From positions 1-64,000 of the forward strand of contig NZ_MAGO01000008.1 in assembly GCF_001687335.1 (NCBI RefSeq): a stretch of 64,000 nt of DNA, in the 5' to 3' direction. This stretch comes from Dissulfuribacter thermophilus (lineage in GTDB: Bacteria; Desulfobacterota; Dissulfuribacteria; Dissulfuribacterales; Dissulfuribacteraceae). Under the pieces are notes generated by a model. That model had not been told where the DNA came from. It saw nothing but the letters and a program-made list of their open reading frames with translations, and did no database searches. The translations under genes and the position numbers were made by a program. This document shows, piece by piece, positions 1-64,000 of this stretch; position 1 is the first letter of the stretch, and each line of letters opens with the position of its first letter.

Positions 1-194
1 CTTAGGGGCTATACCTGATGGATTCATTATATCTTTAACACGAAGAAAATAGTTTGTAGTTGAAGCACAATTTTTGAAACATAGCCCATGGAGTCATATA
101 GTCCCACGAGCATCAAAACAGATTATTGTTTTATTCCTAGCTCTTAAGGCCCATCACGAGCTTATGCCATTGGCCATTAAGGCAACAAAAGAGA

Positions 195-914
195 TCAATG
201 ATTACCATGGCCTGGATAGATATTTTCTGGCAGGGTAGAGAGCAATCGTATGACGTCATTTCTATCCAGGTCGTACCAGTTTCTATAGGATTCGGCCACG
301 GCATAGTAGTGCTCGGTCCTGAAATTGGGACAGTAGATCTCATCTGCCAGCTCCCCCAACCGGACCTTGGCCTGTTCCGAGGAGGTTGGAACCGCCACAA
401 CTACCTTCCCAGCACCTTTTTTTCTAACTGTGTCCACGCTGGCTAGCATAGTGTAACCTGAGGCAAGGCCATCGTCTGCCAGGATCACGGTTTTCTCTGC
501 TACATCGGGTGATGGCCTCCCCTGTCTGAAAACCCTGTTCCTCTCCTTGAGTTCCTCTTTCACCTTGAGGATCTGAGCCTCTACGTCCTCTGGAGTTAGG
601 TGAAGATAGCTAATGAGTTGTTCATTCAAATAGAGTCCACCATCAATGGTTAGTGCGCCGATGCCCGCTTCAGGATTTCCGGGAATCGGAACTTTCCTGA
701 CGATCAAGAGATCCAACGGAAGGGAGAGACCGAGAGCTATCTGGATACCTACAGGTACACCGCCAGAAGGTATGGCAAGCACCACCACTCTATCCGATTT
801 TTCCTGGTAAAAGGGCGACAACATATCTGCAAGTACCTTTCCCGCCTCTTCCCTGTCTTCAAACACGAATTTTTTGTCTCTGAGCCTGATAAGCTCATGC
901 ATTTTGACGGACAT
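195..914 (-). CDS. Phosphoribosyltransferase family protein
   Basis: A 239-residue type I phosphoribosyltransferase-like protein. The PRPP-binding motif is visible around residues 143-155 (VILADDGLASGYTM, with the acidic pair at 147-148), and an early AIPSGGVPVG segment (47-56) forms the usual pyrophosphate loop. The family transfers a ribosyl-phosphate group between PRPP and a base or other acceptor; the acceptor cannot be read from the sequence. It resembles the stand-alone predicted phosphoribosyltransferases (COG1926 type) rather than hpt, apt or upp. The ATG at 914 is preceded by AAAGGA at a normal distance; an in-frame ATG four codons later is a possible alternative. It appears monocistronic, with a repeat scar directly upstream. 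Confidence 0.85.
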   Translation of the reverse strand: MSVKMHELIRLRDKKFVFEDREEAGKVLADMLSPFYQEKSDRVVVLAIPSGGVPVGIQIALGLSLPLDLLIVRKVPIPGNPEAGIGALTIDGGLYLNEQLISYLHLTPEDVEAQILKVKEELKERNRVFRQGRPSPDVAEKTVILADDGLASGYTMLASVDTVRKKGAGKVVVAVPTSSEQAKVRLGELADEIYCPNFRTEHYYAVAESYRNWYDLDRNDVIRLLSTLPENIYPGHGNH

Positions 915-956
915 AAGCGAGTCCTTTCAATGCCCCCTGATCTTGGGAGCTGTTAT

Positions 957-1097
957 CCCAAATTATACAGTTCGCATGATTGCCAAAGAAACGAGGCTAA
1001 ACAAAGATGTAAGGCTAAAAGACTGCAGACATGCTTAGGTACTTCAACAAAATGAACCCGACCATCCTTGTTAGCCATTTGAAGTGCATAATCCGGG
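957..1097 (+). repeat. Shortened copy of the 257-bp inverted-end repeat (family A)
   Basis: Starts with CCCAAATTATACA (957-969) and ends with TGCATAATCCGGG (1085-1097), the imperfect inverted ends of the repeat family whose full copies are at 10607, 12481 and 47621. The interior keeps a recognisable piece around 1022-1050 (gacatgcttaggtacttc) but is only 141 bp long, so it looks like an internally deleted, diverged copy. It lies in the promoter region of the phosphoribosyltransferase gene. Confidence 0.6.
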
Positions 1098-1807
1098 GTT
1101 ATTAAAAATAATAATAAGACGGATAGAAAAAGGATACAACGAAATTTTTAAATCAGACTATTTTTTCTGATTAAAACTCCCCAAAAATGCGCTCCAGACC
1201 CTGAGGAAGTTTATAAACCCAAATTATGCATGGTCGAAGTTCGGCTCAAAGTTTGGCATTCAGGTTTCCTCGAGTCCCCACTTCAAAGTGTCGCCCTTGC
1301 TGTTGTCCAGCAGTGTATGCTAAGCTTATATTTGATAGTGGTTCAACTGCATGGGAATTTCAGACCATGAGCTCATGCCAAAGCTACTAAGAAGGGGCAT
1401 TTGACACCAATTCCTCACGCTCCATTGGCGCCACAGTGTTTTGTCATTCACAAGAATAATTTCATACCAACAGGGAGTTTCGTTTAAAAATGGTAGGGCT
1501 TTAGTTGTTTTGATATTATCTAACTTGACACAACAAAGTTCGTTAACATCAGTATTGACTGACTTATCTTTAGATTTTTTTGGTTGTGCATTTTATAATT
1601 TTGATTACTTATTTTATCGTCACACCAGGCATCCCAGATAATCGGGATAATATTTCTAGTTTTACTCTAGCGATTTTCTGGTCTATATTGATATATAATC
1701 CTTTCCTTTTCCTTGACTATTATATAACAAATATATCCTACCCTAATTTAGGATTATTATATCTTTTTTTATACAAAAAATATCTGATCCATAATGGCTG
1801 ACTTTAT
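1098..1807. other. Gene-poor AT-rich spacer with a second repeat end
   Basis: About 700 bp without a convincing gene. A perfect family-A left end (CCCAAATTATGCA) lies at 1218-1230, followed by degraded repeat-like sequence to about 1320, but I see no matching right end. From about 1440 the sequence becomes very AT-rich; two short overlapping open frames there have no recognisable protein features and no ribosome-binding site. A short hairpin (tcagactattttttctga) lies near 1153-1170. I see no promoter I would defend. Confidence 0.4.
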
Positions 1808-2518
1808 ATGGAAATCACTACAAATATTCACATTTTAATGCTGATAATTTCATGTGTTATTATTTACTTAGTCCTTGAAAAAGGGAAAAAATCAATAGAG
1901 GACGGGCAACTATCTAGTTATGATAAAAAAATTGGAATAGGTGTAATCACAATATGGTTATGTTATGATATATATTCTTTTTTACCAGGAAACTTTGATT
2001 GGGCAACAAGCTTACCACTTCACTTGTGTGATATTACAGCATTTTTTTCTGCAATAGCAATTATTCATCCCTCAAAAATGCCCAGAGCAATTCTTTACTA
2101 CTGGGCATTTACCTTTTCACTCCAAGCATTCTTTTTTCCTATAGGTGATCAAGACCCTAGGAGATTGAGATTTTGGTTTTTCTGGTTTTTACATATTGGC
2201 ATACTATCGTGCTCTCTATACGATATCATAATAAGAAATTATCGCCCAAAGTTTTATGATCTTTTTATAAGCATTCTCGTAGGTACGATTTATATATGTA
2301 TTTTATTTCCAATAAATTATTTATTTAAATGGAATTATGCATATATTGGAAATATTAAGCCCAATATCCCTACTCCTATTGATCTTCTAGGCCCCTGGCC
2401 CTTAAGAGTATTATGGATGTATTTGTTAATTATCTTCTTTCAGTTTTTAATAACTATACCATGGTATATTTATCCAATGTTAATAAAAAAATATAAAAAA
2501 TATTATAGTAATTATTAA
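1808..2518 (+). CDS. TIGR02206-like integral membrane protein
   Basis: A 236-residue very hydrophobic protein with about six or seven membrane-spanning segments and a lysine/tyrosine-rich cytoplasmic tail. The segment SLPLHLCDITAFF (about residues 68-80) matches the signature of the TIGR02206/YwaF family of bacterial membrane proteins of unknown function. The gene is markedly richer in A+T than the genes downstream (poly-A/T runs, AAA/ATA/TTA codons), which suggests acquisition. No clear Shine-Dalgarno sequence precedes the ATG at 1808. A partial family-A repeat follows within 40 bp of the stop codon. Confidence 0.65.
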   Translation: MEITTNIHILMLIISCVIIYLVLEKGKKSIEDGQLSSYDKKIGIGVITIWLCYDIYSFLPGNFDWATSLPLHLCDITAFFSAIAIIHPSKMPRAILYYWAFTFSLQAFFFPIGDQDPRRLRFWFFWFLHIGILSCSLYDIIIRNYRPKFYDLFISILVGTIYICILFPINYLFKWNYAYIGNIKPNIPTPIDLLGPWPLRVLWMYLLIIFFQFLITIPWYIYPMLIKKYKKYYSNY

Positions 2519-2551
2519 TATTCCTTAAAGGATAGCCTATTATGAAAGATT

Positions 2552-2646
2552 AATCTGTTGCATTGTCAAGCAGTTGAAGTGGCTAAGTTCGTCTGCGTAC
2601 CCTCCCCCTTGGATCTTCGGCAAACTTCCAAGCTGCATAATCTGGC
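2552..2646 (-). repeat. Partial family-A repeat (one end only)
   Basis: Reads, on the minus strand, from the end GCCAGATTATGCA through the conserved gttTGCCGAAGAT and gaCTTAGCCACTTCAA motifs seen in the copy at 12481-12737. The other end would fall inside the membrane-protein gene and is absent, so this is a truncated copy. It lies between the 3' ends of two convergent genes. Confidence 0.6.
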
Positions 2647-2659
2647 TTCATCAATTGGT

Positions 2660-3562
2660 TCACAAAAATTGAAACAGCACAGGAAGGGTTACAAAACTTA
2701 AAAATATCCCAAGCCCTACCAGTGCCGCTGTAAGACGGGGAGATAGCCCTGCCATTATTGCCAGAGCGCCGGCAGATACCATAGGTGGCATGCCAGCCTC
2801 AAAAACCGCAACCTTTACTGCCTCTCCCTCAAGCCCCAATGCCTTTACCAGCATCAATGCCGCCAAGGGAGCTAGCCCCAATTTAACTCCAAGGCCTGTG
2901 AGAAGCGGCTGGAAGGTCCCTGGTTCAAGTCTGAGACTAAGTTGATAGCCCACGGCAATCATGACAACTGGAACAAGTGTTCCCCCAAGGCTTGAAAGGA
3001 GTTCAGTGACCGGGCCTGGATAGCTCACCCCCCTAGCTAAAAAGGCAAAGACAAGGGCTATGAAAGGTGGAAAGGTAGCAATTTTCAATACAATATCCTT
3101 GATGCCAGGCTTTACTCCGTCTGACTTACTGAACAATGCAAGTACAAAAGACCCATATGTGGACAAGGCCAAAAATGATCCAAGCTGGTCGTAAATCATT
3201 GCATAGGCTATTGCAGCTTCACCCAAAAAGGCCCTGACCATGGGGATTCCTAAAAAAGACGTATTGCCAAGGGGTACCATTAAAAGAAGACACCCAGTAA
3301 TTGTCCTCTGCCACCTAAATATTTTAGCAAAAAACAAAACAGCAACTGCCGAAAATGCCACCATGACCCACGGAAGGACGATCACGAAGAGCAGATGATT
3401 GCCAAACCCCATCTGAGGTACCTTAAGGAGTACTAGAGCGGGAAGAGAAACATATATGACGAAAAGATTCAGGCAGTTTGAAAAATTGTCTGGAATGCCC
3501 CTAATACGCCTCAAAATTATTCCAAGAAGGAGATATGAAATGGTGATTATAAAAGTATCCAT
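2660..3562 (-). CDS. AEC family transporter (auxin efflux carrier-like)
   Basis: A 300-residue inner-membrane protein with about ten hydrophobic segments in two halves. The N-terminal pattern (FIITISYLLLGIILRRIRGIP, then a conserved Asn/Pro region around LPALVLLKVP) and the C-terminal half with VFEAGMPPMVSAGALA are typical of AEC permeases, which in bacteria move malonate, malate or other small organic acids. Length matches the family. The substrate cannot be read. It faces the cytochrome gene head to head with about 230 bp between them, and no partner gene is adjacent. Confidence 0.8.
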   Translation of the reverse strand: MDTFIITISYLLLGIILRRIRGIPDNFSNCLNLFVIYVSLPALVLLKVPQMGFGNHLLFVIVLPWVMVAFSAVAVLFFAKIFRWQRTITGCLLLMVPLGNTSFLGIPMVRAFLGEAAIAYAMIYDQLGSFLALSTYGSFVLALFSKSDGVKPGIKDIVLKIATFPPFIALVFAFLARGVSYPGPVTELLSSLGGTLVPVVMIAVGYQLSLRLEPGTFQPLLTGLGVKLGLAPLAALMLVKALGLEGEAVKVAVFEAGMPPMVSAGALAIMAGLSPRLTAALVGLGIFLSFVTLPVLFQFL

Positions 3563-3792
3563 GCTTTATTTATCCCCCAATAATCTTACTGCAAGCCGAG
3601 GGATTATAAATCATTTTAAAAGAGATTTCAGGCATCTTTTTCCCCCATATTTGAGACTCTCAACGCAATAGTACTTTTAACAACGTATTTTGAACGCAGA
3701 GAATGTGATTTTTTTGTCTTTTTTATTGTCTCTTTTAATTTTGAAGCATAAAATTTAAGTAACTTAAAAAAATCCCTTTTCTGGAGGAATAT

Positions 3793-5427
3793 ATGAAACG
3801 ATCTTTTTTGATGGCCTTTCTGGGGCTTATTTGGTTAGGTTCTTATGTCCATGCCTCGATCTGCGAATATGAATACCCAGCCTTTGAACCTGAAACAAAA
3901 GTGGTGGACATACCCTGTATTGACTTTATGAGCCAGTGCTACCACGTCGTAATCAGCATCGATGATAAAAATAGGCTAATCTTAGAAGAAGTGGAGGATG
4001 TAGGCGCATCTGTTCCAACATCTGCACTCGAGGCCTCAGTAGTCCCCTTTGTGGATTTCGATGCTATGGTACTGCACATACCAGAGCTAAGGGTACAACA
4101 AAACAATGGTGATCCCTCAGTAAGTGCCTTTTCTGTTGATCTTAATATACTTCCAGCAAAAGAAGAAACTTTTTTGGAGATTGGAAAAGTAACTCCCGTG
4201 GCCGCCTCAAATGTTTGTGGAGGAACGGAGGGCAATGATACCAATAGCCAAAACAGCAGCAATAGTTCCGTTCATCTCAGTCCAACTACTGAGGATTACA
4301 TTGTGGTTGCATACAATGACCTTGGAATGCATTGTATGAATCAGGATCATTCAATCCTTTCTCTACTCCCACCATATAACACGCTTGTTGCTCAGGTCAT
4401 AAAAAGGGGCGAAGATCCAGAGATCATCAGCAATGGTGTTACACTTGAATACAGGCTCCTCGAAAATACAACATGCCAGGGCTCAAACTTCTGGGATTAT
4501 GTCTTTGATCTTTTTGGGAAAGATATTCCATTTTGTACCGGACTTACAGGTAATAGCCTACAAGGTCAAATGGAGCTTCGAGGAGACAGATTCTTTGCAG
4601 AGGGTATTCCTGTTACACCCTTTAACGACGATGGCAGCTTCAACCCTTACCCCCTTGCAGAGGTTGTGGCAAAAGACGCTGCTACAGGACAGGTTCTAGC
4701 ATCTACTCAGACAGTCATTCCTATCTCTTACGAAATGAATTGCCAAAAATGTCATGGTGGAACAGGCGGTTCAGACACTATGACTACTATCCTCAAACTA
4801 CATGATCAAAAAGAAGGGACAAGCCTTGCCACAAACACCCCTGTACTTTGTCAGGACTGCCATGCAGACCCTGCCCTTAACGCCAAAGGAGTAAGTGGCA
4901 TACCAAACTTGTCATTGGCTACTCACGGCAAACACGCAGGAGTCAGTCCACAACCCACCTGTTACGACTGTCACCCTGGCCCACAGACCCAGTGCCTGAG
5001 GACAGACATTGAAGGCATGCAGACCTGTGAAAACTGCCATGGGACCCTCGAACAAATGGCCCAAGGTCTCAGAAACGGTAGGACTCCATGGCTTGAAGAG
5101 CCAAAATGTAGTCAATGTCACCAAGGTTCTGAGATTGATACAGGTAATGAGCTTTACAGAAATGCCAAGGGCCATCACGGCGTATACTGCGAGACCTGTC
5201 ACTATGAGCCACATGCATGGTGGCCATCAAAACTCGATCGCGACAACCAGCAGGCCATAACCCTCCAGGGCGGCACAGGACCTCTCGGGAGTGTGAGCTG
5301 TCTTGCATGTCATACATCAGTACCTGATGGAGACGAGGGCCCCCACGGATTAGGCGCAAATGGTTCAAAAACATCAGAGTCTGATCACGGGGAGAAGAAG
5401 GCAAAAATAGGTGATGATGACGACTAA
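3793..5427 (+). CDS. Secreted heptaheme c-type cytochrome
   Basis: A 544-residue protein with an N-terminal signal peptide (MKRSFLMAFLGLIWLGSYVHA, cleavage near residue 21). The first 310 residues carry no heme motif and include a Cys-rich start and an acidic/Asn-Ser linker around 150-165. The C-terminal half holds seven CxxCH heme sites, from CQKCH (about 317) through CQDCH, CYDCH, CENCH, CSQCH and CETCH to CLACH (about 503). The tail is acidic (GDDDD). It should lie in the periplasm or on the cell surface and carry electrons; partner unknown. A strong Shine-Dalgarno (GGAGG) precedes the ATG. It is monocistronic and followed by a terminator. It does not match NrfA, NapC or a tetraheme c3 by motif spacing. 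Confidence 0.85.
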   Translation: MKRSFLMAFLGLIWLGSYVHASICEYEYPAFEPETKVVDIPCIDFMSQCYHVVISIDDKNRLILEEVEDVGASVPTSALEASVVPFVDFDAMVLHIPELRVQQNNGDPSVSAFSVDLNILPAKEETFLEIGKVTPVAASNVCGGTEGNDTNSQNSSNSSVHLSPTTEDYIVVAYNDLGMHCMNQDHSILSLLPPYNTLVAQVIKRGEDPEIISNGVTLEYRLLENTTCQGSNFWDYVFDLFGKDIPFCTGLTGNSLQGQMELRGDRFFAEGIPVTPFNDDGSFNPYPLAEVVAKDAATGQVLASTQTVIPISYEMNCQKCHGGTGGSDTMTTILKLHDQKEGTSLATNTPVLCQDCHADPALNAKGVSGIPNLSLATHGKHAGVSPQPTCYDCHPGPQTQCLRTDIEGMQTCENCHGTLEQMAQGLRNGRTPWLEEPKCSQCHQGSEIDTGNELYRNAKGHHGVYCETCHYEPHAWWPSKLDRDNQQAITLQGGTGPLGSVSCLACHTSVPDGDEGPHGLGANGSKTSESDHGEKKAKIGDDDD

Positions 5428-5468
5428 TTGGCCATAGCCCTACAGCCTCTTCACAAAACGCCAAAAAC

Positions 5469-5497
5469 AAAAGGCCAATTTAAAATTGGCCTTTTGT
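5469..5497. terminator. Bidirectional intrinsic terminator
   Basis: The palindrome aaaggccaattt / aaattggcctttt is flanked by A-rich sequence on the left and T-rich on the right, so it can stop transcription from both sides. It lies between the convergent cytochrome and DEAD-box helicase genes. Confidence 0.8.
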
Positions 5498-5527
5498 TCA
5501 CTCTTTAGATCAAATAGAGACTGTACG

Positions 5528-6637
5528 CTATGAGATCTTTCTACCTGTTAGTCTCTCTATCTGAGACAGTTTCTTTCTATCCTGCGGACCAACAAAAGAT
5601 ATGGCGGTTCCTTTAGAACCAGCCCTCCCTGTGCGACCGATCCTGTGTATATAATCTTCTGCTACCATTGGAAGATCAAAGTTTATTACGTGACTTATAT
5701 CAAGTATATCAAGGCCCCTGGCAGCCACATCAGTGGCCACCATGAGCTTGATTCTACCCCTTCTCAGAGAATCAATTGCCCTCCTTCTGGCAGGCTGACT
5801 CATGTCGCCGTGTAGTGAACCAGTCCGATATCCGAGGGAATTGAGTCTTTCGGCCAGGCTCTTAGCGCTCCTTTTTGTAGCCGTAAAAATGAGCACCTTT
5901 TTTAGGTCCTCGGATTTTAATATGCGTGTTAGCATATCTGTCTTTTCCCCAACATTGTGTGCATGAAACACCTTTTGTTTGATTGAGGTATGTATTTCGC
6001 TGTTGGACGTCAAAGTTATTCTAATCGGCTCTTTTAGGATATTTCTGATTACCTTGTCCACACTCCCTTGAAGAGTGGCAGAAAAGAGTAGTTTTTGAGC
6101 CTTGTCTGGGAGTTTAGAAGATATAGTCATCACTTCATCTAAAAATCCCATTGAAAGCAACCGATCTGCCTCATCCATTACAAATATGGACACATCGCTC
6201 AGATCTACTTTCCTCTGTTTTAGTAGATCAATCAATCTTCCAGGAGTAGCCACTATAATGTCCACTCCTCTTTGTAATTTCTTTATCTGAGGTCCATAGG
6301 CCTCTCCACCCACAACCGTCACCACTGAAGGTGAGATAAATTTTCCGAATTTCTCGATCTCTGCAGCAATCTGCATGGCAAGCTCCCTAGTTGGAGCCAA
6401 AATTAGCGCCCTAGCCTTTCCTGCTCTGACTTTTTTGTCTGATGACTGTATTCTTTGAAGCATAGGCAACACAAAGGAAGCGGTCTTTCCACTTCCTGTC
6501 CGGGCTGATGCAGCTATGTCTTTGCCAAGTAGTGCATGAGGTATCACTGCCTCTTGAACCGGCATAGGTGCTTCAAATCCGCATGCTTTAGTTGCACGCA
6601 CAAGTTCACGGCTTAGTCCCATTTTTTCAAACGACAT
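5528..6637 (-). CDS. DEAD-box ATP-dependent RNA helicase
   Basis: A 369-residue RNA helicase core of the RhlE/DeaD type. Motifs in order: Q motif (PMPVQ, about 25-29), Walker A SARTGSGKT (44-52), PTREL, TPGR, DEAD box VMDEADR (153-159), SAT, HGDMSQ, VATDVAARGLD and HRIGRTGR. It unwinds structured RNA, typically in ribosome assembly or mRNA decay in the cold. I chose the ATG at 6637 because AGGAG stands at the right distance and the Q-motif region follows at once; a longer frame from 6718 adds 27 residues unlike the family. There is no basic C-terminal extension, so it is a minimal core enzyme. The preceding 340-bp spacer is long enough for a regulated leader. Confidence 0.92.
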   Translation of the reverse strand: MSFEKMGLSRELVRATKACGFEAPMPVQEAVIPHALLGKDIAASARTGSGKTASFVLPMLQRIQSSDKKVRAGKARALILAPTRELAMQIAAEIEKFGKFISPSVVTVVGGEAYGPQIKKLQRGVDIIVATPGRLIDLLKQRKVDLSDVSIFVMDEADRLLSMGFLDEVMTISSKLPDKAQKLLFSATLQGSVDKVIRNILKEPIRITLTSNSEIHTSIKQKVFHAHNVGEKTDMLTRILKSEDLKKVLIFTATKRSAKSLAERLNSLGYRTGSLHGDMSQPARRRAIDSLRRGRIKLMVATDVAARGLDILDISHVINFDLPMVAEDYIHRIGRTGRAGSKGTAISFVGPQDRKKLSQIERLTGRKIS

Positions 6638-6980
6638 AAAATTCTCCTTATTTTTAGATAAAAATCTATATTTTTTGAAAGGGGACTTAATCTTGAGATG
6701 TTCCCTTTCTGACCCCAATTTTCCTAAAAATTCAGGCCAGATAGGGTAAACCTATAGGGGTGAACTCTCAGAAAATTTGAAGGTGAGTCATATTAACCTA
6801 AAAATAATATTTTACTACCTTTTTCTTTGTATGTCTCAATTAGATGAGTCACATTTTATCCTATGGCCAATAGTCCAGACAATGGACCTTTTTTATTTTT
6901 CTGTGCATGGTACTCTTTTACTTATTTTATGAATCTTTAAAGTCTAAAATACTATCTTTTACTTTAGGCGGGATTTTAAT
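6638..6980. promoter_or_regulatory. Divergent intergenic region
   Basis: About 340 bp between the divergently transcribed helicase and a small secreted protein gene. It must hold promoters for both. It is AT-rich, with several TATAAT-like strings, but none stands out enough to name. No repeat copy is present. Confidence 0.35.
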
Positions 6981-7490
6981 ATGATTACACGGTCTTTTTT
7001 TTTAACTTTGTTCCTGAATGTCTTTTTCCTTTTTATTTCTTCCGGTGCCAAGGCAGAAGCCCCTAACTCGTATCATCAATATTTTAGGGAGGAGATAAAT
7101 TCTCTCTCCACAATTGATTTTAGAATTGAAAAAGGCTGGGCCAAATTTGATCTCATTGGAGGATTTGCAGACGGGAAATATAAATTAAAGACATGGAAAA
7201 TAAGGCCATTTGGCCAAAACGTGTATGTGCTTTACTTGGTTTTTCAGAAAAAAAGTGGATCATTTTTAAAATACAATCAAGAAGTGAAAATACCATTTTT
7301 CTATCAAAAAAGAGATCGTTTAGTTTTTGCCACCCCAAAAGGGAAAAAAACATTTAACCTGAAAGAACTGGAAATTCTCGAAGCGATAAAAACTCAAAAT
7401 GGATACAAAATAATTCATAAGAGTCAAAGATTAGAAGTTAAATTGCCCGTTACTAATGGAAAGGTATATCTTACTTTTATTTTTCCCTGA
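6981..7490 (+). CDS. Hypothetical exported protein
   Basis: A 169-residue protein I do not recognise. It begins with a clear signal peptide (hydrophobic core FFLTLFLNVFFLFISSG, cleavage near AKA-EA at residue 25). The mature part is basic and rich in Lys, Phe and Tyr with alternating hydrophobic strands, suggesting a small all-beta periplasmic or outer-membrane-associated protein. No Cys, heme site or lipobox is present. It stands alone between a divergent helicase and a B-type repeat. Base composition is AT-rich compared with neighbours. Confidence 0.6.
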   Translation: MITRSFFLTLFLNVFFLFISSGAKAEAPNSYHQYFREEINSLSTIDFRIEKGWAKFDLIGGFADGKYKLKTWKIRPFGQNVYVLYLVFQKKSGSFLKYNQEVKIPFFYQKRDRLVFATPKGKKTFNLKELEILEAIKTQNGYKIIHKSQRLEVKLPVTNGKVYLTFIFP

Positions 7491-7562
7491 TTTTTTGTAC
7501 CTGACAAGGCAAACTCATTAAAAAATCCCTTTCTAAGACATTTGAGCTGCATAATTTTATCC

Positions 7563-7820
7563 GAAAATACCCGTTGGGATAATTCGCCTAATATAACAGG
7601 TAGAAGGCAGAAGGTAGAAGGAAGAAGCAAGCACTGCCTGTACTAAAGCCAGAGGCTGGAGGGCGAAGTTGTCATAAAAAGTTCAAGGTTCAAAGTTCTC
7701 TTCCTTCAACTCAACACTCAAAACTCAACACTCAACACTTCTAAAGTCCTTTTCCTTCAACTCAAAACTCAACACTCAAAACTCAACACTTTTAAAACTG
7801 CTCAAAACTCAACACTTTTA
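7563..7820 (+). repeat. Family-B repeat with heptamer array
   Basis: Begins gaaaatacccgttggg, continues through cctaatataacaggtagaa and a run of agaaggcagaaggtagaagg, then a variable middle, and ends in tandem 7-base units alternating ACTCAAA and ACTCAAC (about 7706-7820). A closely matching copy is at 41095-41266. The heptamer array also occurs alone at 21498, 52550 and 52713. There is no terminal inverted repeat and no coding potential I would defend. Confidence 0.8.
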
Positions 7821-7858
7821 TACGGGAATGACGAATTCGTTTGTCATGAAAGCTTGGG

Positions 7859-10585
7859 TCAATGGCTACCATTGGATTTTAATGAATTGATCCATTTTTC
7901 AATCTCGACTATAAAGAAAGACATGATACCCACTGCGAATATCCTGGCCCACGATTCAATAGAAATAGGTTGGCTTTGAAAAACCAAATTCATGGGGCCA
8001 AAATATGTATAAACAAGCTGAAGCAGCAACATTGCCGTGGTTCCTCCAAAGACCCACGGGTTTGAGAAAAATCCAAGGTGAAAGACAGATTTCGTCAATG
8101 AACGGCAGTTGAAAAGATAGCATAACTCTACCATTACAAATACGTTAACTGCCACTGTCCGTGCCTGGGCAAGAGATGAGCCGTGGGTCAGTTCCCATTT
8201 AAATAGTCCAAAAGCCACAATAAGTAGCAATCCTCCAACCAGTAATATTCGCGTCGCAAGGGACCTTGTGAGAATAGGGATTCTGGGATCGCGCGGAGGT
8301 CTTCTCATAATATCAAGTTCTTTTGGTTCAAAGGCTAGCATCAGTCCCAAAAAACCAGCAGTAGTCATGTTTATCCAAAGAATCTGGACAGGTAGTATTG
8401 GCAATGTCACGCCGAGCAAAATCGCCGCCAGTATAACCAGGCCTTCTCCGATATTGGTTGGAAGGGTCCAGACAATAAATTTCGTTAGATTGTCAAACAC
8501 TCCCCTTCCCTCTTCAACGGCTGCTACTATTGACTTAAAGTTGTCGTCAGTAAGTACCATATCTGCAGCTTCCTTAGAGACCTCAGTTCCTGTAATACCC
8601 ATGGCGATTCCAATATCGGCCCTCTTTAGGGCGGGAGCATCATTTACTCCATCTCCAGTCATGGCAACAACATTTCCTTTTGACTGTAAGGCCTCGACTA
8701 ACCTTAACTTTTGTTCAGGGGCAACCCTTGCAAACACCACTGTCTTATCTACCTGGTCAGACAGTTCTTTATTCGTCATTGTCTCAAGGTCCTTGCCTGT
8801 TAAGACCTTTGTTGCAATCTCATCACTTACTCCTGGGTCATAGAGCCCTAATTTCCTGGCTATAGCCGTGGCAGTGGCTGCATGGTCGCCAGTTATCATT
8901 TTCACCTTAATACCTGCGGCCTTGCAGTGATTCACTGCCTCTATTGCCTCAACCCGAGGCGGGTCCAGCATGGCCACAAGCCCCAAAAAAATGAGTCCTG
9001 AGCTGACATCCTCATGGGTGATGCTCGATAAATTTCCAGGCATCTCCTTTATGGCAAAGGCAAGCACCCTAAGCCCCTGCTCTGCCATTAAATGGACCCT
9101 TTTGGCAATGTCGTCTTTTTTGAGCTCGCTAAACTCCCCATTTGCACTGAGCTGAACACTGCACCTGTGGGTAATGGCCTCTACTGATCCCTTGACAAAG
9201 ACCAGTCGTTTTTCCCTGTCATAGGTATCATGGAGAGTTGCCATGTACTGAAATTCAGATTCAAATGGTATAGTATCAAGACGAGGGTAAAATCTCTTTA
9301 TTTGTTCAAGGTCCAATCCACCCTTGATGGCAGCAACAAGTAGTGCGCCTTCAGTGGGATCTCCCTGGACCTCCCAGTTTTCGCCGTCATTTTTAAGCAC
9401 ACTGTCATTACACAATGCCCCTGCCAAAAGGCATAATTTGAGCTCAGGATAGTTGTCCAGCTCAATTTTCTCTCCTTCCTTTAAAATCTTGCCTGAAAAC
9501 GGATTATACCCAGAGCCAGACACCTCATACCAAACTCCACCTGCCAGAATTTCCTGGACTGTCATCTGGTTTTGGGTAAGAGTGCCGGTCTTGTCAGAAC
9601 AAATAACCGTAGTTGATCCCAGGGTCTCAACTGCTGGAAGTTTACGAATAATGGCCCGTCTTTTGGCCATTCTAGAGACTCCAATGGCAAGAGTTATGGT
9701 AACAGCAGCTGGCAATCCTTCAGGAATGGCACCAACAGCCAATGCTACAGCTGCCATAAACATATCTAAGAACGGTTTGCCTCGTAGCATACCTACCGCC
9801 ACCACCATTGCGGCAAGGCCCAAGATTACATAGAGAAGTATCTTACTAAACTCACTAATCTTTCGAGTAAGAGGTGTCTCCAACTCTTCTGCAGTGCTTA
9901 TAAGCTCGGAGATACGCCCCACCTCAGTGTGATCTCCTGTTGCAGTCACAACCCCTAGTCCGCGCCCGTAGGTGACAAGCGTGGTTGCATAGGCCATGTT
10001 TTTCCTATCAGCCAACAATGTGTCTGCTGGTACTGGGTCTGCGCTCTTTTCAACTGACAATGATTCCCCTGTTAAGGCCGATTCATCAATCCTAAGATCA
10101 CGAACCCCATACAGTCTGATATCAGCTGGCACCTTATCGCCACTCGACAGCAATACCACATCACCTGGCACCACCTCAGTTGATGGAACCTCTTTTTTTT
10201 GCCCGTCTCTTATAACCATTGCCCTTGTAGTCATGGTCTTGGCCAGGGCCGAAAGGGCACTCACGGCCTTTGCTTCCTGTAAATAACCTATAATTGCATT
10301 GACCAATACCACTCCAAAGATGACCCCTGAATCCACCCATTCCCTGAGCAACGCCGTTACAATACTAGAGATTAGTAGAATATAGATAAGTGGCTGATTA
10401 AATTGAAGTAAAAAGCGCATCAATGGTCCCCTTCCCTTTTTCTTGGTAATCACATTGGGACCAAAGGATTCGAGGCGTCTTTTGACTTCTTCTGTAGTTA
10501 ATCCCTTGTCTGGATCTGTCTCAAGGAGATCAACTACCTGCTCTGCTGAAAGACTATGCCATTTATATCCCGTTAGGCGTGTCAC
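7859..10585 (-). CDS. Cation-transporting P-type ATPase (Ca2+/P2 type)
   Basis: A 908-residue P2-type ATPase. Visible: N-terminal cation-ATPase domain, actuator motif TGES, the transmembrane PEGLP sequence found in SERCA/PMR1-like Ca2+ pumps, the phosphorylation site DKTGTLT (near 335), the nucleotide-binding KGD.TEGALL region, the hinge TGDGVNDAPAL and a C-terminal block of about six membrane segments. It pumps a cation, most likely Ca2+, across the inner membrane at the cost of ATP; Mn2+ or Na+/K+ remain possible. The start is a GTG at 10585 preceded by AGGGA; the MgtA-type signature is absent. It is monocistronic with a full family-A repeat directly upstream, which may separate or carry its promoter. 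Confidence 0.9.
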   Translation of the reverse strand: MTRLTGYKWHSLSAEQVVDLLETDPDKGLTTEEVKRRLESFGPNVITKKKGRGPLMRFLLQFNQPLIYILLISSIVTALLREWVDSGVIFGVVLVNAIIGYLQEAKAVSALSALAKTMTTRAMVIRDGQKKEVPSTEVVPGDVVLLSSGDKVPADIRLYGVRDLRIDESALTGESLSVEKSADPVPADTLLADRKNMAYATTLVTYGRGLGVVTATGDHTEVGRISELISTAEELETPLTRKISEFSKILLYVILGLAAMVVAVGMLRGKPFLDMFMAAVALAVGAIPEGLPAAVTITLAIGVSRMAKRRAIIRKLPAVETLGSTTVICSDKTGTLTQNQMTVQEILAGGVWYEVSGSGYNPFSGKILKEGEKIELDNYPELKLCLLAGALCNDSVLKNDGENWEVQGDPTEGALLVAAIKGGLDLEQIKRFYPRLDTIPFESEFQYMATLHDTYDREKRLVFVKGSVEAITHRCSVQLSANGEFSELKKDDIAKRVHLMAEQGLRVLAFAIKEMPGNLSSITHEDVSSGLIFLGLVAMLDPPRVEAIEAVNHCKAAGIKVKMITGDHAATATAIARKLGLYDPGVSDEIATKVLTGKDLETMTNKELSDQVDKTVVFARVAPEQKLRLVEALQSKGNVVAMTGDGVNDAPALKRADIGIAMGITGTEVSKEAADMVLTDDNFKSIVAAVEEGRGVFDNLTKFIVWTLPTNIGEGLVILAAILLGVTLPILPVQILWINMTTAGFLGLMLAFEPKELDIMRRPPRDPRIPILTRSLATRILLVGGLLLIVAFGLFKWELTHGSSLAQARTVAVNVFVMVELCYLFNCRSLTKSVFHLGFFSNPWVFGGTTAMLLLQLVYTYFGPMNLVFQSQPISIESWARIFAVGIMSFFIVEIEKWINSLKSNGSH

Positions 10586-10606
10586 ATAATTTCCCTGTAT
10601 TTTTAT

Positions 10607-10863
10607 CCTAAATTATGCAATTGGCGATTTTGCCCAAGATTCGAGGCGCGAGGGGCGAAGACGTACTTAGGTACTTCGAGCCCCGAGCAACAAAGAAGAT
10701 TGGGCAAAATCGCCAATCCCAAAGGGCTGCGAAAGGAGGCAAAAACAGCATGAATATTGCCTCACCAAAAAGGTGAATATTCAGTAATAGGTTACAATAA
10801 GGCAATTGTTTGATGTAAAAAAGAAAAAACATTTTTGCCCTTTTTCGCAGTGCATAATTTGGG
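10607..10863 (+). repeat. Full 257-bp family-A repeat
   Basis: Inverted ends CCTAAATTATGCA (10607-10619) and TGCATAATTTGGG (10851-10863). Inside is a perfect 18-bp inverted repeat (10620-10637 with 10700-10717, attggcgattttgcccaa) enclosing a smaller stem (ggggcgaag with cttcgagcccc). The copy at 47621 has the same length, order and high identity. An open frame on the minus strand of both copies gives a similar peptide, but it has no start signal and follows the repeat, not a gene. Confidence 0.9.
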
Positions 10864-11186
10864 TTTATAATCTTTTTTAATTATAATTAGTCAAGCAATC
10901 CAGTCTATAAATTTGCTTTATAAATATTATGAGTTCTCTTGATTTAGTTTACGATTAATTTAATTTTATAAAAACATTTAAACAGTTAAAAGAAATAGTT
11001 AACTATTTCTTTTATTGTTAGTCTAATATCCCTTACAACAATTGTATATATCTATTTTAAATTAGGAACTGTTTTTGCGCTGGGAATCATCCAATAGGTC
11101 CACAAATATGGATTTTTTATGGGAGCCTTTCCAGTTTGCCCCAATTTCTAGTTGTCTTGCTCCATGTTTCAAAGTAAAAAAGCCTT
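10864..11186. other. AT-rich spacer
   Basis: About 320 bp between the repeat and the HD-domain gene. It contains a perfect AT-rich inverted pair (aaagaaatagttaactatttctttt, about 10988-11012) that could be a weak terminator or protein site. No gene is visible. The promoter for the hydrolase pair downstream is probably here but cannot be fixed. Confidence 0.4.
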
Positions 11187-11762
11187 ATGAAATACCTTCC
11201 GACTGTACAAGAGTGTTTTGAACTCTTAGAAAAAAATCAGGTTCCCAAACACATAATTGCCCACTCCACAATGGTTGCCAATGTTGGGTATTCTATTTTT
11301 ATGGCATTAAAGAAAATCAAGGACCTCGACCTCAAAAAAGACTTGGTCCTTGTCTCTTGCCTTTTACACGACATAAAAAAAATGGAATGCATAGAACTGG
11401 ACTGTGATCACGCAATTGAGGCCTTCAAGTATTTAAAGGGTCTGGGGCTTTCCGAGGTTGCTCACATAGTAAGACAACACTATAGATTGGACCCTGAAAA
11501 CAGGGATTTTTCCGTAATCAAGGAGGTTCACATCTGTTATTATGCAGACAATCGCGTCAAGCACGCAGATGTGGTTTCAGTTGACGAGAGATTTCGAGAT
11601 CTCATTGAACGATATGGAACAGATGAAAAAACAATCAGTTTTCTTAAAAAAAGGCTACTTGAAACAAGGGAGCTAGAACGTAAAATTTTTAGCCAATTGG
11701 ACTTCTCGCCAGGTGCCCTGATTGAGCACTTGTGGGATGTAAGACGACTTTGCGAGAGTTGA
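11187..11762 (+). CDS. HD-domain metal-dependent phosphohydrolase
   Basis: A 191-residue protein with an HD fold: a first His in PKHIIAHSTMVANVG (about 21-32), the metal-binding pair in LVSCLLHDIKKM (HD near 62-63), a later His in HAIEAFKYLKGLG and a terminal-helix Asp near YYADNRVKHAD. This matches small HDIG phosphohydrolases that cleave phosphate esters of nucleotides or related molecules; the substrate is unknown. Its stop lies 22 bp before the start of the UPF0173 hydrolase gene, so the two are probably co-transcribed. Confidence 0.82.
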   Translation: MKYLPTVQECFELLEKNQVPKHIIAHSTMVANVGYSIFMALKKIKDLDLKKDLVLVSCLLHDIKKMECIELDCDHAIEAFKYLKGLGLSEVAHIVRQHYRLDPENRDFSVIKEVHICYYADNRVKHADVVSVDERFRDLIERYGTDEKTISFLKKRLLETRELERKIFSQLDFSPGALIEHLWDVRRLCES

Positions 11763-11784
11763 AAATCACAAAATGGAGGGAAAA

Positions 11785-12507
11785 ATGGGAAATAAAATCC
11801 AGTTTCTTGGTCATTCAGCGTTCTTGATCCAGACCAGCGGTGAAAAATCTATCCTAATAGATCCTTGGCTTGATAATCCCCAGGCACCAAAAGATGTTGA
11901 CATCCCAACTCCAGACCTCCTCCTAATCACCCACGCCCATGGTGACCACCTTGGGAATGCGGTAAATTTGGGCTCGTCTTCCAAGACAGAGGTGATCGCC
12001 ATCCATGAGATTCAGCAATATCTACTCACAAAGGGTGTACCCAATGTTACTGGCATGAACATTGGGGGGACATATTCAACAAAAGGAATTTCCATCACAA
12101 TGGTGCAGGCCATTCACAGTTCCAGTTTCCAAGAGGGAAATGAAATTATTTACGGCGGAGACGCAGCAGGCTTCGTTATAAGGCTTGAAGACGGCACTTC
12201 AATATATCATGCTGGAGATACAGGCCTTTTTGGAGATATGGCCCTTATTGGTGAGCTATACTCACCTCAAATAGCCATTCTTCCCATTGGAAACCACTAC
12301 GTCATGGGGCCCAACGAGGCTGCCTACGCCGTAAAACTCATTAAGCCCAAGGCCGTGATCCCAATGCACTATGGCTCGTTTCCGGTCTTGACTGGAACCG
12401 TGGAGGAATTTGAAGAGGCCATTAAAAAACTGGGTCAAGAAGTGGAGGTCGTGGGACTTGCACCTGGCCAGATCTATGAACCCAGATTATGCACTTCAAA
12501 TGCCTGA
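11785..12507 (+). CDS. UPF0173-type metal-dependent hydrolase (beta-lactamase fold)
   Basis: A 240-residue metallo-beta-lactamase-fold protein. The metal site THAHGDHLG is at about residues 49-57, later ligands are in HAGDTGLFGDM and IPMHYGSF, and the family motif LPIGNHYVMGP is present. UPF0173 proteins are soluble hydrolases without a firmly assigned substrate. I start at 11785 because GGAGGG lies just upstream; an ATG at 11773 would place the ribosome-binding site inside the coding region. The family usually ends soon after the GLAPGQ segment. Here the last eight codons (PRLCTSNA) and the stop lie in a family-A repeat, so the tail is repeat-derived. Confidence 0.85.
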   Translation: MGNKIQFLGHSAFLIQTSGEKSILIDPWLDNPQAPKDVDIPTPDLLLITHAHGDHLGNAVNLGSSSKTEVIAIHEIQQYLLTKGVPNVTGMNIGGTYSTKGISITMVQAIHSSSFQEGNEIIYGGDAAGFVIRLEDGTSIYHAGDTGLFGDMALIGELYSPQIAILPIGNHYVMGPNEAAYAVKLIKPKAVIPMHYGSFPVLTGTVEEFEEAIKKLGQEVEVVGLAPGQIYEPRLCTSNA

Positions 12508-12737
12508 GAAAAGGATTTTTTCTAAATAATTCAATAGCTAGCTGCATCTTTTTTTAGCTGATGCCTTTACCCACAAGGTAAAGCTTTATCAGTCAGTCAA
12601 ATCTCAGGCATTTGAAGCCGAAAGGGGCTCGCAATTTTGCCGATGTATCTTTGTTGTCGGGCACTTGAAGTAGCTAAGTACGTCTATATGCCCTCTGCCT
12701 CGCATCTTCGGCAAACTTGCGAGCCGCATGATCTGGG
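12481..12737 (-). repeat. Full 257-bp family-A repeat between convergent genes
   Basis: Inverted ends CCCAGATTATGCA (12481) and GCATGATCTGGG (to 12737). It is exactly 257 bp, like the copies at 10607 and 47621, but in the opposite orientation and more diverged. The internal inverted pair is kept (ggctcgcaattttgccgatg near 12626 with catcttcggcaaacttgcgagcc near 12702). The 3' ends of both flanking genes run into it: the hydrolase ends at 12507 and the PabB-PabC fusion at 12674. Confidence 0.88.
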
Positions 12738-14578
12738 ATGAATGCCCTTAAAAGCCCCCTGACAGAATTACCCAAATAGACAGGGAAATTTTTGAGATCG
12801 TGGAGGGTAAGGCGCCCTACTCTTGCCCTCCCCTCCTCAATAAGTTTCCCTCTAAGGATACCTGCAAGGAGTCCTGCACTTATGGGAGGAGTGATTAGGC
12901 TATCGTCTTTTTCCACAAACACATTTGTTACGGCACCCTCGGTCACCTCTCCGCTTTCATTTATAAAAATGCAGTCCCAGAACCCTCTTTCTCTGGCTCT
13001 TTTCAGTTCCCGGTCGTAAAGATCCCTCTTTGTGGTCTTGTGATACAAAAAGCGATTTTTAGGATCAATCCTTACATCTGAAATGCAGACCCTTATCTGG
13101 TCCAATTGGTGCTCCAGTGGTCTCGTGGAAAACCGTATTTCACCAGTCCTCTTGAGTTCGCACTTTAATATCAAAGAGTTAGAGATGGGTAGGATACTTT
13201 GAATCTCTCCTTCAATTCTTTTTAAAATCTCTTGTCTATCAAAGGGGAATCCAAAATAAAATGCGCTATTTTCCATACGATCCAGGTGCTCCTTTAAAAG
13301 AAAAATGGATCCATCCTGGTCGAGCCTCATGGTCTCAAATATGGAAAAGTCTTCAAAGGAGTTCTTTAAAAAGGCCATCTTTAGCAGTGTCTCATCGTAT
13401 TCGCCCTCAGGGTCTGAATCCATAGTTACCCCGCTACCGATTCCAATCTCTCCAATATTTTTTTGTAGAGTCAGGGTACGAATTGCTACGTTGAACACAG
13501 CCTTGGGCCCAGGTCCCATAAATCCGATTGCGCCACAATATACACCTCTGGGACTCTTTTCGAGCTCACCTATTATCTCCATAGTCCTGATCTTTGGGGC
13601 CCCTGTAACAGAACCACACGGAAAAATCGCCTTAAAGATGTCCAAAAGACCTGCTTTTTTATCGAGATTTCCCATTACAGTAGAGGTCATCTGAAAAAGC
13701 GTATCGTATCTTTCAACCTCAAATAGCTTGGGGACGCTCACACTTCCTATTTCACACACCCTTCCAATGTCATTCCTGAGTAGATCCACGATCATCACAT
13801 TCTCAGCCCTGTTTTTTTCATCGTTCATGAGCCAAGAGGCAAGATCATCATCTTCCTCTAGGGTCATCCCCCTTCTCACAGTACCCTTCATTGGCTTAGA
13901 AGAAATTTTTCCGTCCTCAATCCTGAAAAAAAGCTCTGGGCTAAGGGTAAGTATCCAAAGATCCTTCCATCTTATAACTCCCCCATAGGGGACAGGCTGT
14001 TTTACTCTGAGATTCTCATAGAGATCAATGGGATCACCTGAATACGAAAATCTTCCTCTTACTGTGTAGTTGACCTGATAGGTATCCCCGGAACGAATGA
14101 ATTCCTTAATCTTGGTTATTGATTCCACATATTCGCCGAGGGCGGTATCAATCTCTAAGCTACTGATCTCATCCTTCAAATCCTTAACACTGGAGACACT
14201 CCATGGCCCTTTTTCAGAGTGCTCAAATACCTTTGGCTGCTTAAAGACCCCAAGCCACGCAAGTGGATAACGAAGGGATTTCTTAGGGAAAAATCTCTTT
14301 AACTTATCTTCCAATAGGTAGCCAAGCTCGTAAGAAAACCAACCGGCCAGATAGAGTCCATTTTCTATAAAATCTTGGGCTGATTGAAAAAAATCTTGTA
14401 TATCGTCCTCGGTCTCTATGATGAGTTCCTCAATGGGGTTCTCAAAGAGGTAGCTCTTAAAATCTATCCCTCGCACAAGACCAGTTTCTAGGAGTACGAA
14501 TGGCCTGTCACCTTGGGCCAAGGTCCTGAGCGTATCTGAAAAGTCATATGGAAGTGCCCTTCCTGTTATGTATTTCAT
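12674..14578 (-). CDS. pabB: Aminodeoxychorismate synthase component I fused to 4-amino-4-deoxychorismate lyase
   Basis: A 634-residue fusion for the p-aminobenzoate branch of folate synthesis. Residues up to about 390 form a chorismate-binding enzyme (GDTYQVNYT, the KGTVRRG segment with PabB-like Lys, GSVTGAPKIRTMEII and IGIGSGVTMDSDP). The rest, from FSIFETMRLD onward, is a class IV aminotransferase-fold lyase with the likely PLP lysine in YHKTTKRD and the ISAGLLAGILRG motif. Chorismate is aminated with glutamine-derived ammonia and cleaved to PABA; the nearby trpG product could serve as shared amidotransferase, which is inference. The start is ATG 14578; a GTG at 14602 is possible. The last 20 residues, from PDHAARK, are encoded by the repeat at 12481-12737. 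Confidence 0.88.
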   Translation of the reverse strand: MKYITGRALPYDFSDTLRTLAQGDRPFVLLETGLVRGIDFKSYLFENPIEELIIETEDDIQDFFQSAQDFIENGLYLAGWFSYELGYLLEDKLKRFFPKKSLRYPLAWLGVFKQPKVFEHSEKGPWSVSSVKDLKDEISSLEIDTALGEYVESITKIKEFIRSGDTYQVNYTVRGRFSYSGDPIDLYENLRVKQPVPYGGVIRWKDLWILTLSPELFFRIEDGKISSKPMKGTVRRGMTLEEDDDLASWLMNDEKNRAENVMIVDLLRNDIGRVCEIGSVSVPKLFEVERYDTLFQMTSTVMGNLDKKAGLLDIFKAIFPCGSVTGAPKIRTMEIIGELEKSPRGVYCGAIGFMGPGPKAVFNVAIRTLTLQKNIGEIGIGSGVTMDSDPEGEYDETLLKMAFLKNSFEDFSIFETMRLDQDGSIFLLKEHLDRMENSAFYFGFPFDRQEILKRIEGEIQSILPISNSLILKCELKRTGEIRFSTRPLEHQLDQIRVCISDVRIDPKNRFLYHKTTKRDLYDRELKRARERGFWDCIFINESGEVTEGAVTNVFVEKDDSLITPPISAGLLAGILRGKLIEEGRARVGRLTLHDLKNFPVYLGNSVRGLLRAFIPDHAARKFAEDARQRAYRRT

Positions 14579-14638
14579 TTTCTCGCTCTCAAAGGATTCC
14601 ACCTTGAAATTATCGGCATTTTTTGGTTTTCTTTACGC

Positions 14639-14962
14639 ATGAGACAGTATTTAATTGATGACCTAAAAAAAGAAGAAGTCGATAAGATAAAACGTATCCT
14701 CAAAGACAGGCTTGAGCAAGGGGGAACAGAAAATATCTTTTGGCTAAACCTTCCAGAAGACCTTCTTAGCTCCACACAATTTGAACACAAGGCCTGTCAG
14801 CCATTTTCATTTGCCATTGAAGTGGGTGATTCTTGGGTCAAATTTGAGGAGCTTGTGCGTTCGCGGACGAATCTCCACTGTGGCTGTATCTCCTACGCAA
14901 CTTGGAATCAGAGACTTTTTATGTTTCGCTTTATTGACTCCCTGTTATCAGAATTATCTTAG
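14639..14962 (+). CDS. Conserved hypothetical protein
   Basis: A 107-residue soluble protein I recognise only as an uncharacterised deltaproteobacterial type. It starts with a charged helix (RQYLIDDLKKEEVDKIKRILKDRL), then an aromatic segment NIFWLNLPEDLLS, an FEHKACQPFSFAIEVG strand pair and a C-terminal FRFIDSLLSEL helix. Three Cys occur but no spaced metal motif. It is divergent from the PABA fusion gene and ends 12 bp before the HAD-like gene, so the latter two probably form an operon. Confidence 0.7.
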   Translation: MRQYLIDDLKKEEVDKIKRILKDRLEQGGTENIFWLNLPEDLLSSTQFEHKACQPFSFAIEVGDSWVKFEELVRSRTNLHCGCISYATWNQRLFMFRFIDSLLSELS

Positions 14963-14974
14963 GAGAGGAAAATC

Positions 14975-16072
14975 ATGTCTTTTGTCGCCCTGGACTGTGA
15001 AGGCCCAATCACGTTAAACGACAATGCCTTTGAGCTTGCAAAAGAGTTTATTCCAAACGGAGACAGTTTTTTTTCCAACGTAAGCAAATATGATGACTTC
15101 TTGGCAGACGTGTTGAAAAGGCCTGGCTACAAGGCAGGAGACACTCTAAAGCTCATCTTGCCTTTTTTTAAGGCCTATGAGATCACCAACGAACACATGA
15201 AGAACTTTTCTGAAAAGACCCTTGCTTTTGTCCCTGATGCATCTGATATGCTAAGAGAATTAAACTCAATGGTGCCTTCGTTTATCATCAGCACCAGCTA
15301 TAAACCTTATTTAGAGGCGCTTTCCAATGAAACGGGGTTTCCATTGGAACATATTTACTGTACAGAAGTCGACATTGACGCTTACGACATATCTGAAAAT
15401 GATGCAAAAAACCTCCGGGACATGGCCCAAGAGATAGCAAATATGCCACAGCTCACCTGGCCAGACGATGCTAAAAGGGCTGATGACCTTGGTAAAGAAG
15501 ACCAGGCCATATTTCGACGCCTTGAGGAAATATTTTGGGCCCATATCCCAAGTATGGAAATAGGCAAAATATTTAAGGACGTTAACCCTATTGGCGGGCC
15601 TGAAAAAGCTTCAGGGGTGGAAGATGCCTCAAGAAGGACTCAGACTTCAATTCAAGATTCACTCTATGGTGGAGACAGTATTACGGATGTAGAGGCATTT
15701 AGGCTTGTAAGGGAACACAACGGAATCACCATATCCTTCAACGGAAATTCCTATGCAGTAAAAGCAGCAGAGTTTGCCCTCATATCGCCTTCATCACTGG
15801 CCCTACATGCCATCATTAAGGCCTTTGTCAAACAGGGCGCTGATTCCGTAAGGTCGGCCTTTCACGAGGCAAAGGATGGGCTTAGCGGCACTAACCTTTT
15901 AAATAGACTTGATGACCTTGGCCTGGAAAAAAACCTTTTGGATTTACTTGATAAATATAAAGATCAAATAAGCCTCTTTTACACCAGTCCTGAGAACCTC
16001 AACTCAATAATTAGCCAAAGTGAAAAGATGCGGAAGTTTGTTAGGGGGAACGATGTAGGGAATCTTGGGTAG
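14975..16072 (+). CDS. HAD-superfamily-like protein
   Basis: A 365-residue protein with HAD landmarks: motif I FVALDCEGPIT (Asp 7, with Glu in place of the usual second Asp), motif II FIISTSYKPY, and motif III/IV GGDSITDVEAF near 226-236. A helical insert of about 80 residues between motifs II and IV (130-215) is the cap. The C-terminal 100 residues are helical and not part of a minimal HAD. The motifs suggest a phosphatase, although DxE rather than DxD may alter activity. GGAG precedes the ATG. It follows a small unknown gene and precedes tRNA-Val. Confidence 0.65.
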   Translation: MSFVALDCEGPITLNDNAFELAKEFIPNGDSFFSNVSKYDDFLADVLKRPGYKAGDTLKLILPFFKAYEITNEHMKNFSEKTLAFVPDASDMLRELNSMVPSFIISTSYKPYLEALSNETGFPLEHIYCTEVDIDAYDISENDAKNLRDMAQEIANMPQLTWPDDAKRADDLGKEDQAIFRRLEEIFWAHIPSMEIGKIFKDVNPIGGPEKASGVEDASRRTQTSIQDSLYGGDSITDVEAFRLVREHNGITISFNGNSYAVKAAEFALISPSSLALHAIIKAFVKQGADSVRSAFHEAKDGLSGTNLLNRLDDLGLEKNLLDLLDKYKDQISLFYTSPENLNSIISQSEKMRKFVRGNDVGNLG

Positions 16073-16141
16073 ATTCAAAGAAAATCTATACTTGAAAACC
16101 TACTTGATTTAGGCTAATAATCAATGTGTACATAACAGTCA

Positions 16142-16216
16142 GGGCGGTTAACTCAGCGGGAGAGTGCCACCTTCACACGGTGGAAGTCACTGGTTCGATC
16201 CCAGTACCGCCCACCA
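16142..16216 (+). tRNA. tRNA-Val (CAC anticodon)
   Basis: The acceptor stem GGGCGGT (16142-16148) pairs with ACCGCCC (16206-16212); the discriminator A and an encoded CCA follow (16213-16216). The anticodon stem CCACC/GGTGG holds the loop TTCACAC, giving anticodon CAC for GUG codons. The T arm CTGGTTCGATCCCAG is canonical. An intrinsic terminator follows directly. Confidence 0.95.
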
Positions 16217-16230
16217 CTCGATAATTCAAA

Positions 16231-16257
16231 GGAGTACTTTAAAGTACTCCTTTTTTT
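16231..16257 (+). terminator. Intrinsic terminator after tRNA-Val
   Basis: A perfect 10-bp palindrome ggagtacttt/aaagtactcc is followed by seven T residues, 15 bp after the tRNA. Confidence 0.92.
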
Positions 16258-16366
16258 ATTTCTAGATGAAGAGATTTTAGAGCACAGATAAATTCATTGG
16301 GAGTTTTCCCCCAATTTGTCCCAATTTCTATAGGAATGACCATCTGTGGCGTTGATGAAGGGTGAA

Positions 16367-16555
16367 GGGCTGTACTCCAAACGGAACATGGCCTCATTTT
16401 TCCGCCATTTTTCGCTTGGCCGACCTACACGGCATCCATGCCGTGAAGGTCGGTGAGTGCATCCATGCACTCACCCTCAGCCCCTACGGGGCTTCGGGCC
16501 TTTTTCGCTCCAAATGGCGGACTCGGCCAAACCGTTCCTTATTGGAGCACAGCCC
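16367..16555. repeat. Highly folded palindromic element with two TCCA-loop hairpins
   Basis: Outer arms at 16367-16387 (gggctgtactccaaacggaac) and 16534-16555 pair with few mismatches. In the centre are two adjacent perfect hairpins with the same TCCA loop: 16422-16451 (stem CACGGCA plus gacct/aggtc) and 16452-16475 (GGTGAGTGCA / TGCACTCACC). A third hairpin, gcccc-tac-ggggc, lies at 16480-16492. Two further pairs (16401-16410 with 16512-16521, 16416-16423 with 16523-16530) cross each other, so alternative folds exist. The element is GC-rich in an AT-rich stretch. Its open frames have no protein-like features. It could be a REP-like mobile palindrome or a structured RNA. Confidence 0.75.
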
Positions 16556-17107
16556 TATTCCGCCTACACTAAATAAAGTCTTTGCTTGAGAAGCCTTATA
16601 ATATACGGGTAACACCTGTATCTAGTACAAACCGAGAATGCTCCCAATTCAAGCTAATTGGCCTTTTATAATCCTTACTTAATAAATGCTTGTCCTGCGT
16701 AAAAAATTGTCCAGTGCCTTGGCAATCTACGAAGTGCCCTCTTTGCCCAGTCCATTAAAAATAGACTATCAACTACAAGCAGGTCATAGAAAAGTATTAT
16801 ATAGAAATTCCCGATACATTTCTCATCTTAAAATCATCTAACATCCTACTAGGGAGAAAAAATTAATAAGATAACATATTGACATTTAAAATATTATTAG
16901 CATAAGAAATTCAATTAAATCATATATTATATAGCTATGGAAATATTATATGACTTTTCAAAAAAGAAATATCTCTAAAAAAATATAAAAACACATAATT
17001 CTAACAAGCGCTGCAGGTAACTGCTTTTCCGATGCGTTCCATAGCGGAAACTGAATTTTGTAGTATACATAAAAAATATATGAGCTTTATCGTAAGAGAC
17101 TAAACCT
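16556..17107. other. AT-rich stretch without a gene
   Basis: About 550 bp that becomes extremely AT-rich between 16840 and 16990. I see no repeat copy, tRNA fragment or convincing reading frame. It separates the folded element from the small nuclease-like gene and fits island-type DNA. Confidence 0.4.
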
Positions 17108-17605
17108 ATGGCAACAGGACGTAGCGTTCAACTCAACAAACAAATCGGTGAGTATCTTGTTGCAAGTGAACTTGCCAGAAGGGGCTTGCTTGTTGCAACT
17201 TTTTCCGGCAACGTACCCGACTTCGACATTATAGCTGCCGATGCTAAGGGAAATTCAATTCCGATTCAAGTTAAAACAATCCGCAAGGGGTCGTGGCAAC
17301 TGTCTGTGGACAAGTTTGTTGAAGTTCGATTCCAAGGCAAGAAACAGATACTTGGTTCCAAAATTGCCCCACGAGTCCCCAACCTTCTGTTTGTATTTGT
17401 CCTTGCTACTATATATGGAAAGGATCGCTTTTTTATTCTTGAATGGGACGAACTTCAAGATGTCGTTATATCCAGCTACAGCACATGGCTCGCTTCCAAG
17501 GATGGCGTGAGGCCCAGAAACTACAAATCGTTACATTGCGCTGTAACTCCTGAACAACTTGCTGTATTTGAAGATCAGTGGGAGAAGATTAGCGAAAGGC
17601 TCTAA
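17108..17605 (+). CDS. PD-(D/E)XK-like endonuclease, small stand-alone type
   Basis: A 165-residue protein with an N-terminal helix GEYLVASELARRGLLVATFSG followed by PDFDIIAADAKGNSIPIQVKT (about 38-57). The acidic residue after the helix, the Asp in PDFD and the QVK pattern are the PD-(D/E)XK core, with Gln in the E/D position. This matches small PDDEXK_5-like proteins of unknown target; it is not a complete restriction enzyme, and no methylase is adjacent. No good ribosome-binding site precedes the ATG. Its place downstream of a tRNA and between gene-poor AT-rich DNA suggests a genomic island remnant. Confidence 0.65.
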   Translation: MATGRSVQLNKQIGEYLVASELARRGLLVATFSGNVPDFDIIAADAKGNSIPIQVKTIRKGSWQLSVDKFVEVRFQGKKQILGSKIAPRVPNLLFVFVLATIYGKDRFFILEWDELQDVVISSYSTWLASKDGVRPRNYKSLHCAVTPEQLAVFEDQWEKISERL

Positions 17606-17844
17606 CAATTGTGTACCTTTAGGCGAAATATGTCATATGTCAACCCTCTCCTGAGAGGGATACAGAGTTTACAAAAATGTCTCTCTTTCAAGTCGGCAGC
17701 TGAGTTGGTTCCAAACTAGCAATGATACTATGCTTCGGTCCTAAACCATAGGGATGGGATCGGTACTGCCATACTTTATCGGCCAGTTAGAGAACTCCTT
17801 AATAGCTTGTCCTTGAATTCCGCAGCATAGAGCGTTATTCACTC

Positions 17845-18117
17845 ATGCTGCCTTTTCAAGGCCTTAGTACTCATTTCTATTTATGTAATAATACGAGTTT
17901 TACAACTAATGTCCATGTCATCAAACAGGACAATCAAAATCGTTCTGAATATGATATGAACTTTATAATGAGTGTTTCTAAGAAAGACAATATATGGAGA
18001 GATTATTATGTGATCACAGTGCCTAAAGTGCCTTATTCAAAGATAGGTATCCGAGAAATAAATGCGGAGGACTATTCCGTTCTATCATCTAAGATCTTAT
18101 CTGGGCTGTTAAAATAG
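17845..18117 (+). CDS. Possible small hypothetical protein
   Basis: A 90-residue open frame I do not recognise. The C-terminal half (KDNIWRDYYVITVPKVPYSKIGIREI) looks protein-like, the N-terminal part less so. No Shine-Dalgarno sequence is visible, and the frame could be the decayed end of a longer gene. The 240 bp before it (17606-17844) hold no visible feature. Confidence 0.3.
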   Translation: MLPFQGLSTHFYLCNNTSFTTNVHVIKQDNQNRSEYDMNFIMSVSKKDNIWRDYYVITVPKVPYSKIGIREINAEDYSVLSSKILSGLLK

Positions 18118-18138
18118 GAATAGCCACCTAATGATATG

Positions 18139-18163
18139 AAGGGCGGTGAACCTCTCCGCCCTT
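18139..18163 (+). terminator. GC-rich hairpin without a T tract
   Basis: The arms aagggcgg / ccgccctt enclose a 9-base loop. It lies 20 bp after the possible small gene and before the GH114 gene. There is no run of T after it, so termination is uncertain. Confidence 0.4.
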
Positions 18164-18272
18164 CCACTACTCTCTATCCAATTCTTTATGGTTAAAATAT
18201 TTTTTGAGATTATCCCAGAGTATAGACTTTTCTTGTGAAAACAATCATTCTATTTTTCTATCTTCAGAATTC

Positions 18273-19727
18273 ATGATAGACTTTATAAGTGAAAATATTT
18301 ACCCAAACTATGGAGGTGGCAAAATTATAAAAACAAATTTGATCCAATCTTATTTCTTTTTCATTCTGTTCTCATTCTTAACCATCTCAGGGGCTTTTGC
18401 TTTGCCAAATCCGGCTGCGGTATTTTGCAATGATCTTGGTGGAAAATATGAATTAAGCAGCGGAGATTGCTTGTTCACAGACGGTCTTAGCTGTGACGCA
18501 TGGACTCTCTTTAACGAAAGACAATGTGGGAATTCTCATGTATGCGCATCGAATGCTGACTGTTCGCAAGAACAATTTTGTTGGAAGAATAAGTGCTCTT
18601 CAAAAGGGCTTTGTAGGCCCAAACCCCAGATGTGCATACAACTATATGATCCAGTATATGGCTGTGACGGCAGGACCTACTCAAATGCATGCATGGCAAA
18701 CTCAAACGGTGTCAATGTGGCCTATCCTGGTGAATGTGGCAAAGAAAACTCTATCATTCTTAATCTTCAGCTTTACGGAAATACTGTAATGGCACAGTGG
18801 AGTGCAAACTTTAAGCCTGAAAAATATGTACTCTTCTACGCCCCATATCCCCAAATGGATCCAATCGCATCTGTTGATCTGGGGAAAACAACGTCTTTAG
18901 AAGCGACTCTACCCAAACAAAGCCAATATTTTATTGCAATTGGAGCAAAAGACTCAAAAGGCGGATATGTATACTCCAATATCGAATACTTCAGAATCGC
19001 CGACATAAAAGCACTTTCACCAGGCACTTCCTGGCAGTGGCAGCTCACAGGCCCAATTGACACCACTATTGATGCAAGGATGTTTGACATTGATCTTTTT
19101 AATACGCCAGTCGAAACTATTTCTGAACTACACAAAAAAGGACGGATAGTTATCTGCTATTTTAGCGCTGGGACCTATGAAAACTGGCGGCCTGATGCTG
19201 ACCTATTTCCAAAATCTCTGTTGGAAAAAAATCTTGAAGACAGGCCTGATGAAAAGTGGCTCGACATAAGAAAATTGGATACCCTTGCCCCAATAATAAA
19301 GGCCCGTCTGGATCTTGCCGTATCAAAAGGATGCGATGGAGTGGAACCTGATAATGTAGATGCCTATTTAAATGACAGCGGATTCCCAATAACTTACGAT
19401 GATCAACTCCATTACAACATCTGGCTTTCCTCAGAAGCCCATAAACGTGGGCTTTCCATAGGGCTTAAAAACGATCTAGAGCAGGTAAAAGACCTGGAGC
19501 CTTTTTTCGATTGGGCATTGAATGAAGAGTGTTTCTCTCATGGAGAATGCGAACTTCTTTTGCCTTTTATTGAACATGGAAAGGCCGTTTTTGGAGTAGA
19601 ATACATCCTTCAACCAGAACAATTTTGTACCCTGGCTAACTCATTTGGCTTTGACTTTTTGAAAAAACACCAGGACCTGGACGCCTGGCGTATTCCTTGT
19701 GGCACCTTGAAACGTGTCCGATACTAA
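18273..19727 (+). CDS. Secreted DUF333 - Kazal - GH114-like protein
   Basis: A modular exported protein. After a hydrophobic signal segment (SYFFFILFSFLTISGAFA) come a DUF333-like domain (NPAAVFCNDLGGKYELSSG ... CDAWTLF), a Cys-rich linker, a Kazal-type inhibitor domain (CIQLYDPVYGCDGRTYSNAC ... YPGEC, six Cys in all but one shifted by C-to-Y), a beta-sandwich-like linker and a C-terminal GH114/TM1410-type barrel (SWQWQLTGPID, VICYFSAGTYENWRPD, GVEPDNVDAY). GH114 enzymes cleave alpha-1,4-galactosaminan in exopolysaccharide. The start is uncertain: an ideal GGAGG at 18312 stands 7 bp before an ATT codon (18324) at the start of the signal peptide, while ATG 18273 lacks one. The 3' end overlaps trpC on the other strand by 92 bp. 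Confidence 0.75.
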   Translation: MIDFISENIYPNYGGGKIIKTNLIQSYFFFILFSFLTISGAFALPNPAAVFCNDLGGKYELSSGDCLFTDGLSCDAWTLFNERQCGNSHVCASNADCSQEQFCWKNKCSSKGLCRPKPQMCIQLYDPVYGCDGRTYSNACMANSNGVNVAYPGECGKENSIILNLQLYGNTVMAQWSANFKPEKYVLFYAPYPQMDPIASVDLGKTTSLEATLPKQSQYFIAIGAKDSKGGYVYSNIEYFRIADIKALSPGTSWQWQLTGPIDTTIDARMFDIDLFNTPVETISELHKKGRIVICYFSAGTYENWRPDADLFPKSLLEKNLEDRPDEKWLDIRKLDTLAPIIKARLDLAVSKGCDGVEPDNVDAYLNDSGFPITYDDQLHYNIWLSSEAHKRGLSIGLKNDLEQVKDLEPFFDWALNEECFSHGECELLLPFIEHGKAVFGVEYILQPEQFCTLANSFGFDFLKKHQDLDAWRIPCGTLKRVRY

Positions 19728-20475
19728 CGAACTCTCTTAGAAGTTCAGGGTCTCTCATAAAACTCTCTCCGATCAAGGCCCCGTGTACCCCATGCTCAAT
19801 CAGCCGCTTGAATGCCTCTGTCGATCCTATGCCGCTCTCACTTACAACTATGGTATCTGAAGGAAGAGCTTCCATTACCCTAAATGTAGTATCAAGGGAA
19901 ACTGAAAAGTCCCTGAGATCTCTATTATTAATACCAATTATCCTTGCCCCTGCCTTGAGCGCCTGCTCTGCCTCCCGCTCGTCGTGTACCTCTACAAGGG
20001 CATCCATGCCTAGCTCTTCCACATGGTGAAGCAACTCTTTTAAAAGTGATATTTCCAGACACGCAACGATCAAAAGTATTGCATCTGCTCCAAGGGCATT
20101 GGATTCCTCTACCTGGATATGATCGATTATAAAGTCCTTTCTAAGACATGGGATGCTTACATTTGCCTTTATGGTGCTCAAGTATTCTTTTCTTCCCTGA
20201 AAGAACCTTTCATCAGTTAGGACTGAGATGGCCCTTGCCCCTGATTCTTCGTAATATTTTGCTATGTCAAGGGGACGGAAGTCTTCTCGAATTACGCCCT
20301 TTGACGGCGAGGCCTTTTTTACCTCTGCTATAATCCCAGGGTGTGGGGGATTTTTTAATGCGTCGAAAAAACTCAATCGCTCAAAAGAGCCGTCAAAAAC
20401 TTCCTCTATGCCCTTTTTCTTAAGGGCCTGGATCTCCTCTTTTTTATGCTGAATGATTGTATCTAAGATATGCAT
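19636..20475 (-). CDS. trpC: Indole-3-glycerol phosphate synthase
   Basis: A 279-residue (beta/alpha)8 enzyme of tryptophan synthesis that closes the indole ring from carboxyphenylamino-deoxyribulose phosphate. Seen in order: IIAEVKKASPSKG (catalytic Lys and phosphate pocket), AISVLTDERFFQG, PCLRKDFIID (catalytic Lys), ADAILLIVA, LVEVHDE, IIGINNRDL, VVSESGI and ALIGESFM. The start codon overlaps the end of trpD by 32 bp, implying translational coupling. The C-terminal 30 residues after the IGESFM helix are encoded by DNA antisense to the GH114-like gene. trpF, trpB and trpA do not follow here, so the pathway is completed elsewhere. Confidence 0.95.
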   Translation of the reverse strand: MHILDTIIQHKKEEIQALKKKGIEEVFDGSFERLSFFDALKNPPHPGIIAEVKKASPSKGVIREDFRPLDIAKYYEESGARAISVLTDERFFQGRKEYLSTIKANVSIPCLRKDFIIDHIQVEESNALGADAILLIVACLEISLLKELLHHVEELGMDALVEVHDEREAEQALKAGARIIGINNRDLRDFSVSLDTTFRVMEALPSDTIVVSESGIGSTEAFKRLIEHGVHGALIGESFMRDPELLREFVSIGHVSRCHKEYARRPGPGVFSKSQSQMS

Positions 20476-21478
20476 CTAAAACCTTCAATGCCTTTCCTGA
20501 ATCGATAATCTCCTTTGAGAGCTCTACGCCCTCTTTTAGATCCTTGGCCTTGCCTGAAATGACAAAGGCTGCCCCTGCATTGAGGAGTACTACGTCCCTT
20601 TTAGGGCCCTTTTCCCTTCCAGAAAGAATTTCCCTCAAAATCTCGGCATTTTCCTGTGCATCGCCTCCAACAAGGGTCTCAATACCTGCCCTCGCTAAGC
20701 CCACATCCTCTGGAACGACTTCGAATTCTTCAATCTTTTCGCCGTCCCACTGAGCCACAGTAGTTGGTCCGGAAAGGCTCATTTCATCAAGTCCGCCATG
20801 GCCGTGAACCACCCAAGCACATTTGGCCCCCAACATTCCCAGCACCTCACAGAGAACAGGACACAATTCCTTTGAAAAGACCCCCATTAGTTGCACAGTG
20901 GCTCCTGCAGGATTTGTTAACGGCCCTAGAACATTAAAGATTGTCCTTATCCCCAATTCTCTCCTTGGGCCTGCAGCATATCGCATGGCAGGATGAAGAT
21001 TTGGGGCGAATAAAAATCCTATGCCTACGTCTTCTATCTCCCTTGCAACATCTTCAGGAGTCAAATTCAAATCCTTGCCAAGGGCCTCAAGGCAATCTGC
21101 GCTTCCGGATTTGCTGGTTATGGACCTATTGCCATGCTTTGCAACCTTCACCCCACCACCTGCCACCACAAAGGCCACAGTGGTTGATATGTTGAATGTG
21201 GAAGATCCATCCCCCCCTGTGCCGCATGTATCCATGACGGGTTCGCTCCCCTCAATTCTCACAGGGATCTTGGTGGCAAGCCTCCTCATTACCCTTGCAG
21301 CCCCCAAGATCTCCTTTGGGGTCTCGCCCTTAATTCTAAGCCCCATGAGGAGCGCACCTATCTGGGCCTGGGTAGCCCTTCCCTCCATGATCTCAAGGAA
21401 TGCCTTTTCTGACTCGGTTTCACTGAGGTCCTGGCCCTCTACCAACTTATCAATGCAAAGTCGAATGACATCCTCCAT
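20444..21478 (-). CDS. trpD: Anthranilate phosphoribosyltransferase
   Basis: A 344-residue class IV phosphoribosyltransferase that joins PRPP to anthranilate. The glycine-rich DTCGTGGDGSSTFNIST (about 84-100), the HGNRSITSKSGSAD motif and the FNVLGPLTNPA segment are all intact, and length fits the family. It sits after trpG in the operon; the 68-bp gap between them holds a heptamer repeat array rather than a terminator. Confidence 0.95.
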   Translation of the reverse strand: MEDVIRLCIDKLVEGQDLSETESEKAFLEIMEGRATQAQIGALLMGLRIKGETPKEILGAARVMRRLATKIPVRIEGSEPVMDTCGTGGDGSSTFNISTTVAFVVAGGGVKVAKHGNRSITSKSGSADCLEALGKDLNLTPEDVAREIEDVGIGFLFAPNLHPAMRYAAGPRRELGIRTIFNVLGPLTNPAGATVQLMGVFSKELCPVLCEVLGMLGAKCAWVVHGHGGLDEMSLSGPTTVAQWDGEKIEEFEVVPEDVGLARAGIETLVGGDAQENAEILREILSGREKGPKRDVVLLNAGAAFVISGKAKDLKEGVELSKEIIDSGKALKVLDAYLRYNHSA

Positions 21479-21497
21479 TGCTAGGTCCTCTAAATTA

Positions 21498-21553
21498 GGT
21501 TCAAAGTTCCTTCAACTCAAAACTCAACACTCAAAACTCAAAACTTCTAAAAG
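21498..21553. repeat. ACTCAAA/ACTCAAC heptamer array between trpG and trpD
   Basis: ggttcaaagttcc is followed by ttcaactcaaaactcaacac and further 7-base units to about 21546. It is the same array seen at the ends of the two B repeats (7706, 41231) and near 52550 and 52713. It fills the trpG-trpD gap inside an operon and ends at the trpG stop codon. Confidence 0.75.
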
Positions 21554-22119
21554 CTCCTCTGCTCCATGAAATTTTTCAGTAGCTTCCCGCCTTCTGGAGT
21601 CATTATGGATTCTGGGTGAAACTGTACACCTTCTACCAAAAGTTCCTTATGCCTAATTCCCATAAGCTCATCTCGCTCACTTCTTGCCGTAACATAGAGA
21701 CATTCTGGAAGGGTGCTTTCATCCACCAGAAGCGAGTGATAACGCATGGCCTCAAATGGATTGGTAAGTCCACTGAATACACCCCTTCCATCATGTGTGA
21801 TCATGGAGGTCTTACCATGCATGAGTCTGTCTGCTCGAACCACCTTACCTCCAAAGGCCACTCCAATAGACTGGTGGCCGAGACACACACCCAGAATGGG
21901 AATTGAACCTGCAAATTCCCTTATTGCCTCCACAGAGATCCCTGCCTCATTGGGTGTACAAGGCCCTGGGGAAATGAGTAGATGGCTGGGAGCAATTTCT
22001 TTTATCTCTTGAATGGTAATCTCATCGTTTCTCTTTACCATGAGATCATAGCCCATTCCCCCAATGACCTGGACAAGGTTATAGGTAAAAGAATCATAGT
22101 TATCTATAATCAGTAACAT
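21547..22119 (-). CDS. trpG: Anthranilate synthase glutamine amidotransferase subunit
   Basis: A 190-residue class I glutamine amidotransferase. The nucleophile is Cys 79 in GVCLGHQ, with His/Glu in FHPESI (168, 170) and the oxyanion [13 protein letters not shown] segment. It releases ammonia from glutamine for TrpE; members of this size often serve PabB as well, and no separate pabA is seen near the PabB fusion in this window. Its stop codon lies at the edge of a heptamer repeat array. Confidence 0.94.
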
Positions 22120-22135
22120 GGCCTTGACTTCTTCC

Positions 22136-22303
22136 TTAATCCACTGCCTTTCTAATGGGATACGTCGCTACTTTGACACCTGTCTTTACCACCTCGCCAG
22201 CAACTTCGACAGGTGTGGTCACTAGGGCGCAAGAGGTCAACATACATGCACTTGCACCCAATACGGCCAATACAATAAATATTTTTTTTATGCTACAATT
22301 CAT
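22136..22303 (-). CDS. Small lipoprotein hidden in the trp operon
   Basis: A 55-residue protein too short to be called easily. It starts [20 protein letters not shown], has the lipobox LTSC (Cys 24) and a short mature region of repeated Val/Lys ([15 protein letters not shown]). This resembles the small NF038104-type lipoproteins. It would be lipidated at the inner or outer membrane. The ATG overlaps the last four codons of trpE (GGTTATGAATTGTAG), and the gene ends 16 bp before trpG, so it is translated from the same mRNA. Function unknown; there is no obvious link to tryptophan. Confidence 0.75.
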
Positions 22304-23771
22304 AACCCGTCTTTTCCACTGCCCGCATCAGGGCCTTTGCCTTATTGATGGTCTCCTGCCATTCCTTCTCAGGATCGGAGTCTGCCACAATGCCAGCCCC
22401 GGCCTGAAGGTATAGCATATCCTTCTTTTGAAACAATGTCCTAATGGTTATGGCAAGGTCCATGTTCCCGCCAAAACCAAAATATCCCACTGCACCTGCA
22501 TATGGGCCACGCCGTACTCCCTCAAGTTCCTCAATGATCTCCATGGCTCTTATCTTCGGCGCACCTGATACAGTGCCTGCTGGGAAACACGCCGTAAGGC
22601 AATCGAACATATCTTTCCCTTTTTCAAGCTGGCCTACTACCCCTGACACCAGGTGCATTACGTGGGAATAGCGTTCCACTGTGAGAAGATCCTTTACCTT
22701 GACTGTCCCCATCTTGGAGACCCTTCCGATATCATTTCTTCCGAGATCAACGAGCATAAGGTGTTCTGCACGCTCTTTTGGATCTTTTAACAGGTCTTGC
22801 TCCAATTTCTTGTCTTCTTCTTCTGTCCTTCCCCTTGGTCTCGTGCCTGCAATAGGACGTACATAGACCTCATTGCCTGTGAGTCTCACCAGGATCTCCG
22901 GCGATGATCCTATAAGGACCTCATCGCCGAGGGTGAGGTAAAAGAGGTATGGAGAAGGATTAATACGCCTTAATGTCCTGTAGATATGGAAGGGATCAAT
23001 AGAATTTTTTCCGGAAAATCTCTGGGAAAGTACTATTTGAATGCAATCACCTGCGCGGATATAATCCTTTGCCCTCCGTACGATCTCCTCAAATCGTTCC
23101 TTTTCCATCTCAGGCTTTAGTTCCACCCTTGAAGGGGTAGCCATACTGATGGCTGGGTAATCGATACCGCGCCTGATTCGTCTCTCCACGCCTTCAATGG
23201 TTCTGATTGCCTGTTTATATGTCTCCTCAAGATCATCACCATCTTCAAGGAAACAATTGTATATGATCTTTAGCTGAAGCTTTAAATTGTCATGTACAAG
23301 GAGAATCTCCGGAAACATCAGGTGGATGTCGTGAAATCCTGCCGTGTCGGGAAGTTGATCGGGTATCCTCTTTTCAATGAGTTTAATTATATCATAGGCA
23401 AGATACCCAACTGCTCCTCCGAAAAAACGAGGAAGGTCCTCATAAGTCTTGGCCTTAAAGCCCCCGAATAGCTCCTGGAGGACCTTTAGTGGATTTACGT
23501 CAGTTATGGCCTCCGTCTTTCCTCGCCTTTCAATCCAGAGGTCTCTTCCCTTTGCCCTAAAAATCATATAGGGTCTCAATCCTATAAGGCTGTATCGGCC
23601 AAACTTTTCTCCACCTTCCAGGCTTTCGAGCAGAAAAGAGTAATCACCTCCGTCCACCTTTGAGAACAGTGATACCGGAGTGTCAAAATCCACATCTATG
23701 GTCTTCAAGACTGGTATAACGTTTGATTCCTTAGCGGCATCCAGAAAGCCTTTATAGTCAGGTACTATCAT
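22293..23771 (-). CDS. trpE: Anthranilate synthase component I
   Basis: A 492-residue chorismate-using enzyme that forms anthranilate with TrpG. Visible are the N-terminal feedback region ([23 protein letters not shown], including the LLES element that binds tryptophan in the family), [50 protein letters not shown] and [15 protein letters not shown]. Intact throughout. It stands third in the operon after DAHP synthase and a glutamine amidotransferase, separated from the latter by 80 bp without a clear terminator. Confidence 0.95.
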
Positions 23772-23851
23772 CTTTTAACCACTCACAGAATTTAGAGCAG
23801 CAAGCCTCCTATAACTTACTGTCTCTGTAAGACCTTGTTGGGTCTTATCCA

Positions 23852-24556
23852 TCACTTACACATTTCCTTAAGTCTATCCATAAGTTTATAAAGGTTATGT
23901 CGAAGCCCTTCAAGCCTTTGCTTTGCCTTTTCTAAAATAACCTCTTTCTTTTGCACAAACGGCCCCTCATCTTCCATGTCTTCGGGGCTTCCTTCCATTA
24001 TCTGTTTTAGGCTATCTTCAGTAGTCTCCAGGTGAAACTGTAGTCCGAGTACTTTTTCTCCGTAGAGGAAGGCCTGATTTGCACAACCTTCACTTGAGGC
24101 AATGTGAATTGCCCCTTCTGGGATAGAAAAGGTATCTCCATGCCAGTGAAGCGCTTCAAAAGTAGCATCGATTCCTTTAAAAATCGGATGATCCCAGGCA
24201 AGCGGCGTAAGCGAGACAGGGAACCAGCCCACCTCTTTATATTTATTTTTCCTCACCACACCTCCTAATGCTTCACTCATAAGTTGTGCCCCAAGGCATA
24301 TGCCGAGAACACATTTATCCTTTGCCATAACATCCTTCAAAAACTGTTTTTCTTCATTGAGCCACGGATAGTCATCAATGTCACATACCCCCATGGGTCC
24401 TCCCATGACAACCAGAATATCGAAAGAATCTGGTGCCGGGAGGGATTCTTTGGCATATAATCTTGTGTGGGACACTTCTAGGCCCCTGTCTTGGGCCCAA
24501 TCCAAAATAGAGCCGGGTCCCTCAAAAGGGACATGCTGTAGATAATGCAATTTCAT
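23852..24556 (-). CDS. Class I glutamine amidotransferase, GMP-synthase-like
   Basis: A 234-residue stand-alone amidotransferase domain with the catalytic Cys 87 in GICLGAQL and His 175/Glu 177 in LQFHLE. The MGGPMGVCDIDDYPWL segment is typical of GuaA-like stand-alone proteins (COG0518). No synthase domain is attached, so ammonia acceptor and role are unknown. It overlaps the DAHP synthase stop/start by 4 bp (ATGA), showing translational coupling and suggesting a link to aromatic metabolism. A basic helical tail (KKEVILEKAKQRLEGLRHNLYKL) is extra relative to the minimal fold. Confidence 0.85.
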   Translation of the reverse strand: MKLHYLQHVPFEGPGSILDWAQDRGLEVSHTRLYAKESLPAPDSFDILVVMGGPMGVCDIDDYPWLNEEKQFLKDVMAKDKCVLGICLGAQLMSEALGGVVRKNKYKEVGWFPVSLTPLAWDHPIFKGIDATFEALHWHGDTFSIPEGAIHIASSEGCANQAFLYGEKVLGLQFHLETTEDSLKQIMEGSPEDMEDEGPFVQKKEVILEKAKQRLEGLRHNLYKLMDRLKEMCK

Positions 24557-25701
24557 GATTTATTTAGTCCCCCTTTTCCAAGCTGACGAAAGAGTTCTCT
24601 TTCTCCAAGTGCCTTTCTTTCAAGATAACACTTCCTTACAAGTTGCATATCTGCCAAGAAGTGGTCAAGCTCGTTCATGGTCAATGCCTGAGGCCCATCA
24701 CATAGGGCCTGCTCCGGCCTTGGATGAAACTCTACTAAAAGCATATTTGCCCCAGAAATCACCCCCTGGGCAGCCGCATGGAAAATATCATAGATACCGT
24801 CAGGGGCCCTATCCTTTAGACCGACTGAATGGGTGGGATCAACACATACAGGCAGACGTGTAAGCCTTTTAACTACTGGAACATGCCCGAAGTCTATAAG
24901 ATTCCTATGAGGTAGGCCCAACATTGACTTCACGCCACGAAGACAAAATACGATATTTCTGTTTCCCTCACTTGCTATGTATTCACAGGCATTGAGGCTC
25001 TCTTCAAGGGTAAGACCCATACCCCGTTTATAAAGAATAGGATAGGTACTCTGAGACCCTACAGCCTTTAGTAGTTCAAAATTCTGGGCGTTTCTTGTAC
25101 CAATCTGGAGCATTACCCCTGTTGGGTTGCCAGTCTCTTGGAGTGCCTCATGGATTTCATCAATATGCTCCGGCCTCAGGACCTCCATTGCAATGATCTT
25201 GATATCATATTTGCCGGCGAGTTCAAATAACCATGGAAGACAGGCCTTTCCATGGCCTTGAAAATCGTAGGGGCTGGTCCTCGGTTTATAGGCCCCCATT
25301 CTTGCGGTCTGAATATTGTGCTGCTTGAGATGCCTAAAAATGATTTCTACGTGTTCAGGGGTATCAACAGCACAAAGGCCAAGAAATATGTGAAAGGCGT
25401 CTTGATTGAATTCAAGGCCCTGATAGACAAAACCCAGTTCTCCTAGCTGCCCTCCATGGCGACCAATCTGTCTGTATTTACTGGACACTCTGACTACTCT
25501 CTCGACGCCGGGCATCTTTTCAATAACTTCTGAGGGTATATCGTGGGTTGGACCAATTAGATAAATCTCAGTGACGACTCTACTTGTCCCCCTAACCCCT
25601 GAAATCTGCGTCTTTATATCAGGAAACTGTCTCAAATATCCCAATATATTTTGTATCTCTACCCCAGAGGGATCTATATCTGGTTTCAGTATAATTATCA
25701 T
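24553..25701 (-). CDS. aroF: 3-deoxy-7-phosphoheptulonate (DAHP) synthase, type I beta
   Basis: A 382-residue first enzyme of the shikimate pathway, condensing PEP and erythrose 4-phosphate. An N-terminal ferredoxin-like regulatory domain (1-90) precedes the barrel with MGAYKPRTSPYDFQG, PILYKRGMGLTLEE, VCVDPTHSVG and LLVEFHPRPEQALCDGPQ. The metal-ligand Cys is kept, but its usual GPC setting reads GLC (FLGLCAVDT), and CERG reads CLRG, so the site is slightly unorthodox. It is first in the run leading to trpE and should supply the operon. GGAG precedes the ATG. Confidence 0.9.
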   Translation of the reverse strand: MIIILKPDIDPSGVEIQNILGYLRQFPDIKTQISGVRGTSRVVTEIYLIGPTHDIPSEVIEKMPGVERVVRVSSKYRQIGRHGGQLGELGFVYQGLEFNQDAFHIFLGLCAVDTPEHVEIIFRHLKQHNIQTARMGAYKPRTSPYDFQGHGKACLPWLFELAGKYDIKIIAMEVLRPEHIDEIHEALQETGNPTGVMLQIGTRNAQNFELLKAVGSQSTYPILYKRGMGLTLEESLNACEYIASEGNRNIVFCLRGVKSMLGLPHRNLIDFGHVPVVKRLTRLPVCVDPTHSVGLKDRAPDGIYDIFHAAAQGVISGANMLLVEFHPRPEQALCDGPQALTMNELDHFLADMQLVRKCYLERKALGERELFRQLGKGGLNKS

Positions 25702-26186
25702 CTCTTACACTCCATTGTTTTTGTCTATCTAACTTTTTTTAAAATGAGTAACACTCCTCTGTTAATTGGTAAAGCCCGACTTGACCTCATCTCCTTCCTA
25801 TAAAAGAGACCCGAGTAAAATCGCCAATCCCTAAGGGCTGCAAAAGGGAGCAAAAAATACATGATCCCATATTATGCACTTCAAATCTATTCATAAAAAA
25901 GATTTGTTTATAGATAATTACAAAACATATACTAGTTATCAATAAAAAAACAAGACTTAAGCAAAAGAGACAACATAAATATTTTTTATAAATATCAAAA
26001 TAAAATTTATCAAAATCTACAAAATTGTACTCAATAAAAAATCCTGGACTTTTGTATTTATTGCTGCTAAAAACCGATGAAACCAGTTTGCGATTGCTTT
26101 CACCTGTGTATTGCACGGGCTAGGCACTGGCAATATAATTCACATTAATCTTAATTCTTGAAAATCCAAAAAAGGAGGTGTTTCTT
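25702..26186. other. Spacer with family-A repeat remnants
   Basis: About 480 bp between divergent genes. 25815-25856 (aaaatcgccaatccctaagg...) matches the middle of the full family-A repeats. A left end, cccatattatgca, starts at 25866 and is followed by cttcaaat as in the copy at 12481; a weak partner (tgtattgcacggg) lies at 26106-26118, which would give a 253-bp degenerate copy. The inside is AT-rich. Promoters for the DAHP synthase operon and for the CGGC gene must be here but are not clear. Confidence 0.5.
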
Positions 26187-26534
26187 ATGCCAAGAGTGCT
26201 AATTGTAGGCTGTGGTTCCTATATGAGGGATTCCTATGATTGCCCTTCTGATTGGAAGTGTCTTACGGCAGCAGCTGAAAAAAGGGGTGCCTTTAAGGAT
26301 TATGATGACGAAGTCAAGGTAGTCGGTTTTTTGAGATGCTCATGTCCTGGTAGAGCCTTAATCAATAATGTTGGAGCCACGAAAAAACGCACGGATTTTG
26401 ACGTCATACACCTAACTAATTGTATTACAAAGGCAGTTCCACTCTGTAAAAACCACAACCTAGAGGAACTCCCAAAACTCCTGGAGGAAAAAACCGGATT
26501 AAAAGTTGTAGTTGGTACCCACGATTTTGCTTAA
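26187..26534 (+). CDS. CGGC-domain protein
   Basis: A 115-residue cysteine-rich protein of the CGGC family common in anaerobes, thought to bind metal. It has MPRVLIVGCGSYMRDSYDCPSD at the start, a central FLRCSCPGRA motif and LTNCITKAVPLCKN. Cys are at about 9, 19, 25, 52, 54, 80 and 87. The start at 26187 is preceded by a strong GGAGGTG; a GTG nine bases earlier would lie inside that site. It stands alone, divergent from the aromatic operon. Its biochemical role is not established. Confidence 0.8.
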   Translation: MPRVLIVGCGSYMRDSYDCPSDWKCLTAAAEKRGAFKDYDDEVKVVGFLRCSCPGRALINNVGATKKRTDFDVIHLTNCITKAVPLCKNHNLEELPKLLEEKTGLKVVVGTHDFA

Positions 26535-26904
26535 ACTGAATCGTGCTATTGTCAAATTTGCTGAAAGACCAATGCAAGGGGGCGAAGGCGTAGATAGAAA
26601 ACGCCAGGTCCCCTGCACTATAACTAGTTGAGCAAAAAATCTTTAATATATTTGATATCAAATATTGAGATATATCTTTTGCTTTTATAATGCAAAATTC
26701 AGGTTTAAACCTTGACCATAGTTCTTCGATGAATAAAACGATTTCAAGATATTCCATACCAGCTCTACGTTTTAGATGTGGATTGGTGATCATTTCAGCC
26801 GAAAAACAGATCACCTTCCCACCTAAACCGCATTTACCTCATATTGTAAACTTTTTTGGGCCCATTCCCCCCTAAGAATCAAGGAAAGGAGGAGAAGGTA
26901 AGCT
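26535..26904. other. Spacer with possible degraded repeat
   Basis: 370 bp without a convincing gene. 26555-26630 (ccaatgcaagggggcgaaggcg ... cgccaggtcccctgc) weakly recalls the GC-rich core of family A and can fold. A 61-codon frame at 26690 has no start signal or recognisable motif. Confidence 0.35.
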
Positions 26905-27309
26905 TTGAACTCTGACAAAATAAAATCAATATTTAATGATGATTTTTTAAAAGACCTCTTTCCACCCACAAGGGCAGATGAATTCTTTGATGCCTTATAT
27001 GATGGGGCAGAAGAAGGGGCATTCGACATCAGTCTTGGCTTTAACGGGTTTGATCCCGGATCTTCAGTGATAAATTTAGAATTTAGACTTACAGAGAGGC
27101 CTGGAAAGTGTATGGCGTGTAGCCTTACCTATGGGCTGCCGCCAGTCTTTGAAAAACACCCAATAATAGACATAAAAGGCATGATAGAGAAGATCGAAAA
27201 GGCCTTACCAGACGGATTTTCAGTTAAAGACTGGAAGCTCGGCGCCACTACTCCAGTTGCTCCCAAAGTCAATGTAATTCCATTTTTAATAACTATTGAA
27301 AAAAAATAA
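26905..27309 (+). CDS. Conserved hypothetical protein
   Basis: A 134-residue soluble protein I do not recognise functionally. Order: acidic helix (KIKSIFNDDFLKDLF), a segment RADEFFDALYDGAEEGAFDISLGF, a strand LEFRLTERPGKCMACSLTYGLP with a CxxC pair (about 72-75), and a basic C-terminal strand region. It begins at a TTG (26905) with GAAGG six bases upstream. The metallophosphoesterase start is 21 bp past its stop, so the two are co-transcribed. The CxxC could be redox or metal binding, but no second pair is present. Confidence 0.65.
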   Translation: MNSDKIKSIFNDDFLKDLFPPTRADEFFDALYDGAEEGAFDISLGFNGFDPGSSVINLEFRLTERPGKCMACSLTYGLPPVFEKHPIIDIKGMIEKIEKALPDGFSVKDWKLGATTPVAPKVNVIPFLITIEKK

Positions 27310-27330
27310 AAAACAAGGAGGTCCTTTTTT

Positions 27331-27978
27331 ATGAAGATTGCCGCCTTTGGAGATATCCACATGAATGTCGACGCCATTCACAATATTCCACTCAACGATT
27401 TTGACCTCGTGATCATAACAGGAGATCTTACAAACTTTGGAAACAAAGAGGATGCCCAAAAGGTAATCAGTGCCATTAAAAACAAAACTGACAACATCCT
27501 CGCTGTTCCTGGAAATTTAGATCATCCATCAGTCCTTGAATTCCTTGACGAAGAAGGCATAAGCGTACACGGAAAAGGGACTATCCTTAATGGAATCGGA
27601 ATCTTTGGCTGTGGAGGATCAAACGTAACACCATTTAATACCCCAATTGAATACTCAGAGGAGGAACTAGAAGCCCTTCTCAAGGCCGCGTATGAAAGTG
27701 TAAAGGATGCAGACGTACACATATTGGTATCGCATACGCCCCCCAAAGACACCGGGCTTGACAAGATCAATGCTGGAGTCTGCGTGGGCAGCCCGGTTGT
27801 TAGGAAGTTCATAGAAGAGGTTCAACCGGACCTATGTTTAACCGGCCACATACATGAGGCAAAAGGTGAAATCAATCTAGGTCCTACAAAGGTTATCAAT
27901 CCTGGAATGCTTCAAGATGGAGGATGGGTGGAGATTCAATTGCAAGACGACTCAAAGCTCTTTGCCAAGCTTTATTAA
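27331..27978 (+). CDS. Calcineurin-like metallophosphoesterase
   Basis: A 215-residue enzyme with the full metal-site series: GDIH (7-10), ITGDLTN (about 30-36), VPGNLDH (about 60-66), LVSHTPP and LTGHIHEA. This is the small YfcE/COG2129-type phosphodiesterase fold; substrate unknown. A strong GGAGGT precedes the ATG. Its last 27 bp overlap the end of rfbD on the opposite strand, which leaves no room for a terminator between the convergent operons. Confidence 0.88.
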   Translation: MKIAAFGDIHMNVDAIHNIPLNDFDLVIITGDLTNFGNKEDAQKVISAIKNKTDNILAVPGNLDHPSVLEFLDEEGISVHGKGTILNGIGIFGCGGSNVTPFNTPIEYSEEELEALLKAAYESVKDADVHILVSHTPPKDTGLDKINAGVCVGSPVVRKFIEEVQPDLCLTGHIHEAKGEINLGPTKVINPGMLQDGGWVEIQLQDDSKLFAKLY

Positions 27979-28809
27979 TTGTAGATAATCACGAAGGCCG
28001 TCTTTCCAATGAGGAGGTCTGTGGCCTGTAGTGGACTGATATTTAGTAGTATCTAGCACCGAATAAGACGGCCTTTGTGCTTCTCTAGGAAATTCTTTTG
28101 TGGAAACTGGTATAAGTTTCGTGTTCTTTCCAGCCAAAGATATAATTTCCTCGGCAAATTCAAACCACGTACAGTGACCGGTATTTGAAAAATGAAAAAT
28201 CCCATTTGCTCTGCAGCTACAGAGCCTAAAAATGCCATCCGCCAAGTGATGGGTATAGGTGGGTGAACCTCTCTGGTCATCTACTACTCTAAGTTCCTTC
28301 ATGCGCTGTGAGAGACCTAGAATAGTTTTAACAAAATTTTTCCCATAAGGCCCAAAGAGCCAGGAGGTCCTGACAATTAAAAACTCGCCCCCTTCCTCCT
28401 CAATGATCTCTTCCCCAATGGCCTTTGTCTTGCCATAGGCATTTATTGGTGCCCTTCTACAATCTTCCCTATAGGGTTTGCTCCCACTACCATCAAACAC
28501 ATAATCCGTACTAATGTGTACAAATTTTGCATTGTTCAACTTAGCTGCCCTTGCAATATTGCCTGGCCCTAGCGCATTTACCCTGTAGGCCTCCTCAAAA
28601 TTTTTCTCTGCTCCGTCTACATCAGTGTATGCCGCGCAGTTGATCACTACATCAGGGTGTTCATCTTCAAAGACCGCCCTCACCTCTTCCTCGTCACAGA
28701 TGTCAAGCTCTTTCCTTCCAAGGCTCACAACATCTACATGCCTTGAAAATACGGCTGTAACCGCCCTACCAAGCATGCCATTTGCACCAGTTATAAGTAC
28801 TCTATTCAT
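27952..28809 (-). CDS. rfbD: dTDP-4-dehydrorhamnose reductase
   Basis: A 285-residue short-chain dehydrogenase-type enzyme: NAD(P)-binding GANGMLG (8-14), VINCAAYTDVDGAE, STDYVFDG and the catalytic YGKTK (about 133-137), plus the FLIVRTSWLFGPYGKNFV region of RfbD. It makes dTDP-L-rhamnose in the last step of the pathway for surface polysaccharide. rfbB lies 8 bp upstream. rfbA and rfbC are not in this window. Confidence 0.94.
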   Translation of the reverse strand: MNRVLITGANGMLGRAVTAVFSRHVDVVSLGRKELDICDEEEVRAVFEDEHPDVVINCAAYTDVDGAEKNFEEAYRVNALGPGNIARAAKLNNAKFVHISTDYVFDGSGSKPYREDCRRAPINAYGKTKAIGEEIIEEEGGEFLIVRTSWLFGPYGKNFVKTILGLSQRMKELRVVDDQRGSPTYTHHLADGIFRLCSCRANGIFHFSNTGHCTWFEFAEEIISLAGKNTKLIPVSTKEFPREAQRPSYSVLDTTKYQSTTGHRPPHWKDGLRDYLQLIKLGKEL

Positions 28810-28817
28810 GTACGCGC

Positions 28818-29834
28818 CTACAAGTTTCCGTAGTGTTCTTCATAATAACGTCGGTACTCTCCTGATATGATCCGCTCCCACCAGTCCTTGTTTTCCATAT
28901 ACCAATTAATTGTGCTTCTAAGGCCTTCTTCAAACGAAATCACTGGAGTCCAACCAAGCTCGGCCTTAGCCTTTTCAATATTCATGGCATAGCGCCTGTC
29001 ATGGCCTGGTCTATCCTTCACGTACTGAATAAGATCTTTTGGGGCACCAAGGATATCCAGAATTGTATTGACTATTTCAATATTTTGCTTTTCACACTCT
29101 CCACCTAAATTATAGACTTCGCCTATCTTTCCCCTTTCTAGTACGGCCAACACCCCTCGACAGTGGTCTTCCACATGTATCCAGTCTCGAATATTCTTTC
29201 CATCTCCATAGATAGGAAGAGGCCTTTTATTCATGGCATTTATAGTCATAAGGGGAATCAATTTTTCAGGGAATTGATAGGGACCATAGTTGTTGGAACA
29301 ACGGGTGATTACCACAGGCATACCATGTGTCTTAAAAGCTGCACGGACCAGGAGGTCTGACGAGGCCTTTGAGGCAGCATAAGGGCTATTGGGTCTCAGA
29401 GGATCAATCTCCCTGAAGGGAGGATCATCTGGCCCAAGGCTTCCATACACCTCGTCGGTAGACACATGAAGAAATCTTTTTATCCCCTTTTTTCTTGCCA
29501 CATCAAGGAGGGTCTGGGTTCCAATACAATTTGTCACTAAAAAGGGCTGAGCATCCTTTATGGACCTGTCCACATGGCTCTCTGCTGCAAAGTGGACCAC
29601 AGCATCTACCCCATCCATGACCTCTTCAACCAGCTCTTTATCCTCAATCCTTCCATGGACGAATTTATACCTTGGATTGCCCTCAAGAGAACTGAGATTT
29701 TCAAGGTTTCCAGCATAAGTCAAGGCGTCGAGATTGACTACTTTCCAGTCCCGCTCCTTGATTAAGAGGTGAATAAAATTACTACCAATAAATCCTGCAC
29801 CACCTGTTACTAATATAGTGTTATACATCCCCAA
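28818..29834 (-). CDS. rfbB: dTDP-glucose 4,6-dehydratase
   Basis: A 338-residue extended SDR: NAD-binding TGGAGFIGSNF, FAAESHVDRS, STDEVYGSL (catalytic Thr-Asp-Glu) and YAASKASSDLLVRA (Tyr/Lys). RNYGPYQFPEK-like sequence SNNYGPYQFPEKLIPL confirms the family. The listed start is TTG at 29834, with GGAG six bases before it; an ATG two codons later (29828) lacks a spaced site. It is translated with rfbD. Confidence 0.94.
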   Translation of the reverse strand: MGMYNTILVTGGAGFIGSNFIHLLIKERDWKVVNLDALTYAGNLENLSSLEGNPRYKFVHGRIEDKELVEEVMDGVDAVVHFAAESHVDRSIKDAQPFLVTNCIGTQTLLDVARKKGIKRFLHVSTDEVYGSLGPDDPPFREIDPLRPNSPYAASKASSDLLVRAAFKTHGMPVVITRCSNNYGPYQFPEKLIPLMTINAMNKRPLPIYGDGKNIRDWIHVEDHCRGVLAVLERGKIGEVYNLGGECEKQNIEIVNTILDILGAPKDLIQYVKDRPGHDRRYAMNIEKAKAELGWTPVISFEEGLRSTINWYMENKDWWERIISGEYRRYYEEHYGNL

Positions 29835-29850
29835 TGATTACTCCATCTCC

Positions 29851-32232
29851 TTATTTAAAGTATGAGTCCGAGTGGTATCTTTCTATATACTTCATACAGT
29901 CTTCTTTTGGAATGGGCTTTGAGAAAAAATAACCCTGTACCTCATCTACTCCAAATTTGTCTAGACATTCCAATTGTTCTCTGGTTTCAACTCCTTCTGC
30001 CACGGTTTTTTTACCCAGGTTTTTAGCAAGAGCTATTATGGCCTTTATAATTTCAACGTCATCCCTATTGTCTGGAAGGCCTCTTACAAAAGACATGTCT
30101 ATCTTGAGGTGAGATGCGGGTATTTTCTTTAAATAGGAAAGAGATGAATATCCGGTTCCAAAATCATCGATAGAAATATTGAAACCAAAGTCATTGAGTA
30201 CTTTAAGTTTATTTAAGGAATCTTCAATATCTGTCATTAGGGCACTTTCTGTGACCTCTATCCGTAACCTCTTGGGGTCGACACCTTTTTTTTGTACTAT
30301 GTCTATCAGCATTTTTTCAAACCCCTTTTGCTTGAACTGTTCAGGGGACACATTAAATGAGATGCCTATCTCCTCTCTATCACAGAATTCATTCTTTGAA
30401 ATGTAGTGGCACACCTGTTCAACTACCCATTTTCCAACCTCAATAATGAGCCCCGTTTCTTCAAGTACGGGTATGAACTCAAATGGGGCAATTATGCCAC
30501 GATCTGGATGCACCCACCTTATTAGGGCCTCGACCCCACGAATTCCTCGAGTTTCTAGACTAATATGTGGCTGAAAATACAATATAAATTGATTTTCTTT
30601 AATTGCATTTCTTAAATCTTTTTCCATATTTAAAAGGGATGAGACCCTCTCAAATATCTCCTTTGAATAAAACTTTAAACTACCAGGTCCTTCATTCTTT
30701 GCCTCTTTCAAGGCAATACTCGCGCAATTCATAAGCTCTGATCCATCTTCTGCATCGTCGGGGTAAATTGCACATCCAATGGAAAAACTCAAGCTAACCT
30801 CATCTCCATTTATCCTAATGGAGTGCTCAAATATCTTTCTAAGCTCACCAATTATGGTCTCAATCTTTTTATAGGTGGCATAATATATTATACTGAATTC
30901 GTCAGGACCGGTCCTACATACCTCACCTCCATCTTCTATGACTTGATTCAACTTCTTTGAAATCTTCTTAATAATTTGATCTCCTAAATTATATCCAAGG
31001 GCGTGATTTATGTTTCCAAAATTGTCGATATCAAGGGACAATACAAGAAACTTTTCACCTTTCTTTCTGGCAATATTTACCTGAGCATTCAAAAGATTCA
31101 TAAAATAGTTGAGATTTCCAAGTCCTGTAAGTTCATCAGTAAAGAGTACCTTTTCTGCCAGTTTCTTTTTTTCTATATATTGTAAGGACAAAGAAAGATC
31201 GTCTGTCACCTCTTCCAAAAGATTTATTTCTGCGTCGGAAAAGAACGCCCATTTTTTAGAATAGAGCAAGATAGCCCCTATTGGGTGTTCATCTACTTTT
31301 AGGGGCAAACTTATCATGGATCGAAAGCCATATCTGCTCGCCCGTTCCCTCCAGGGTATATATTTCTGATTTTTTAAGATGTCGTTTACTACAACTACTC
31401 TTCCCTCTCTCAAAGAGATCCCGCCTGGACCGCAACCTTCTGGAACATTGGGATCAGTGGATACGACAAGCCCGTCTAAATACTCTTTTTTCCCAGCTGC
31501 AGCCACTGGGACCAGTAGATTTTTTTTGGCATCGTGTACCCCAATCCATACAAGGTCAAATCCACCCAGGTCTTTTAGAATCTTACTTGCATCTTTAAAA
31601 AGGCATTCCCTGTCCTTAGCTCGAACTATAAGAGAATTGATCTCACTTAACATCCAGTAAATCCAATTTAATCTCTCTAAGTCTTTTTGAGCATTTAACA
31701 GCCTGTTTTCCCTTAGGAAAAAATATGAATATAAAATTGTTATTAAATCCAAAAATATAATCTTCAATAGAGATCTTATTATGGATAGAGCCAATTCTTT
31801 ATCTGCCATTTCAGACTGAATATGCTCAATTATCATAGAACAATATGTGCTGAATGCCCCGAAAAATTCCACTGGAGCAATTCCTTTACGATAATGACAG
31901 ATCCCTATCCTAGATCTGTTTAACAGATATTCCTTGTCATATTTGCCAGAGATTAATTGTTTTAAATATTCCGATTGGTGATGTTTCAACAGGGTAAGAC
32001 CATTCTGTCCATCAATAATTTTTTTTATATCCTTAAACTTCATAAGATTTGAATACAGCCTTTCCCAAAAATCAGGAGGTAGATCGTCTTTCATTCTATT
32101 CCTCAACAGCGCTATATTATCTAAATCGTCTTGGGTTAGACAAACGTACTTCTTGATTTCATCTACCTTTCTTTGGTCAAAGCCCATTTCATTTGCCATG
32201 TCCCTAAAAAATTTTTCTACATCCACTTTCAT
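29851..32232 (-). CDS. Protoglobin-GAF-GGDEF-EAL cyclic di-GMP protein
   Basis: A 793-residue sensor. Residues 1-160 match globin-coupled sensor (protoglobin) domains, with His 113 in RIGICHYRKG as likely proximal heme ligand. A GAF domain follows (about 195-365), then a GGDEF domain whose signature reads RTGPDEF, i.e. GPDEF instead of GGDEF, and an EAL domain with EALIRW, TESALM, DDFGTGYSSL and VAEGVET. I therefore expect a heme-based O2, CO or NO sensor with phosphodiesterase activity and a weak or silent cyclase. Start at ATG 32232: GGAGG stands 8 bp upstream; a TTG at 32247 overlaps that site. It is divergent from the cooA genes. Confidence 0.88.
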   Translation of the reverse strand: MKVDVEKFFRDMANEMGFDQRKVDEIKKYVCLTQDDLDNIALLRNRMKDDLPPDFWERLYSNLMKFKDIKKIIDGQNGLTLLKHHQSEYLKQLISGKYDKEYLLNRSRIGICHYRKGIAPVEFFGAFSTYCSMIIEHIQSEMADKELALSIIRSLLKIIFLDLITILYSYFFLRENRLLNAQKDLERLNWIYWMLSEINSLIVRAKDRECLFKDASKILKDLGGFDLVWIGVHDAKKNLLVPVAAAGKKEYLDGLVVSTDPNVPEGCGPGGISLREGRVVVVNDILKNQKYIPWRERASRYGFRSMISLPLKVDEHPIGAILLYSKKWAFFSDAEINLLEEVTDDLSLSLQYIEKKKLAEKVLFTDELTGLGNLNYFMNLLNAQVNIARKKGEKFLVLSLDIDNFGNINHALGYNLGDQIIKKISKKLNQVIEDGGEVCRTGPDEFSIIYYATYKKIETIIGELRKIFEHSIRINGDEVSLSFSIGCAIYPDDAEDGSELMNCASIALKEAKNEGPGSLKFYSKEIFERVSSLLNMEKDLRNAIKENQFILYFQPHISLETRGIRGVEALIRWVHPDRGIIAPFEFIPVLEETGLIIEVGKWVVEQVCHYISKNEFCDREEIGISFNVSPEQFKQKGFEKMLIDIVQKKGVDPKRLRIEVTESALMTDIEDSLNKLKVLNDFGFNISIDDFGTGYSSLSYLKKIPASHLKIDMSFVRGLPDNRDDVEIIKAIIALAKNLGKKTVAEGVETREQLECLDKFGVDEVQGYFFSKPIPKEDCMKYIERYHSDSYFK

Positions 32233-32694
32233 TATCTCTTCCTCCAATTTTTTCTAACCATAACAATTTTTTATAAACACCATTGAGCATAAAATTAATT
32301 AGCACTTTAAATTTTTTATTTTTTTATATAAATTAATTTGAGACTATTTTAAACTTTTTTTAAAATAAATAAAGTTTACATTTTATCTTCTTCGATTTAA
32401 CTTCAGATTATTAAATGATAGGGCTTTAACACAGGGAAAAATACTTAGCCCAAAATAAAAAACGATATTGGGTCGTTACTCTTTCTAATTTCCTAGAATC
32501 GATGGATATCATCATGAATTGCCTAGCAGCTTAACCTGGCGAGATGTTCTCAATTGTGATCACGCTTAAAAAACAAGACTAGTCAAATCATCAATTACTA
32601 TAATTATTCTAACATTAAAGTGCATTAATTGACTAGACCTATTTGAGATGCTAGCCTGTCCCTTGCAAGGATCTACTGTCAGCATGGTGCCAGG
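32233..32694. promoter_or_regulatory. Intergenic region upstream of cooA1
   Basis: 460 bp, very AT-rich at the left. A palindromic CRP-like core tTGTGATCACg lies at 32555-32564. At 32677-32692, ending 2 bp before the cooA1 ATG, TGTCA-GCATGG-TGCCA resembles the TGTCA-N6-TGACA sites downstream with one mismatch. The last 30 bp are partly duplicated upstream of cooA2. No strong Shine-Dalgarno sequence precedes cooA1. Confidence 0.45.
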
Positions 32695-33351
32695 ATGAAA
32701 AAAAAATTTTCCACAATAAATTTATTAGATGAGCTATGCCGTAGTGAATATGCTCAAATCTGCCAAGAATTTAGCGAAATAAATTATAGCAAGGGGCAAC
32801 TAATCTATACTCCTGGTCACAGTGATGACCTCATTTTTATAGTTAAAAAGGGAAAAGTCAGGATTTATCTCGCATTGGAAGATAAAGAATTCTCCCTTGC
32901 AATCCTAGAACCCGGAGACATATATTCGACCCATACTAGAGCATACGTGGAGGCTGTGGAAGATGTGACACTGCTTACCATGCCAACAGAAAAATTTCAC
33001 CTCTACATTGCCACCCATTCTGCACTCTCTAGGACCATTATCAGTGTATTAGGTGAACTACTCAAACAATCCTTCTCAATTATTGAAAATCTCGTCTTCA
33101 ACGACATTTCAGGTAGGCTTATCAATTTCCTTCTACAGGAAGCAAAAGATAGTGGACAGGTTACTGATGAAGGCGTTATTCTAAATCTTGACTTGACTAT
33201 GGAACAACTGGCTGCTATTATTTGTACTTCGCGTCAAACAGTCTCCACCATTATTAATTCTATGCAACGCGCTAATGTTTTACAGAAAAAAAACCGTGGC
33301 GTCTTTCTAATTCCCGATCTGGATAGGCTCAAAAATTTCTCCACATTTTAA
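32695..33351 (+). CDS. cooA: CooA-type CO-sensing heme transcription activator (paralogue 1)
   Basis: A 218-residue CRP/FNR-family protein. The run KGQLIYTPG, VRIYLALEDKEFSLAILEPGDIYSTHTRA closely follows CooA of Carboxydothermus, and His 80 falls at the known heme-ligand position (His 77 in Rhodospirillum CooA). The Fe(III) ligand Cys of classic CooA is Ser 78 here. The long C helix (about 110-135) precedes a winged helix with SRQTVST (about 180-186) as recognition helix. CO binding should allow DNA binding and activation. cooA2 and cooS follow on the same strand. An intrinsic terminator that is also a candidate operator comes 31 bp after the stop. Confidence 0.85.
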   Translation: MKKKFSTINLLDELCRSEYAQICQEFSEINYSKGQLIYTPGHSDDLIFIVKKGKVRIYLALEDKEFSLAILEPGDIYSTHTRAYVEAVEDVTLLTMPTEKFHLYIATHSALSRTIISVLGELLKQSFSIIENLVFNDISGRLINFLLQEAKDSGQVTDEGVILNLDLTMEQLAAIICTSRQTVSTIINSMQRANVLQKKNRGVFLIPDLDRLKNFSTF

Positions 33352-33382
33352 GTAGTTCCCTCAAATTCTCCAAAAAAATGAT

Positions 33383-33413
33383 AGACTGTCAGCTATCTGA
33401 CAGTCTTTTATTT
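33383..33413 (+). promoter_or_regulatory. TGTCA-N6-TGACA palindrome (candidate CooA site, also terminator) before cooA2
   Basis: agacTGTCA-GCTATC-TGACAgtct gives a perfect 10-bp stem with loop CTAT, followed by ttttattt. The 5-6-5 half-site geometry equals known CooA/CRP-family operators. It can therefore end cooA1 transcripts and also act as an operator for cooA2, whose ATG is about 120 bp downstream. The same core is repeated before cooS. Confidence 0.65.
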
Positions 33414-33523
33414 CCATTATAACTACCATCCGATCGTAATTGGAATAGGTCCTCTATCCACATCCTTTAATTGTTAGTTGATATCACGACGATGCAGCGA
33501 CCTACTATCATTATGGTGTTCAA

Positions 33524-34180
33524 ATGAGGAAAAAATTTTCCACAATCAATATACTAGATGAAATATGCAGTAGTAATTTCGACCAAATCTGTCAAAATTT
33601 TAGTGAAATAAACTATAGTAAGGGACAACTGATTTATGATCTGGACCATAATGAAGACCTCATTTTTATCGTAAAAAAAGGAAAAATCAGGATTTATCTC
33701 GCCTTGGAAGATAAAGAATTCTCCCTTGCAATCCTAGAACCCGGAGACATATATTCGACCCATACTAGGGCATACGTGGAGGCTGTGGAAGATGTGACAC
33801 TGCTTACCATGCCCACAGAAAAATTTCACCTCTACATTGCCACCCATTCCGCACTCTCTAGGACCATTATAAGTGTACTAGGGGAACTACTCAAACAATC
33901 CTTCTCAATTATTGAAAATCTAGTCTTCAATGACATCTCAGGTAGGCTTATTAACTTTTTTCTACAAGAAGCAAGGGAAAGCGGACAGGTTACAGATGAG
34001 GGAATTATTCTAAATCTTGACTTGACTATGGAACAACTCGCCACTATAGTTAGTGCTTCACGTCAGACTGTTTCGACTATTGTAAATTCCATGCAGCGTG
34101 CTAATATCTTACAAAAACAAAGACGCGGCGTCTTTCTAATTCCCGATCTGGATAGACTCAAAAATTTCTCCACATTTTAA
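33524..34180 (+). CDS. cooA: CooA-type CO-sensing heme transcription activator (paralogue 2)
   Basis: A 218-residue paralogue of the preceding protein. From residue 44 to 147 the two are nearly identical, including His 80 in GDIYSTHTRA and the same Ser 78. They differ most in the first 43 residues, which could change heme-ligand or dimer behaviour, and slightly around the recognition helix (SASRQTVSTIVN versus CTSRQTVSTIIN), where the SRQTVST core is the same. The flanking DNA on both sides is also duplicated, so the unit arose by tandem duplication including the putative operator. cooS starts about 145 bp after its stop. Confidence 0.85.
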   Translation: MRKKFSTINILDEICSSNFDQICQNFSEINYSKGQLIYDLDHNEDLIFIVKKGKIRIYLALEDKEFSLAILEPGDIYSTHTRAYVEAVEDVTLLTMPTEKFHLYIATHSALSRTIISVLGELLKQSFSIIENLVFNDISGRLINFFLQEARESGQVTDEGIILNLDLTMEQLATIVSASRQTVSTIVNSMQRANILQKQRRGVFLIPDLDRLKNFSTF

Positions 34181-34211
34181 GTACTTGTCATAAATCCTCC
34201 CAAAAAGTGAT

Positions 34212-34241
34212 AAACTGTCAGCTATCTGACAGTTTTTTATT
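34212..34241 (+). promoter_or_regulatory. TGTCA-N6-TGACA palindrome (candidate CooA site, also terminator) before cooS
   Basis: aaacTGTCA-GCTATC-TGACAgttt with T6 after it. The core is identical to the one at 33387-33402. One outer base pair changes from G-C to A-T on both arms, preserving the stem. The site is centred at about 34223, some 60 bp before the start expected from the TATAAT at 34270, the position of a class I activator site. Confidence 0.65.
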
Positions 34242-34269
34242 TTCCTTATCACTATCATTTCATTATAAC

Positions 34270-34275
34270 TATAAT
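34270..34275 (+). promoter_or_regulatory. Candidate -10 element for cooS
   Basis: A perfect TATAAT lies 51 bp before the cooS start. The -35 position (tatcac) is poor, as expected for an activator-dependent promoter. The GGAGG ribosome-binding site follows at about 34312. Confidence 0.45.
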
Positions 34276-34325
34276 AAGACTAGGGCCCTTACCCTTATCT
34301 TATAAAAAATAGGAGGAGAGTTTTT

Positions 34326-36203
34326 ATGGCGGGAAAAGAATTAAATATTGAAGAATTGTCCATTTGGGAAGATGCGAAGCAAATGCTTCTAAAGGCAAAA
34401 AACGATGGCGTCGAAACGGCCTGGGACCGTTTACAGCAACAGGCCCCTCATTGTAAATTTGGAGAAAGTGGTGTTTGCTGTCGAATTTGTACAATGGGCC
34501 CATGTCGAGTCAGTAAAAAGGCACCCAGAGGGGTGTGTGGTGCTGATGCAGACGTTATCGTAGCCAGAAATTTTGGCCGTTTTATTGCCGGTGGTGCTGC
34601 CGGACACTCAGACCACGGCCGTGACTGTATCGAGGCACTTCATGCCGTTGCCCACGGTGAGACAAAGGACTACACCATTAAAGACGCAGAAAAACTGATG
34701 CGCATAGCAAAAGAGGTCGGCATTGAAACAGAAGGCCGTGAACCACTTGAGGTGGCTAAAGATCTGGCTGCAGACTTTTTTGAAAACTATGGAACCACCA
34801 AAGGTGAAGTTTCTTTTATTGTAAGGGTACCTGAAAAAAGGCGTAAGATCTGGGATAAACTTGGCATAACTCCACGCGGTGTCGACCGCGAAATTGCTGA
34901 GATGATGCATCGCACCCACATGGGTTGTGACAATGATGCTGCCAATACTGTACTACACGCGGCCCGTACCTCCCTTGCTGATGGATGGGCTGGATCAATG
35001 ATCGCAACCGAAGTCTCTGATATCCTATTTGGCACTCCTACCCCCAACAAAACTCAAGTGAATCTTGGAGTCCTAAAAGAAGATCATGTTAACATCTTGG
35101 TCCACGGACATAATCCCATCGTATCCGAAAAAATAATGGAAGCAGTAAATGACCCAGAGCTCATCGCTCTGGCTAAGGAAAAAGGTGCTAAAGGCATCAA
35201 TCTCGCTGGTCTCTGCTGCACTGGCAATGAGTTGATGATGCGCCATGGAATACCCATGGCAGGTAATCACCTGATGACCGAATTGGCCATCGTTACCGGT
35301 GCAGTAGAACTCATTGTAGTGGATTATCAGTGCATTATGCCAAGCTTGGTCCAGGTCGGCTCCTGTTATCATACCAAAATGGTGACAACTGCTGACAAGG
35401 CACGTTTCACTGGTGCCGAACACATCAAATTTGAAATACACAATGGCATGGAACAGGCCAAAAAGGTAGTCCGCATGGCAATTGAACGATTCCCTCTACG
35501 CGACCCGGCACGCGTGAAGATTCCTAATGGTCCTGTAGAAGTCGTAACCGGTTTTTCAAATGAAGCCCTTTTAGATGCCCTTGGCGGTTCTCTAACCCCA
35601 CTGATTGATGCAATAAAGGCTGGAAAGATAAGAGGTGCTGTGGCCATCGTTGGATGCAATAATCCAAAATACAAACATGATTATTGCAACCTGAATCTGG
35701 CCAAAGAGCTTATAAAGAGAGATATTTTAGTAATCGTCACTGGTTGTGTAACAGTGGCCGCAGGGAAAGCTGGTTTACTTGTTCCCGATGCTATTGATCA
35801 GGCAGGTCCTGGACTAAAAGAAATTTGTGGGGCCTTAGGCATTCCTCCAGTCATTCATATGGGTAGCTGCGTAGATAACGCCCGTATACTCCAGCTCTGC
35901 GCACTAATTGCCGACGAACTCGGAGTAGATATTTCTGATCTTCCTGTAGCTGCTTCATCACCAGAATGGTATTCAGAAAAGGCCGCAGCTATTGGTACCT
36001 ATGCTGTGGCATCAGGTATTTATACCCACCTTGGACATCCGCCAAACATAACTGGTTCCGAAGTAGTTACCAATCTGGCCCTTTCAGGTCTTGATGAACT
36101 CGTCGGAGCCTGCTTCCTAATTGAACCCGATCCCTTTAAGGCAGCAGAACTCATTGATGAGAGGATCAAAAGTAAACGTTTAGCATTAGGACTAAGTGCC
36201 TAA
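34326..36203 (+). CDS. cooS: Ni-dependent anaerobic CO dehydrogenase catalytic subunit
   Basis: A 625-residue CODH. The N-terminal Cys series (C43, C51, C52, C55, C60, C71 in HCKFGESGVCCRIC...GPC...GVC) builds the D- and B-clusters. C-cluster ligands are visible in VHGHNP, GLCCTGNE, VDYQCIMP, IVGCNNPK, VTGCVTVA and MGSCVDNAR. It oxidises CO to CO2 (or the reverse) and passes electrons to a ferredoxin. Intact length for a monofunctional CooS. No cooF, cooC or hydrogenase genes follow; their partners must be elsewhere. Strong GGAGG at the start. Regulation by CO through the two upstream CooA proteins is inferred from position and operator. Confidence 0.95.
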   Translation: MAGKELNIEELSIWEDAKQMLLKAKNDGVETAWDRLQQQAPHCKFGESGVCCRICTMGPCRVSKKAPRGVCGADADVIVARNFGRFIAGGAAGHSDHGRDCIEALHAVAHGETKDYTIKDAEKLMRIAKEVGIETEGREPLEVAKDLAADFFENYGTTKGEVSFIVRVPEKRRKIWDKLGITPRGVDREIAEMMHRTHMGCDNDAANTVLHAARTSLADGWAGSMIATEVSDILFGTPTPNKTQVNLGVLKEDHVNILVHGHNPIVSEKIMEAVNDPELIALAKEKGAKGINLAGLCCTGNELMMRHGIPMAGNHLMTELAIVTGAVELIVVDYQCIMPSLVQVGSCYHTKMVTTADKARFTGAEHIKFEIHNGMEQAKKVVRMAIERFPLRDPARVKIPNGPVEVVTGFSNEALLDALGGSLTPLIDAIKAGKIRGAVAIVGCNNPKYKHDYCNLNLAKELIKRDILVIVTGCVTVAAGKAGLLVPDAIDQAGPGLKEICGALGIPPVIHMGSCVDNARILQLCALIADELGVDISDLPVAASSPEWYSEKAAAIGTYAVASGIYTHLGHPPNITGSEVVTNLALSGLDELVGACFLIEPDPFKAAELIDERIKSKRLALGLSA

Positions 36204-36215
36204 CGTCCGTTTAAG

Positions 36216-36245
36216 AAAAAAGGGGGCAGCAACATTGCTGCCCCC
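36216..36245 (-). terminator. Strong minus-strand intrinsic terminator
   Basis: A 10-bp stem gggggcagca/tgctgccccc with loop acat (36222-36245) is followed, on the minus strand only, by TTTTTT. It could stop transcripts coming leftward from the TRAP operon, whose last gene ends at 36822. On the plus strand it follows cooS but lacks a T tract, so it is weaker in that direction. Confidence 0.65.
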
Positions 36246-36430
36246 AACCACTCCTTCATTTCTTACTCTTGGCTAAAACACGAATTACCAATCCACCTTG
36301 TTGCCATCCATAGTTGTAAATCTACAATATTTTTTATTCCCTAAAACTTTTCCGCATACTTGAAAGTATTATAAAAATAAATTAAATAATTGTTACCTTG
36401 CTATCAAACTTTATAAAGGGAAGGTGTAAC

Positions 36431-36814
36431 ATGCAGGGAATACTCGAAGAAGACAAGGCAACAGGCACAGCAAAGGAACTCTACGATGAAATCAAGGAAT
36501 CACTGGGCATGGTTCCAAACTTCTTTAAGGCCATGGCAGCAGTTGATCCTATATGGGCAAAAACGAACTGGGAACGGGCGAAACATATTATGCTAAAAGA
36601 AGGGGCCCTAGATAGAAAGACAAAAGAGATCATTGCATTCGTCGTGTCTCTTATGAATAAATGCGAATATTGTCACATGGCCCATAAGGCCATGGCCCTT
36701 ATGAATGGAGTAACTGAAGATGAACTTCAAGAAGCTATAATGGTGATGGAACTTTTTCAGAGTTTTAATACCATCGCCACCTCGCTACAGGTGCCATGTG
36801 ATATTTCTCAATAG
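36431..36814 (+). CDS. AhpD-like / carboxymuconolactone decarboxylase family protein
   Basis: A 127-residue small helical protein with the redox motif CEYCHMAHKAM (about residues 78-88), the family's CxxC with following His. Such proteins act as peroxidase partners, thiol-disulfide proteins or decarboxylases; the CxxCxxxH type favours a redox role. The start is the ATG at 36431 with GGGAAGGTG before it. It lies 230 bp after cooS and ends 8 bp before the end of dctM on the other strand. A protective role against oxidation near CODH is speculation. Confidence 0.8.
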   Translation: MQGILEEDKATGTAKELYDEIKESLGMVPNFFKAMAAVDPIWAKTNWERAKHIMLKEGALDRKTKEIIAFVVSLMNKCEYCHMAHKAMALMNGVTEDELQEAIMVMELFQSFNTIATSLQVPCDISQ

Positions 36815-36821
36815 TTTGGGA

Positions 36822-38117
36822 TTAATACCACAATGTGACTATTTTTGGAAACAAAGTAAATAGAACTATCGCAAAAATATAGGCTGGGATAAAAAATAGC
36901 GTTCCCTTAAATACAGTCTCCAGATCAGTGTCTCTTGCAACTGAGGCCACTACAAAAGTATTTATCCCCACTGGTGGAGTAATAGCTCCAAGGGTGGTGA
37001 TCACCGTTACCACTATTGAAAACCAAAGAGCATCATAACCAATGTTGTTTACAACTGGGAAAAATATGGGGATGGTTATCATGAGAAGTCCTAGTGCATC
37101 CATTATGGCGCCGCCGACAATATAAAGCAAAAACATGGTTATCAGAACGATATAGTTAGGAACATTTAATGAAGCAACCCAGTCTGCCATCTCAAACGGC
37201 AAACGAGTAACAGCAAGGAATCTTCCAAAAATCACCGCTCCAGCCACCACAATGTAGATCATACACGTGGTTCTTACCGTATCCTCAATTGCATTCCACA
37301 TTACCTTTAGATTGAAGTGTCCATTCAAAATTACTATGAGGAGAGCAAAAAATGAGCCAGCTGCCCCTGCCTCAGTAGGAGTAAACCAGCCTAAGTAAAG
37401 CCCTATCATGACAAAGCAAAACAGACATAACATTTCAATGGAGCCAGGAAGACTCTTCATACGCTCTCTAAATGTTGCCCTTTTCCCTGGTGGCCCCCAC
37501 TCAGGTCTAATACGACAGACTATCCAGACACTCAGGGCAAGTAGAAAAGTGATTACAAGTCCTGGGATAATTGCGGCTAAAAAGAGCTTTGTTATGGATT
37601 GTTCTGTGGCAAGGCCAATCACTATGAGGACAACACTTGGAGGAATTAAGACACCAAGTGTGGCACCACTTGCCACAGAGCCGGTACTAAGGGCTGGATC
37701 ATAGCCAAGCCTCTTCATCTCAGGAAGAGCCACTGAACTCATTGTGGCGGCAGTTGCGGCATTTGAGCCACAAATGGCGGAAAAAGCCGCACATGCAAGC
37801 ACAGTGGCCATTGCAATACCACCTCGTACATGGCCGATCCAGGCATGGGCTGTTTCATAAAGACGTCTGCTCACTCCTGCGTGGACACATACTGCCCCCA
37901 TAAATACGAAGAAGGGTACTACTGAGAGACCATATGAGGAAAATAGGCTCCAAAGATTTGAAGAAATCATTGAAACAGCGGGCCTAAATCCAACCTCTAG
38001 CCAAAAGCCTAGGAACCCCACCACTGCCATGGCGATTCCCACAGGCATGCGGGTAAAAAATAAAACTAATAAAAGGATTATAACGCCATATAGACCGCTA
38101 GATATGGAATCCATCAC
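36822..38117 (-). CDS. dctM: TRAP transporter large permease (DctM type)
   Basis: A 431-residue membrane protein with about twelve helices, the DctM fold: FTRMPVGIAMAVVGF near the N-terminus, SAICGSNAATAATMSSVALPEMKRLGYD (about 113-140) and ATLGVLIPPSVVLIVIG. It forms the Na+- or H+-coupled transport channel. Overlaps dctQ by 4 bp. Confidence 0.94.
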   Translation of the reverse strand: MMDSISSGLYGVIILLLVLFFTRMPVGIAMAVVGFLGFWLEVGFRPAVSMISSNLWSLFSSYGLSVVPFFVFMGAVCVHAGVSRRLYETAHAWIGHVRGGIAMATVLACAAFSAICGSNAATAATMSSVALPEMKRLGYDPALSTGSVASGATLGVLIPPSVVLIVIGLATEQSITKLFLAAIIPGLVITFLLALSVWIVCRIRPEWGPPGKRATFRERMKSLPGSIEMLCLFCFVMIGLYLGWFTPTEAGAAGSFFALLIVILNGHFNLKVMWNAIEDTVRTTCMIYIVVAGAVIFGRFLAVTRLPFEMADWVASLNVPNYIVLITMFLLYIVGGAIMDALGLLMITIPIFFPVVNNIGYDALWFSIVVTVITTLGAITPPVGINTFVVASVARDTDLETVFKGTLFFIPAYIFAIVLFTLFPKIVTLWY

Positions 38118-38566
38118 TTTATGGCCTTAATTGCGCTCCTCAATAGATTAAGACCAAACAAGAAAAAGCCCAGGGTCACCAAAAATACCACAGGATAAAA
38201 AGGAATTTGTAGGGTTTCTGAGACCTCATTGACTCGAAAATACCTTATGCCAAGTTTCCCGACTCCGTACACTGCAAATAGAAAAAAGGCCCCTGAGATC
38301 AAGAACCCAAAGGCCTCAAGCCACTTACCAATGCCTCTAGGCAGAAATCTAAACAGAATATCCACTGAGATATGCACCTTTTCACTACCTGAGTAACCCA
38401 ATCCAAGTGCCACAAATGCCGCACTTCCATAGCCAAGAAGCTCGTAGGCCCCTGGGATTGAGTGCCCAAGGGGCCTTAAAATCATATTTGCCACTGCAAG
38501 GGCCATCGACCCAAGAAAAAAAATGGTGCCTAGGAATAAAAGGGACCTATTGAACCAGTTCAGCAC
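38114..38566 (-). CDS. dctQ: TRAP transporter small permease (DctQ type)
   Basis: A 150-residue protein with four membrane helices and the DctQ-like GLGYSGSEKVHISVDILFR segment in its middle. It joins the large permease in TRAP transporters. Four bases separate it from the dctP gene upstream. Confidence 0.9.
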   Translation of the reverse strand: MLNWFNRSLLFLGTIFFLGSMALAVANMILRPLGHSIPGAYELLGYGSAAFVALGLGYSGSEKVHISVDILFRFLPRGIGKWLEAFGFLISGAFFLFAVYGVGKLGIRYFRVNEVSETLQIPFYPVVFLVTLGFFLFGLNLLRSAIKAIK

Positions 38567-38570
38567 TTTA

Positions 38571-39647
38571 CTAGAGTTCTCCGAATTCTTTTTCGTACTT
38601 TTCTTTTAGCTGATAGAGGTCTTTCAAGAATGCCTTGGCAGGAAGTCCCTTTTTCTCTGTGGTCCTTACCCACTCGTCTATAATGGGAGAGACTTTTTGG
38701 TGCCAGAGCTTGTATTCGTCATCTGAAAGCCTTATCAGAGTGAGGCCTTTTTCCTTTTCAGACCAACTAATGGCCTCTTTCACGTGATCATCAACATACT
38801 TTCCAGTCCAAAGTGAGTGTTCCCTTGAAATGGAATCCAAGACCTTTTTCACATCTTCTGGTAACGAATTCCAGGCCTCCTTGTTCATTACTACTGCAAA
38901 GGTAGCGGTCTGCATGTGACAGATAGTGGCATACTTACAATACTCAGCAAAGCGAAAGTCTTTTAAGATCTCAAGAGATGAAAAAATCCCCTGCACTATC
39001 CCCTTTTGGAGGGCAGCTGGTGTCTCACTCATGGGCATTGCCACAGGTTTTGCGCCAAGGAGCTTTAGGGGTTTGACTCCAGCACCTGTACATCTGAGCT
39101 CATATCCTTTTAGATCTTTCAAGGTCCTGAGAGGCTTTTTGGACATGATATCTGCAGGAGGCGCAGTAAAGAGGCTGAGGACCTTTACTTGTTTTAGAGA
39201 AGCCGGCCTATACTTTTCAAAAAGGTCGTATAGGACCATATTGGCCACCTTTGCATTGGTAAATCCAACGGGAAGATCTACACCTGCAAGCAGTGGGAAA
39301 CGCCCTGGCTGATAGGGAAGTACCACGCATCCGATCTCTGCAATCCCATCAATGACTCCATCCATCATATTTTTTGCACCAAGCAGAGTTGAACCTGGAA
39401 AGGTCTTTATCTTCACCTTGCCACCGGTCTTCTCCTCAACAACCCTTTTCCACCTCTCCATTTGGACACATGGGAATGTAGGTGCAGGTGGGAAATTTGC
39501 ATAACGAAGCACAATCTCTTTGGCAACAGCCCCTCTTATCGAAAAAGAAAAGGCCATAAACCCTAAAAAGATCACAAACACTAAAACCTTAGAAATCGTC
39601 TCCCTCATAGAAACCTCCTCTTTTTTTATAAAAAGATATGGCCTCAC
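38571..39647 (-). CDS. dctP: TRAP transporter solute-binding protein (DctP type)
   Basis: A 358-residue periplasmic receptor with a signal peptide after an N-terminal extension (VLVFVIFLGFMAFSFSIRGAVA). The DctP motifs ELRCTGAGVKPLKLLGAKPVAMPMSETPAALQKG and the C-terminal WKDV-like SLPEDVKKVLDS segment are present, including the Arg that binds a ligand carboxylate. The substrate is a carboxylic acid; the neighbouring CoA ligase gene suggests an aromatic or other acid activated to a thioester. The true start may be MRETIS (GAGG lies before it) rather than the listed first ATG. Confidence 0.9.
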   Translation of the reverse strand: MRPYLFIKKEEVSMRETISKVLVFVIFLGFMAFSFSIRGAVAKEIVLRYANFPPAPTFPCVQMERWKRVVEEKTGGKVKIKTFPGSTLLGAKNMMDGVIDGIAEIGCVVLPYQPGRFPLLAGVDLPVGFTNAKVANMVLYDLFEKYRPASLKQVKVLSLFTAPPADIMSKKPLRTLKDLKGYELRCTGAGVKPLKLLGAKPVAMPMSETPAALQKGIVQGIFSSLEILKDFRFAEYCKYATICHMQTATFAVVMNKEAWNSLPEDVKKVLDSISREHSLWTGKYVDDHVKEAISWSEKEKGLTLIRLSDDEYKLWHQKVSPIIDEWVRTTEKKGLPAKAFLKDLYQLKEKYEKEFGEL

Positions 39648-39653
39648 CAGCCT

Positions 39654-40904
39654 CTAGCTCCCCCTGTAGTCAAATACACGCTTAGATTTCTTTTCAGACC
39701 TTGGAAGGCTACCATAATCCACTATCTCAACCCTAGGGGACACCATAAGACTGGCCTTAATCCTTTGGTAAATCTCCTGGGATACATGTCGATCGAGGTC
39801 TTTATTCATGGCCCGTTTGCGTTCCACCTTGAGGCACATGTGATCAATACCGTTTTCCCTTGTTATCTCAATAATATATTCACTTGAAACCCCTTCTATG
39901 GAAGACAATATCTCATCTATGTGCCCAGGATAGACATTGACCCCTCTTACTATGAACATGTCATCGCTTCGTCCCAAAATCCTATCATGCCGTGGATATG
40001 GCAGACCACACGGGCAATCTCTCGGAATTAGCCTGGTAAGATCTCTGGTCCTATAACGGATAAGGGGAGAGGCTTCCTTCTTAAGAGTAGTTACTACCAT
40101 CTCGCCTATCTCCCCAGGTTCTACTGGTTCAAGGGTCTCAGGATTTATGATTTCAAGGATGTAGTAGTCATTCCAATAGTGGATCCCTTGGTGATACTCA
40201 CAGTCAATACCAGCCCCAGGACCGTAGAGCTCTGTCATACCAGTAATATCGAATATGTGATCGAGTCCAAGGAGTTCCTTTATCTGGCGCCTCATGGCAT
40301 CGCTTGCCCTCTCAGCACCCATAATTACCTTTTTGAGCCCTAGCTTTCCAGTCAGCCCTCTCCTTTCTGCCTCTTCAGCAATCAGTAGGGCCATACTTGC
40401 AGTACAACACAGACAATTAGGTTTTAAATCTACAAGGAACTGAAATTGCATATCAAGGTTACCTGGTCCTACGGGAATGGCCATAGCCCCTGCCCTTTCA
40501 CATGCCGCCTGAAATCCAGCTCCAGCTGTCCACAGTCCATAGCCAACTGCTATCTGGACTCTATCTCCTGGTCCTATACCTGCAGTCTTAAAGGCCCTCG
40601 CAAAAAATTCCTTCCAATCATCGATATCCTTCTGGGTATAGGCAAGCACCTTCCTCTTACCAGTAGTCCCTGACGATGAGTGTATGCGGACTACCTTATC
40701 AAAAGGAACACTTAGGAGTGGAAAGGGATATCCGGCCTTGAGATCTTCTGCTGTAGTAAAAGGAAGACGCCTCAAATCGTCCATTGATTTAATTGAATCA
40801 GGCCCTATTCCCGCCTCATCAAGGCGTTTTCTATAAAATTGACTTCCCTCATATGCATGCCTAACTGTCCACTTCAAACCTTTAAGTTGCTGATCTTCCA
40901 TCAT
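39654..40904 (-). CDS. paaK: Phenylacetate-CoA ligase family (PaaK-like) enzyme
   Basis: A 416-residue AMP-forming ligase. The P-loop-like HSSSGTTGKRK (about 75-85), the YGLWTAGAGFQ segment, MTELYGPGAG, RYRTRDLTRL and the C-terminal lid with ARILGRSDDMFIVRG (here DRILGRSDDMFIVRGVN) place it in the PaaK family, which activates phenylacetate, related aryl acids or other acids. It leads the TRAP operon (6 bp before dctP), which suggests uptake followed by CoA activation of the same compound. The exact acid is not readable. Confidence 0.88.
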   Translation of the reverse strand: MMEDQQLKGLKWTVRHAYEGSQFYRKRLDEAGIGPDSIKSMDDLRRLPFTTAEDLKAGYPFPLLSVPFDKVVRIHSSSGTTGKRKVLAYTQKDIDDWKEFFARAFKTAGIGPGDRVQIAVGYGLWTAGAGFQAACERAGAMAIPVGPGNLDMQFQFLVDLKPNCLCCTASMALLIAEEAERRGLTGKLGLKKVIMGAERASDAMRRQIKELLGLDHIFDITGMTELYGPGAGIDCEYHQGIHYWNDYYILEIINPETLEPVEPGEIGEMVVTTLKKEASPLIRYRTRDLTRLIPRDCPCGLPYPRHDRILGRSDDMFIVRGVNVYPGHIDEILSSIEGVSSEYIIEITRENGIDHMCLKVERKRAMNKDLDRHVSQEIYQRIKASLMVSPRVEIVDYGSLPRSEKKSKRVFDYRGS

Positions 40905-41094
40905 AAACTCCTTTCAATTAACCGGATACCTAACTGTAGCTCTCAAGGTTTCAAAAATAAACTGTAGTGCATATCCTGTAAACCGCTCCATGCTACACGA
41001 CGCCTACTCTTTTGCCAATGTTATATAGGCCATATACACATGGTTTTTAAAGAAGCTTCATCATAAGAAATATTCAATTTACTGTGAAAATACC
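40905..41094. other. Spacer before the family-B repeat
   Basis: 190 bp upstream of the ligase gene; no gene or clear promoter. The whole gap to motE is about 450 bp. Confidence 0.35.
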
Positions 41095-41266
41095 CGTTGG
41101 GGTAATACGCCTAATATAACAGGTAGAAGGCAGAAGGTAGAAGGAAGAAGCAAGCCCTGCCTGTACAAAAGCCATAGGCCGAAGGGCGAAGCCGTTATAA
41201 AAAGTTCAATGGACAGAGCTCACTTCCTTTAACTCAACACTCAACACTCAAAACTCAACACTTTTA
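41095..41266 (+). repeat. Family-B repeat, second copy
   Basis: Matches 7563 onward: gaaaatacccgttgggg, cctaatataacaggtagaa, the polypurine agaaggcagaaggtagaagg, ccctgcctgtac, and ends in the heptamer array ACTCAAC/ACTCAAA. The array is shorter here. It lies after the end of the flagellar operon and upstream of the ligase operon. Confidence 0.8.
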
Positions 41267-41353
41267 ATTAGATGGCCTTAAGACTTTTTCTGACAATCAA
41301 AGGAGGGGTAACGTATAGATAAGGAGATCACTATTGAATATAGTTTAATCAAA

Positions 41354-41935
41354 TCACATAGTCCCAGGTTTTGAGAGCTTTCCGCTGATACGGGCAGCCT
41401 TATCTGGGTCCATAAAAGAGAGTATCTTCGCCACCTTTTTACTCTTCATAGAGGAAAAGAGACGGACAACAGTATTTTCATCCATCTTTTCTAGAAGTAG
41501 AGCAGCCCTTTGCGGTTCCATAGAGCTATAGACACCAACCAGGTGTGAGAACCGCTCTTGAGTTAGCTTCGCAGTCCTTGCCATAGGGCCACTTAGGCTT
41601 GCTTGAAGCGCTTTTAACTCGCTGATTCGCTTTTCAATCTCTGTTTTGAGAAGTTTTAGATCCCGTTCCTCTTGCTTTAGTGCCTGTTCTTTCTTCTTCA
41701 CCTCTCTTAAACGGGCCTTCAAAAGCAACTTCACCTTTTGATTGACATCAAGGCTGTCTATGTCTAACAGATTCTGTGAACTGGCGGTCTCAGCCTTCTT
41801 AGAAGTTTCTTTTGCCTCTGCCCATGAGACGCCTTCAAAAATAGGGTTCTTCGTAAGATATCCCCATGTAGCAAATCCAATAAAGGCAACCTTCAAGGCA
41901 AGCCCAAGTTGAATCAACCTAATAATGACTTTCAC
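41354..41935 (-). CDS. motE: MotE-like flagellar protein (MgtE N-domain type)
   Basis: A 193-residue protein: an N-terminal membrane helix (LIQLGLALKVAFIGFATWGYL), a long coiled coil (about 65-125, rich in Lys/Glu), and a C-terminal MgtE-intracellular-like helical domain (VYSSMEPQRAALLLEKMD ... SFMDPDKAARISGKL). This is the MotE/FliJ-neighbour arrangement of flagellar operons, where MotE aids stator assembly. It is last in the operon and overlaps fliJ by 17 bp. Confidence 0.8.
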   Translation of the reverse strand: MKVIIRLIQLGLALKVAFIGFATWGYLTKNPIFEGVSWAEAKETSKKAETASSQNLLDIDSLDVNQKVKLLLKARLREVKKKEQALKQEERDLKLLKTEIEKRISELKALQASLSGPMARTAKLTQERFSHLVGVYSSMEPQRAALLLEKMDENTVVRLFSSMKSKKVAKILSFMDPDKAARISGKLSKPGTM

Positions 41936-42383
41936 CAGTACTACTCCATATACTTTTTATGGAATTTGCTAGGTCATCCAGTTCTGCCTGGTACCTCTTG
42001 GCCTCTTCCATCTGAAAGGCCTTAAATGATCTTTCTCTAAGCCGTTCAACAAGCCTTTCCTTAATATGTATGTCCAGAAGCCTTTTTTTTGCCTTTTCAG
42101 CCTCAATCTCCCGTTCTCTCAACATCTCCTCTAGCTTAGAGGCCTCTTGCTCCAGGGATTCTATCCTATTTACCCACATCCTGTATTCTTCTGAGTTCAT
42201 CCCAGTTTTAAGTCGCTGGCCAAGGTTGTCATTTAGGGCCTCCTGTTCTTTTTCGAGCATCATCAACATTCCTCGGACCTCCCTGACCCTCGCCAATTTA
42301 AGGGACAGCTCAAGTTCAGCAGCCTCTTTTTGGTGCTGCAATAATCTCTGATATGGCAAAAGCTTAAATTTAAAGACTGCCAA
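41919..42383 (-). CDS. fliJ: Flagellar export protein FliJ
   Basis: A 154-residue, almost entirely coiled-coil protein with a KFKLLPYQRLLQHQKEAAELE start typical of FliJ. It is the stalk in the export ATPase complex with FliI. It follows fliI after 91 bp of sequence that contains no terminator I can see. Confidence 0.85.
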   Translation of the reverse strand: MAVFKFKLLPYQRLLQHQKEAAELELSLKLARVREVRGMLMMLEKEQEALNDNLGQRLKTGMNSEEYRMWVNRIESLEQEASKLEEMLREREIEAEKAKKRLLDIHIKERLVERLRERSFKAFQMEEAKRYQAELDDLANSIKSIWSSTGESHY

Positions 42384-42474
42384 ACTCGTCGCTCCTTTTT
42401 CTGCACAATCTGGTTGTACCTAAATCCTGTAAAAAATTCATTTTTGTCCCCTTTTGCTGCGCAGGATTCAGGTT

Positions 42475-43785
42475 TTATTGAAACAACCTAATCAACCTCT
42501 CAATACTCTCATCCAGACTTGAGGCCTCTTCCACCCTTTGCCTCAAAAATTCTCTAATAGGCCCTATTTTTTGCAAGGCATAATCGATCTCTGGATTCGT
42601 TCCAGTTTTATAGGCCCCCAGGTTTACAAGGTCCTCGACCTTCTTGAATGTAGATAGACACTGAATCAGCTTTTCATAGGATGGAATTTGACCAGGCACC
42701 TGAATATCCCTCATGATCCTGCTAATGCTCTGGAGTATGTCTATAGCAGGATAGTGTCCCTCTTGAGCCAGTTCCCTGGTAAGGACTATATGGCCGTCTA
42801 CGATAGATCTTACGGCGTCTCCTATGGGCTCATTCATATCATCACCCTCGACTAAAACCGTATAGATACCAGTGATACTTCCTGCCCCCTGTTTTCTCCC
42901 AGCCCGTTCCAACAACCTTGGTAGTTGTGCAAAAACGCTAGGGGTGTATCCACGAGATGTAGGTGGCTCTCCAAGCGAAAGCCCTACCTCTCTATAGGCC
43001 ATTGCAAACCTGGTTACAGAATCCATCATAAAAATGACATCGAGCCCCTGATCTCTAAAATATTCGGCAATGGCAGTTGCAACATATGCTCCACGGACCC
43101 TGATCAGAGGGGGCTGGTCAGAGGTGGCAACAACTACCACTGATCTCTTTAGGCCCTCAGGGCCGAGATCTCTTTCGATGAAGTCCTTGAGTTCCCGTCC
43201 TCTCTCTCCAATGAGGGCAATCACATTGACATCTGCAGTAGTGTGCCTGGCAATCATCCCAAGCAATGTGCTCTTTCCAACCCCTGAACCTGCCATTATG
43301 CCTATTCGCTGGCCCTTACCAATAGTAAGACAGGCATTTATGGCTCGAACCCCTACATCTAACGGTTGATCGATTCTGGGTCTCGCCATTGGGTTGATTG
43401 GCTCTGCATATATGGGATAATGCGCGTCAGCGTGTAAAGCTCCCTTGGAATCGATTGGATTTCCCAATCCATCAACGATCCTTCCCAGCAAATCCTGGCC
43501 TACTTTGACTGTTGCAGCATGTTCTTTGGCCCAGATCTTTGTCCCAGGCCCTACTCCGCGAACGTCCCCTAAGGGCATTAAGAAGAGCTTTTTATCCTGG
43601 AAACCCACAACCTCAGCAGGCACAGATTCATTAGGGGTCAATTCAATATTACAAATTCCTCCCACAGGAACCGGAGGTCCGTGACTCTCTATTAATAGCC
43701 CCACCACCCGATTGACAGTACCCAAAATTCTAAATGTCTTTACGCCATCAATGGCATCTATATATCGGGAAAGATCTATGTCCAT
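42475..43785 (-). CDS. fliI: Flagellum-specific export ATPase FliI
   Basis: A 436-residue F1-beta-like ATPase: Walker A GIMAGSGVGKST (about 162-173), ALIGERGRELKDF, Walker B DVIFMMDSVTRFAMAYREVG, and the catalytic glutamate in the GER segment. It powers type III export with FliH and FliJ. Its start codon follows the fliH stop with no spacer. Confidence 0.96.
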   Translation of the reverse strand: MDIDLSRYIDAIDGVKTFRILGTVNRVVGLLIESHGPPVPVGGICNIELTPNESVPAEVVGFQDKKLFLMPLGDVRGVGPGTKIWAKEHAATVKVGQDLLGRIVDGLGNPIDSKGALHADAHYPIYAEPINPMARPRIDQPLDVGVRAINACLTIGKGQRIGIMAGSGVGKSTLLGMIARHTTADVNVIALIGERGRELKDFIERDLGPEGLKRSVVVVATSDQPPLIRVRGAYVATAIAEYFRDQGLDVIFMMDSVTRFAMAYREVGLSLGEPPTSRGYTPSVFAQLPRLLERAGRKQGAGSITGIYTVLVEGDDMNEPIGDAVRSIVDGHIVLTRELAQEGHYPAIDILQSISRIMRDIQVPGQIPSYEKLIQCLSTFKKVEDLVNLGAYKTGTNPEIDYALQKIGPIREFLRQRVEEASSLDESIERLIRLFQ

Positions 43786-44649
43786 CTATTCAGCCTTTTT
43801 TGACAATATGTCTTCCAATGACTCTTCAATTGCCTTCCATCGCGTCCCAAGAGAGGCATCAATTAGGCCAAAGTCTGTCTCTATTATGCATCCTCCTCTC
43901 TCTATAGATTCCTTGGGCAAAAATTCAACCTGGCTTCCTCCAGTGAGATCCACACCTTTAAGTACTGCATCTTCAACAATCTCAAGATCTTTAGGATTAA
44001 GATAAATCTTTAATATATTGGCCTCTATTACCTGCCGGGATGCACTCCTTATAGCTTCCAAAATTAGCTGAGGTGTGGTGATGAGTTCATGCCCAACCAC
44101 CTTCTTGGCAATCTTAATGCAGAGTTCCACCATCTGGGCCTCATATTTTTCAAAAAGGTCGAGACCCTGCTTATTGAGATTTTTTATCAAGGCATCTAAA
44201 CGCCTTGAAATTGCATCAAACTGCCTTTTTCCCAGTTCTTCTCCGTCTCTCTTTCCCTGTTCAAATCCATCATTATATGCCCTACTCTCGATCTCTTCTG
44301 CCTTCTTGCTAGCGTTTTCTAGGGTTTCTCTGGCCTCTTTTCTCAGCCTATCTGCCTCTCTTTTTGCCTCCTCAACTATCTCTCTGGCTCTGGCCTTGGC
44401 CTCTGCCTCTAGGACGACAAATTGAGAAGGATCAGGTCCTTGCTGTTGTGGCTCTTGGCTAATCTGTTCCTCTTTCTCTTTCTCTTCTTCTTTTTCTATA
44501 AAGCCCAGAAACGGACTAAAAGGTTCATCCTCTCCATCAAATGACTCTTCATCAATAATCTTAGGAATGATCCTCTTTACATCCAATATGGGGGTATCCT
44601 CAGACTTTATTAGCTTAGACAAGGACCTCTTCGCCTCCTTTACCGCCAA
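43786..44649 (-). CDS. fliH: Flagellar assembly protein FliH
   Basis: A 287-residue acidic protein: Glu/Gln-rich N-terminal part, a long heptad coiled coil with alanine-rich segments (about 80-150), and the conserved C-terminal FliH/HrpE domain (LCIKIAKKVVGHEL ... FLPKESIERGGCIIETDFG). It negatively regulates FliI. It overlaps fliG by 35 bp. Confidence 0.92.
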   Translation of the reverse strand: MAVKEAKRSLSKLIKSEDTPILDVKRIIPKIIDEESFDGEDEPFSPFLGFIEKEEEKEKEEQISQEPQQQGPDPSQFVVLEAEAKARAREIVEEAKREADRLRKEARETLENASKKAEEIESRAYNDGFEQGKRDGEELGKRQFDAISRRLDALIKNLNKQGLDLFEKYEAQMVELCIKIAKKVVGHELITTPQLILEAIRSASRQVIEANILKIYLNPKDLEIVEDAVLKGVDLTGGSQVEFLPKESIERGGCIIETDFGLIDASLGTRWKAIEESLEDILSKKAE

Positions 44650-45652
44650 GGACTATCTTTCCTTCACTCTCAAGCCTCTTGGCCACTTTAAGGATGGACT
44701 GCTGGGCATTTTCCACATCTTTGAGCCTGACAGGCCCCATTACTTCGAGATCTTCTTTAAGAAGTTGTGCGGCGCGTTCACTCATATTATTAAAGAACTT
44801 GGCCTTTAGTTCATCACTGGCTGCCTTGAGAGCAAGCTTGAGCTCTTCTGTACTAATCTCTTTGAGTATTGCTACAATTGCAGAGTCATCCACTCCTAGG
44901 AGGTCCTCAAACTTGAACATGAGCTTTCTGATCTCTTCAGCCAGTTCCTCGCTACTTTCTTCAATCTTTTCCATCAAGGCGTCTTCAAGGGTCCTGTCAA
45001 CACTGTTGAGGATAGCTGCAACCCTCTCTGCGCCACCTACCTTCTTAGCATCACTCATCTCTACTGAGAACAGTTCTTCCTCTAATACCTTGTCGATTTC
45101 AGCCACTATCTCAGGATTGATCTTCTCCAAATTGGCAATCCTTATCATGACATCAGATTGCAGCCGTTCAGGAAGTTCTTCAAGGATGTCGGCAGCAAGC
45201 TCTGGTTCAATATTGGCCAGGATGACAGCAATGGTCTGTGGGTGTTCGTTTCTCAAAAAGTTGACTATTACCTTTGGCTCAAGACTGGACAGCTTCTGAA
45301 ATGTACTTGGATGGAGCTGCTTCATTATGTCATCATATATCTTTTTTGCCTGTTCCTCTGGCATTGAGGAAAATAAGACTTTTTTAAGGAATTCCTCCAC
45401 AGAGACTGCTACTTCACCCTGAACCATTGACATCTTTTCTCTTACTTCCTTTAAGACCTTGTCAACAGCCTCTCCAGGGATGTATTTGATCTGGGCCATA
45501 AGGGTAGAGACTTTCTTTATTTCCTCTTCTTTTAGGTACTTGAAGACCTCTGCGGTAAATGCCTCCCCCATGGCCAACAGAAAGATGGCAGCCTTATAAG
45601 GGCCTTTTGGATCACTAAGGTCTATTGCTGGAATATTTGCCTTTTCTTCCAT
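44615..45652 (-). CDS. fliG: Flagellar motor switch protein FliG
   Basis: A 345-residue helical protein with the FliG N-, middle (EHPQTIAVILANIEP, the EHPQ motif) and C-terminal charged domain (KFFNNMSERAAQLLKEDLEVMGPVRLKDVE) that contacts the stator. Intact length. Co-transcribed with fliF 12 bp upstream. Confidence 0.96.
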   Translation of the reverse strand: MEEKANIPAIDLSDPKGPYKAAIFLLAMGEAFTAEVFKYLKEEEIKKVSTLMAQIKYIPGEAVDKVLKEVREKMSMVQGEVAVSVEEFLKKVLFSSMPEEQAKKIYDDIMKQLHPSTFQKLSSLEPKVIVNFLRNEHPQTIAVILANIEPELAADILEELPERLQSDVMIRIANLEKINPEIVAEIDKVLEEELFSVEMSDAKKVGGAERVAAILNSVDRTLEDALMEKIEESSEELAEEIRKLMFKFEDLLGVDDSAIVAILKEISTEELKLALKAASDELKAKFFNNMSERAAQLLKEDLEVMGPVRLKDVENAQQSILKVAKRLESEGKIVLGGKGGEEVLV

Positions 45653-45664
45653 AACAAGTCCCTG

Positions 45665-47269
45665 TTATTCCTCAGATCCTACTGGTTCTCTCAACCATAT
45701 CTTTACCAAGGCAGCTGCCCTTTCAGGATACTCTGAAGCAAGCCCCCTTAATTCATCTTGAGCACTGGACAAGGGTTCAATTGTCGGTGGAGTTTCAATC
45801 TCCTCTATCTCTTCCCCTTCAACAGCCTCTTCAGCTTCAGGGGCAGCAAGCTCTTCAGGGGCTGGGACCTCCTTTGGCCCAAACACATACTTATTTAAAA
45901 GGGGCCTTACTACAAAAACTAAGAACAGTATGGCCAAGATCAAATTTGTAAGCGGTCTTATAAGCTTTGATCCGATGTCAACCGCCTTGGCCAAAGTACC
46001 GGCCTCAACAGGTTTAGTGCCACTAAAGGGGACGTTGACTACTTGAACCTCATCTCCCCTCTCTTCATTATAGCCTACTGCTGCCTTCACTATTTCCTCA
46101 AGGCTCTTCATCTCCTCAGGGGTCCTTGGTACATAGACTAGCTTATCATTTTCCTTCTTATAGGTACCATCTACGATCACCCCTGCTGATATACGCACTA
46201 TCTTACCCACAGCCCCAACGATCTTCTTTTGGGTACGTGTTATCTCATAATTTTTTACTTGCTCCTGCTTTACTAACCCTGACCTCTTTTGCTGTAGCCC
46301 AACATTGCCCTGTAGCTTTGATGCAAGTCCACCTTTGACCCCTGGGATTCCGCCGTTTTTAGTCCCCTCATCTCTCACAACCACATTTTGCTCGCTTCTT
46401 ATAGCAACGAGATCGGGATCATAGCGATCCTCATTGACCTGTATCCTATCAAAGTCCACCTCAACAGATACCCTGGCCACTGCCTTTTGAGGCCCAAGTG
46501 CCTCTTCCAGCATACTCTGAATCTTGTGTTTATAGTACATCTCGAGCCTTCTTTGATATTCGAGTTGATTTTGAGTTAGATTCGAAGGCTCGGGCTTGAT
46601 TTTTTCTCCCTGTAAAAGCACAGCGCCGCTCGTATCCATAATTGTGACGCGGCTCTTTTTCAATCTGGGGACAGCACTTGAAACAAGATTTACTATACCG
46701 AGCAGTTGTCTCTGACTCAGTGTTTCATCCTTTTCCAGAGTAAGCAATACAGAGGCAGACGGTTCCCTTCTCTCTGTCACAAAAAGAGACTCCTTTGGCT
46801 CGGCAATGTGGACCCTAACTGCCCTCACCTGAGGATAACGGGCAATTGTCCTCTCAAGCTCTCCCTGAAGTGCCCTCTGATAGTTTACATGCTGAACAAA
46901 GTCTGTAGCCCCCAGATTTGACTTGTCAAAGATTTCGAATCCGACACCTGATTCCTTGGGTAATCCTTCATTTGCAAGGGCAAGCCTTATGTCATAGACC
47001 TTTTCCTTTGGTACCTGTATTGAAGTCCCTTCCCTAGTGAGTCGATATTTTACTCCCTCCTTCTTGAGCCAATTCACGATCTCAGCCGCATCTTTAGAGC
47101 TCAAATCTGTATAAAGCGTTGCGTATTCCACCTTATTGGCATATAGAAACAGTAGGCCAAAACCAATAATAGAAACGAGGATTACTCCAGCCACTGTCAA
47201 CTTCTGACGCAGATTGAGATTTTGATAGATGGCTTTAGCCTGATCTATGTAATCCCTTGGAGTAGCCAT
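45665..47269 (-). CDS. fliF: Flagellar MS-ring protein FliF
   Basis: A 534-residue membrane-ring protein. An N-terminal membrane helix (about 25-45), the ring-building domains (LANEGLPKESGVGFEIFDKSN, then the NYQRALQGELERTIA segment), and a C-terminal helix (about 440-465) before a Glu-rich cytoplasmic tail that binds FliG. The stop of fliE overlaps its start (TAATG type). Confidence 0.95.
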   Translation of the reverse strand: MATPRDYIDQAKAIYQNLNLRQKLTVAGVILVSIIGFGLLFLYANKVEYATLYTDLSSKDAAEIVNWLKKEGVKYRLTREGTSIQVPKEKVYDIRLALANEGLPKESGVGFEIFDKSNLGATDFVQHVNYQRALQGELERTIARYPQVRAVRVHIAEPKESLFVTERREPSASVLLTLEKDETLSQRQLLGIVNLVSSAVPRLKKSRVTIMDTSGAVLLQGEKIKPEPSNLTQNQLEYQRRLEMYYKHKIQSMLEEALGPQKAVARVSVEVDFDRIQVNEDRYDPDLVAIRSEQNVVVRDEGTKNGGIPGVKGGLASKLQGNVGLQQKRSGLVKQEQVKNYEITRTQKKIVGAVGKIVRISAGVIVDGTYKKENDKLVYVPRTPEEMKSLEEIVKAAVGYNEERGDEVQVVNVPFSGTKPVEAGTLAKAVDIGSKLIRPLTNLILAILFLVFVVRPLLNKYVFGPKEVPAPEELAAPEAEEAVEGEEIEEIETPPTIEPLSSAQDELRGLASEYPERAAALVKIWLREPVGSEE

Positions 47270-47571
47270 TAGAACTGCATCCTCATTATTTCTTCATAGG
47301 CACTCAAGGCCTTATTTCTAACCTGCAAAAGGAGCCTAAACGAAATATCTGCCTTACTCATTTCAGTCATGACCTTAGCAATATCAACTGGTTCCCCTAA
47401 GGCCAACTGCGTGGAAAGTTCCTCTGCATTGATGAGCCTCTGGTTGACTGAGTTCACTGCATCTTTAAGCATGTCACCAAAGCCCTTGGCTTCCCCAATA
47501 TTGTCCTTACCGTTTTGGACCTCGGACGGTAGAACCGTTAACAGTTTTTGTGCATTGCCTTCAATCTTCAT
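47269..47571 (-). CDS. fliE: Flagellar hook-basal body protein FliE
   Basis: A 100-residue protein with the FliE helical pair FGDMLKDAVNSVNQRLINAEEL and VDIAKVMTEMSKADISFRLLLQVRNKALSAYEEIMRMQ. It links the MS ring to the rod. It is separated from flgC by a complete 257-bp family-A repeat. Confidence 0.94.
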   Translation of the reverse strand: MKIEGNAQKLLTVLPSEVQNGKDNIGEAKGFGDMLKDAVNSVNQRLINAEELSTQLALGEPVDIAKVMTEMSKADISFRLLLQVRNKALSAYEEIMRMQF

Positions 47572-47620
47572 CTCTTCCTCCTAAGAGAGACTAGATCTCC
47601 CAAGCCTATTTTTTTATTAT

Positions 47621-47877
47621 CCCAAATTATGCAATTGGCGAGTTTGTCCAAGATGCGAGGCGCGAGGGGCGAAGACGTACTTAGGTACTTCGAGCCCCGA
47701 GCAACAAAGCAGATTGGGCGAAATCGCCAATCCCGTAGGGCTGCGAAAGAGGGCAAAAACAGCAGGAATATTGCTTCACCAAAAAGGTGAATGTGAAGCA
47801 AACGCTTCCAACAGAGCAACTAGTTGATATAAAAAGAAAATTCATTTTTTGCTCTCTTTCGCAGTGCATAATTTGGG
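47621..47877 (+). repeat. Full 257-bp family-A repeat inside the flagellar operon
   Basis: Perfect inverted ends CCCAAATTATGCA (47621) and TGCATAATTTGGG (to 47877), the same 257-bp length as the copies at 10607 and 12481. The 18-bp internal inverted pair (attggcgagtttgtccaa / ttgggcgaaatcgccaat) is kept with changes. It splits flgB-flgC from fliE and ends 1 bp before the flgC stop codon, so it must be transcribed if the operon is continuous. Confidence 0.9.
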
Positions 47878-47878
47878 A

Positions 47879-48322
47879 TTATCTCCCTATTTCTAAGGCC
47901 TTAAGGGCCATCTGTTTGGCAGTATTCATTGCTGTAACTCCTGCCTCGTAGGCCCTAGCTGCATTCATTAGGTCCACCATCTCCTCAATGACATTTACGT
48001 TAGGGAGCCTTACAATTCCCCTTTCATCTGCATCTGGATGAGAAGGGTCATATACCTCTTTAAAAGGCTCAGGGTTGTCCACAACCTTGGCAACCTTAAC
48101 CACTTGAAGCTTATTCAAGGCCTTATCCAGGGCGGAATCAAAACTAGTTTCCTCTCTCTTTAGAGGTACCGACTCAAATACCACTGATTTTGCCCTGTAT
48201 GGTCCTCCATCTATGGTCTTGGTCACATGGGCATTTGCAAGATTCATGGATGCAATGTTGATTCTAGTGCGCTCAGCAGAGAGCCCTCGGGCACTGATTT
48301 CAATAGCTGTAAGTAAATCCAT
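47879..48322 (-). CDS. flgC: Flagellar basal-body rod protein FlgC
   Basis: A 147-residue rod protein with the N-terminal ARGLSAERTRINIASMNLANAHVTKT and C-terminal MVDLMNAARAYEAGVTAMNTAKQMALKALEIG signature of the FlgB/C/F/G family. Overlaps the flgB stop by 1 bp. Confidence 0.95.
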   Translation of the reverse strand: MDLLTAIEISARGLSAERTRINIASMNLANAHVTKTIDGGPYRAKSVVFESVPLKREETSFDSALDKALNKLQVVKVAKVVDNPEPFKEVYDPSHPDADERGIVRLPNVNVIEEMVDLMNAARAYEAGVTAMNTAKQMALKALEIGR

Positions 48323-48780
48323 TATGGCCTACCTCCTTCTGTCACTGCATTTTTTAGGCCTTCAAGTCTTCTAATCAAAATTTGAAGTGTTGCCTGATAC
48401 TGAAGATTGTTTTCTGCCAACTTTGCCATTTCTATGTCTAAATCCACGTTATTGGGTGTTCCTCTCTCCTCAGACTCGACTATTATTCCCTCATCAGACT
48501 GGGAAAGTTTTTCCTCATTCACCTTTGGCAGATGTTCAGGATGGGTCCTTGAAACAGGCGGTTTTTTAGGTAGATGGACGGAGTTGGTCTTTGCAAGCTC
48601 AAGCCCTTTGGGTTCCTTTGAAAGGTATCGGGCCATGACCTTTTCAAAGGGAATGTCTTTGGCTTTATAGCCAGGGGTATCGACGTTGGAAATGTTTGCA
48701 CTCAATACTGCATTTCGCTTAGTTCTAACACTGATTGCCTTTTCTAGGATGTTAAACCCCTTTCCAAAGAGTCCCTTCAT
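48322..48780 (-). CDS. flgB: Flagellar basal-body rod protein FlgB
   Basis: A 152-residue rod protein with LEKAISVRTKRNAVLSANISNVDTPGYKAKDI at the start and MAKLAENNLQYQATLQILIRRLEGLK at the end. It overlaps the upstream regulator by 4 bp (ATGA). Confidence 0.94.
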   Translation of the reverse strand: MKGLFGKGFNILEKAISVRTKRNAVLSANISNVDTPGYKAKDIPFEKVMARYLSKEPKGLELAKTNSVHLPKKPPVSRTHPEHLPKVNEEKLSQSDEGIIVESEERGTPNNVDLDIEMAKLAENNLQYQATLQILIRRLEGLKNAVTEGGRP

Positions 48781-50147
48781 AGTACTAACCCCATTTTTCT
48801 ATATTCTGAAAGCTTGTTTCGAAGTGTCCTTACACTGATACCAAGAAGTTTGGCTGCATGGGTGCGATTGCCACCAGTCTTCACTAGGGCCTTTTTTATA
48901 ATCTCCCTTTCAACATCCTGAAGGTTGAACATATCATTTAAAGCCATTGATCCTTCACTTATGCCTTCAGATTGATTCACTTCGTTTTCATCAAAAAATA
49001 GATCTTCCAAAGTAACCTCACGCCCCCTTGCAAGAAGAACTCCCCTTTCAATAATATTGCGAAGTTCTCTAATATTTCCTTGCCATCTTCTTGACATCAG
49101 CTCTTCCATAACATTGTTAGCAAAAATCAGTCCAACTTTTCCATACTCTTTGGAAAACTCCTTTAAAAAGTGCTCTGCAAGGAGTGGGATATCTTCAGTA
49201 CGGCTCCTCAGAGGAGGTAGTGTCAAAGGAATGACATTTAATCTAAAATAAAGATCTTCCCTAAATTTACCCTCACTGATTGCCTGCTTTATGTCTCTAT
49301 TGGTTGTGGCAATTACCCTCACATCAATAGAAACTGGAGAGGTGCTTCCCAGTCTGTCTATTTCACCCTCCTGCAATATTCGCAAAAGCTTTGCTTGCAG
49401 GGAAACTGCCATCTCAGTGACCTCATCAAGTAGAATTGTCCCCTTGTCTGCCAGCTCAAATTTACCCTTCTTTCTAGTAACCGCTCCTGTAAAAGCCCCC
49501 TTCTCATGGCCAAAAAGTTCGCTTTCCAGAAGTGTATCCGGTAATGCTGCACAATTTACAGCAACAAAAGGCCCATTTCTCCTGTCACTTTCCTGATGTA
49601 TGAATCGAGCCAGGAGTTCTTTTCCCGTACCACTTTCACCCTGAATTAGTACAGATGCCTTGCTTGGAGCTATACTCCTTGCAATCTCAAGGACTTTTAG
49701 CATCTTTGGGCTCTTGCAGACAATATTCCTTTGTTTTTGTCTAAGCCTTTGTAAACTCTTTTTTTGCCTCAAGGGGAAATTGATGAGGGCCCCTTCAATA
49801 GCTACCTTTAAAGTCTGTTCCTCCCATGGATGCAAAACGAGGTCTTCAGCTCCTGCCTGCATTATCCTTATGGCATCTTCGATGCTACATTCTGTTGCCA
49901 ATACTATTACAGGCATTGATTGAAAGGCCGATGCCTTTCGAAGCATATTGTCTGCATGAAATTCTGACTTTCCGTGGGTAACTATGGCGAGATCAAAATC
50001 CCCACTTTTAGAGAGTTCAAAAAACTTTTCTTCATCATCACAAGGTATGACGACAATACCTAGGGGTTCCAATGAATCCTGAAGCATAAGCCGTGATTGG
50101 GTGTCTCTCATTAAAAGCAGCAATTTTACTGGATCATTTCCCTTCAT
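48777..50147 (-). CDS. Sigma-54-dependent flagellar activator with degenerate receiver
   Basis: A 456-residue protein: a receiver-like domain (1-120), an AAA+ sigma-54 activation domain (GESGTGKELLARFIH near 170, GAFTGA near 217, Walker B GTILLDEV) and a Fis-type helix-turn-helix (NRTHAAKLLGISVRTLRNKL). In the receiver the phospho-acceptor Asp position reads Thr (LAIVTHG) and the Lys of the KP pair is His (LVLHPW), so it is probably not phosphorylated, like FleQ/FlrA. Its coupling to flgB points to control of the flagellar genes. The TPR gene stop overlaps its start by 4 bp. Confidence 0.88.
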   Translation of the reverse strand: MKGNDPVKLLLLMRDTQSRLMLQDSLEPLGIVVIPCDDEEKFFELSKSGDFDLAIVTHGKSEFHADNMLRKASAFQSMPVIVLATECSIEDAIRIMQAGAEDLVLHPWEEQTLKVAIEGALINFPLRQKKSLQRLRQKQRNIVCKSPKMLKVLEIARSIAPSKASVLIQGESGTGKELLARFIHQESDRRNGPFVAVNCAALPDTLLESELFGHEKGAFTGAVTRKKGKFELADKGTILLDEVTEMAVSLQAKLLRILQEGEIDRLGSTSPVSIDVRVIATTNRDIKQAISEGKFREDLYFRLNVIPLTLPPLRSRTEDIPLLAEHFLKEFSKEYGKVGLIFANNVMEELMSRRWQGNIRELRNIIERGVLLARGREVTLEDLFFDENEVNQSEGISEGSMALNDMFNLQDVEREIIKKALVKTGGNRTHAAKLLGISVRTLRNKLSEYRKMGLVL

Positions 50148-52474
50148 TTTCCCTGTGCACCCCTTTTTAAGTCATTTTTTATTGTAGAAGGAACCTTTTT
50201 CCAAAATTCTTCATTCCCTAGGATTGCCTTTGCCGAATCTCCCCACAAGGATCCCTCCTCAGTGCTGAGTGCCCTAAGCACCCCTGATGCACTATCCAGC
50301 TTTTCCTGTCTCAGGAGACAAAGCGCCATCTTTGCCTGCACATCTGGTTGTTTTGGGTCTAGTTCTAGGAGGAGGTTATAGAACAAAAATGCCTCTTCAT
50401 AGGCCCCCATGTCAAAAGCAGTGTCAGCCCATTGACTCATGAGGCTACGTCTTTCTGAATCATTTAAAAGTGGATCCAATTCCCTAAAGGCATCCCTTGC
50501 AACATCCCACAAGCCTAAATGAACACTGGATTTGATAAAGTCTTGAAGCAAGAGTTTTCTTTCATTGCTCTTTTTAGAATTGCTAAGCCCTTGAGATGAC
50601 AAATTATATGCTTGATCCCAATTCCCCTTATTTTGTTCATATAAGACCTTTAGGTGTAGATATCTGGGATCAGTCTTTCCCTGCGGAAATCTGTCTAGGT
50701 ATGAAATTATCTGTCCTAATCCATTGAAGTCCCCTGTCTCCAACGATGCTTCAGCCCATTTTAAGAGTAGATCGTAGTCTGTCGGGGTATTGCCTCGGCT
50801 AAAAAATGCCTTTCCCATAAAAAGACCTGCCTCATCAGGGCAACCAAGTTCATTCCAGGCCATCCCCACACTAACCAAGTGATTGCGGTCCAAAATGTCA
50901 TTAAATAGATCCCCTTTTGAATAAAAGAAATCTAGGACCACAAGTGGCCTTTCATCCTTCAAAAGCTTTTTAAAATAGCTGTTCAGTGCCTCTTTTCTCA
51001 ATGAGTTAGAAAATCTTTTGACACCCTCATCCCTTGGAAATCTATCCTTAAAGGCTTTTGCCTCTTTAATGGCTGCAACATAATCTCCTTTTTCGTTAAG
51101 AGATTGGATAATACGTTGCCACATTCTCCTTCCATCTTTATAAGATGGAAATTTCTCAAGGAGCTTCTTTGTCTCTAAAAGCGCTTGATCATAGACTCCT
51201 TTTCTAGTCAGGTCCTCTATAATCTTTTTCCATACGGCTTTAGCAGTATCATCAAATCCTGGCATTACATTTTTTAAGGCTCTGTCGTTCAAAACGCTCA
51301 GACAGGCCGTTAGGTTCTCCCTAAGTCTCGTGGAGTTTTTCTCCGCTATCATCCTAGCCCGAATTTTCTTGGAAAGTTCCAAAAATTGCTCCCTTAGCGC
51401 ACCATTGGGACTGTTTTTAAAGAAACGTTTAACTAGTTTAAGTGCTCCGGGCAGATCACCTCTTTCAAATTTTAGCAATGCATACTCAAACTCTACTTCC
51501 TGGGTTATCGAATGCTTTGGAAATTGCCGCAGAATACGATCATAGATCATGGCTGAGGATTCATCCCTATAGCCCTTGTATCTACTCCAAGGAGTGATCT
51601 TTCTTTCTCTTTCTCTTATCTGAGCGAGTCTAAAACGTGAAAACAACGCATAACTGAACTTGGAATAATCCCTTGCACAAAGGGCATAGTATTTTCTTGC
51701 TTTAAGTAGATCCCCAAGCCTTCTATATGCCTCACCAATCTCAAAGAGAACTGCTGCCTGTTTCTCTCTTGACACAGTAAGATTCAAAAAGTGCATCCAG
51801 TAATCAATGGCGCTCTTTTCATCACCCTTTAAAGATGCTAGCCTTGCCTTCAACTCAAGGTACATAGGTACCTTGACAAATACGTTGGGATCAGCCGCCT
51901 CAAGACGCCTTACCTCTCTTTCGATAAAATCTACGTTCTTTTTCTTTTTCAAAGAATCGAGGGCAAGAGCCACCCAAGCTGCCTTGGCAGCAGTGGTGTC
52001 AGGATATTGACGAATGATCTCTTTTAAAAAGGTGTGTTTCTTGTTTATCTTGCCTGTTTCATCATAATAAAGGAGGATTTGTAAAAGGGCCTCATCAGCC
52101 CATTTACTATCTGGAAACTCCTTTGCCACTATTCTCCAGTGGGATATGGCCTCCGGGATAAACCCCACCTGTTTATACGCACTTCCAATGATATAGTAGG
52201 CCTCAGGGACCTCTTTCGCCTGTGGATAATCTACAATGAATCTTTTTAATAGATCTATGATCTGCCACGCTGTCTTTTTAGCAGCAAAAGGCCTTTCCTC
52301 CACCTCTTTCCAATAGATGTTAATGGTAGGGACAATCCTCTTCCAGGCCTCATGTGCCTGCTGTAGCTCTATTGCCGTCATTTTTGCCTGGGAAAGGCCA
52401 GGACACGGCCAATATAAAAAAATCCCCAAAACAATTGCTAATAGGGTCTTTTTAGAAAACTGACTCATGCCCAT
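50144..52474 (-). CDS. Exported TPR-repeat protein in the flagellar operon
   Basis: A 776-residue protein with a signal peptide (TLLAIVLGIFLYWPCPGLSQA) and many TPR-like helical pairs (for example YYIIGSAYKQVGFIPEAISHWRIVAKEFPDSKWADEALLQ and YEEAFLFYNLLLELDPKQPDVQAKMALCLLRQEKLDSA). TPR arrays mediate protein contacts in the periplasm; a role in flagellar assembly is inferred only from the operon. Two start codons are possible (ATG 52474 or 52468); no ribosome-binding site precedes either. Confidence 0.82.
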   Translation of the reverse strand: MGMSQFSKKTLLAIVLGIFLYWPCPGLSQAKMTAIELQQAHEAWKRIVPTINIYWKEVEERPFAAKKTAWQIIDLLKRFIVDYPQAKEVPEAYYIIGSAYKQVGFIPEAISHWRIVAKEFPDSKWADEALLQILLYYDETGKINKKHTFLKEIIRQYPDTTAAKAAWVALALDSLKKKKNVDFIEREVRRLEAADPNVFVKVPMYLELKARLASLKGDEKSAIDYWMHFLNLTVSREKQAAVLFEIGEAYRRLGDLLKARKYYALCARDYSKFSYALFSRFRLAQIRERERKITPWSRYKGYRDESSAMIYDRILRQFPKHSITQEVEFEYALLKFERGDLPGALKLVKRFFKNSPNGALREQFLELSKKIRARMIAEKNSTRLRENLTACLSVLNDRALKNVMPGFDDTAKAVWKKIIEDLTRKGVYDQALLETKKLLEKFPSYKDGRRMWQRIIQSLNEKGDYVAAIKEAKAFKDRFPRDEGVKRFSNSLRKEALNSYFKKLLKDERPLVVLDFFYSKGDLFNDILDRNHLVSVGMAWNELGCPDEAGLFMGKAFFSRGNTPTDYDLLLKWAEASLETGDFNGLGQIISYLDRFPQGKTDPRYLHLKVLYEQNKGNWDQAYNLSSQGLSNSKKSNERKLLLQDFIKSSVHLGLWDVARDAFRELDPLLNDSERRSLMSQWADTAFDMGAYEEAFLFYNLLLELDPKQPDVQAKMALCLLRQEKLDSASGVLRALSTEEGSLWGDSAKAILGNEEFWKKVPSTIKNDLKRGAQGK

Positions 52475-52480
52475 AAAAAC

Positions 52481-52496
52481 AGCAAAAAAGATGCCA
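52481..52496 (-). promoter_or_regulatory. Candidate sigma-54 promoter
   Basis: On the minus strand TGGCAT-CTTTT-TTGCT matches the TGGCAC-N5-TTGCA -24/-12 consensus. The predicted start, about 12 bp past the GC of the -12 box, falls near 52470, between the two possible ATGs of the TPR gene, which would make that mRNA leaderless. The operon encodes a sigma-54 activator, which supports a real promoter. Confidence 0.5.
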
Positions 52497-52549
52497 ACCC
52501 TCTCTCATTCTGAACCTAGGACACACTTGAAACCGTGGGATTGTTTGGG

Positions 52550-52583
52550 TTTTGAGTGTTGAGTTTTGAGTGTTGAGTTGAAG
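52550..52583. repeat. Heptamer array (TTTTGAG/TGTTGAG)
   Basis: Alternating TTTTGAG and TGTTGAG units, the reverse complement of the ACTCAAA/ACTCAAC array at 7706, 21498 and 41231. Confidence 0.75.
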
Positions 52584-52712
52584 AAAAAGCGTCTAGATCT
52601 GAAGCCTTGTCATTTTTTTGACTTAACTAAACCCTCATGTCAATTATTGTTGACACCCCGCAGCATAAAAAAATGCGGGCACGAGCTATATTCGAGGAGC
52701 GGCAAGTTTTTC

Positions 52713-52741
52713 CTCCAACTCAAAACTCAAAATTCTCACTC
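52713..52741. repeat. Heptamer array overlapping the GH57 gene end
   Basis: Two or three ACTCAAA-type units (caactcaaaactcaaaattc). The GH57 gene ends inside them, and its last residues (NFEF) are encoded by repeat units. Confidence 0.65.
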
Positions 52742-55700
52742 AGAGCCTCTGCAAAGATGGGATTTTCCAATTCCATTCTGAGGAGCTTGGCCTCTAGGTC
52801 CCTTTCTTCTGTAAAATTCCAATACATGGAATGAAGCTTCCAAAAACGCTCAAGAGAATTAAAAAAGAGTTCTTTCATATTCTCCACAAAATGACCATTT
52901 GATATGACAAAAGCTATGTCACTGTTCATTGCCTGAAGGGCCTCTCTGGCAGCCTGCTTAACGATCCTTTTTCGAATAGATACTGTTTCGTAAGGTTCTT
53001 CAGATCTAGATTTGAGATCCTGGACCATCGCCTCAAACTCCCTTAAGGCCTCGTGGGCATGCCTGTACATCCAGGAGACTGATCCATACATCCACTTGTC
53101 AAATGTGCCCTTGTCTCCCCAAGACGATGGAGTGATATGCATATCCTGATTCCTAGGATAGCGATTCAAATACGCCGATGGCGTTATTAGTTCTGTCTCA
53201 TTTTGGTCATAATAGAGCTTCTTCAATAGGAAATACAGAAATTCAGGGCCCTCATACCAGTGATGTCCAAATAATTCGGCATCATACATGGCAACAACTA
53301 ACGGCTTTTTCCAAAACCAATTTTGTATGTAATTGAATTTAAAATTCCTTGCCTCCATAAAGTGCTGCGCATGCTGAGCAGCCCGCTCTATGGCCCTGGC
53401 CCTAACATAGGGTTCTTTGTGATCACTGGATCTAGACGTTATCCTATTGTACTTGAGTGGGCCGCCTTTTATATGGAATTCCAGATAATCAGGATCACCT
53501 GGATAACCTTCGTCACCACTCCACACCTGTTTGCCGGTCTCTGGATCACGGGCAAAACAGGCAACATTACTCCCCTTTAAAAAGACCGGGGCATGGGTAC
53601 CAAAGGCGCTCGGTGAATCCCCTATTAACACTGCGTGGGACTCTGAAAAGAAATAGTGAAGTCCTACCTCTTCCAAAACTTGTTCTATTCCTGGGGTATA
53701 GGCACACTCTGGGAGCCATATTCCATTTGGCTTCCTCTCAAAGGTATTTTCATAATCCTTGACTGCAACCTGAATCTGATGCCTCAACCCTTCTGGCGTC
53801 ATTGTATAAAAAGGCAGGAAACCGTGTGTTGCAGCACATGTAGATATCTCAAGATAACCTTGATCCTGAAACTCCTTGAAAGCCCTAGTAAGATCACAGT
53901 TATATCTTAAAAAGCAGTTTCTAACGTCAATAAAACGCTCTAGATGCATCCATGCAGTGTCGTGAAACTGGGGGGCCTGTCGTCTGGTCCTCTCAATCTC
54001 AAGACGGGCAAGACTTATGTGCGCATCCATATAACGCAGGAATTCGTCCTGCAACATGGAACAGCGCATCATGTTGGAAAGGGTTGGCGATATGTCAATT
54101 GATAGCCTAAAGTCCACCCCTTCTTTTCGAAGCCTTTCCATAATCAGCAAGAGTGGGACATAAGTCTCGCGCACTGCTTCATGATACCACTCTTCAGGAA
54201 ACCCTAGAGGATGCCACACCCCTGATGTGCCATATGAAACCCTTCTCCTCAAATATGGCAGATGCGCATGTAAATGGAGTATCAGAAGACCCTTTGAATA
54301 CCTTGGGATATCCATCTTGGAATCAAGCGGCCTCAAGGTTGGGTGATCTATCTTCAACTGCACCTCTTTGAATTCAATTGGAAGGGTCCCAGTATCTTTT
54401 CGCATGGTTTGAACCGGATTTGAAATCGGAGATAAAGAGACTACTTCACCGTAGTTTGAAACTGCAACGATCTCAGCTCGGTATACCTTGTCCGGGTCAA
54501 CGTTCAGATACCAGTTGTCATGAAGCCCGAGGTGAACCTCAACATCCTTGTCTGGATGATGATGCAACTCGCCTGCAAATTCATGATAAATTTTAATATA
54601 TGTCTTTACCTTGCCACATTTTTCCTGTAATGGGGCCAATAATTCTGGAAGACTGTCTTGGTCAATATGCCAATATGCAAAAATCCTGGATTCATCAATT
54701 GGCATCAGTGTAATACGATTTTCTTCAAATGGGACAGAAACGGGATTTGATTCAAGTAGACTCCATAGCTCACCTCGTATCCCTCGCTGCCTCAATACTA
54801 GGGTCGCCTTATAGGTATTTCCACGCTTGAGCCCAGTAAATAGCCAGTCTGATGTGCCTGGAATGATTTCCCTTTCTTCTTCAGGCATCAATTCTATCGA
54901 GTTTCCATTTGAAACTTGAAAAAGCCTTATTGACAAGTATACATCGTCCCAACTGAGCCCTTTGGGATCGAGTATTTCATCGTTAATTCTGGTCCAGTCA
55001 CTGTCTTTAATGCGCCAAAAGGCCCTAAGTTGCACAGTATCCCCTTCCCACACCTCTCTTTTAAGTCTGATGGAACTAAAAATTCCAGGATACCTAAATG
55101 AAGTAGAACAGATACGGCTTTCTCTTGGCCCAGGATCGAATCCAATGGCAACAATTTCTTTTAAAAATCTCTCTCTTCCCTTTTTTCCCTTGGTCCAAAC
55201 CTCGAGCGCCACCTCCTTGAGACTGCCTAAAATTAGAAAGTTGTCTGTAATCCCTGGAGATACATACTCTTCAAGAGGGAATCTAGCCACTTCATCAGGC
55301 CATCTCTTTATGTGAAGGCATACGTCAATGTCCCTTTCCCAATCTAGTCCTGCCTCTACCTTGACCTCATCTTTAAGCCCTTTCCAGTCTATATCCTTCC
55401 AGAAAAGGTGATGACGCCGTTCATTCTCAGAGATCAATGTAACCCCTGGAGTATAATAAAAGGAGGAACGCATTTTCAGGCCAATCTTCTTTTTTGAAAA
55501 CAACTCCACATGGATAAGTGAGGCCGTGTCTGGCAAGATGCACTCAGCACTCAACAGATGAGAGACACGCTTTTCATGGTAAAACTTTCCATCCTCCGCC
55601 CTAAGACGCAAAAATAGATCTTCTTCAAGAAAATTTACCCTATTAAGGACATCAATGTCCCATTGGACTAGAAGAAGGTCACCTGCGGTCTTTAACCTTA

Positions 55701-55746
55701 TAGGTCCGTCGGTCTTCTCAATAGACAAAAAATTACTTTTTAACAT
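52720..55746 (-). CDS. DUF4912 - GH57 protein (alpha-glucan branching/amylase-like)
   Basis: A 1008-residue two-part protein. The first 460 residues carry carbohydrate-binding-like domains including DUF4912 (SRIFAYWHIDQDSLPELLAPL, KVYRAEIVAVSN). The C-terminal part is a GH57/DUF1957 barrel with LHLHAHLPYLRR, the nucleophile region GIWLPECAYTPG and the acid region MYDAELFGHHWYEG. Relatives branch or hydrolyse alpha-1,4-glucans, so a role in glycogen storage is likely; the specificity is not readable. The start is ATG 55746 (AGGTGG upstream); a GTG 12 bases earlier is less likely. It overlaps the HIT gene by 14 bp. Its last codons lie in a heptamer array. Confidence 0.88.
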   Translation of the reverse strand: MLKSNFLSIEKTDGPIRLKTAGDLLLVQWDIDVLNRVNFLEEDLFLRLRAEDGKFYHEKRVSHLLSAECILPDTASLIHVELFSKKKIGLKMRSSFYYTPGVTLISENERRHHLFWKDIDWKGLKDEVKVEAGLDWERDIDVCLHIKRWPDEVARFPLEEYVSPGITDNFLILGSLKEVALEVWTKGKKGRERFLKEIVAIGFDPGPRESRICSTSFRYPGIFSSIRLKREVWEGDTVQLRAFWRIKDSDWTRINDEILDPKGLSWDDVYLSIRLFQVSNGNSIELMPEEEREIIPGTSDWLFTGLKRGNTYKATLVLRQRGIRGELWSLLESNPVSVPFEENRITLMPIDESRIFAYWHIDQDSLPELLAPLQEKCGKVKTYIKIYHEFAGELHHHPDKDVEVHLGLHDNWYLNVDPDKVYRAEIVAVSNYGEVVSLSPISNPVQTMRKDTGTLPIEFKEVQLKIDHPTLRPLDSKMDIPRYSKGLLILHLHAHLPYLRRRVSYGTSGVWHPLGFPEEWYHEAVRETYVPLLLIMERLRKEGVDFRLSIDISPTLSNMMRCSMLQDEFLRYMDAHISLARLEIERTRRQAPQFHDTAWMHLERFIDVRNCFLRYNCDLTRAFKEFQDQGYLEISTCAATHGFLPFYTMTPEGLRHQIQVAVKDYENTFERKPNGIWLPECAYTPGIEQVLEEVGLHYFFSESHAVLIGDSPSAFGTHAPVFLKGSNVACFARDPETGKQVWSGDEGYPGDPDYLEFHIKGGPLKYNRITSRSSDHKEPYVRARAIERAAQHAQHFMEARNFKFNYIQNWFWKKPLVVAMYDAELFGHHWYEGPEFLYFLLKKLYYDQNETELITPSAYLNRYPRNQDMHITPSSWGDKGTFDKWMYGSVSWMYRHAHEALREFEAMVQDLKSRSEEPYETVSIRKRIVKQAAREALQAMNSDIAFVISNGHFVENMKELFFNSLERFWKLHSMYWNFTEERDLEAKLLRMELENPIFAEALSENFEF

Positions 55747-56074
55747 TTTTCCAACCACCTACTAAATGAAGATGTATATGAAATACCAGCTGGCCTCCTC
55801 CTCTTTCCACATTAAAGATAAGCCTATATCCGCTCTCATTAATGCCAAATTTCTTGGAAAGGGTCTTTGCCACAATCGCCATCTTACCCACCAGAGGGGC
55901 ATCCTCCTCTTCCAGGGCATTGATTGTAGGTATGTGCTTTTTGGGAACTATAAGAAGATGAACCGGGGCCTGGGGGTGTATATCCTTGAATGCGACGATT
56001 TCATCGTCTTCATGGACAAACTCTGCCTTGACCTGCCCTGAAATTATCTTACAAAAAATACAATCTCCGGCCAT
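55733..56074 (-). CDS. HIT-family (HINT-like) nucleotide hydrolase
   Basis: A 113-residue protein: DCIFCKIISGQVKAEFVHEDDEIVAFKDIHPQAPVHLLIVPKKHI and the His triad FHIHLH (about 98-103). HINT-type enzymes cleave AMP-linked phosphoramidates and adenylates. Complete at normal length; CxxC (5-8) with His suggests zinc binding. Strong GGAGG at the start. It is translated between the helicase and GH57 genes. Confidence 0.92.
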   Translation of the reverse strand: MAGDCIFCKIISGQVKAEFVHEDDEIVAFKDIHPQAPVHLLIVPKKHIPTINALEEEDAPLVGKMAIVAKTLSKKFGINESGYRLIFNVERGGGQLVFHIHLHLVGGWKNVKK

Positions 56075-56084
56075 GAGGACCTCC

Positions 56085-58226
56085 TCAGATCTTAGAAAGT
56101 TTGGCTACCTGAGTGTTTATTATCTTGGACCCTACCACATCAAAATCAATGGCCACCTTTTCATTATCGATGACCTTAGTTATGGTTCCTGGCCCAAATA
56201 CCTGGTGTCTTACCCTTAATCCGACCCTAAAGCCATTTCCTCCCACTTTTACAGGTTCAGGAGTTGTGAGCTCTTGTTTTCCCGGTGTATTAAAACGCCT
56301 GGATTTGTTCCCCCAAATCTCAAATAGACCTGGCGGAATTTCATCGAGAAATCTTGAGCGCTTTCCAGGGACTACCCCCCCGCCGGAGACATTCACTAGT
56401 CTTGGAGCCACAAAATACAGGACATCTTTTGCCCTAGTCGCAGCCACGTAAAAGAGCCTTCTTTCTTCTTCGAGGTCCTCATCTCTTTCCAAGGCCATAG
56501 GAGACGGGAAACGGCCTTCCACTAGGGAGATAATAAATACCACCTTCCACTCCAAGCCCTTGGCAGAATGAATAGTGCTCAGACAAACTGCATCGCCCTT
56601 ACCATAGGTCTCTTCCTCATCAGGCGGATCAAGGGCTACCTCAGTCAAAAATTCTCCTGGATCTTCAAATGCCCCTGCAATGAGTGAAAGCTCGTTTAAT
56701 TCCTGCAGTCGTCTTGGATAATCGTCCGGGAACCTATCTGTAAGATAGGGTTCATATATAGATGTGAGCCCTTTTAGTAGATCGCTTAAACCAAGATCCT
56801 TTTCCTTTATTGCTAAAAGCCTATGAACAAGTTCTTTAAGAGGCTGATGCCACTTTGCCTTCGTTTTAAATTCGGCAACTGCCTTTAGGGGGTCATCTAC
56901 CTTTATCATAGCCTCATATATCCTCTGAACCCCCTTTTCTCCAAGCCCTGGAATCAGGGTAAATACCCTCAATACAGACAGCCTGTCCACTGGATTCAAA
57001 ATGATTCTCAAAAACGCCAGGAGGTCTTTTATATGTGCGCCCTCAAGGAGTTTGAGTCCTCCTCGCTTCACATATTTGATCCCGTACCTATTTAATAGCC
57101 CCTCTAACTGAAAGGAATGAAAACTGGCCCTAAAGAGAACGGCAATTTCCGAAGGCTCCACCCCTTTTAAAATGAAATCCTTTATGCGGCTTACTACGAA
57201 TTCTGCCTGATCATTTTCATCCAGGGCCTCGTAAAAAAGTGGCTTTCTACCACCAGATCTTACTGCAACCAGCCGTTTTGCAAATTTTTCCTGGGCATTT
57301 GCAATTATTGCATTGGTGCAATCCAAATTGGGCTGGTGAGTCCTATAATTCTTTTCGAGTTTTATTATTCGTGTCCCAGGAAAAAGCTCTGGAAATTCAA
57401 GAATATTCTTGAAATTTGCACCTCTAAAGGAATAAATACTCTGAGCATCATCGCCCACAGCCATTACGTTATCGTGGGTGTAGGCCATAAGGCGTACGAG
57501 TTCGGCCTGTACCCTATTGGTGTCTTGGTATTCATCCACCATTATAAAATTGAATCTTCGAGAGACTGCCTCTTGGATCTCTGGGTAATTTTTCAAAATC
57601 GTCTTCCAGTTAATCAAAAGGTCATCGTAATCCATTAGGGCATGGCGCCTTTTGTACTTCTGGTAGGCATCAAAGAGTGCTTCAAGGATTGGGGCTAGGT
57701 GAGTGAGATGTGCATATCCCCGTTTTAGCACCCAGAGACAGTCTTTCATGCAGTTTCTCTTTTTCGAATAGATCGATGCAAGGGCACTCTTTTTTGGAAA
57801 TCGTGCCGTCTCCTTTTTCAAACCCAATTCCTCGGCCAATAGACCAAGGATGTCCTCAATATCACGTCTGTCAAGTACTGTAAAATTAGATGGATAATCT
57901 AATACCCTGCAATATGTCCTGAGCTGCGAATAACAAAATGAATGAAACGTGCCTCCGCTCACTAGATGTGATTTGGGCCCAACGAGTTCACTGGCCCTTT
58001 TTAACATTTCATGAGCGGCCTTCCTGGTAAATGTCAGTAAAAGAATGGACTCAGGGTCTACTCCTTCTTCAATTAGACGAGCTACTCTGTAGACCAGGGT
58101 CCTAGTCTTTCCGCTGCCGGCACCGGCAATCACAAGTACTGGTCCATAGAGCGTATTTACTGCCTCAAATTGTTCTGGATTTAGGTGCTCGTTAAAATCT
58201 ATTTGGCTCAAATCCTTAATACCCAT
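56085..58226 (-). CDS. UvrD/PcrA/Rep-type DNA helicase
   Basis: A 713-residue SF1A 3'-5' helicase. Motif I AGAGSGKT, Ia TFTRKAA, II VDEYQDTN, III VGDDAQSIYSFRGA, IV LEKNYRTH, V LSTIHSAKGLEWKVVF and VI RRLFYVAATRAKD are all present, followed by a Tudor-like tail (GLRVRHQVFGPGTI) typical of PcrA/UvrD. It works in repair or replication restart. It overlaps the kinase gene upstream by 11 bp. Confidence 0.94.
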   Translation of the reverse strand: MGIKDLSQIDFNEHLNPEQFEAVNTLYGPVLVIAGAGSGKTRTLVYRVARLIEEGVDPESILLLTFTRKAAHEMLKRASELVGPKSHLVSGGTFHSFCYSQLRTYCRVLDYPSNFTVLDRRDIEDILGLLAEELGLKKETARFPKKSALASIYSKKRNCMKDCLWVLKRGYAHLTHLAPILEALFDAYQKYKRRHALMDYDDLLINWKTILKNYPEIQEAVSRRFNFIMVDEYQDTNRVQAELVRLMAYTHDNVMAVGDDAQSIYSFRGANFKNILEFPELFPGTRIIKLEKNYRTHQPNLDCTNAIIANAQEKFAKRLVAVRSGGRKPLFYEALDENDQAEFVVSRIKDFILKGVEPSEIAVLFRASFHSFQLEGLLNRYGIKYVKRGGLKLLEGAHIKDLLAFLRIILNPVDRLSVLRVFTLIPGLGEKGVQRIYEAMIKVDDPLKAVAEFKTKAKWHQPLKELVHRLLAIKEKDLGLSDLLKGLTSIYEPYLTDRFPDDYPRRLQELNELSLIAGAFEDPGEFLTEVALDPPDEEETYGKGDAVCLSTIHSAKGLEWKVVFIISLVEGRFPSPMALERDEDLEEERRLFYVAATRAKDVLYFVAPRLVNVSGGGVVPGKRSRFLDEIPPGLFEIWGNKSRRFNTPGKQELTTPEPVKVGGNGFRVGLRVRHQVFGPGTITKVIDNEKVAIDFDVVGSKIINTQVAKLSKI

Positions 58227-59646
58227 CTAATTGACAACCACCCATTTCCTTAATAGCCATGTGAAGGGGTAATATGAAATAGAAATTGTTTCCCAACTTG
58301 ACTGGTTCGTAACCAACAACACCACCATGAACCTCAATTACTTTTTTCACAAAATGAAGACCATGGCCCACGCCTCTTGTCTCTTTTTGGGCATCAGGAG
58401 TCCTAAATCCCTCGTCAAAAATGTGTGAGGCATATTCTGGAGGTATGTGGGGACCAGTTGTAAAGACATTAAATTTGATCCCGGATTTCCCAGGACCAAA
58501 GAAGTCATTTATGATCTCCCTACCATAAGCGATAAATTTGACTGGTTGTCCCTGCTCATTGAGGACTTCCTTACAATACTTTTCCGCATTGGAAAAAAGA
58601 TTTGCGTATACCTGTGATATAAGCCCAACATCCACCATTAAGGGTATGTCTTCTTCCTCTGGTATACCTCCCATAAGATCATCGATCCTAATACCACGCC
58701 TCTCAAGGCGGGCACGATAACGTTCCAGTTGAGGATCGATAACCTCTTTTTTGAATCTACACATACGGCGTCTTAAAACCAAGTGTCCCTTTTCAAAGTG
58801 GTCTCGTCTCAGCAAACTCTCTAAAAAGAGACTGGTATTTTGATAGTGTTTTTCTAGTTCTTGATACTGGGCCAAGAGATCATTATACAGGGCGAGCATA
58901 CGTTTTTCTGCTGACTCGAGTTCCTTCACATGAGGACAACCTTTTTGCCTGTGCTCATCAATCTTTCCCTTTAAGATTGCATGAATATCCTTTGCCTCTT
59001 TCAATTTCTTATTAAAGCTATTCAAAAAGACCTTGTAACGCATGTTTGGGACCAAAACATTGTGCTCTATGTCTGCTACAAGGGTATTGACGAACTTAAT
59101 GTGTTCTACGTTCTGCTTTACAATGAGTTTATAGTGTAGATTGTATCCAATTCTATTGGCATACTTTTCAAAAAAGAGTTTGTCTTTTTCATCTAGCCTA
59201 GAGAGAGGAAACACCTCAAACATCCCTATTACGTCTTTCGCCTTCTGGATGGGATGCTGTACAAAAAGTCGTCTGTTTCCCTTAATGGGTGCCACAAAAG
59301 AATCATTTATCTCATAGGAGTGATCCCTAATCTCGATCCCCTTTGGAACAGGCATCCCACAAATCTCCAAACCATTCATTGAATCACAAATGACTTCAAG
59401 CATACCAGAATCAGGGGAAACAAGATAAAGGCAGGTATCTACACCCAAAAATTCTTTGGGCACAAACACAGAGACCCTGTAAAAATTCTCCAAGGTCTCA
59501 AATTCCTGTGCAAGATCAAAAAATGCCCTAAGCGCCCGGCCTTGAGTCTGAGTAAAATTATATCGTGCATAATCTTCTTTTTTCTTGCGAATACGAGCAA
59601 GAACTGTAGCAAGACTCGGCGGATCTGTTGGGCAATATATGCTCAT
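58216..59646 (-). CDS. Atypical sensor histidine kinase
   Basis: A 476-residue cytosolic protein without membrane helices. The N-terminal 170 residues look like a GAF/PAS-type sensing module (VFVPKEFLGVDTCLYLV ... FVQHPIQKAKDVIGMFEV); a helical hairpin with DIEHNVLVPN may be the phospho-acceptor region (His in a non-classical setting); the C-terminal HATPase domain has YANLFSNAEKYC (N box) and RGVGHGLHFVKKVIEVHGG. There is no response regulator gene next door. It overlaps the cobA-hemD gene by 4 bp. Confidence 0.8.
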   Translation of the reverse strand: MSIYCPTDPPSLATVLARIRKKKEDYARYNFTQTQGRALRAFFDLAQEFETLENFYRVSVFVPKEFLGVDTCLYLVSPDSGMLEVICDSMNGLEICGMPVPKGIEIRDHSYEINDSFVAPIKGNRRLFVQHPIQKAKDVIGMFEVFPLSRLDEKDKLFFEKYANRIGYNLHYKLIVKQNVEHIKFVNTLVADIEHNVLVPNMRYKVFLNSFNKKLKEAKDIHAILKGKIDEHRQKGCPHVKELESAEKRMLALYNDLLAQYQELEKHYQNTSLFLESLLRRDHFEKGHLVLRRRMCRFKKEVIDPQLERYRARLERRGIRIDDLMGGIPEEEDIPLMVDVGLISQVYANLFSNAEKYCKEVLNEQGQPVKFIAYGREIINDFFGPGKSGIKFNVFTTGPHIPPEYASHIFDEGFRTPDAQKETRGVGHGLHFVKKVIEVHGGVVGYEPVKLGNNFYFILPLHMAIKEMGGCQLDGY

Positions 59647-61172
59647 GTGTTAAAGGCCTTTTCAATCTCCTGGACCAGAGCCTCTATGGTAGCACATTCA
59701 GGTTCTATGGCACATGTGAATCCATAGCGCTCAACACTATTTCTGGTTATAGGACCAATACAGGCTATCTTTGCCCTGTCAAGTAGAGTGTCTACAATAT
59801 CTTTTGGGCACAATTTCATAAAATTATCCACGGTTGAGGAACTGGTAAAAATAACGCAATCCACATTGGCGTCTCTCAATTGAGATATCTCTTCTTCTTT
59901 CAACTTTGGAGGTCTGGTCTCATAGGTGACAACGCTGTTTACATTGAGGCCGAGGGTCTTAAGCCCCTGTTCAAGGTTGGGCCTAACCACCCCAGCCCTT
60001 GGATATAGGACAGATTGTCCTTTGATGTCTTCGAGTCTTCCAAATGCCTCCAATATGCCTTCTTGCTGGAACTTCTGTGGTATGAGGTCTGGCACAATAC
60101 CAAGATTTTCCAGATACTTTGAAGTAGCCTTACCCACAACTGCGATCTTAACGCCACCTAGTATTCTAAGATCCTTACCTAGTTGTTTAGCCCTATCTAA
60201 AAAGAATTTAACTCCATTTACGCTTGTAAAGATTATCCAATCATATTGTCCAATATTTTTTATTGATTCGTCAAGGCCGGACGTATCTTGTGGTGGGACC
60301 TGCTCTATCACAGGAAACTGAATGCACTTGGCACCCCGTCTTTCAAGAAGATCTCGCAAAAGACTTGCCTGGCCTCTTGACCTAGTGATAAGGACAGTTT
60401 TTCCGAGAAGTGGCCTCTTTTCAAACCATGCTAATTCATTTCTCAAGGCCGCCACTTCTCCTACTACAACAATTGCTGGTGGCCTTATACCAGCCTCTTT
60501 GACCTTTTCAGCAATATTGCTCAACTTACCGTCTATTGAAAAGTGATCTGGAGTGGTTCCCCATCTAATCACAGCTACAGGGGTATCAGGGGATCTTCCG
60601 AATCGAATGAGATTTTCCGCAATCTTTGGCAAATTTGTCACTCCCATCAAAAAAACCAGGGTACCTACTCCCTTTGCAAGACCTTCCCAATCGACATCAG
60701 CCTCATTTTCACAACTTCTATGCCCGGTTATAAATGCAACTGAGGCTGTATAGGACCTATGGGTAAGTGGTATTCCAGCATATGCTGGCACAGCTATTGC
60801 GCTTGTCACCCCAGGGACAACCTCAAACGGGACCCCAGCCTTTACGAGTATCTCTGCCTCTTCGCCACCTCTACCGAAGATAAAGGGATCTCCGCCTTTT
60901 AGACGGACGACAATTTTGCCTGTGAGTGCCTTTTCCAGGATGATCTTATTTATGCCATCCTGGTTAAATGTGTGTTTTCCAGATCTTTTCCCAACATAAA
61001 TGAATTCTGCATTATCAGGAGCAAGCTCTAGTAATCTGGGATTTGCGAGCCTATCGTAAATGACCACCTCTGCCTGCTCTAATACCTCTTTTCCCCTTAA
61101 GGTAAAAAGCCCTGGATCTCCAGGGCCTGCTCCAACAAGATATACAAATCCTACCTTCTTATTTTCCCTCAT
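59643..61172 (-). CDS. cobA-hemD: Uroporphyrinogen-III C-methyltransferase fused to uroporphyrinogen-III synthase
   Basis: A 509-residue fusion. The N-terminal 245 residues are SUMT (VYLVGAGPGDPGLFTLRG, RLKGGDPFIFGRGGEE, VVPGVTSAIAVPAYAGIPLTHR); the C-terminal 250 are a HemD-type synthase (LGKTVLITRSRGQ, WIIFTSVNGVKFFL, DCVIFTSSSTVDNF). It makes uroporphyrinogen III from hydroxymethylbilane and methylates it toward precorrin-2, for siroheme, heme d1/alternative heme or cobalamin. It follows hemC, overlapping by 14 bp. Such fusions are common in anaerobic deltaproteobacteria and firmicutes. Confidence 0.95.
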   Translation of the reverse strand: MRENKKVGFVYLVGAGPGDPGLFTLRGKEVLEQAEVVIYDRLANPRLLELAPDNAEFIYVGKRSGKHTFNQDGINKIILEKALTGKIVVRLKGGDPFIFGRGGEEAEILVKAGVPFEVVPGVTSAIAVPAYAGIPLTHRSYTASVAFITGHRSCENEADVDWEGLAKGVGTLVFLMGVTNLPKIAENLIRFGRSPDTPVAVIRWGTTPDHFSIDGKLSNIAEKVKEAGIRPPAIVVVGEVAALRNELAWFEKRPLLGKTVLITRSRGQASLLRDLLERRGAKCIQFPVIEQVPPQDTSGLDESIKNIGQYDWIIFTSVNGVKFFLDRAKQLGKDLRILGGVKIAVVGKATSKYLENLGIVPDLIPQKFQQEGILEAFGRLEDIKGQSVLYPRAGVVRPNLEQGLKTLGLNVNSVVTYETRPPKLKEEEISQLRDANVDCVIFTSSSTVDNFMKLCPKDIVDTLLDRAKIACIGPITRNSVERYGFTCAIEPECATIEALVQEIEKAFNT

Positions 61173-62082
61173 AGACTGCCTCTAAAATCTCTTTTCCTCC
61201 TGCGTCGAGCATTTCCTTTCCAAGCTCATCACCAATGAACTCCGGATCATCAACTGAGCCCATTTTCTTCATGCGAAGGATCTTTTTGCCATCCTCATCA
61301 CCTATCAGGCCTTCTAATGTGAGCTCATTTCCTTCAATTGTGGCATAGGCTCCGATTGGAACCTGACATCCACCCTCAAGACGTGCTAGGAAGGCCCTCT
61401 CTGCCCTAACTCTAATGGTTGTCTCCTCATGAGATAGGCTAGAAAGGATCCTCCTCGTCTCATGGTCTTCGCTTCGAAATTCTATTCCCAATGCCCCCTG
61501 GCCTATTGCTGGAAGTAGGACCTCTGGAGAAATGATTTCTGTTATTCTGCCTGAGAGTCCCATGCGTTTCAGCCCAGCAGCAGCCAAGATTATGGCGTCA
61601 AAATGCCCTTCATCAAGTTTATTCAATCTAGTATCAAGATTGCCTCGTAGAGATTCAATGACGAGGTCAGGTCTCACAGCCCTAAGCTGAGCCATCCTTC
61701 TAAGACTACTAGTTCCCACCTTAGCCCCTGGAGGAAGCTCCATTAGGCCCTTCCCATCCCTGGCAATCAGGGCATCTCGCGGGTCTTCCCGCTCAGGGAA
61801 CACTGAAACCTCTAGCCCCTGGGGGAGTTCTGTGGGGACGTCTTTTAGGCTGTGAACCGCAAAGTCTATCCTACCATCTAAAAGGGCCTCTTCAATTTCC
61901 TTAACAAAAAGCCCCTTTCCTCCGACCTTTGCCAAAGGGACATCAAGGATCTTGTCGCCTTTGGTGGTTACCTTTACGAGTTCTACCTGGACATCAGGAA
62001 ATCTCTTTTCTATCTCCTGCTTAACCCAGTTACTCTGAGTTAAAGCCAGCTTACTCTTTCTCGTTCCAAGGCGAAGTATCAA
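61159..62082 (-). CDS. hemC: Porphobilinogen deaminase (hydroxymethylbilane synthase)
   Basis: A 307-residue enzyme that links four porphobilinogens. RLGTRKSKLALTQ, VTTKGDKILD, FVKEIEEALLDGRIDFAVHSLKDVPTELP, TSSLRR and the dipyrromethane-cofactor Cys in RLEGGCQVPIGAY are present. I start at TTG 62082 because GGAGG lies eight bases before it and the protein then begins at the conserved ILRLGTRKS; a longer frame from 62127 would overlap the zinc-ribbon gene by 41 bp with unconserved residues. Confidence 0.93.
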   Translation of the reverse strand: MILRLGTRKSKLALTQSNWVKQEIEKRFPDVQVELVKVTTKGDKILDVPLAKVGGKGLFVKEIEEALLDGRIDFAVHSLKDVPTELPQGLEVSVFPEREDPRDALIARDGKGLMELPPGAKVGTSSLRRMAQLRAVRPDLVIESLRGNLDTRLNKLDEGHFDAIILAAAGLKRMGLSGRITEIISPEVLLPAIGQGALGIEFRSEDHETRRILSSLSHEETTIRVRAERAFLARLEGGCQVPIGAYATIEGNELTLEGLIGDEDGKKILRMKKMGSVDDPEFIGDELGKEMLDAGGKEILEAVYEGK

Positions 62083-62086
62083 TTCT

Positions 62087-62314
62087 CTATCCTCCGCACG
62101 AGCTACAACTAGAACTGGTGCAACCACTACAGCTACTTGATGCCTTCTTTCCAGTCCCTACAAACTGGGTACCAGATTTAAAAGCAAAACACGACATCTT
62201 TTTTGTGCATTTTTTCGAAGAGCACTTGGGACATGCCACATCCTTTTTTGATCCAAGTACGAGCTCTTCAAACTCTTCACCGCACTCCTCGCAGACAAAT
62301 TCATAAATTGGCAT
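62087..62314 (-). CDS. FmdB-type zinc-ribbon protein
   Basis: A 75-residue protein with MPIYEFVCEECGEEFE and CPKCSSKKC (two CxxC zinc-ribbon knuckles) and a Cys/Ser-rich tail (SSCSGCTSSSCSSCGG). FmdB-like regulatory ribbons are small and their targets are mostly unknown. It is the first gene of the hem operon here. Confidence 0.85.
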   Translation of the reverse strand: MPIYEFVCEECGEEFEELVLGSKKDVACPKCSSKKCTKKMSCFAFKSGTQFVGTGKKASSSCSGCTSSSCSSCGG

Positions 62315-62459
62315 CTTGTCCTCCTAAATCGTTATAAACGATAAATATTAAGCGTTAAGTATTATGAGAGATCTAATTTTCTCTACTGAGAGTGTCTATT
62401 TTAGTCATATACGTGCAGCTAAAATAACACCTTTTCATTAGATAGGGAAGTGAAAATAC

Positions 62460-63404
62460 TTATAAGGTCACTAGTTCTTCCATGATCATTGCTGCAAGTA
62501 GCGGGATCATAATCTCATGGTGTCCTGTAAAGTTAAATCCGCGGCCACCACAAAGAGTTGGGCGGTGGACTACATTGGTCATTGGTCTATAGTGACGAAT
62601 AAAATCGAAATTGGCAGTGACAATCCTTTCCACCCTATGCCCTAGATTTCTAACAAGGGTCAAGGCCTTTAAAAACACCTCTGGTAGGAGGACCGCTGAA
62701 CCAACATTTGCAAATACCCCACCTTCTAGCTGGGCTATGAGTGCTGCAAATCGCCTAAAATCCATGTGACTAGCTGCTCCGATGGCTGCGCCATCACAAG
62801 ACGGATGTATATGAACAATGTCTGTTCCCATGGCAACATGGACAGTAAGCGGAATATTGAATTTATAGGCGTTATAGGCAATGCTAAGCTCTTTGTACGG
62901 ATAATCCCCTTGGTAAAGGGCCTTTCCAACGGCTTCACCAAGGCCAAGTCCTGACTCATGCGCAAAACGTGCGCATTCATTCAAAAATTCTCCTGTCTCC
63001 CTGGCATTCCCAAAGTCTCCATGGCCAAGGGATGCTTGGACATCTTCAGAGGTCTTTCCCGCAGCTGCAAGTTCAAAATCGTGGACGAGACATGCCCCAT
63101 TTTGGGCGATTGCCGTAATAATGCCCTTTTCCATTAGGGAAATAATGATTGGATTTAGGCCAACTTTTATGACATGTGCCCCCATTGCAAGGATAAAATG
63201 CCTGCGCTCCTTTCTCGCCTGGGCTACAGCCTTGCTAAATTCCCTCAAATCCTTTGAAGCCAGCATGTTGGGAAGCGTTTCTAAAAACTCCTTGAAGCTC
63301 ATCCCCCCTTTAGGAGGCTTTGAGAAATCACCAATTTCCACCTTGCTTGGCCTATCATAGAGGGAAGTAGTCCTGAGTCTACTAAGGTCTATTGGTTTGA
63401 TCAC
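62460..63404 (-). CDS. Deoxyhypusine-synthase-like Rossmann protein
   Basis: A 314-residue protein. MGAHVIKVGLNPIIISLMEKGII, AQNGACLVHDFELAAAGKTSEDV and VHVAMGTDIVHIHPSCDGAAIGAASH recall the deoxyhypusine-synthase fold, which binds NAD. Bacteria of this kind have no hypusine, so the true reaction is unknown. The catalytic Lys of DHS is not obvious. It overlaps gmhA by 1 bp, suggesting a link to ADP-heptose or LPS synthesis. Confidence 0.6.
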   Translation of the reverse strand: MIKPIDLSRLRTTSLYDRPSKVEIGDFSKPPKGGMSFKEFLETLPNMLASKDLREFSKAVAQARKERRHFILAMGAHVIKVGLNPIIISLMEKGIITAIAQNGACLVHDFELAAAGKTSEDVQASLGHGDFGNARETGEFLNECARFAHESGLGLGEAVGKALYQGDYPYKELSIAYNAYKFNIPLTVHVAMGTDIVHIHPSCDGAAIGAASHMDFRRFAALIAQLEGGVFANVGSAVLLPEVFLKALTLVRNLGHRVERIVTANFDFIRHYRPMTNVVHRPTLCGGRGFNFTGHHEIMIPLLAAMIMEELVTL

Positions 63405-63988
63405 TATTCCTCTCCAAACAGCATTTGCTCCACTATATCGCAGAAAAGGTGCTCTAGAAAAAGGTGGACCTCCTGAATCCTAGGGGTCTCTGTACTTGGA
63501 ACGGCTATTACAAGATCAAATTCATCTTCCATCGCCTTTCCACCTGCCCCAGCCAATAGGGCAGTATACGCCCCACGGGCCTTTGCTGCCTTAAGACCAT
63601 GGATCACATTGGGACTCTGGCCACTTGTACTGATTCCAAGGACTATATCATTTGAAGTTGTAAGCGCCTCTATCTGTTTTTTAAAAATATCATTGAAATC
63701 ATAATCATTTCCAATACTTGTAAGCACACTTGTATCAGTGGTTAGGGCAATTGCAGGAAGAGGAGATCTATCTAGCCTAAACCTATTAACAAACTCCGCT
63801 GCCAAATGCTGAGCATCTGCAGCACTTCCTCCATTTCCAAATGTAAGGAGCTTCCCTCCCCTTCTAAAAGAATTAACGTACGCCTTTCCCAGCTCAATAA
63901 CCTTCTGGGCCTCCCCATTAAATGTGCGGTTGATGATTTCTATCAATGCATCTCTGGAATTATTTAAGAGATCTCGTTTCCAACTCAT
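63404..63988 (-). CDS. gmhA: Sedoheptulose-7-phosphate isomerase
   Basis: A 194-residue SIS-domain isomerase: LLTFGNGGSAADAQHLAAEFVNRF, IALTTDTSVLTSIGNDY, LGISTSGQSPNVI and the C-terminal EVHLFLEHLFCDIVEQMLF helix. It starts D-glycero-D-manno-heptose synthesis for the LPS core. Complete; its ATG lies 12 bp inside the window edge. Confidence 0.93.
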   Translation of the reverse strand: MSWKRDLLNNSRDALIEIINRTFNGEAQKVIELGKAYVNSFRRGGKLLTFGNGGSAADAQHLAAEFVNRFRLDRSPLPAIALTTDTSVLTSIGNDYDFNDIFKKQIEALTTSNDIVLGISTSGQSPNVIHGLKAAKARGAYTALLAGAGGKAMEDEFDLVIAVPSTETPRIQEVHLFLEHLFCDIVEQMLFGEE

Positions 63989-64000
63989 GGTGTTTCCACT

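Follow-up and report, generated by a model that had tools for sequence, protein, structure and literature searches.

Why should a single carbon monoxide (CO) dehydrogenase gene stand behind two consecutive genes for the CO-sensing regulator CooA, each followed by the same palindrome? This arrangement is found in the genome of Dissulfuribacter thermophilus, within a stretch of 64,000 nucleotides (the whole stretch of DNA that was analysed, called the window below), where the open reading frames and both 16-mers lie as the initial annotation had described them, in the order cooA1, palindrome, cooA2, palindrome, cooS (Table 1). The answer that we favour, with a probability of roughly 70%, is that a tandem duplication would have produced a CO-triggered positive autoregulation together with a feed-forward onto the CO dehydrogenase.

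Table 1. Features of the cooA1-cooA2-cooS locus, with positions in the window. D is a d'Aubenton-Carafa-type score, for which the usual terminator threshold is above 0.
Feature	Position	Strand	Description
cooA1	32695-33351	+	218 aa; CO-sensing CRP-family regulator; phmmer to 2FMY CooA-1, E 1.9e-55
Terminator-like hairpin 1	33383-33413	+	T tract; overlaps operator 1; z -5.9; D +14.1
Predicted CooA operator 1 (before cooA2)	33387-33402	+	TGTCAGCTATCTGACA; comparison with 57 intergenic regions, class II spacing
Candidate cooA2 -10	33424-33429	+	TACCAT; 29.5 nt from operator 1 centre
cooA2	33524-34180	+	218 aa; second CooA, own predicted CooA operator upstream; phmmer to 2FMY, E 4.2e-49
Terminator-like hairpin 2	34212-34243	+	T tract; overlaps operator 2; z -5.8; D +22.4
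Predicted CooA operator 2 (before cooS)	34216-34231	+	Same 16-mer, TGTCAGCTATCTGACA; comparison with 57 intergenic regions
Candidate cooS -10	34253-34258	+	TATCAT; 29.5 nt from operator 2 centre; same hexamer and register in locus L015
cooS	34326-36203	+	625 aa; monofunctional Ni-CO dehydrogenase, Desulfovibrio vulgaris type; TIGR01702 E 3.1e-219, PDB 6vwy E 2.5e-273

The proposed identity of the two regulators is borne out by alignment with solved CooA proteins. Besides the matches to 2FMY (CooA-1 of Carboxydothermus), 1FT9 (CooA of R. rubrum) matches the cooA1 product with an E-value of 4e-32 and the cooA2 product with one of 2.6e-34, and the best non-CooA match of the cooA1 product (E 2.6e-17) falls far below the CooA matches; by full-length homology both proteins are CooA-like, above other CRP-family proteins. 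The axial heme ligand His80 (R. rubrum His77) is present in both paralogues, as in 69 of 69 CooA homologues, while the position equivalent to R. rubrum Cys75 is Ser in both and Cys in one of the 69. The recognition helix is intact in the two proteins, including the RQT and following Ser that are invariant among homologues. In R. rubrum CooA the N-terminal arm gives a heme ligand (PMC9670170); the N-termini of CooA1 and CooA2 are similar in length to it, and residue 2 is Lys or Arg (Pro2 in R. rubrum, Lys in close relatives).

Membership of CooS in its family was judged by a family score over the cut-off together with conserved C-cluster motifs: it scores 729 bits against TIGR01702 (cut-off 478), and HGHNP, LCCTGNE, YQCIMPS, GCNNPK, TGCVT and MGSCVDN are the same in the 6vwy alignment. 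The PDB entries closest to CooS are structures of the Desulfovibrio vulgaris enzyme. The D-cluster region reads FGESGVCC in the window and in L015, FGELGTCC in 6vwy, and FCELGTTC in L060 and PDB 6b6v; judging from these motifs, the D-cluster type possibly differs between CooS clades. Unlike the Desulfovibrio cooA-cooSC arrangement, the window has no cooC adjacent to cooS, but a distant cooC-like gene (41% identity) is found on contig C11 of the host genome, so that CooS maturation need not rely on neighbouring genes. A second cooS-like gene (G000:C4:18239-20083, L026), next to folD- and formate-tetrahydrofolate-ligase-like genes, probably belongs to the Wood-Ljungdahl pathway. The gene adjacent to the locus (29851-32247, minus strand), which is not beside cooA in L015, encodes a protoglobin-GAF-GGDEF-EAL protein, possibly a globin-coupled, gas-sensing c-di-GMP enzyme.

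The function of the palindromes is less obvious than their position. TGTCAGCTATCTGACA follows each cooA, starting about 36 nt past the stop codon, and forms the core of a hairpin whose ten-pair stem is preceded by an A tract and followed by a T tract, so that a terminator copied with its gene is the obvious first reading. Taken to its end, this would make the palindromes rho-independent terminators only, duplicated with cooA and with no operator role, and both the scores (+14 and +22) and the single stem pair at which the two hairpin copies differ, a compensatory G-C to A-T change, are in its favour. It was nevertheless rejected, and is in our estimate scarcely credible, because relatives carry the site without T tracts: in about 50 of them it is kept, mostly without a T tract, at a fixed promoter register, and neither L056, with the exact reverse complement of the 16-mer, nor L069 and L109, with the same 16-mer, is terminator-like.

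More specifically, CooA loci were sampled within the host's phylum (two close ones, with many more from about 1,500 genomes searched). Of the 57 distinct intergenic regions that separate cooA from cooS in relatives, 52 contain TGTCR-N6-YGACA, against 0.05 expected from shuffled sequence; four of the five regions without an exact site still hold a near match. The centre of the site typically lies 90-125 nt 5' of the cooS start. The relatives' consensus is in line with the CooA box published for Desulfovibrio, TGTCGGCnnGCCGACA (PMC545781), and in the cooA-cooSC loci of Desulfovibrio vulgaris and D. desulfuricans a CooA operator with nearly the same 16-bp box likewise stands before a D. vulgaris-type cooS (PMC545781). 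Since the site is kept in relatives, mostly without the T tract, both palindromes are identified from sequence as CooA operators, as had been suggested. Each would also be the stem of a predicted intrinsic terminator of the preceding cooA, a combination that is rare among relatives, most of which lack the T tract after the operator: L016 scores 0.0 as a terminator and the other operators scored, those of Desulfovibrio included, are negative, whereas both window operators are positive. In L121, the operator lies inside a much longer palindrome with 14-pair arms and without a T tract. Loci L074, L078, L079, L083, L091 and L093, of the G402 class (presumably Desulfovibrionia), have a conserved small opposite-strand reading frame (MAKHxDIKGALDFxRQGYS...) between cooA and cooS.

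With zero mismatches, TGTCRGCNNNCYGACA occurs in the 2.52-Mb genome at these two operator positions only, and the CooA regulon is therefore probably this locus alone. Searches of the host genome with up to two mismatches gave 38 and 37 matches, which resemble the 33 and 42 of a reversed-pattern control and leave a wider regulon unsupported; around the genome's other cooS cluster, on contig C4, no site exceeded chance. An imperfect operator-like stretch in which one half-site is good, TGTCAGCATGGTGCCA (32677-32692), stops two bases short of the cooA1 ATG and could be an autorepression site, or a chance occurrence.

The operators also stand in a recurrent position relative to candidate promoters. 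Among -10-type hexamers in 51 relatives, 25 of 51 strict matches begin 29.5 nt from the operator centre, with 0-6 at other distances, counts that overstate the evidence somewhat, the relatives being non-independent. The hexamer of the relatives reads TAnnnT (first T in 49/51, second A in 48/51, last T in 40/51). This register puts the operator at about -41.5, overlapping the -35 region, which is the class II position of CRP-type activators. Both window candidates share the register, and hexamers that score as high make up about 2% (TACCAT) and 1% (TATCAT) of those in the intergenic regions of the locus. The layout of a class II CooA-activated promoter, with a predicted start site, is thus supported for cooA2 as well as for cooS; to this extent the earlier idea that CooA drives both genes stands, without its separate CO levels (see below). 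Only 4/6 positions of TACCAT agree with the sigma-70 consensus, and no clear Shine-Dalgarno sequence was found in the cooA2 start region. The cooS leader also contains a perfect TATAAT (34270-34275) with a -35-like TTATCA at 34246, so that some CooA-independent cooS transcription is possible.

How an operator came to precede a cooA gene can be read from the repeat itself. The tandem unit measures 829 bp and comprises cooA and its downstream operator, with homology that sets in some 25 nt ahead of the ATG and continues for about 60-80 nt beyond the stop codon. In 71 loci, the 300 nt upstream of the (first) cooA, which in the window is cooA1, never contain a CooA site; the cooA2 operator therefore arose through the duplication, which, given an operator 3' of cooA, would have set a class II CooA promoter before the second copy. 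An assembly artefact is unlikely, with 85 of 654 bases different between the copies, a contig of 136 kb and a genome that is 99.97% complete. Paired cooA genes, which related genomes had been thought worth searching for, were found adjacent in no other genome among about 175 CooA-bearing ones, and no second cooA is hidden in the long cooA-cooS gaps of some relatives, which hold other small reading frames. That most genomes carry one cooA agrees with our survey: no genome of the G371 class (presumably Desulfobulbia) has more than one CooA match, and where G402-class genomes have two or three, as nine do, the matches are widely separated or on other contigs. The Desulfovibrionia relatives examined have one cooA per locus, against two in the window.

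In a tree without Carboxydothermus CooA-2, cooA1 and cooA2 are sisters (support 100/100) within a G371-class clade, cooA1 having a branch length of 0. The only close CooA elsewhere in the window's order, in genome G011, groups with G402-class loci, and the two genomes of the same family have no CooA. It is probable that the locus came from a Desulfobulbia-like donor and underwent duplication afterwards.

CooA1 and CooA2 are 88% identical, but their differences are unevenly spread: residues 45-145 differ once (V55I) and the remainder 25 times, at 13 positions in residues 1-44 and 12 in residues 146-200, while over the last 18 codons the DNA is again nearly identical. The initial annotation was thus right about the near-identical middle and the diverged N-termini, and incomplete in that residues 146-200 diverge too. 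Third-position differences amount to 41% in codons 1-44, 15% in 45-145, 42% in 146-200 and 12% in 201-217, and a block so poor in differences has p about 1e-4 in a permutation test. Since the deficit extends to synonymous sites, gene conversion is likelier than protein constraint alone to have homogenised the heme domain (residues 45-145).

This result bears on what the second regulator is for. In Carboxydothermus hydrogenoformans, CooA-1 and CooA-2 differ in CO sensitivity (Techtmann 2011, as related in PMC6557876; corrigendum PMC6041983), so that two-CooA genomes and a division of labour by CO threshold are already published; by the same secondary account, both proteins share binding to coo promoters. 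A two-tier sensor had been proposed, in which CooA1 and CooA2 perhaps answer different CO concentrations; in its favour are this precedent and 13 differences in residues 1-44, a stretch that contains the heme-ligand arm. However, the heme-pocket region retains one conservative difference after conversion, and the pair is a recent lineage-specific duplication, not an old diverged one. The Carboxydothermus proteins are described in that account as phylogenetically distinct groups, whereas the window paralogues are tandem, with a near-identical heme domain, and fall together as sisters, not as two separate CooA groups, in the tree without CooA-2. Different CO thresholds are accordingly unlikely, the CO-sensing domain being essentially the same in both, and we consider a two-tier sensor distinctly improbable.

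The near-identical heme domain argues instead for positive autoregulation or dosage. Were the duplication a matter of dosage or neutral, the second operator would be an inert hitchhiker and cooA2 would either add regulator or drift; at 16 of 19 informative sites it is indeed cooA1 that agrees with the relatives, so that most amino-acid changes are in cooA2, whose -10 is also weak. Yet dN/dS is about 0.12 in the diverged parts and the key residues are intact, by which measure both copies are under purifying selection, and the operator 16-mer is identical and the -10 stays in the conserved register despite the divergence around it; we hold the dosage or neutral reading to be unlikely. CooA2 has changed chiefly in its N-terminal arm, in loop 39-44 and in the turn (174-178) that leads into the recognition helix, an asymmetry that could point to a diverged role, such as a heterodimer partner tempering CooA1 or a response to a ligand other than CO; but the heme domain and the recognition-helix core (179-186) are the same in both, and we hold such a role to be very unlikely.

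For the favoured reading, positive autoregulation with feed-forward, we infer the following course. An ancestral Desulfobulbia-type cooA-operator-cooS would have become cooA1-operator-cooA2-operator-cooS through the 829-bp duplication. With cooA1 expressed at a basal level independent of CooA, CO on the CooA1 heme would bring about binding of both operators at -41.5 and recruitment of RNA polymerase, and CooA2 and CooS would be made. CooA2 may then occupy these operators too, as a homodimer or a heterodimer, and reinforce cooA2 and cooS; the outcome would be a positive autoregulation triggered by CO and a coherent feed-forward onto the CO dehydrogenase. Since each operator is also the predicted terminator of the cooA in front of it, little read-through is expected, and initiation driven by CooA should dominate.

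That CO should induce a cooA gene is no novelty: such induction has been reported in D. vulgaris and C. pertinax, though not in C. maritimus (PMC7306483). The cooA-cooS6 locus of Calderihabitans maritimus likewise has cooA directly 5' of cooS and a TGTC-N8-GACA before the CO-induced cooS (PMC7306483). Its cooA is single, against two in the window, and as it is not CO-induced (PMC7306483), autoregulation is unnecessary for function. We put forward only tentatively, and with some doubt, the fuller proposal that one duplication made the feedback and feed-forward circuit, that the operators double as terminators, where bound CooA could alter termination, and that conversion keeps the sensing domains identical.

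The terminator stems, the duplication of the whole unit, the gene conversion and the published CooA-1/CooA-2 thresholds had all been overlooked in the initial annotation; what is new here is (i) the tandem cooA copy, (ii) the operator duplicated alongside it and (iii) the predicted overlap of operator and terminator. A class II CooA promoter is thereby defined over about 50 genomes of the host's phylum, so that predictions of start sites and of CO induction can readily be tested. In the loci examined, the cooA of relatives is never under its own operator, whereas the cooA2 copy now would be, a natural case in which the topology of a circuit may have been changed by one duplication event.
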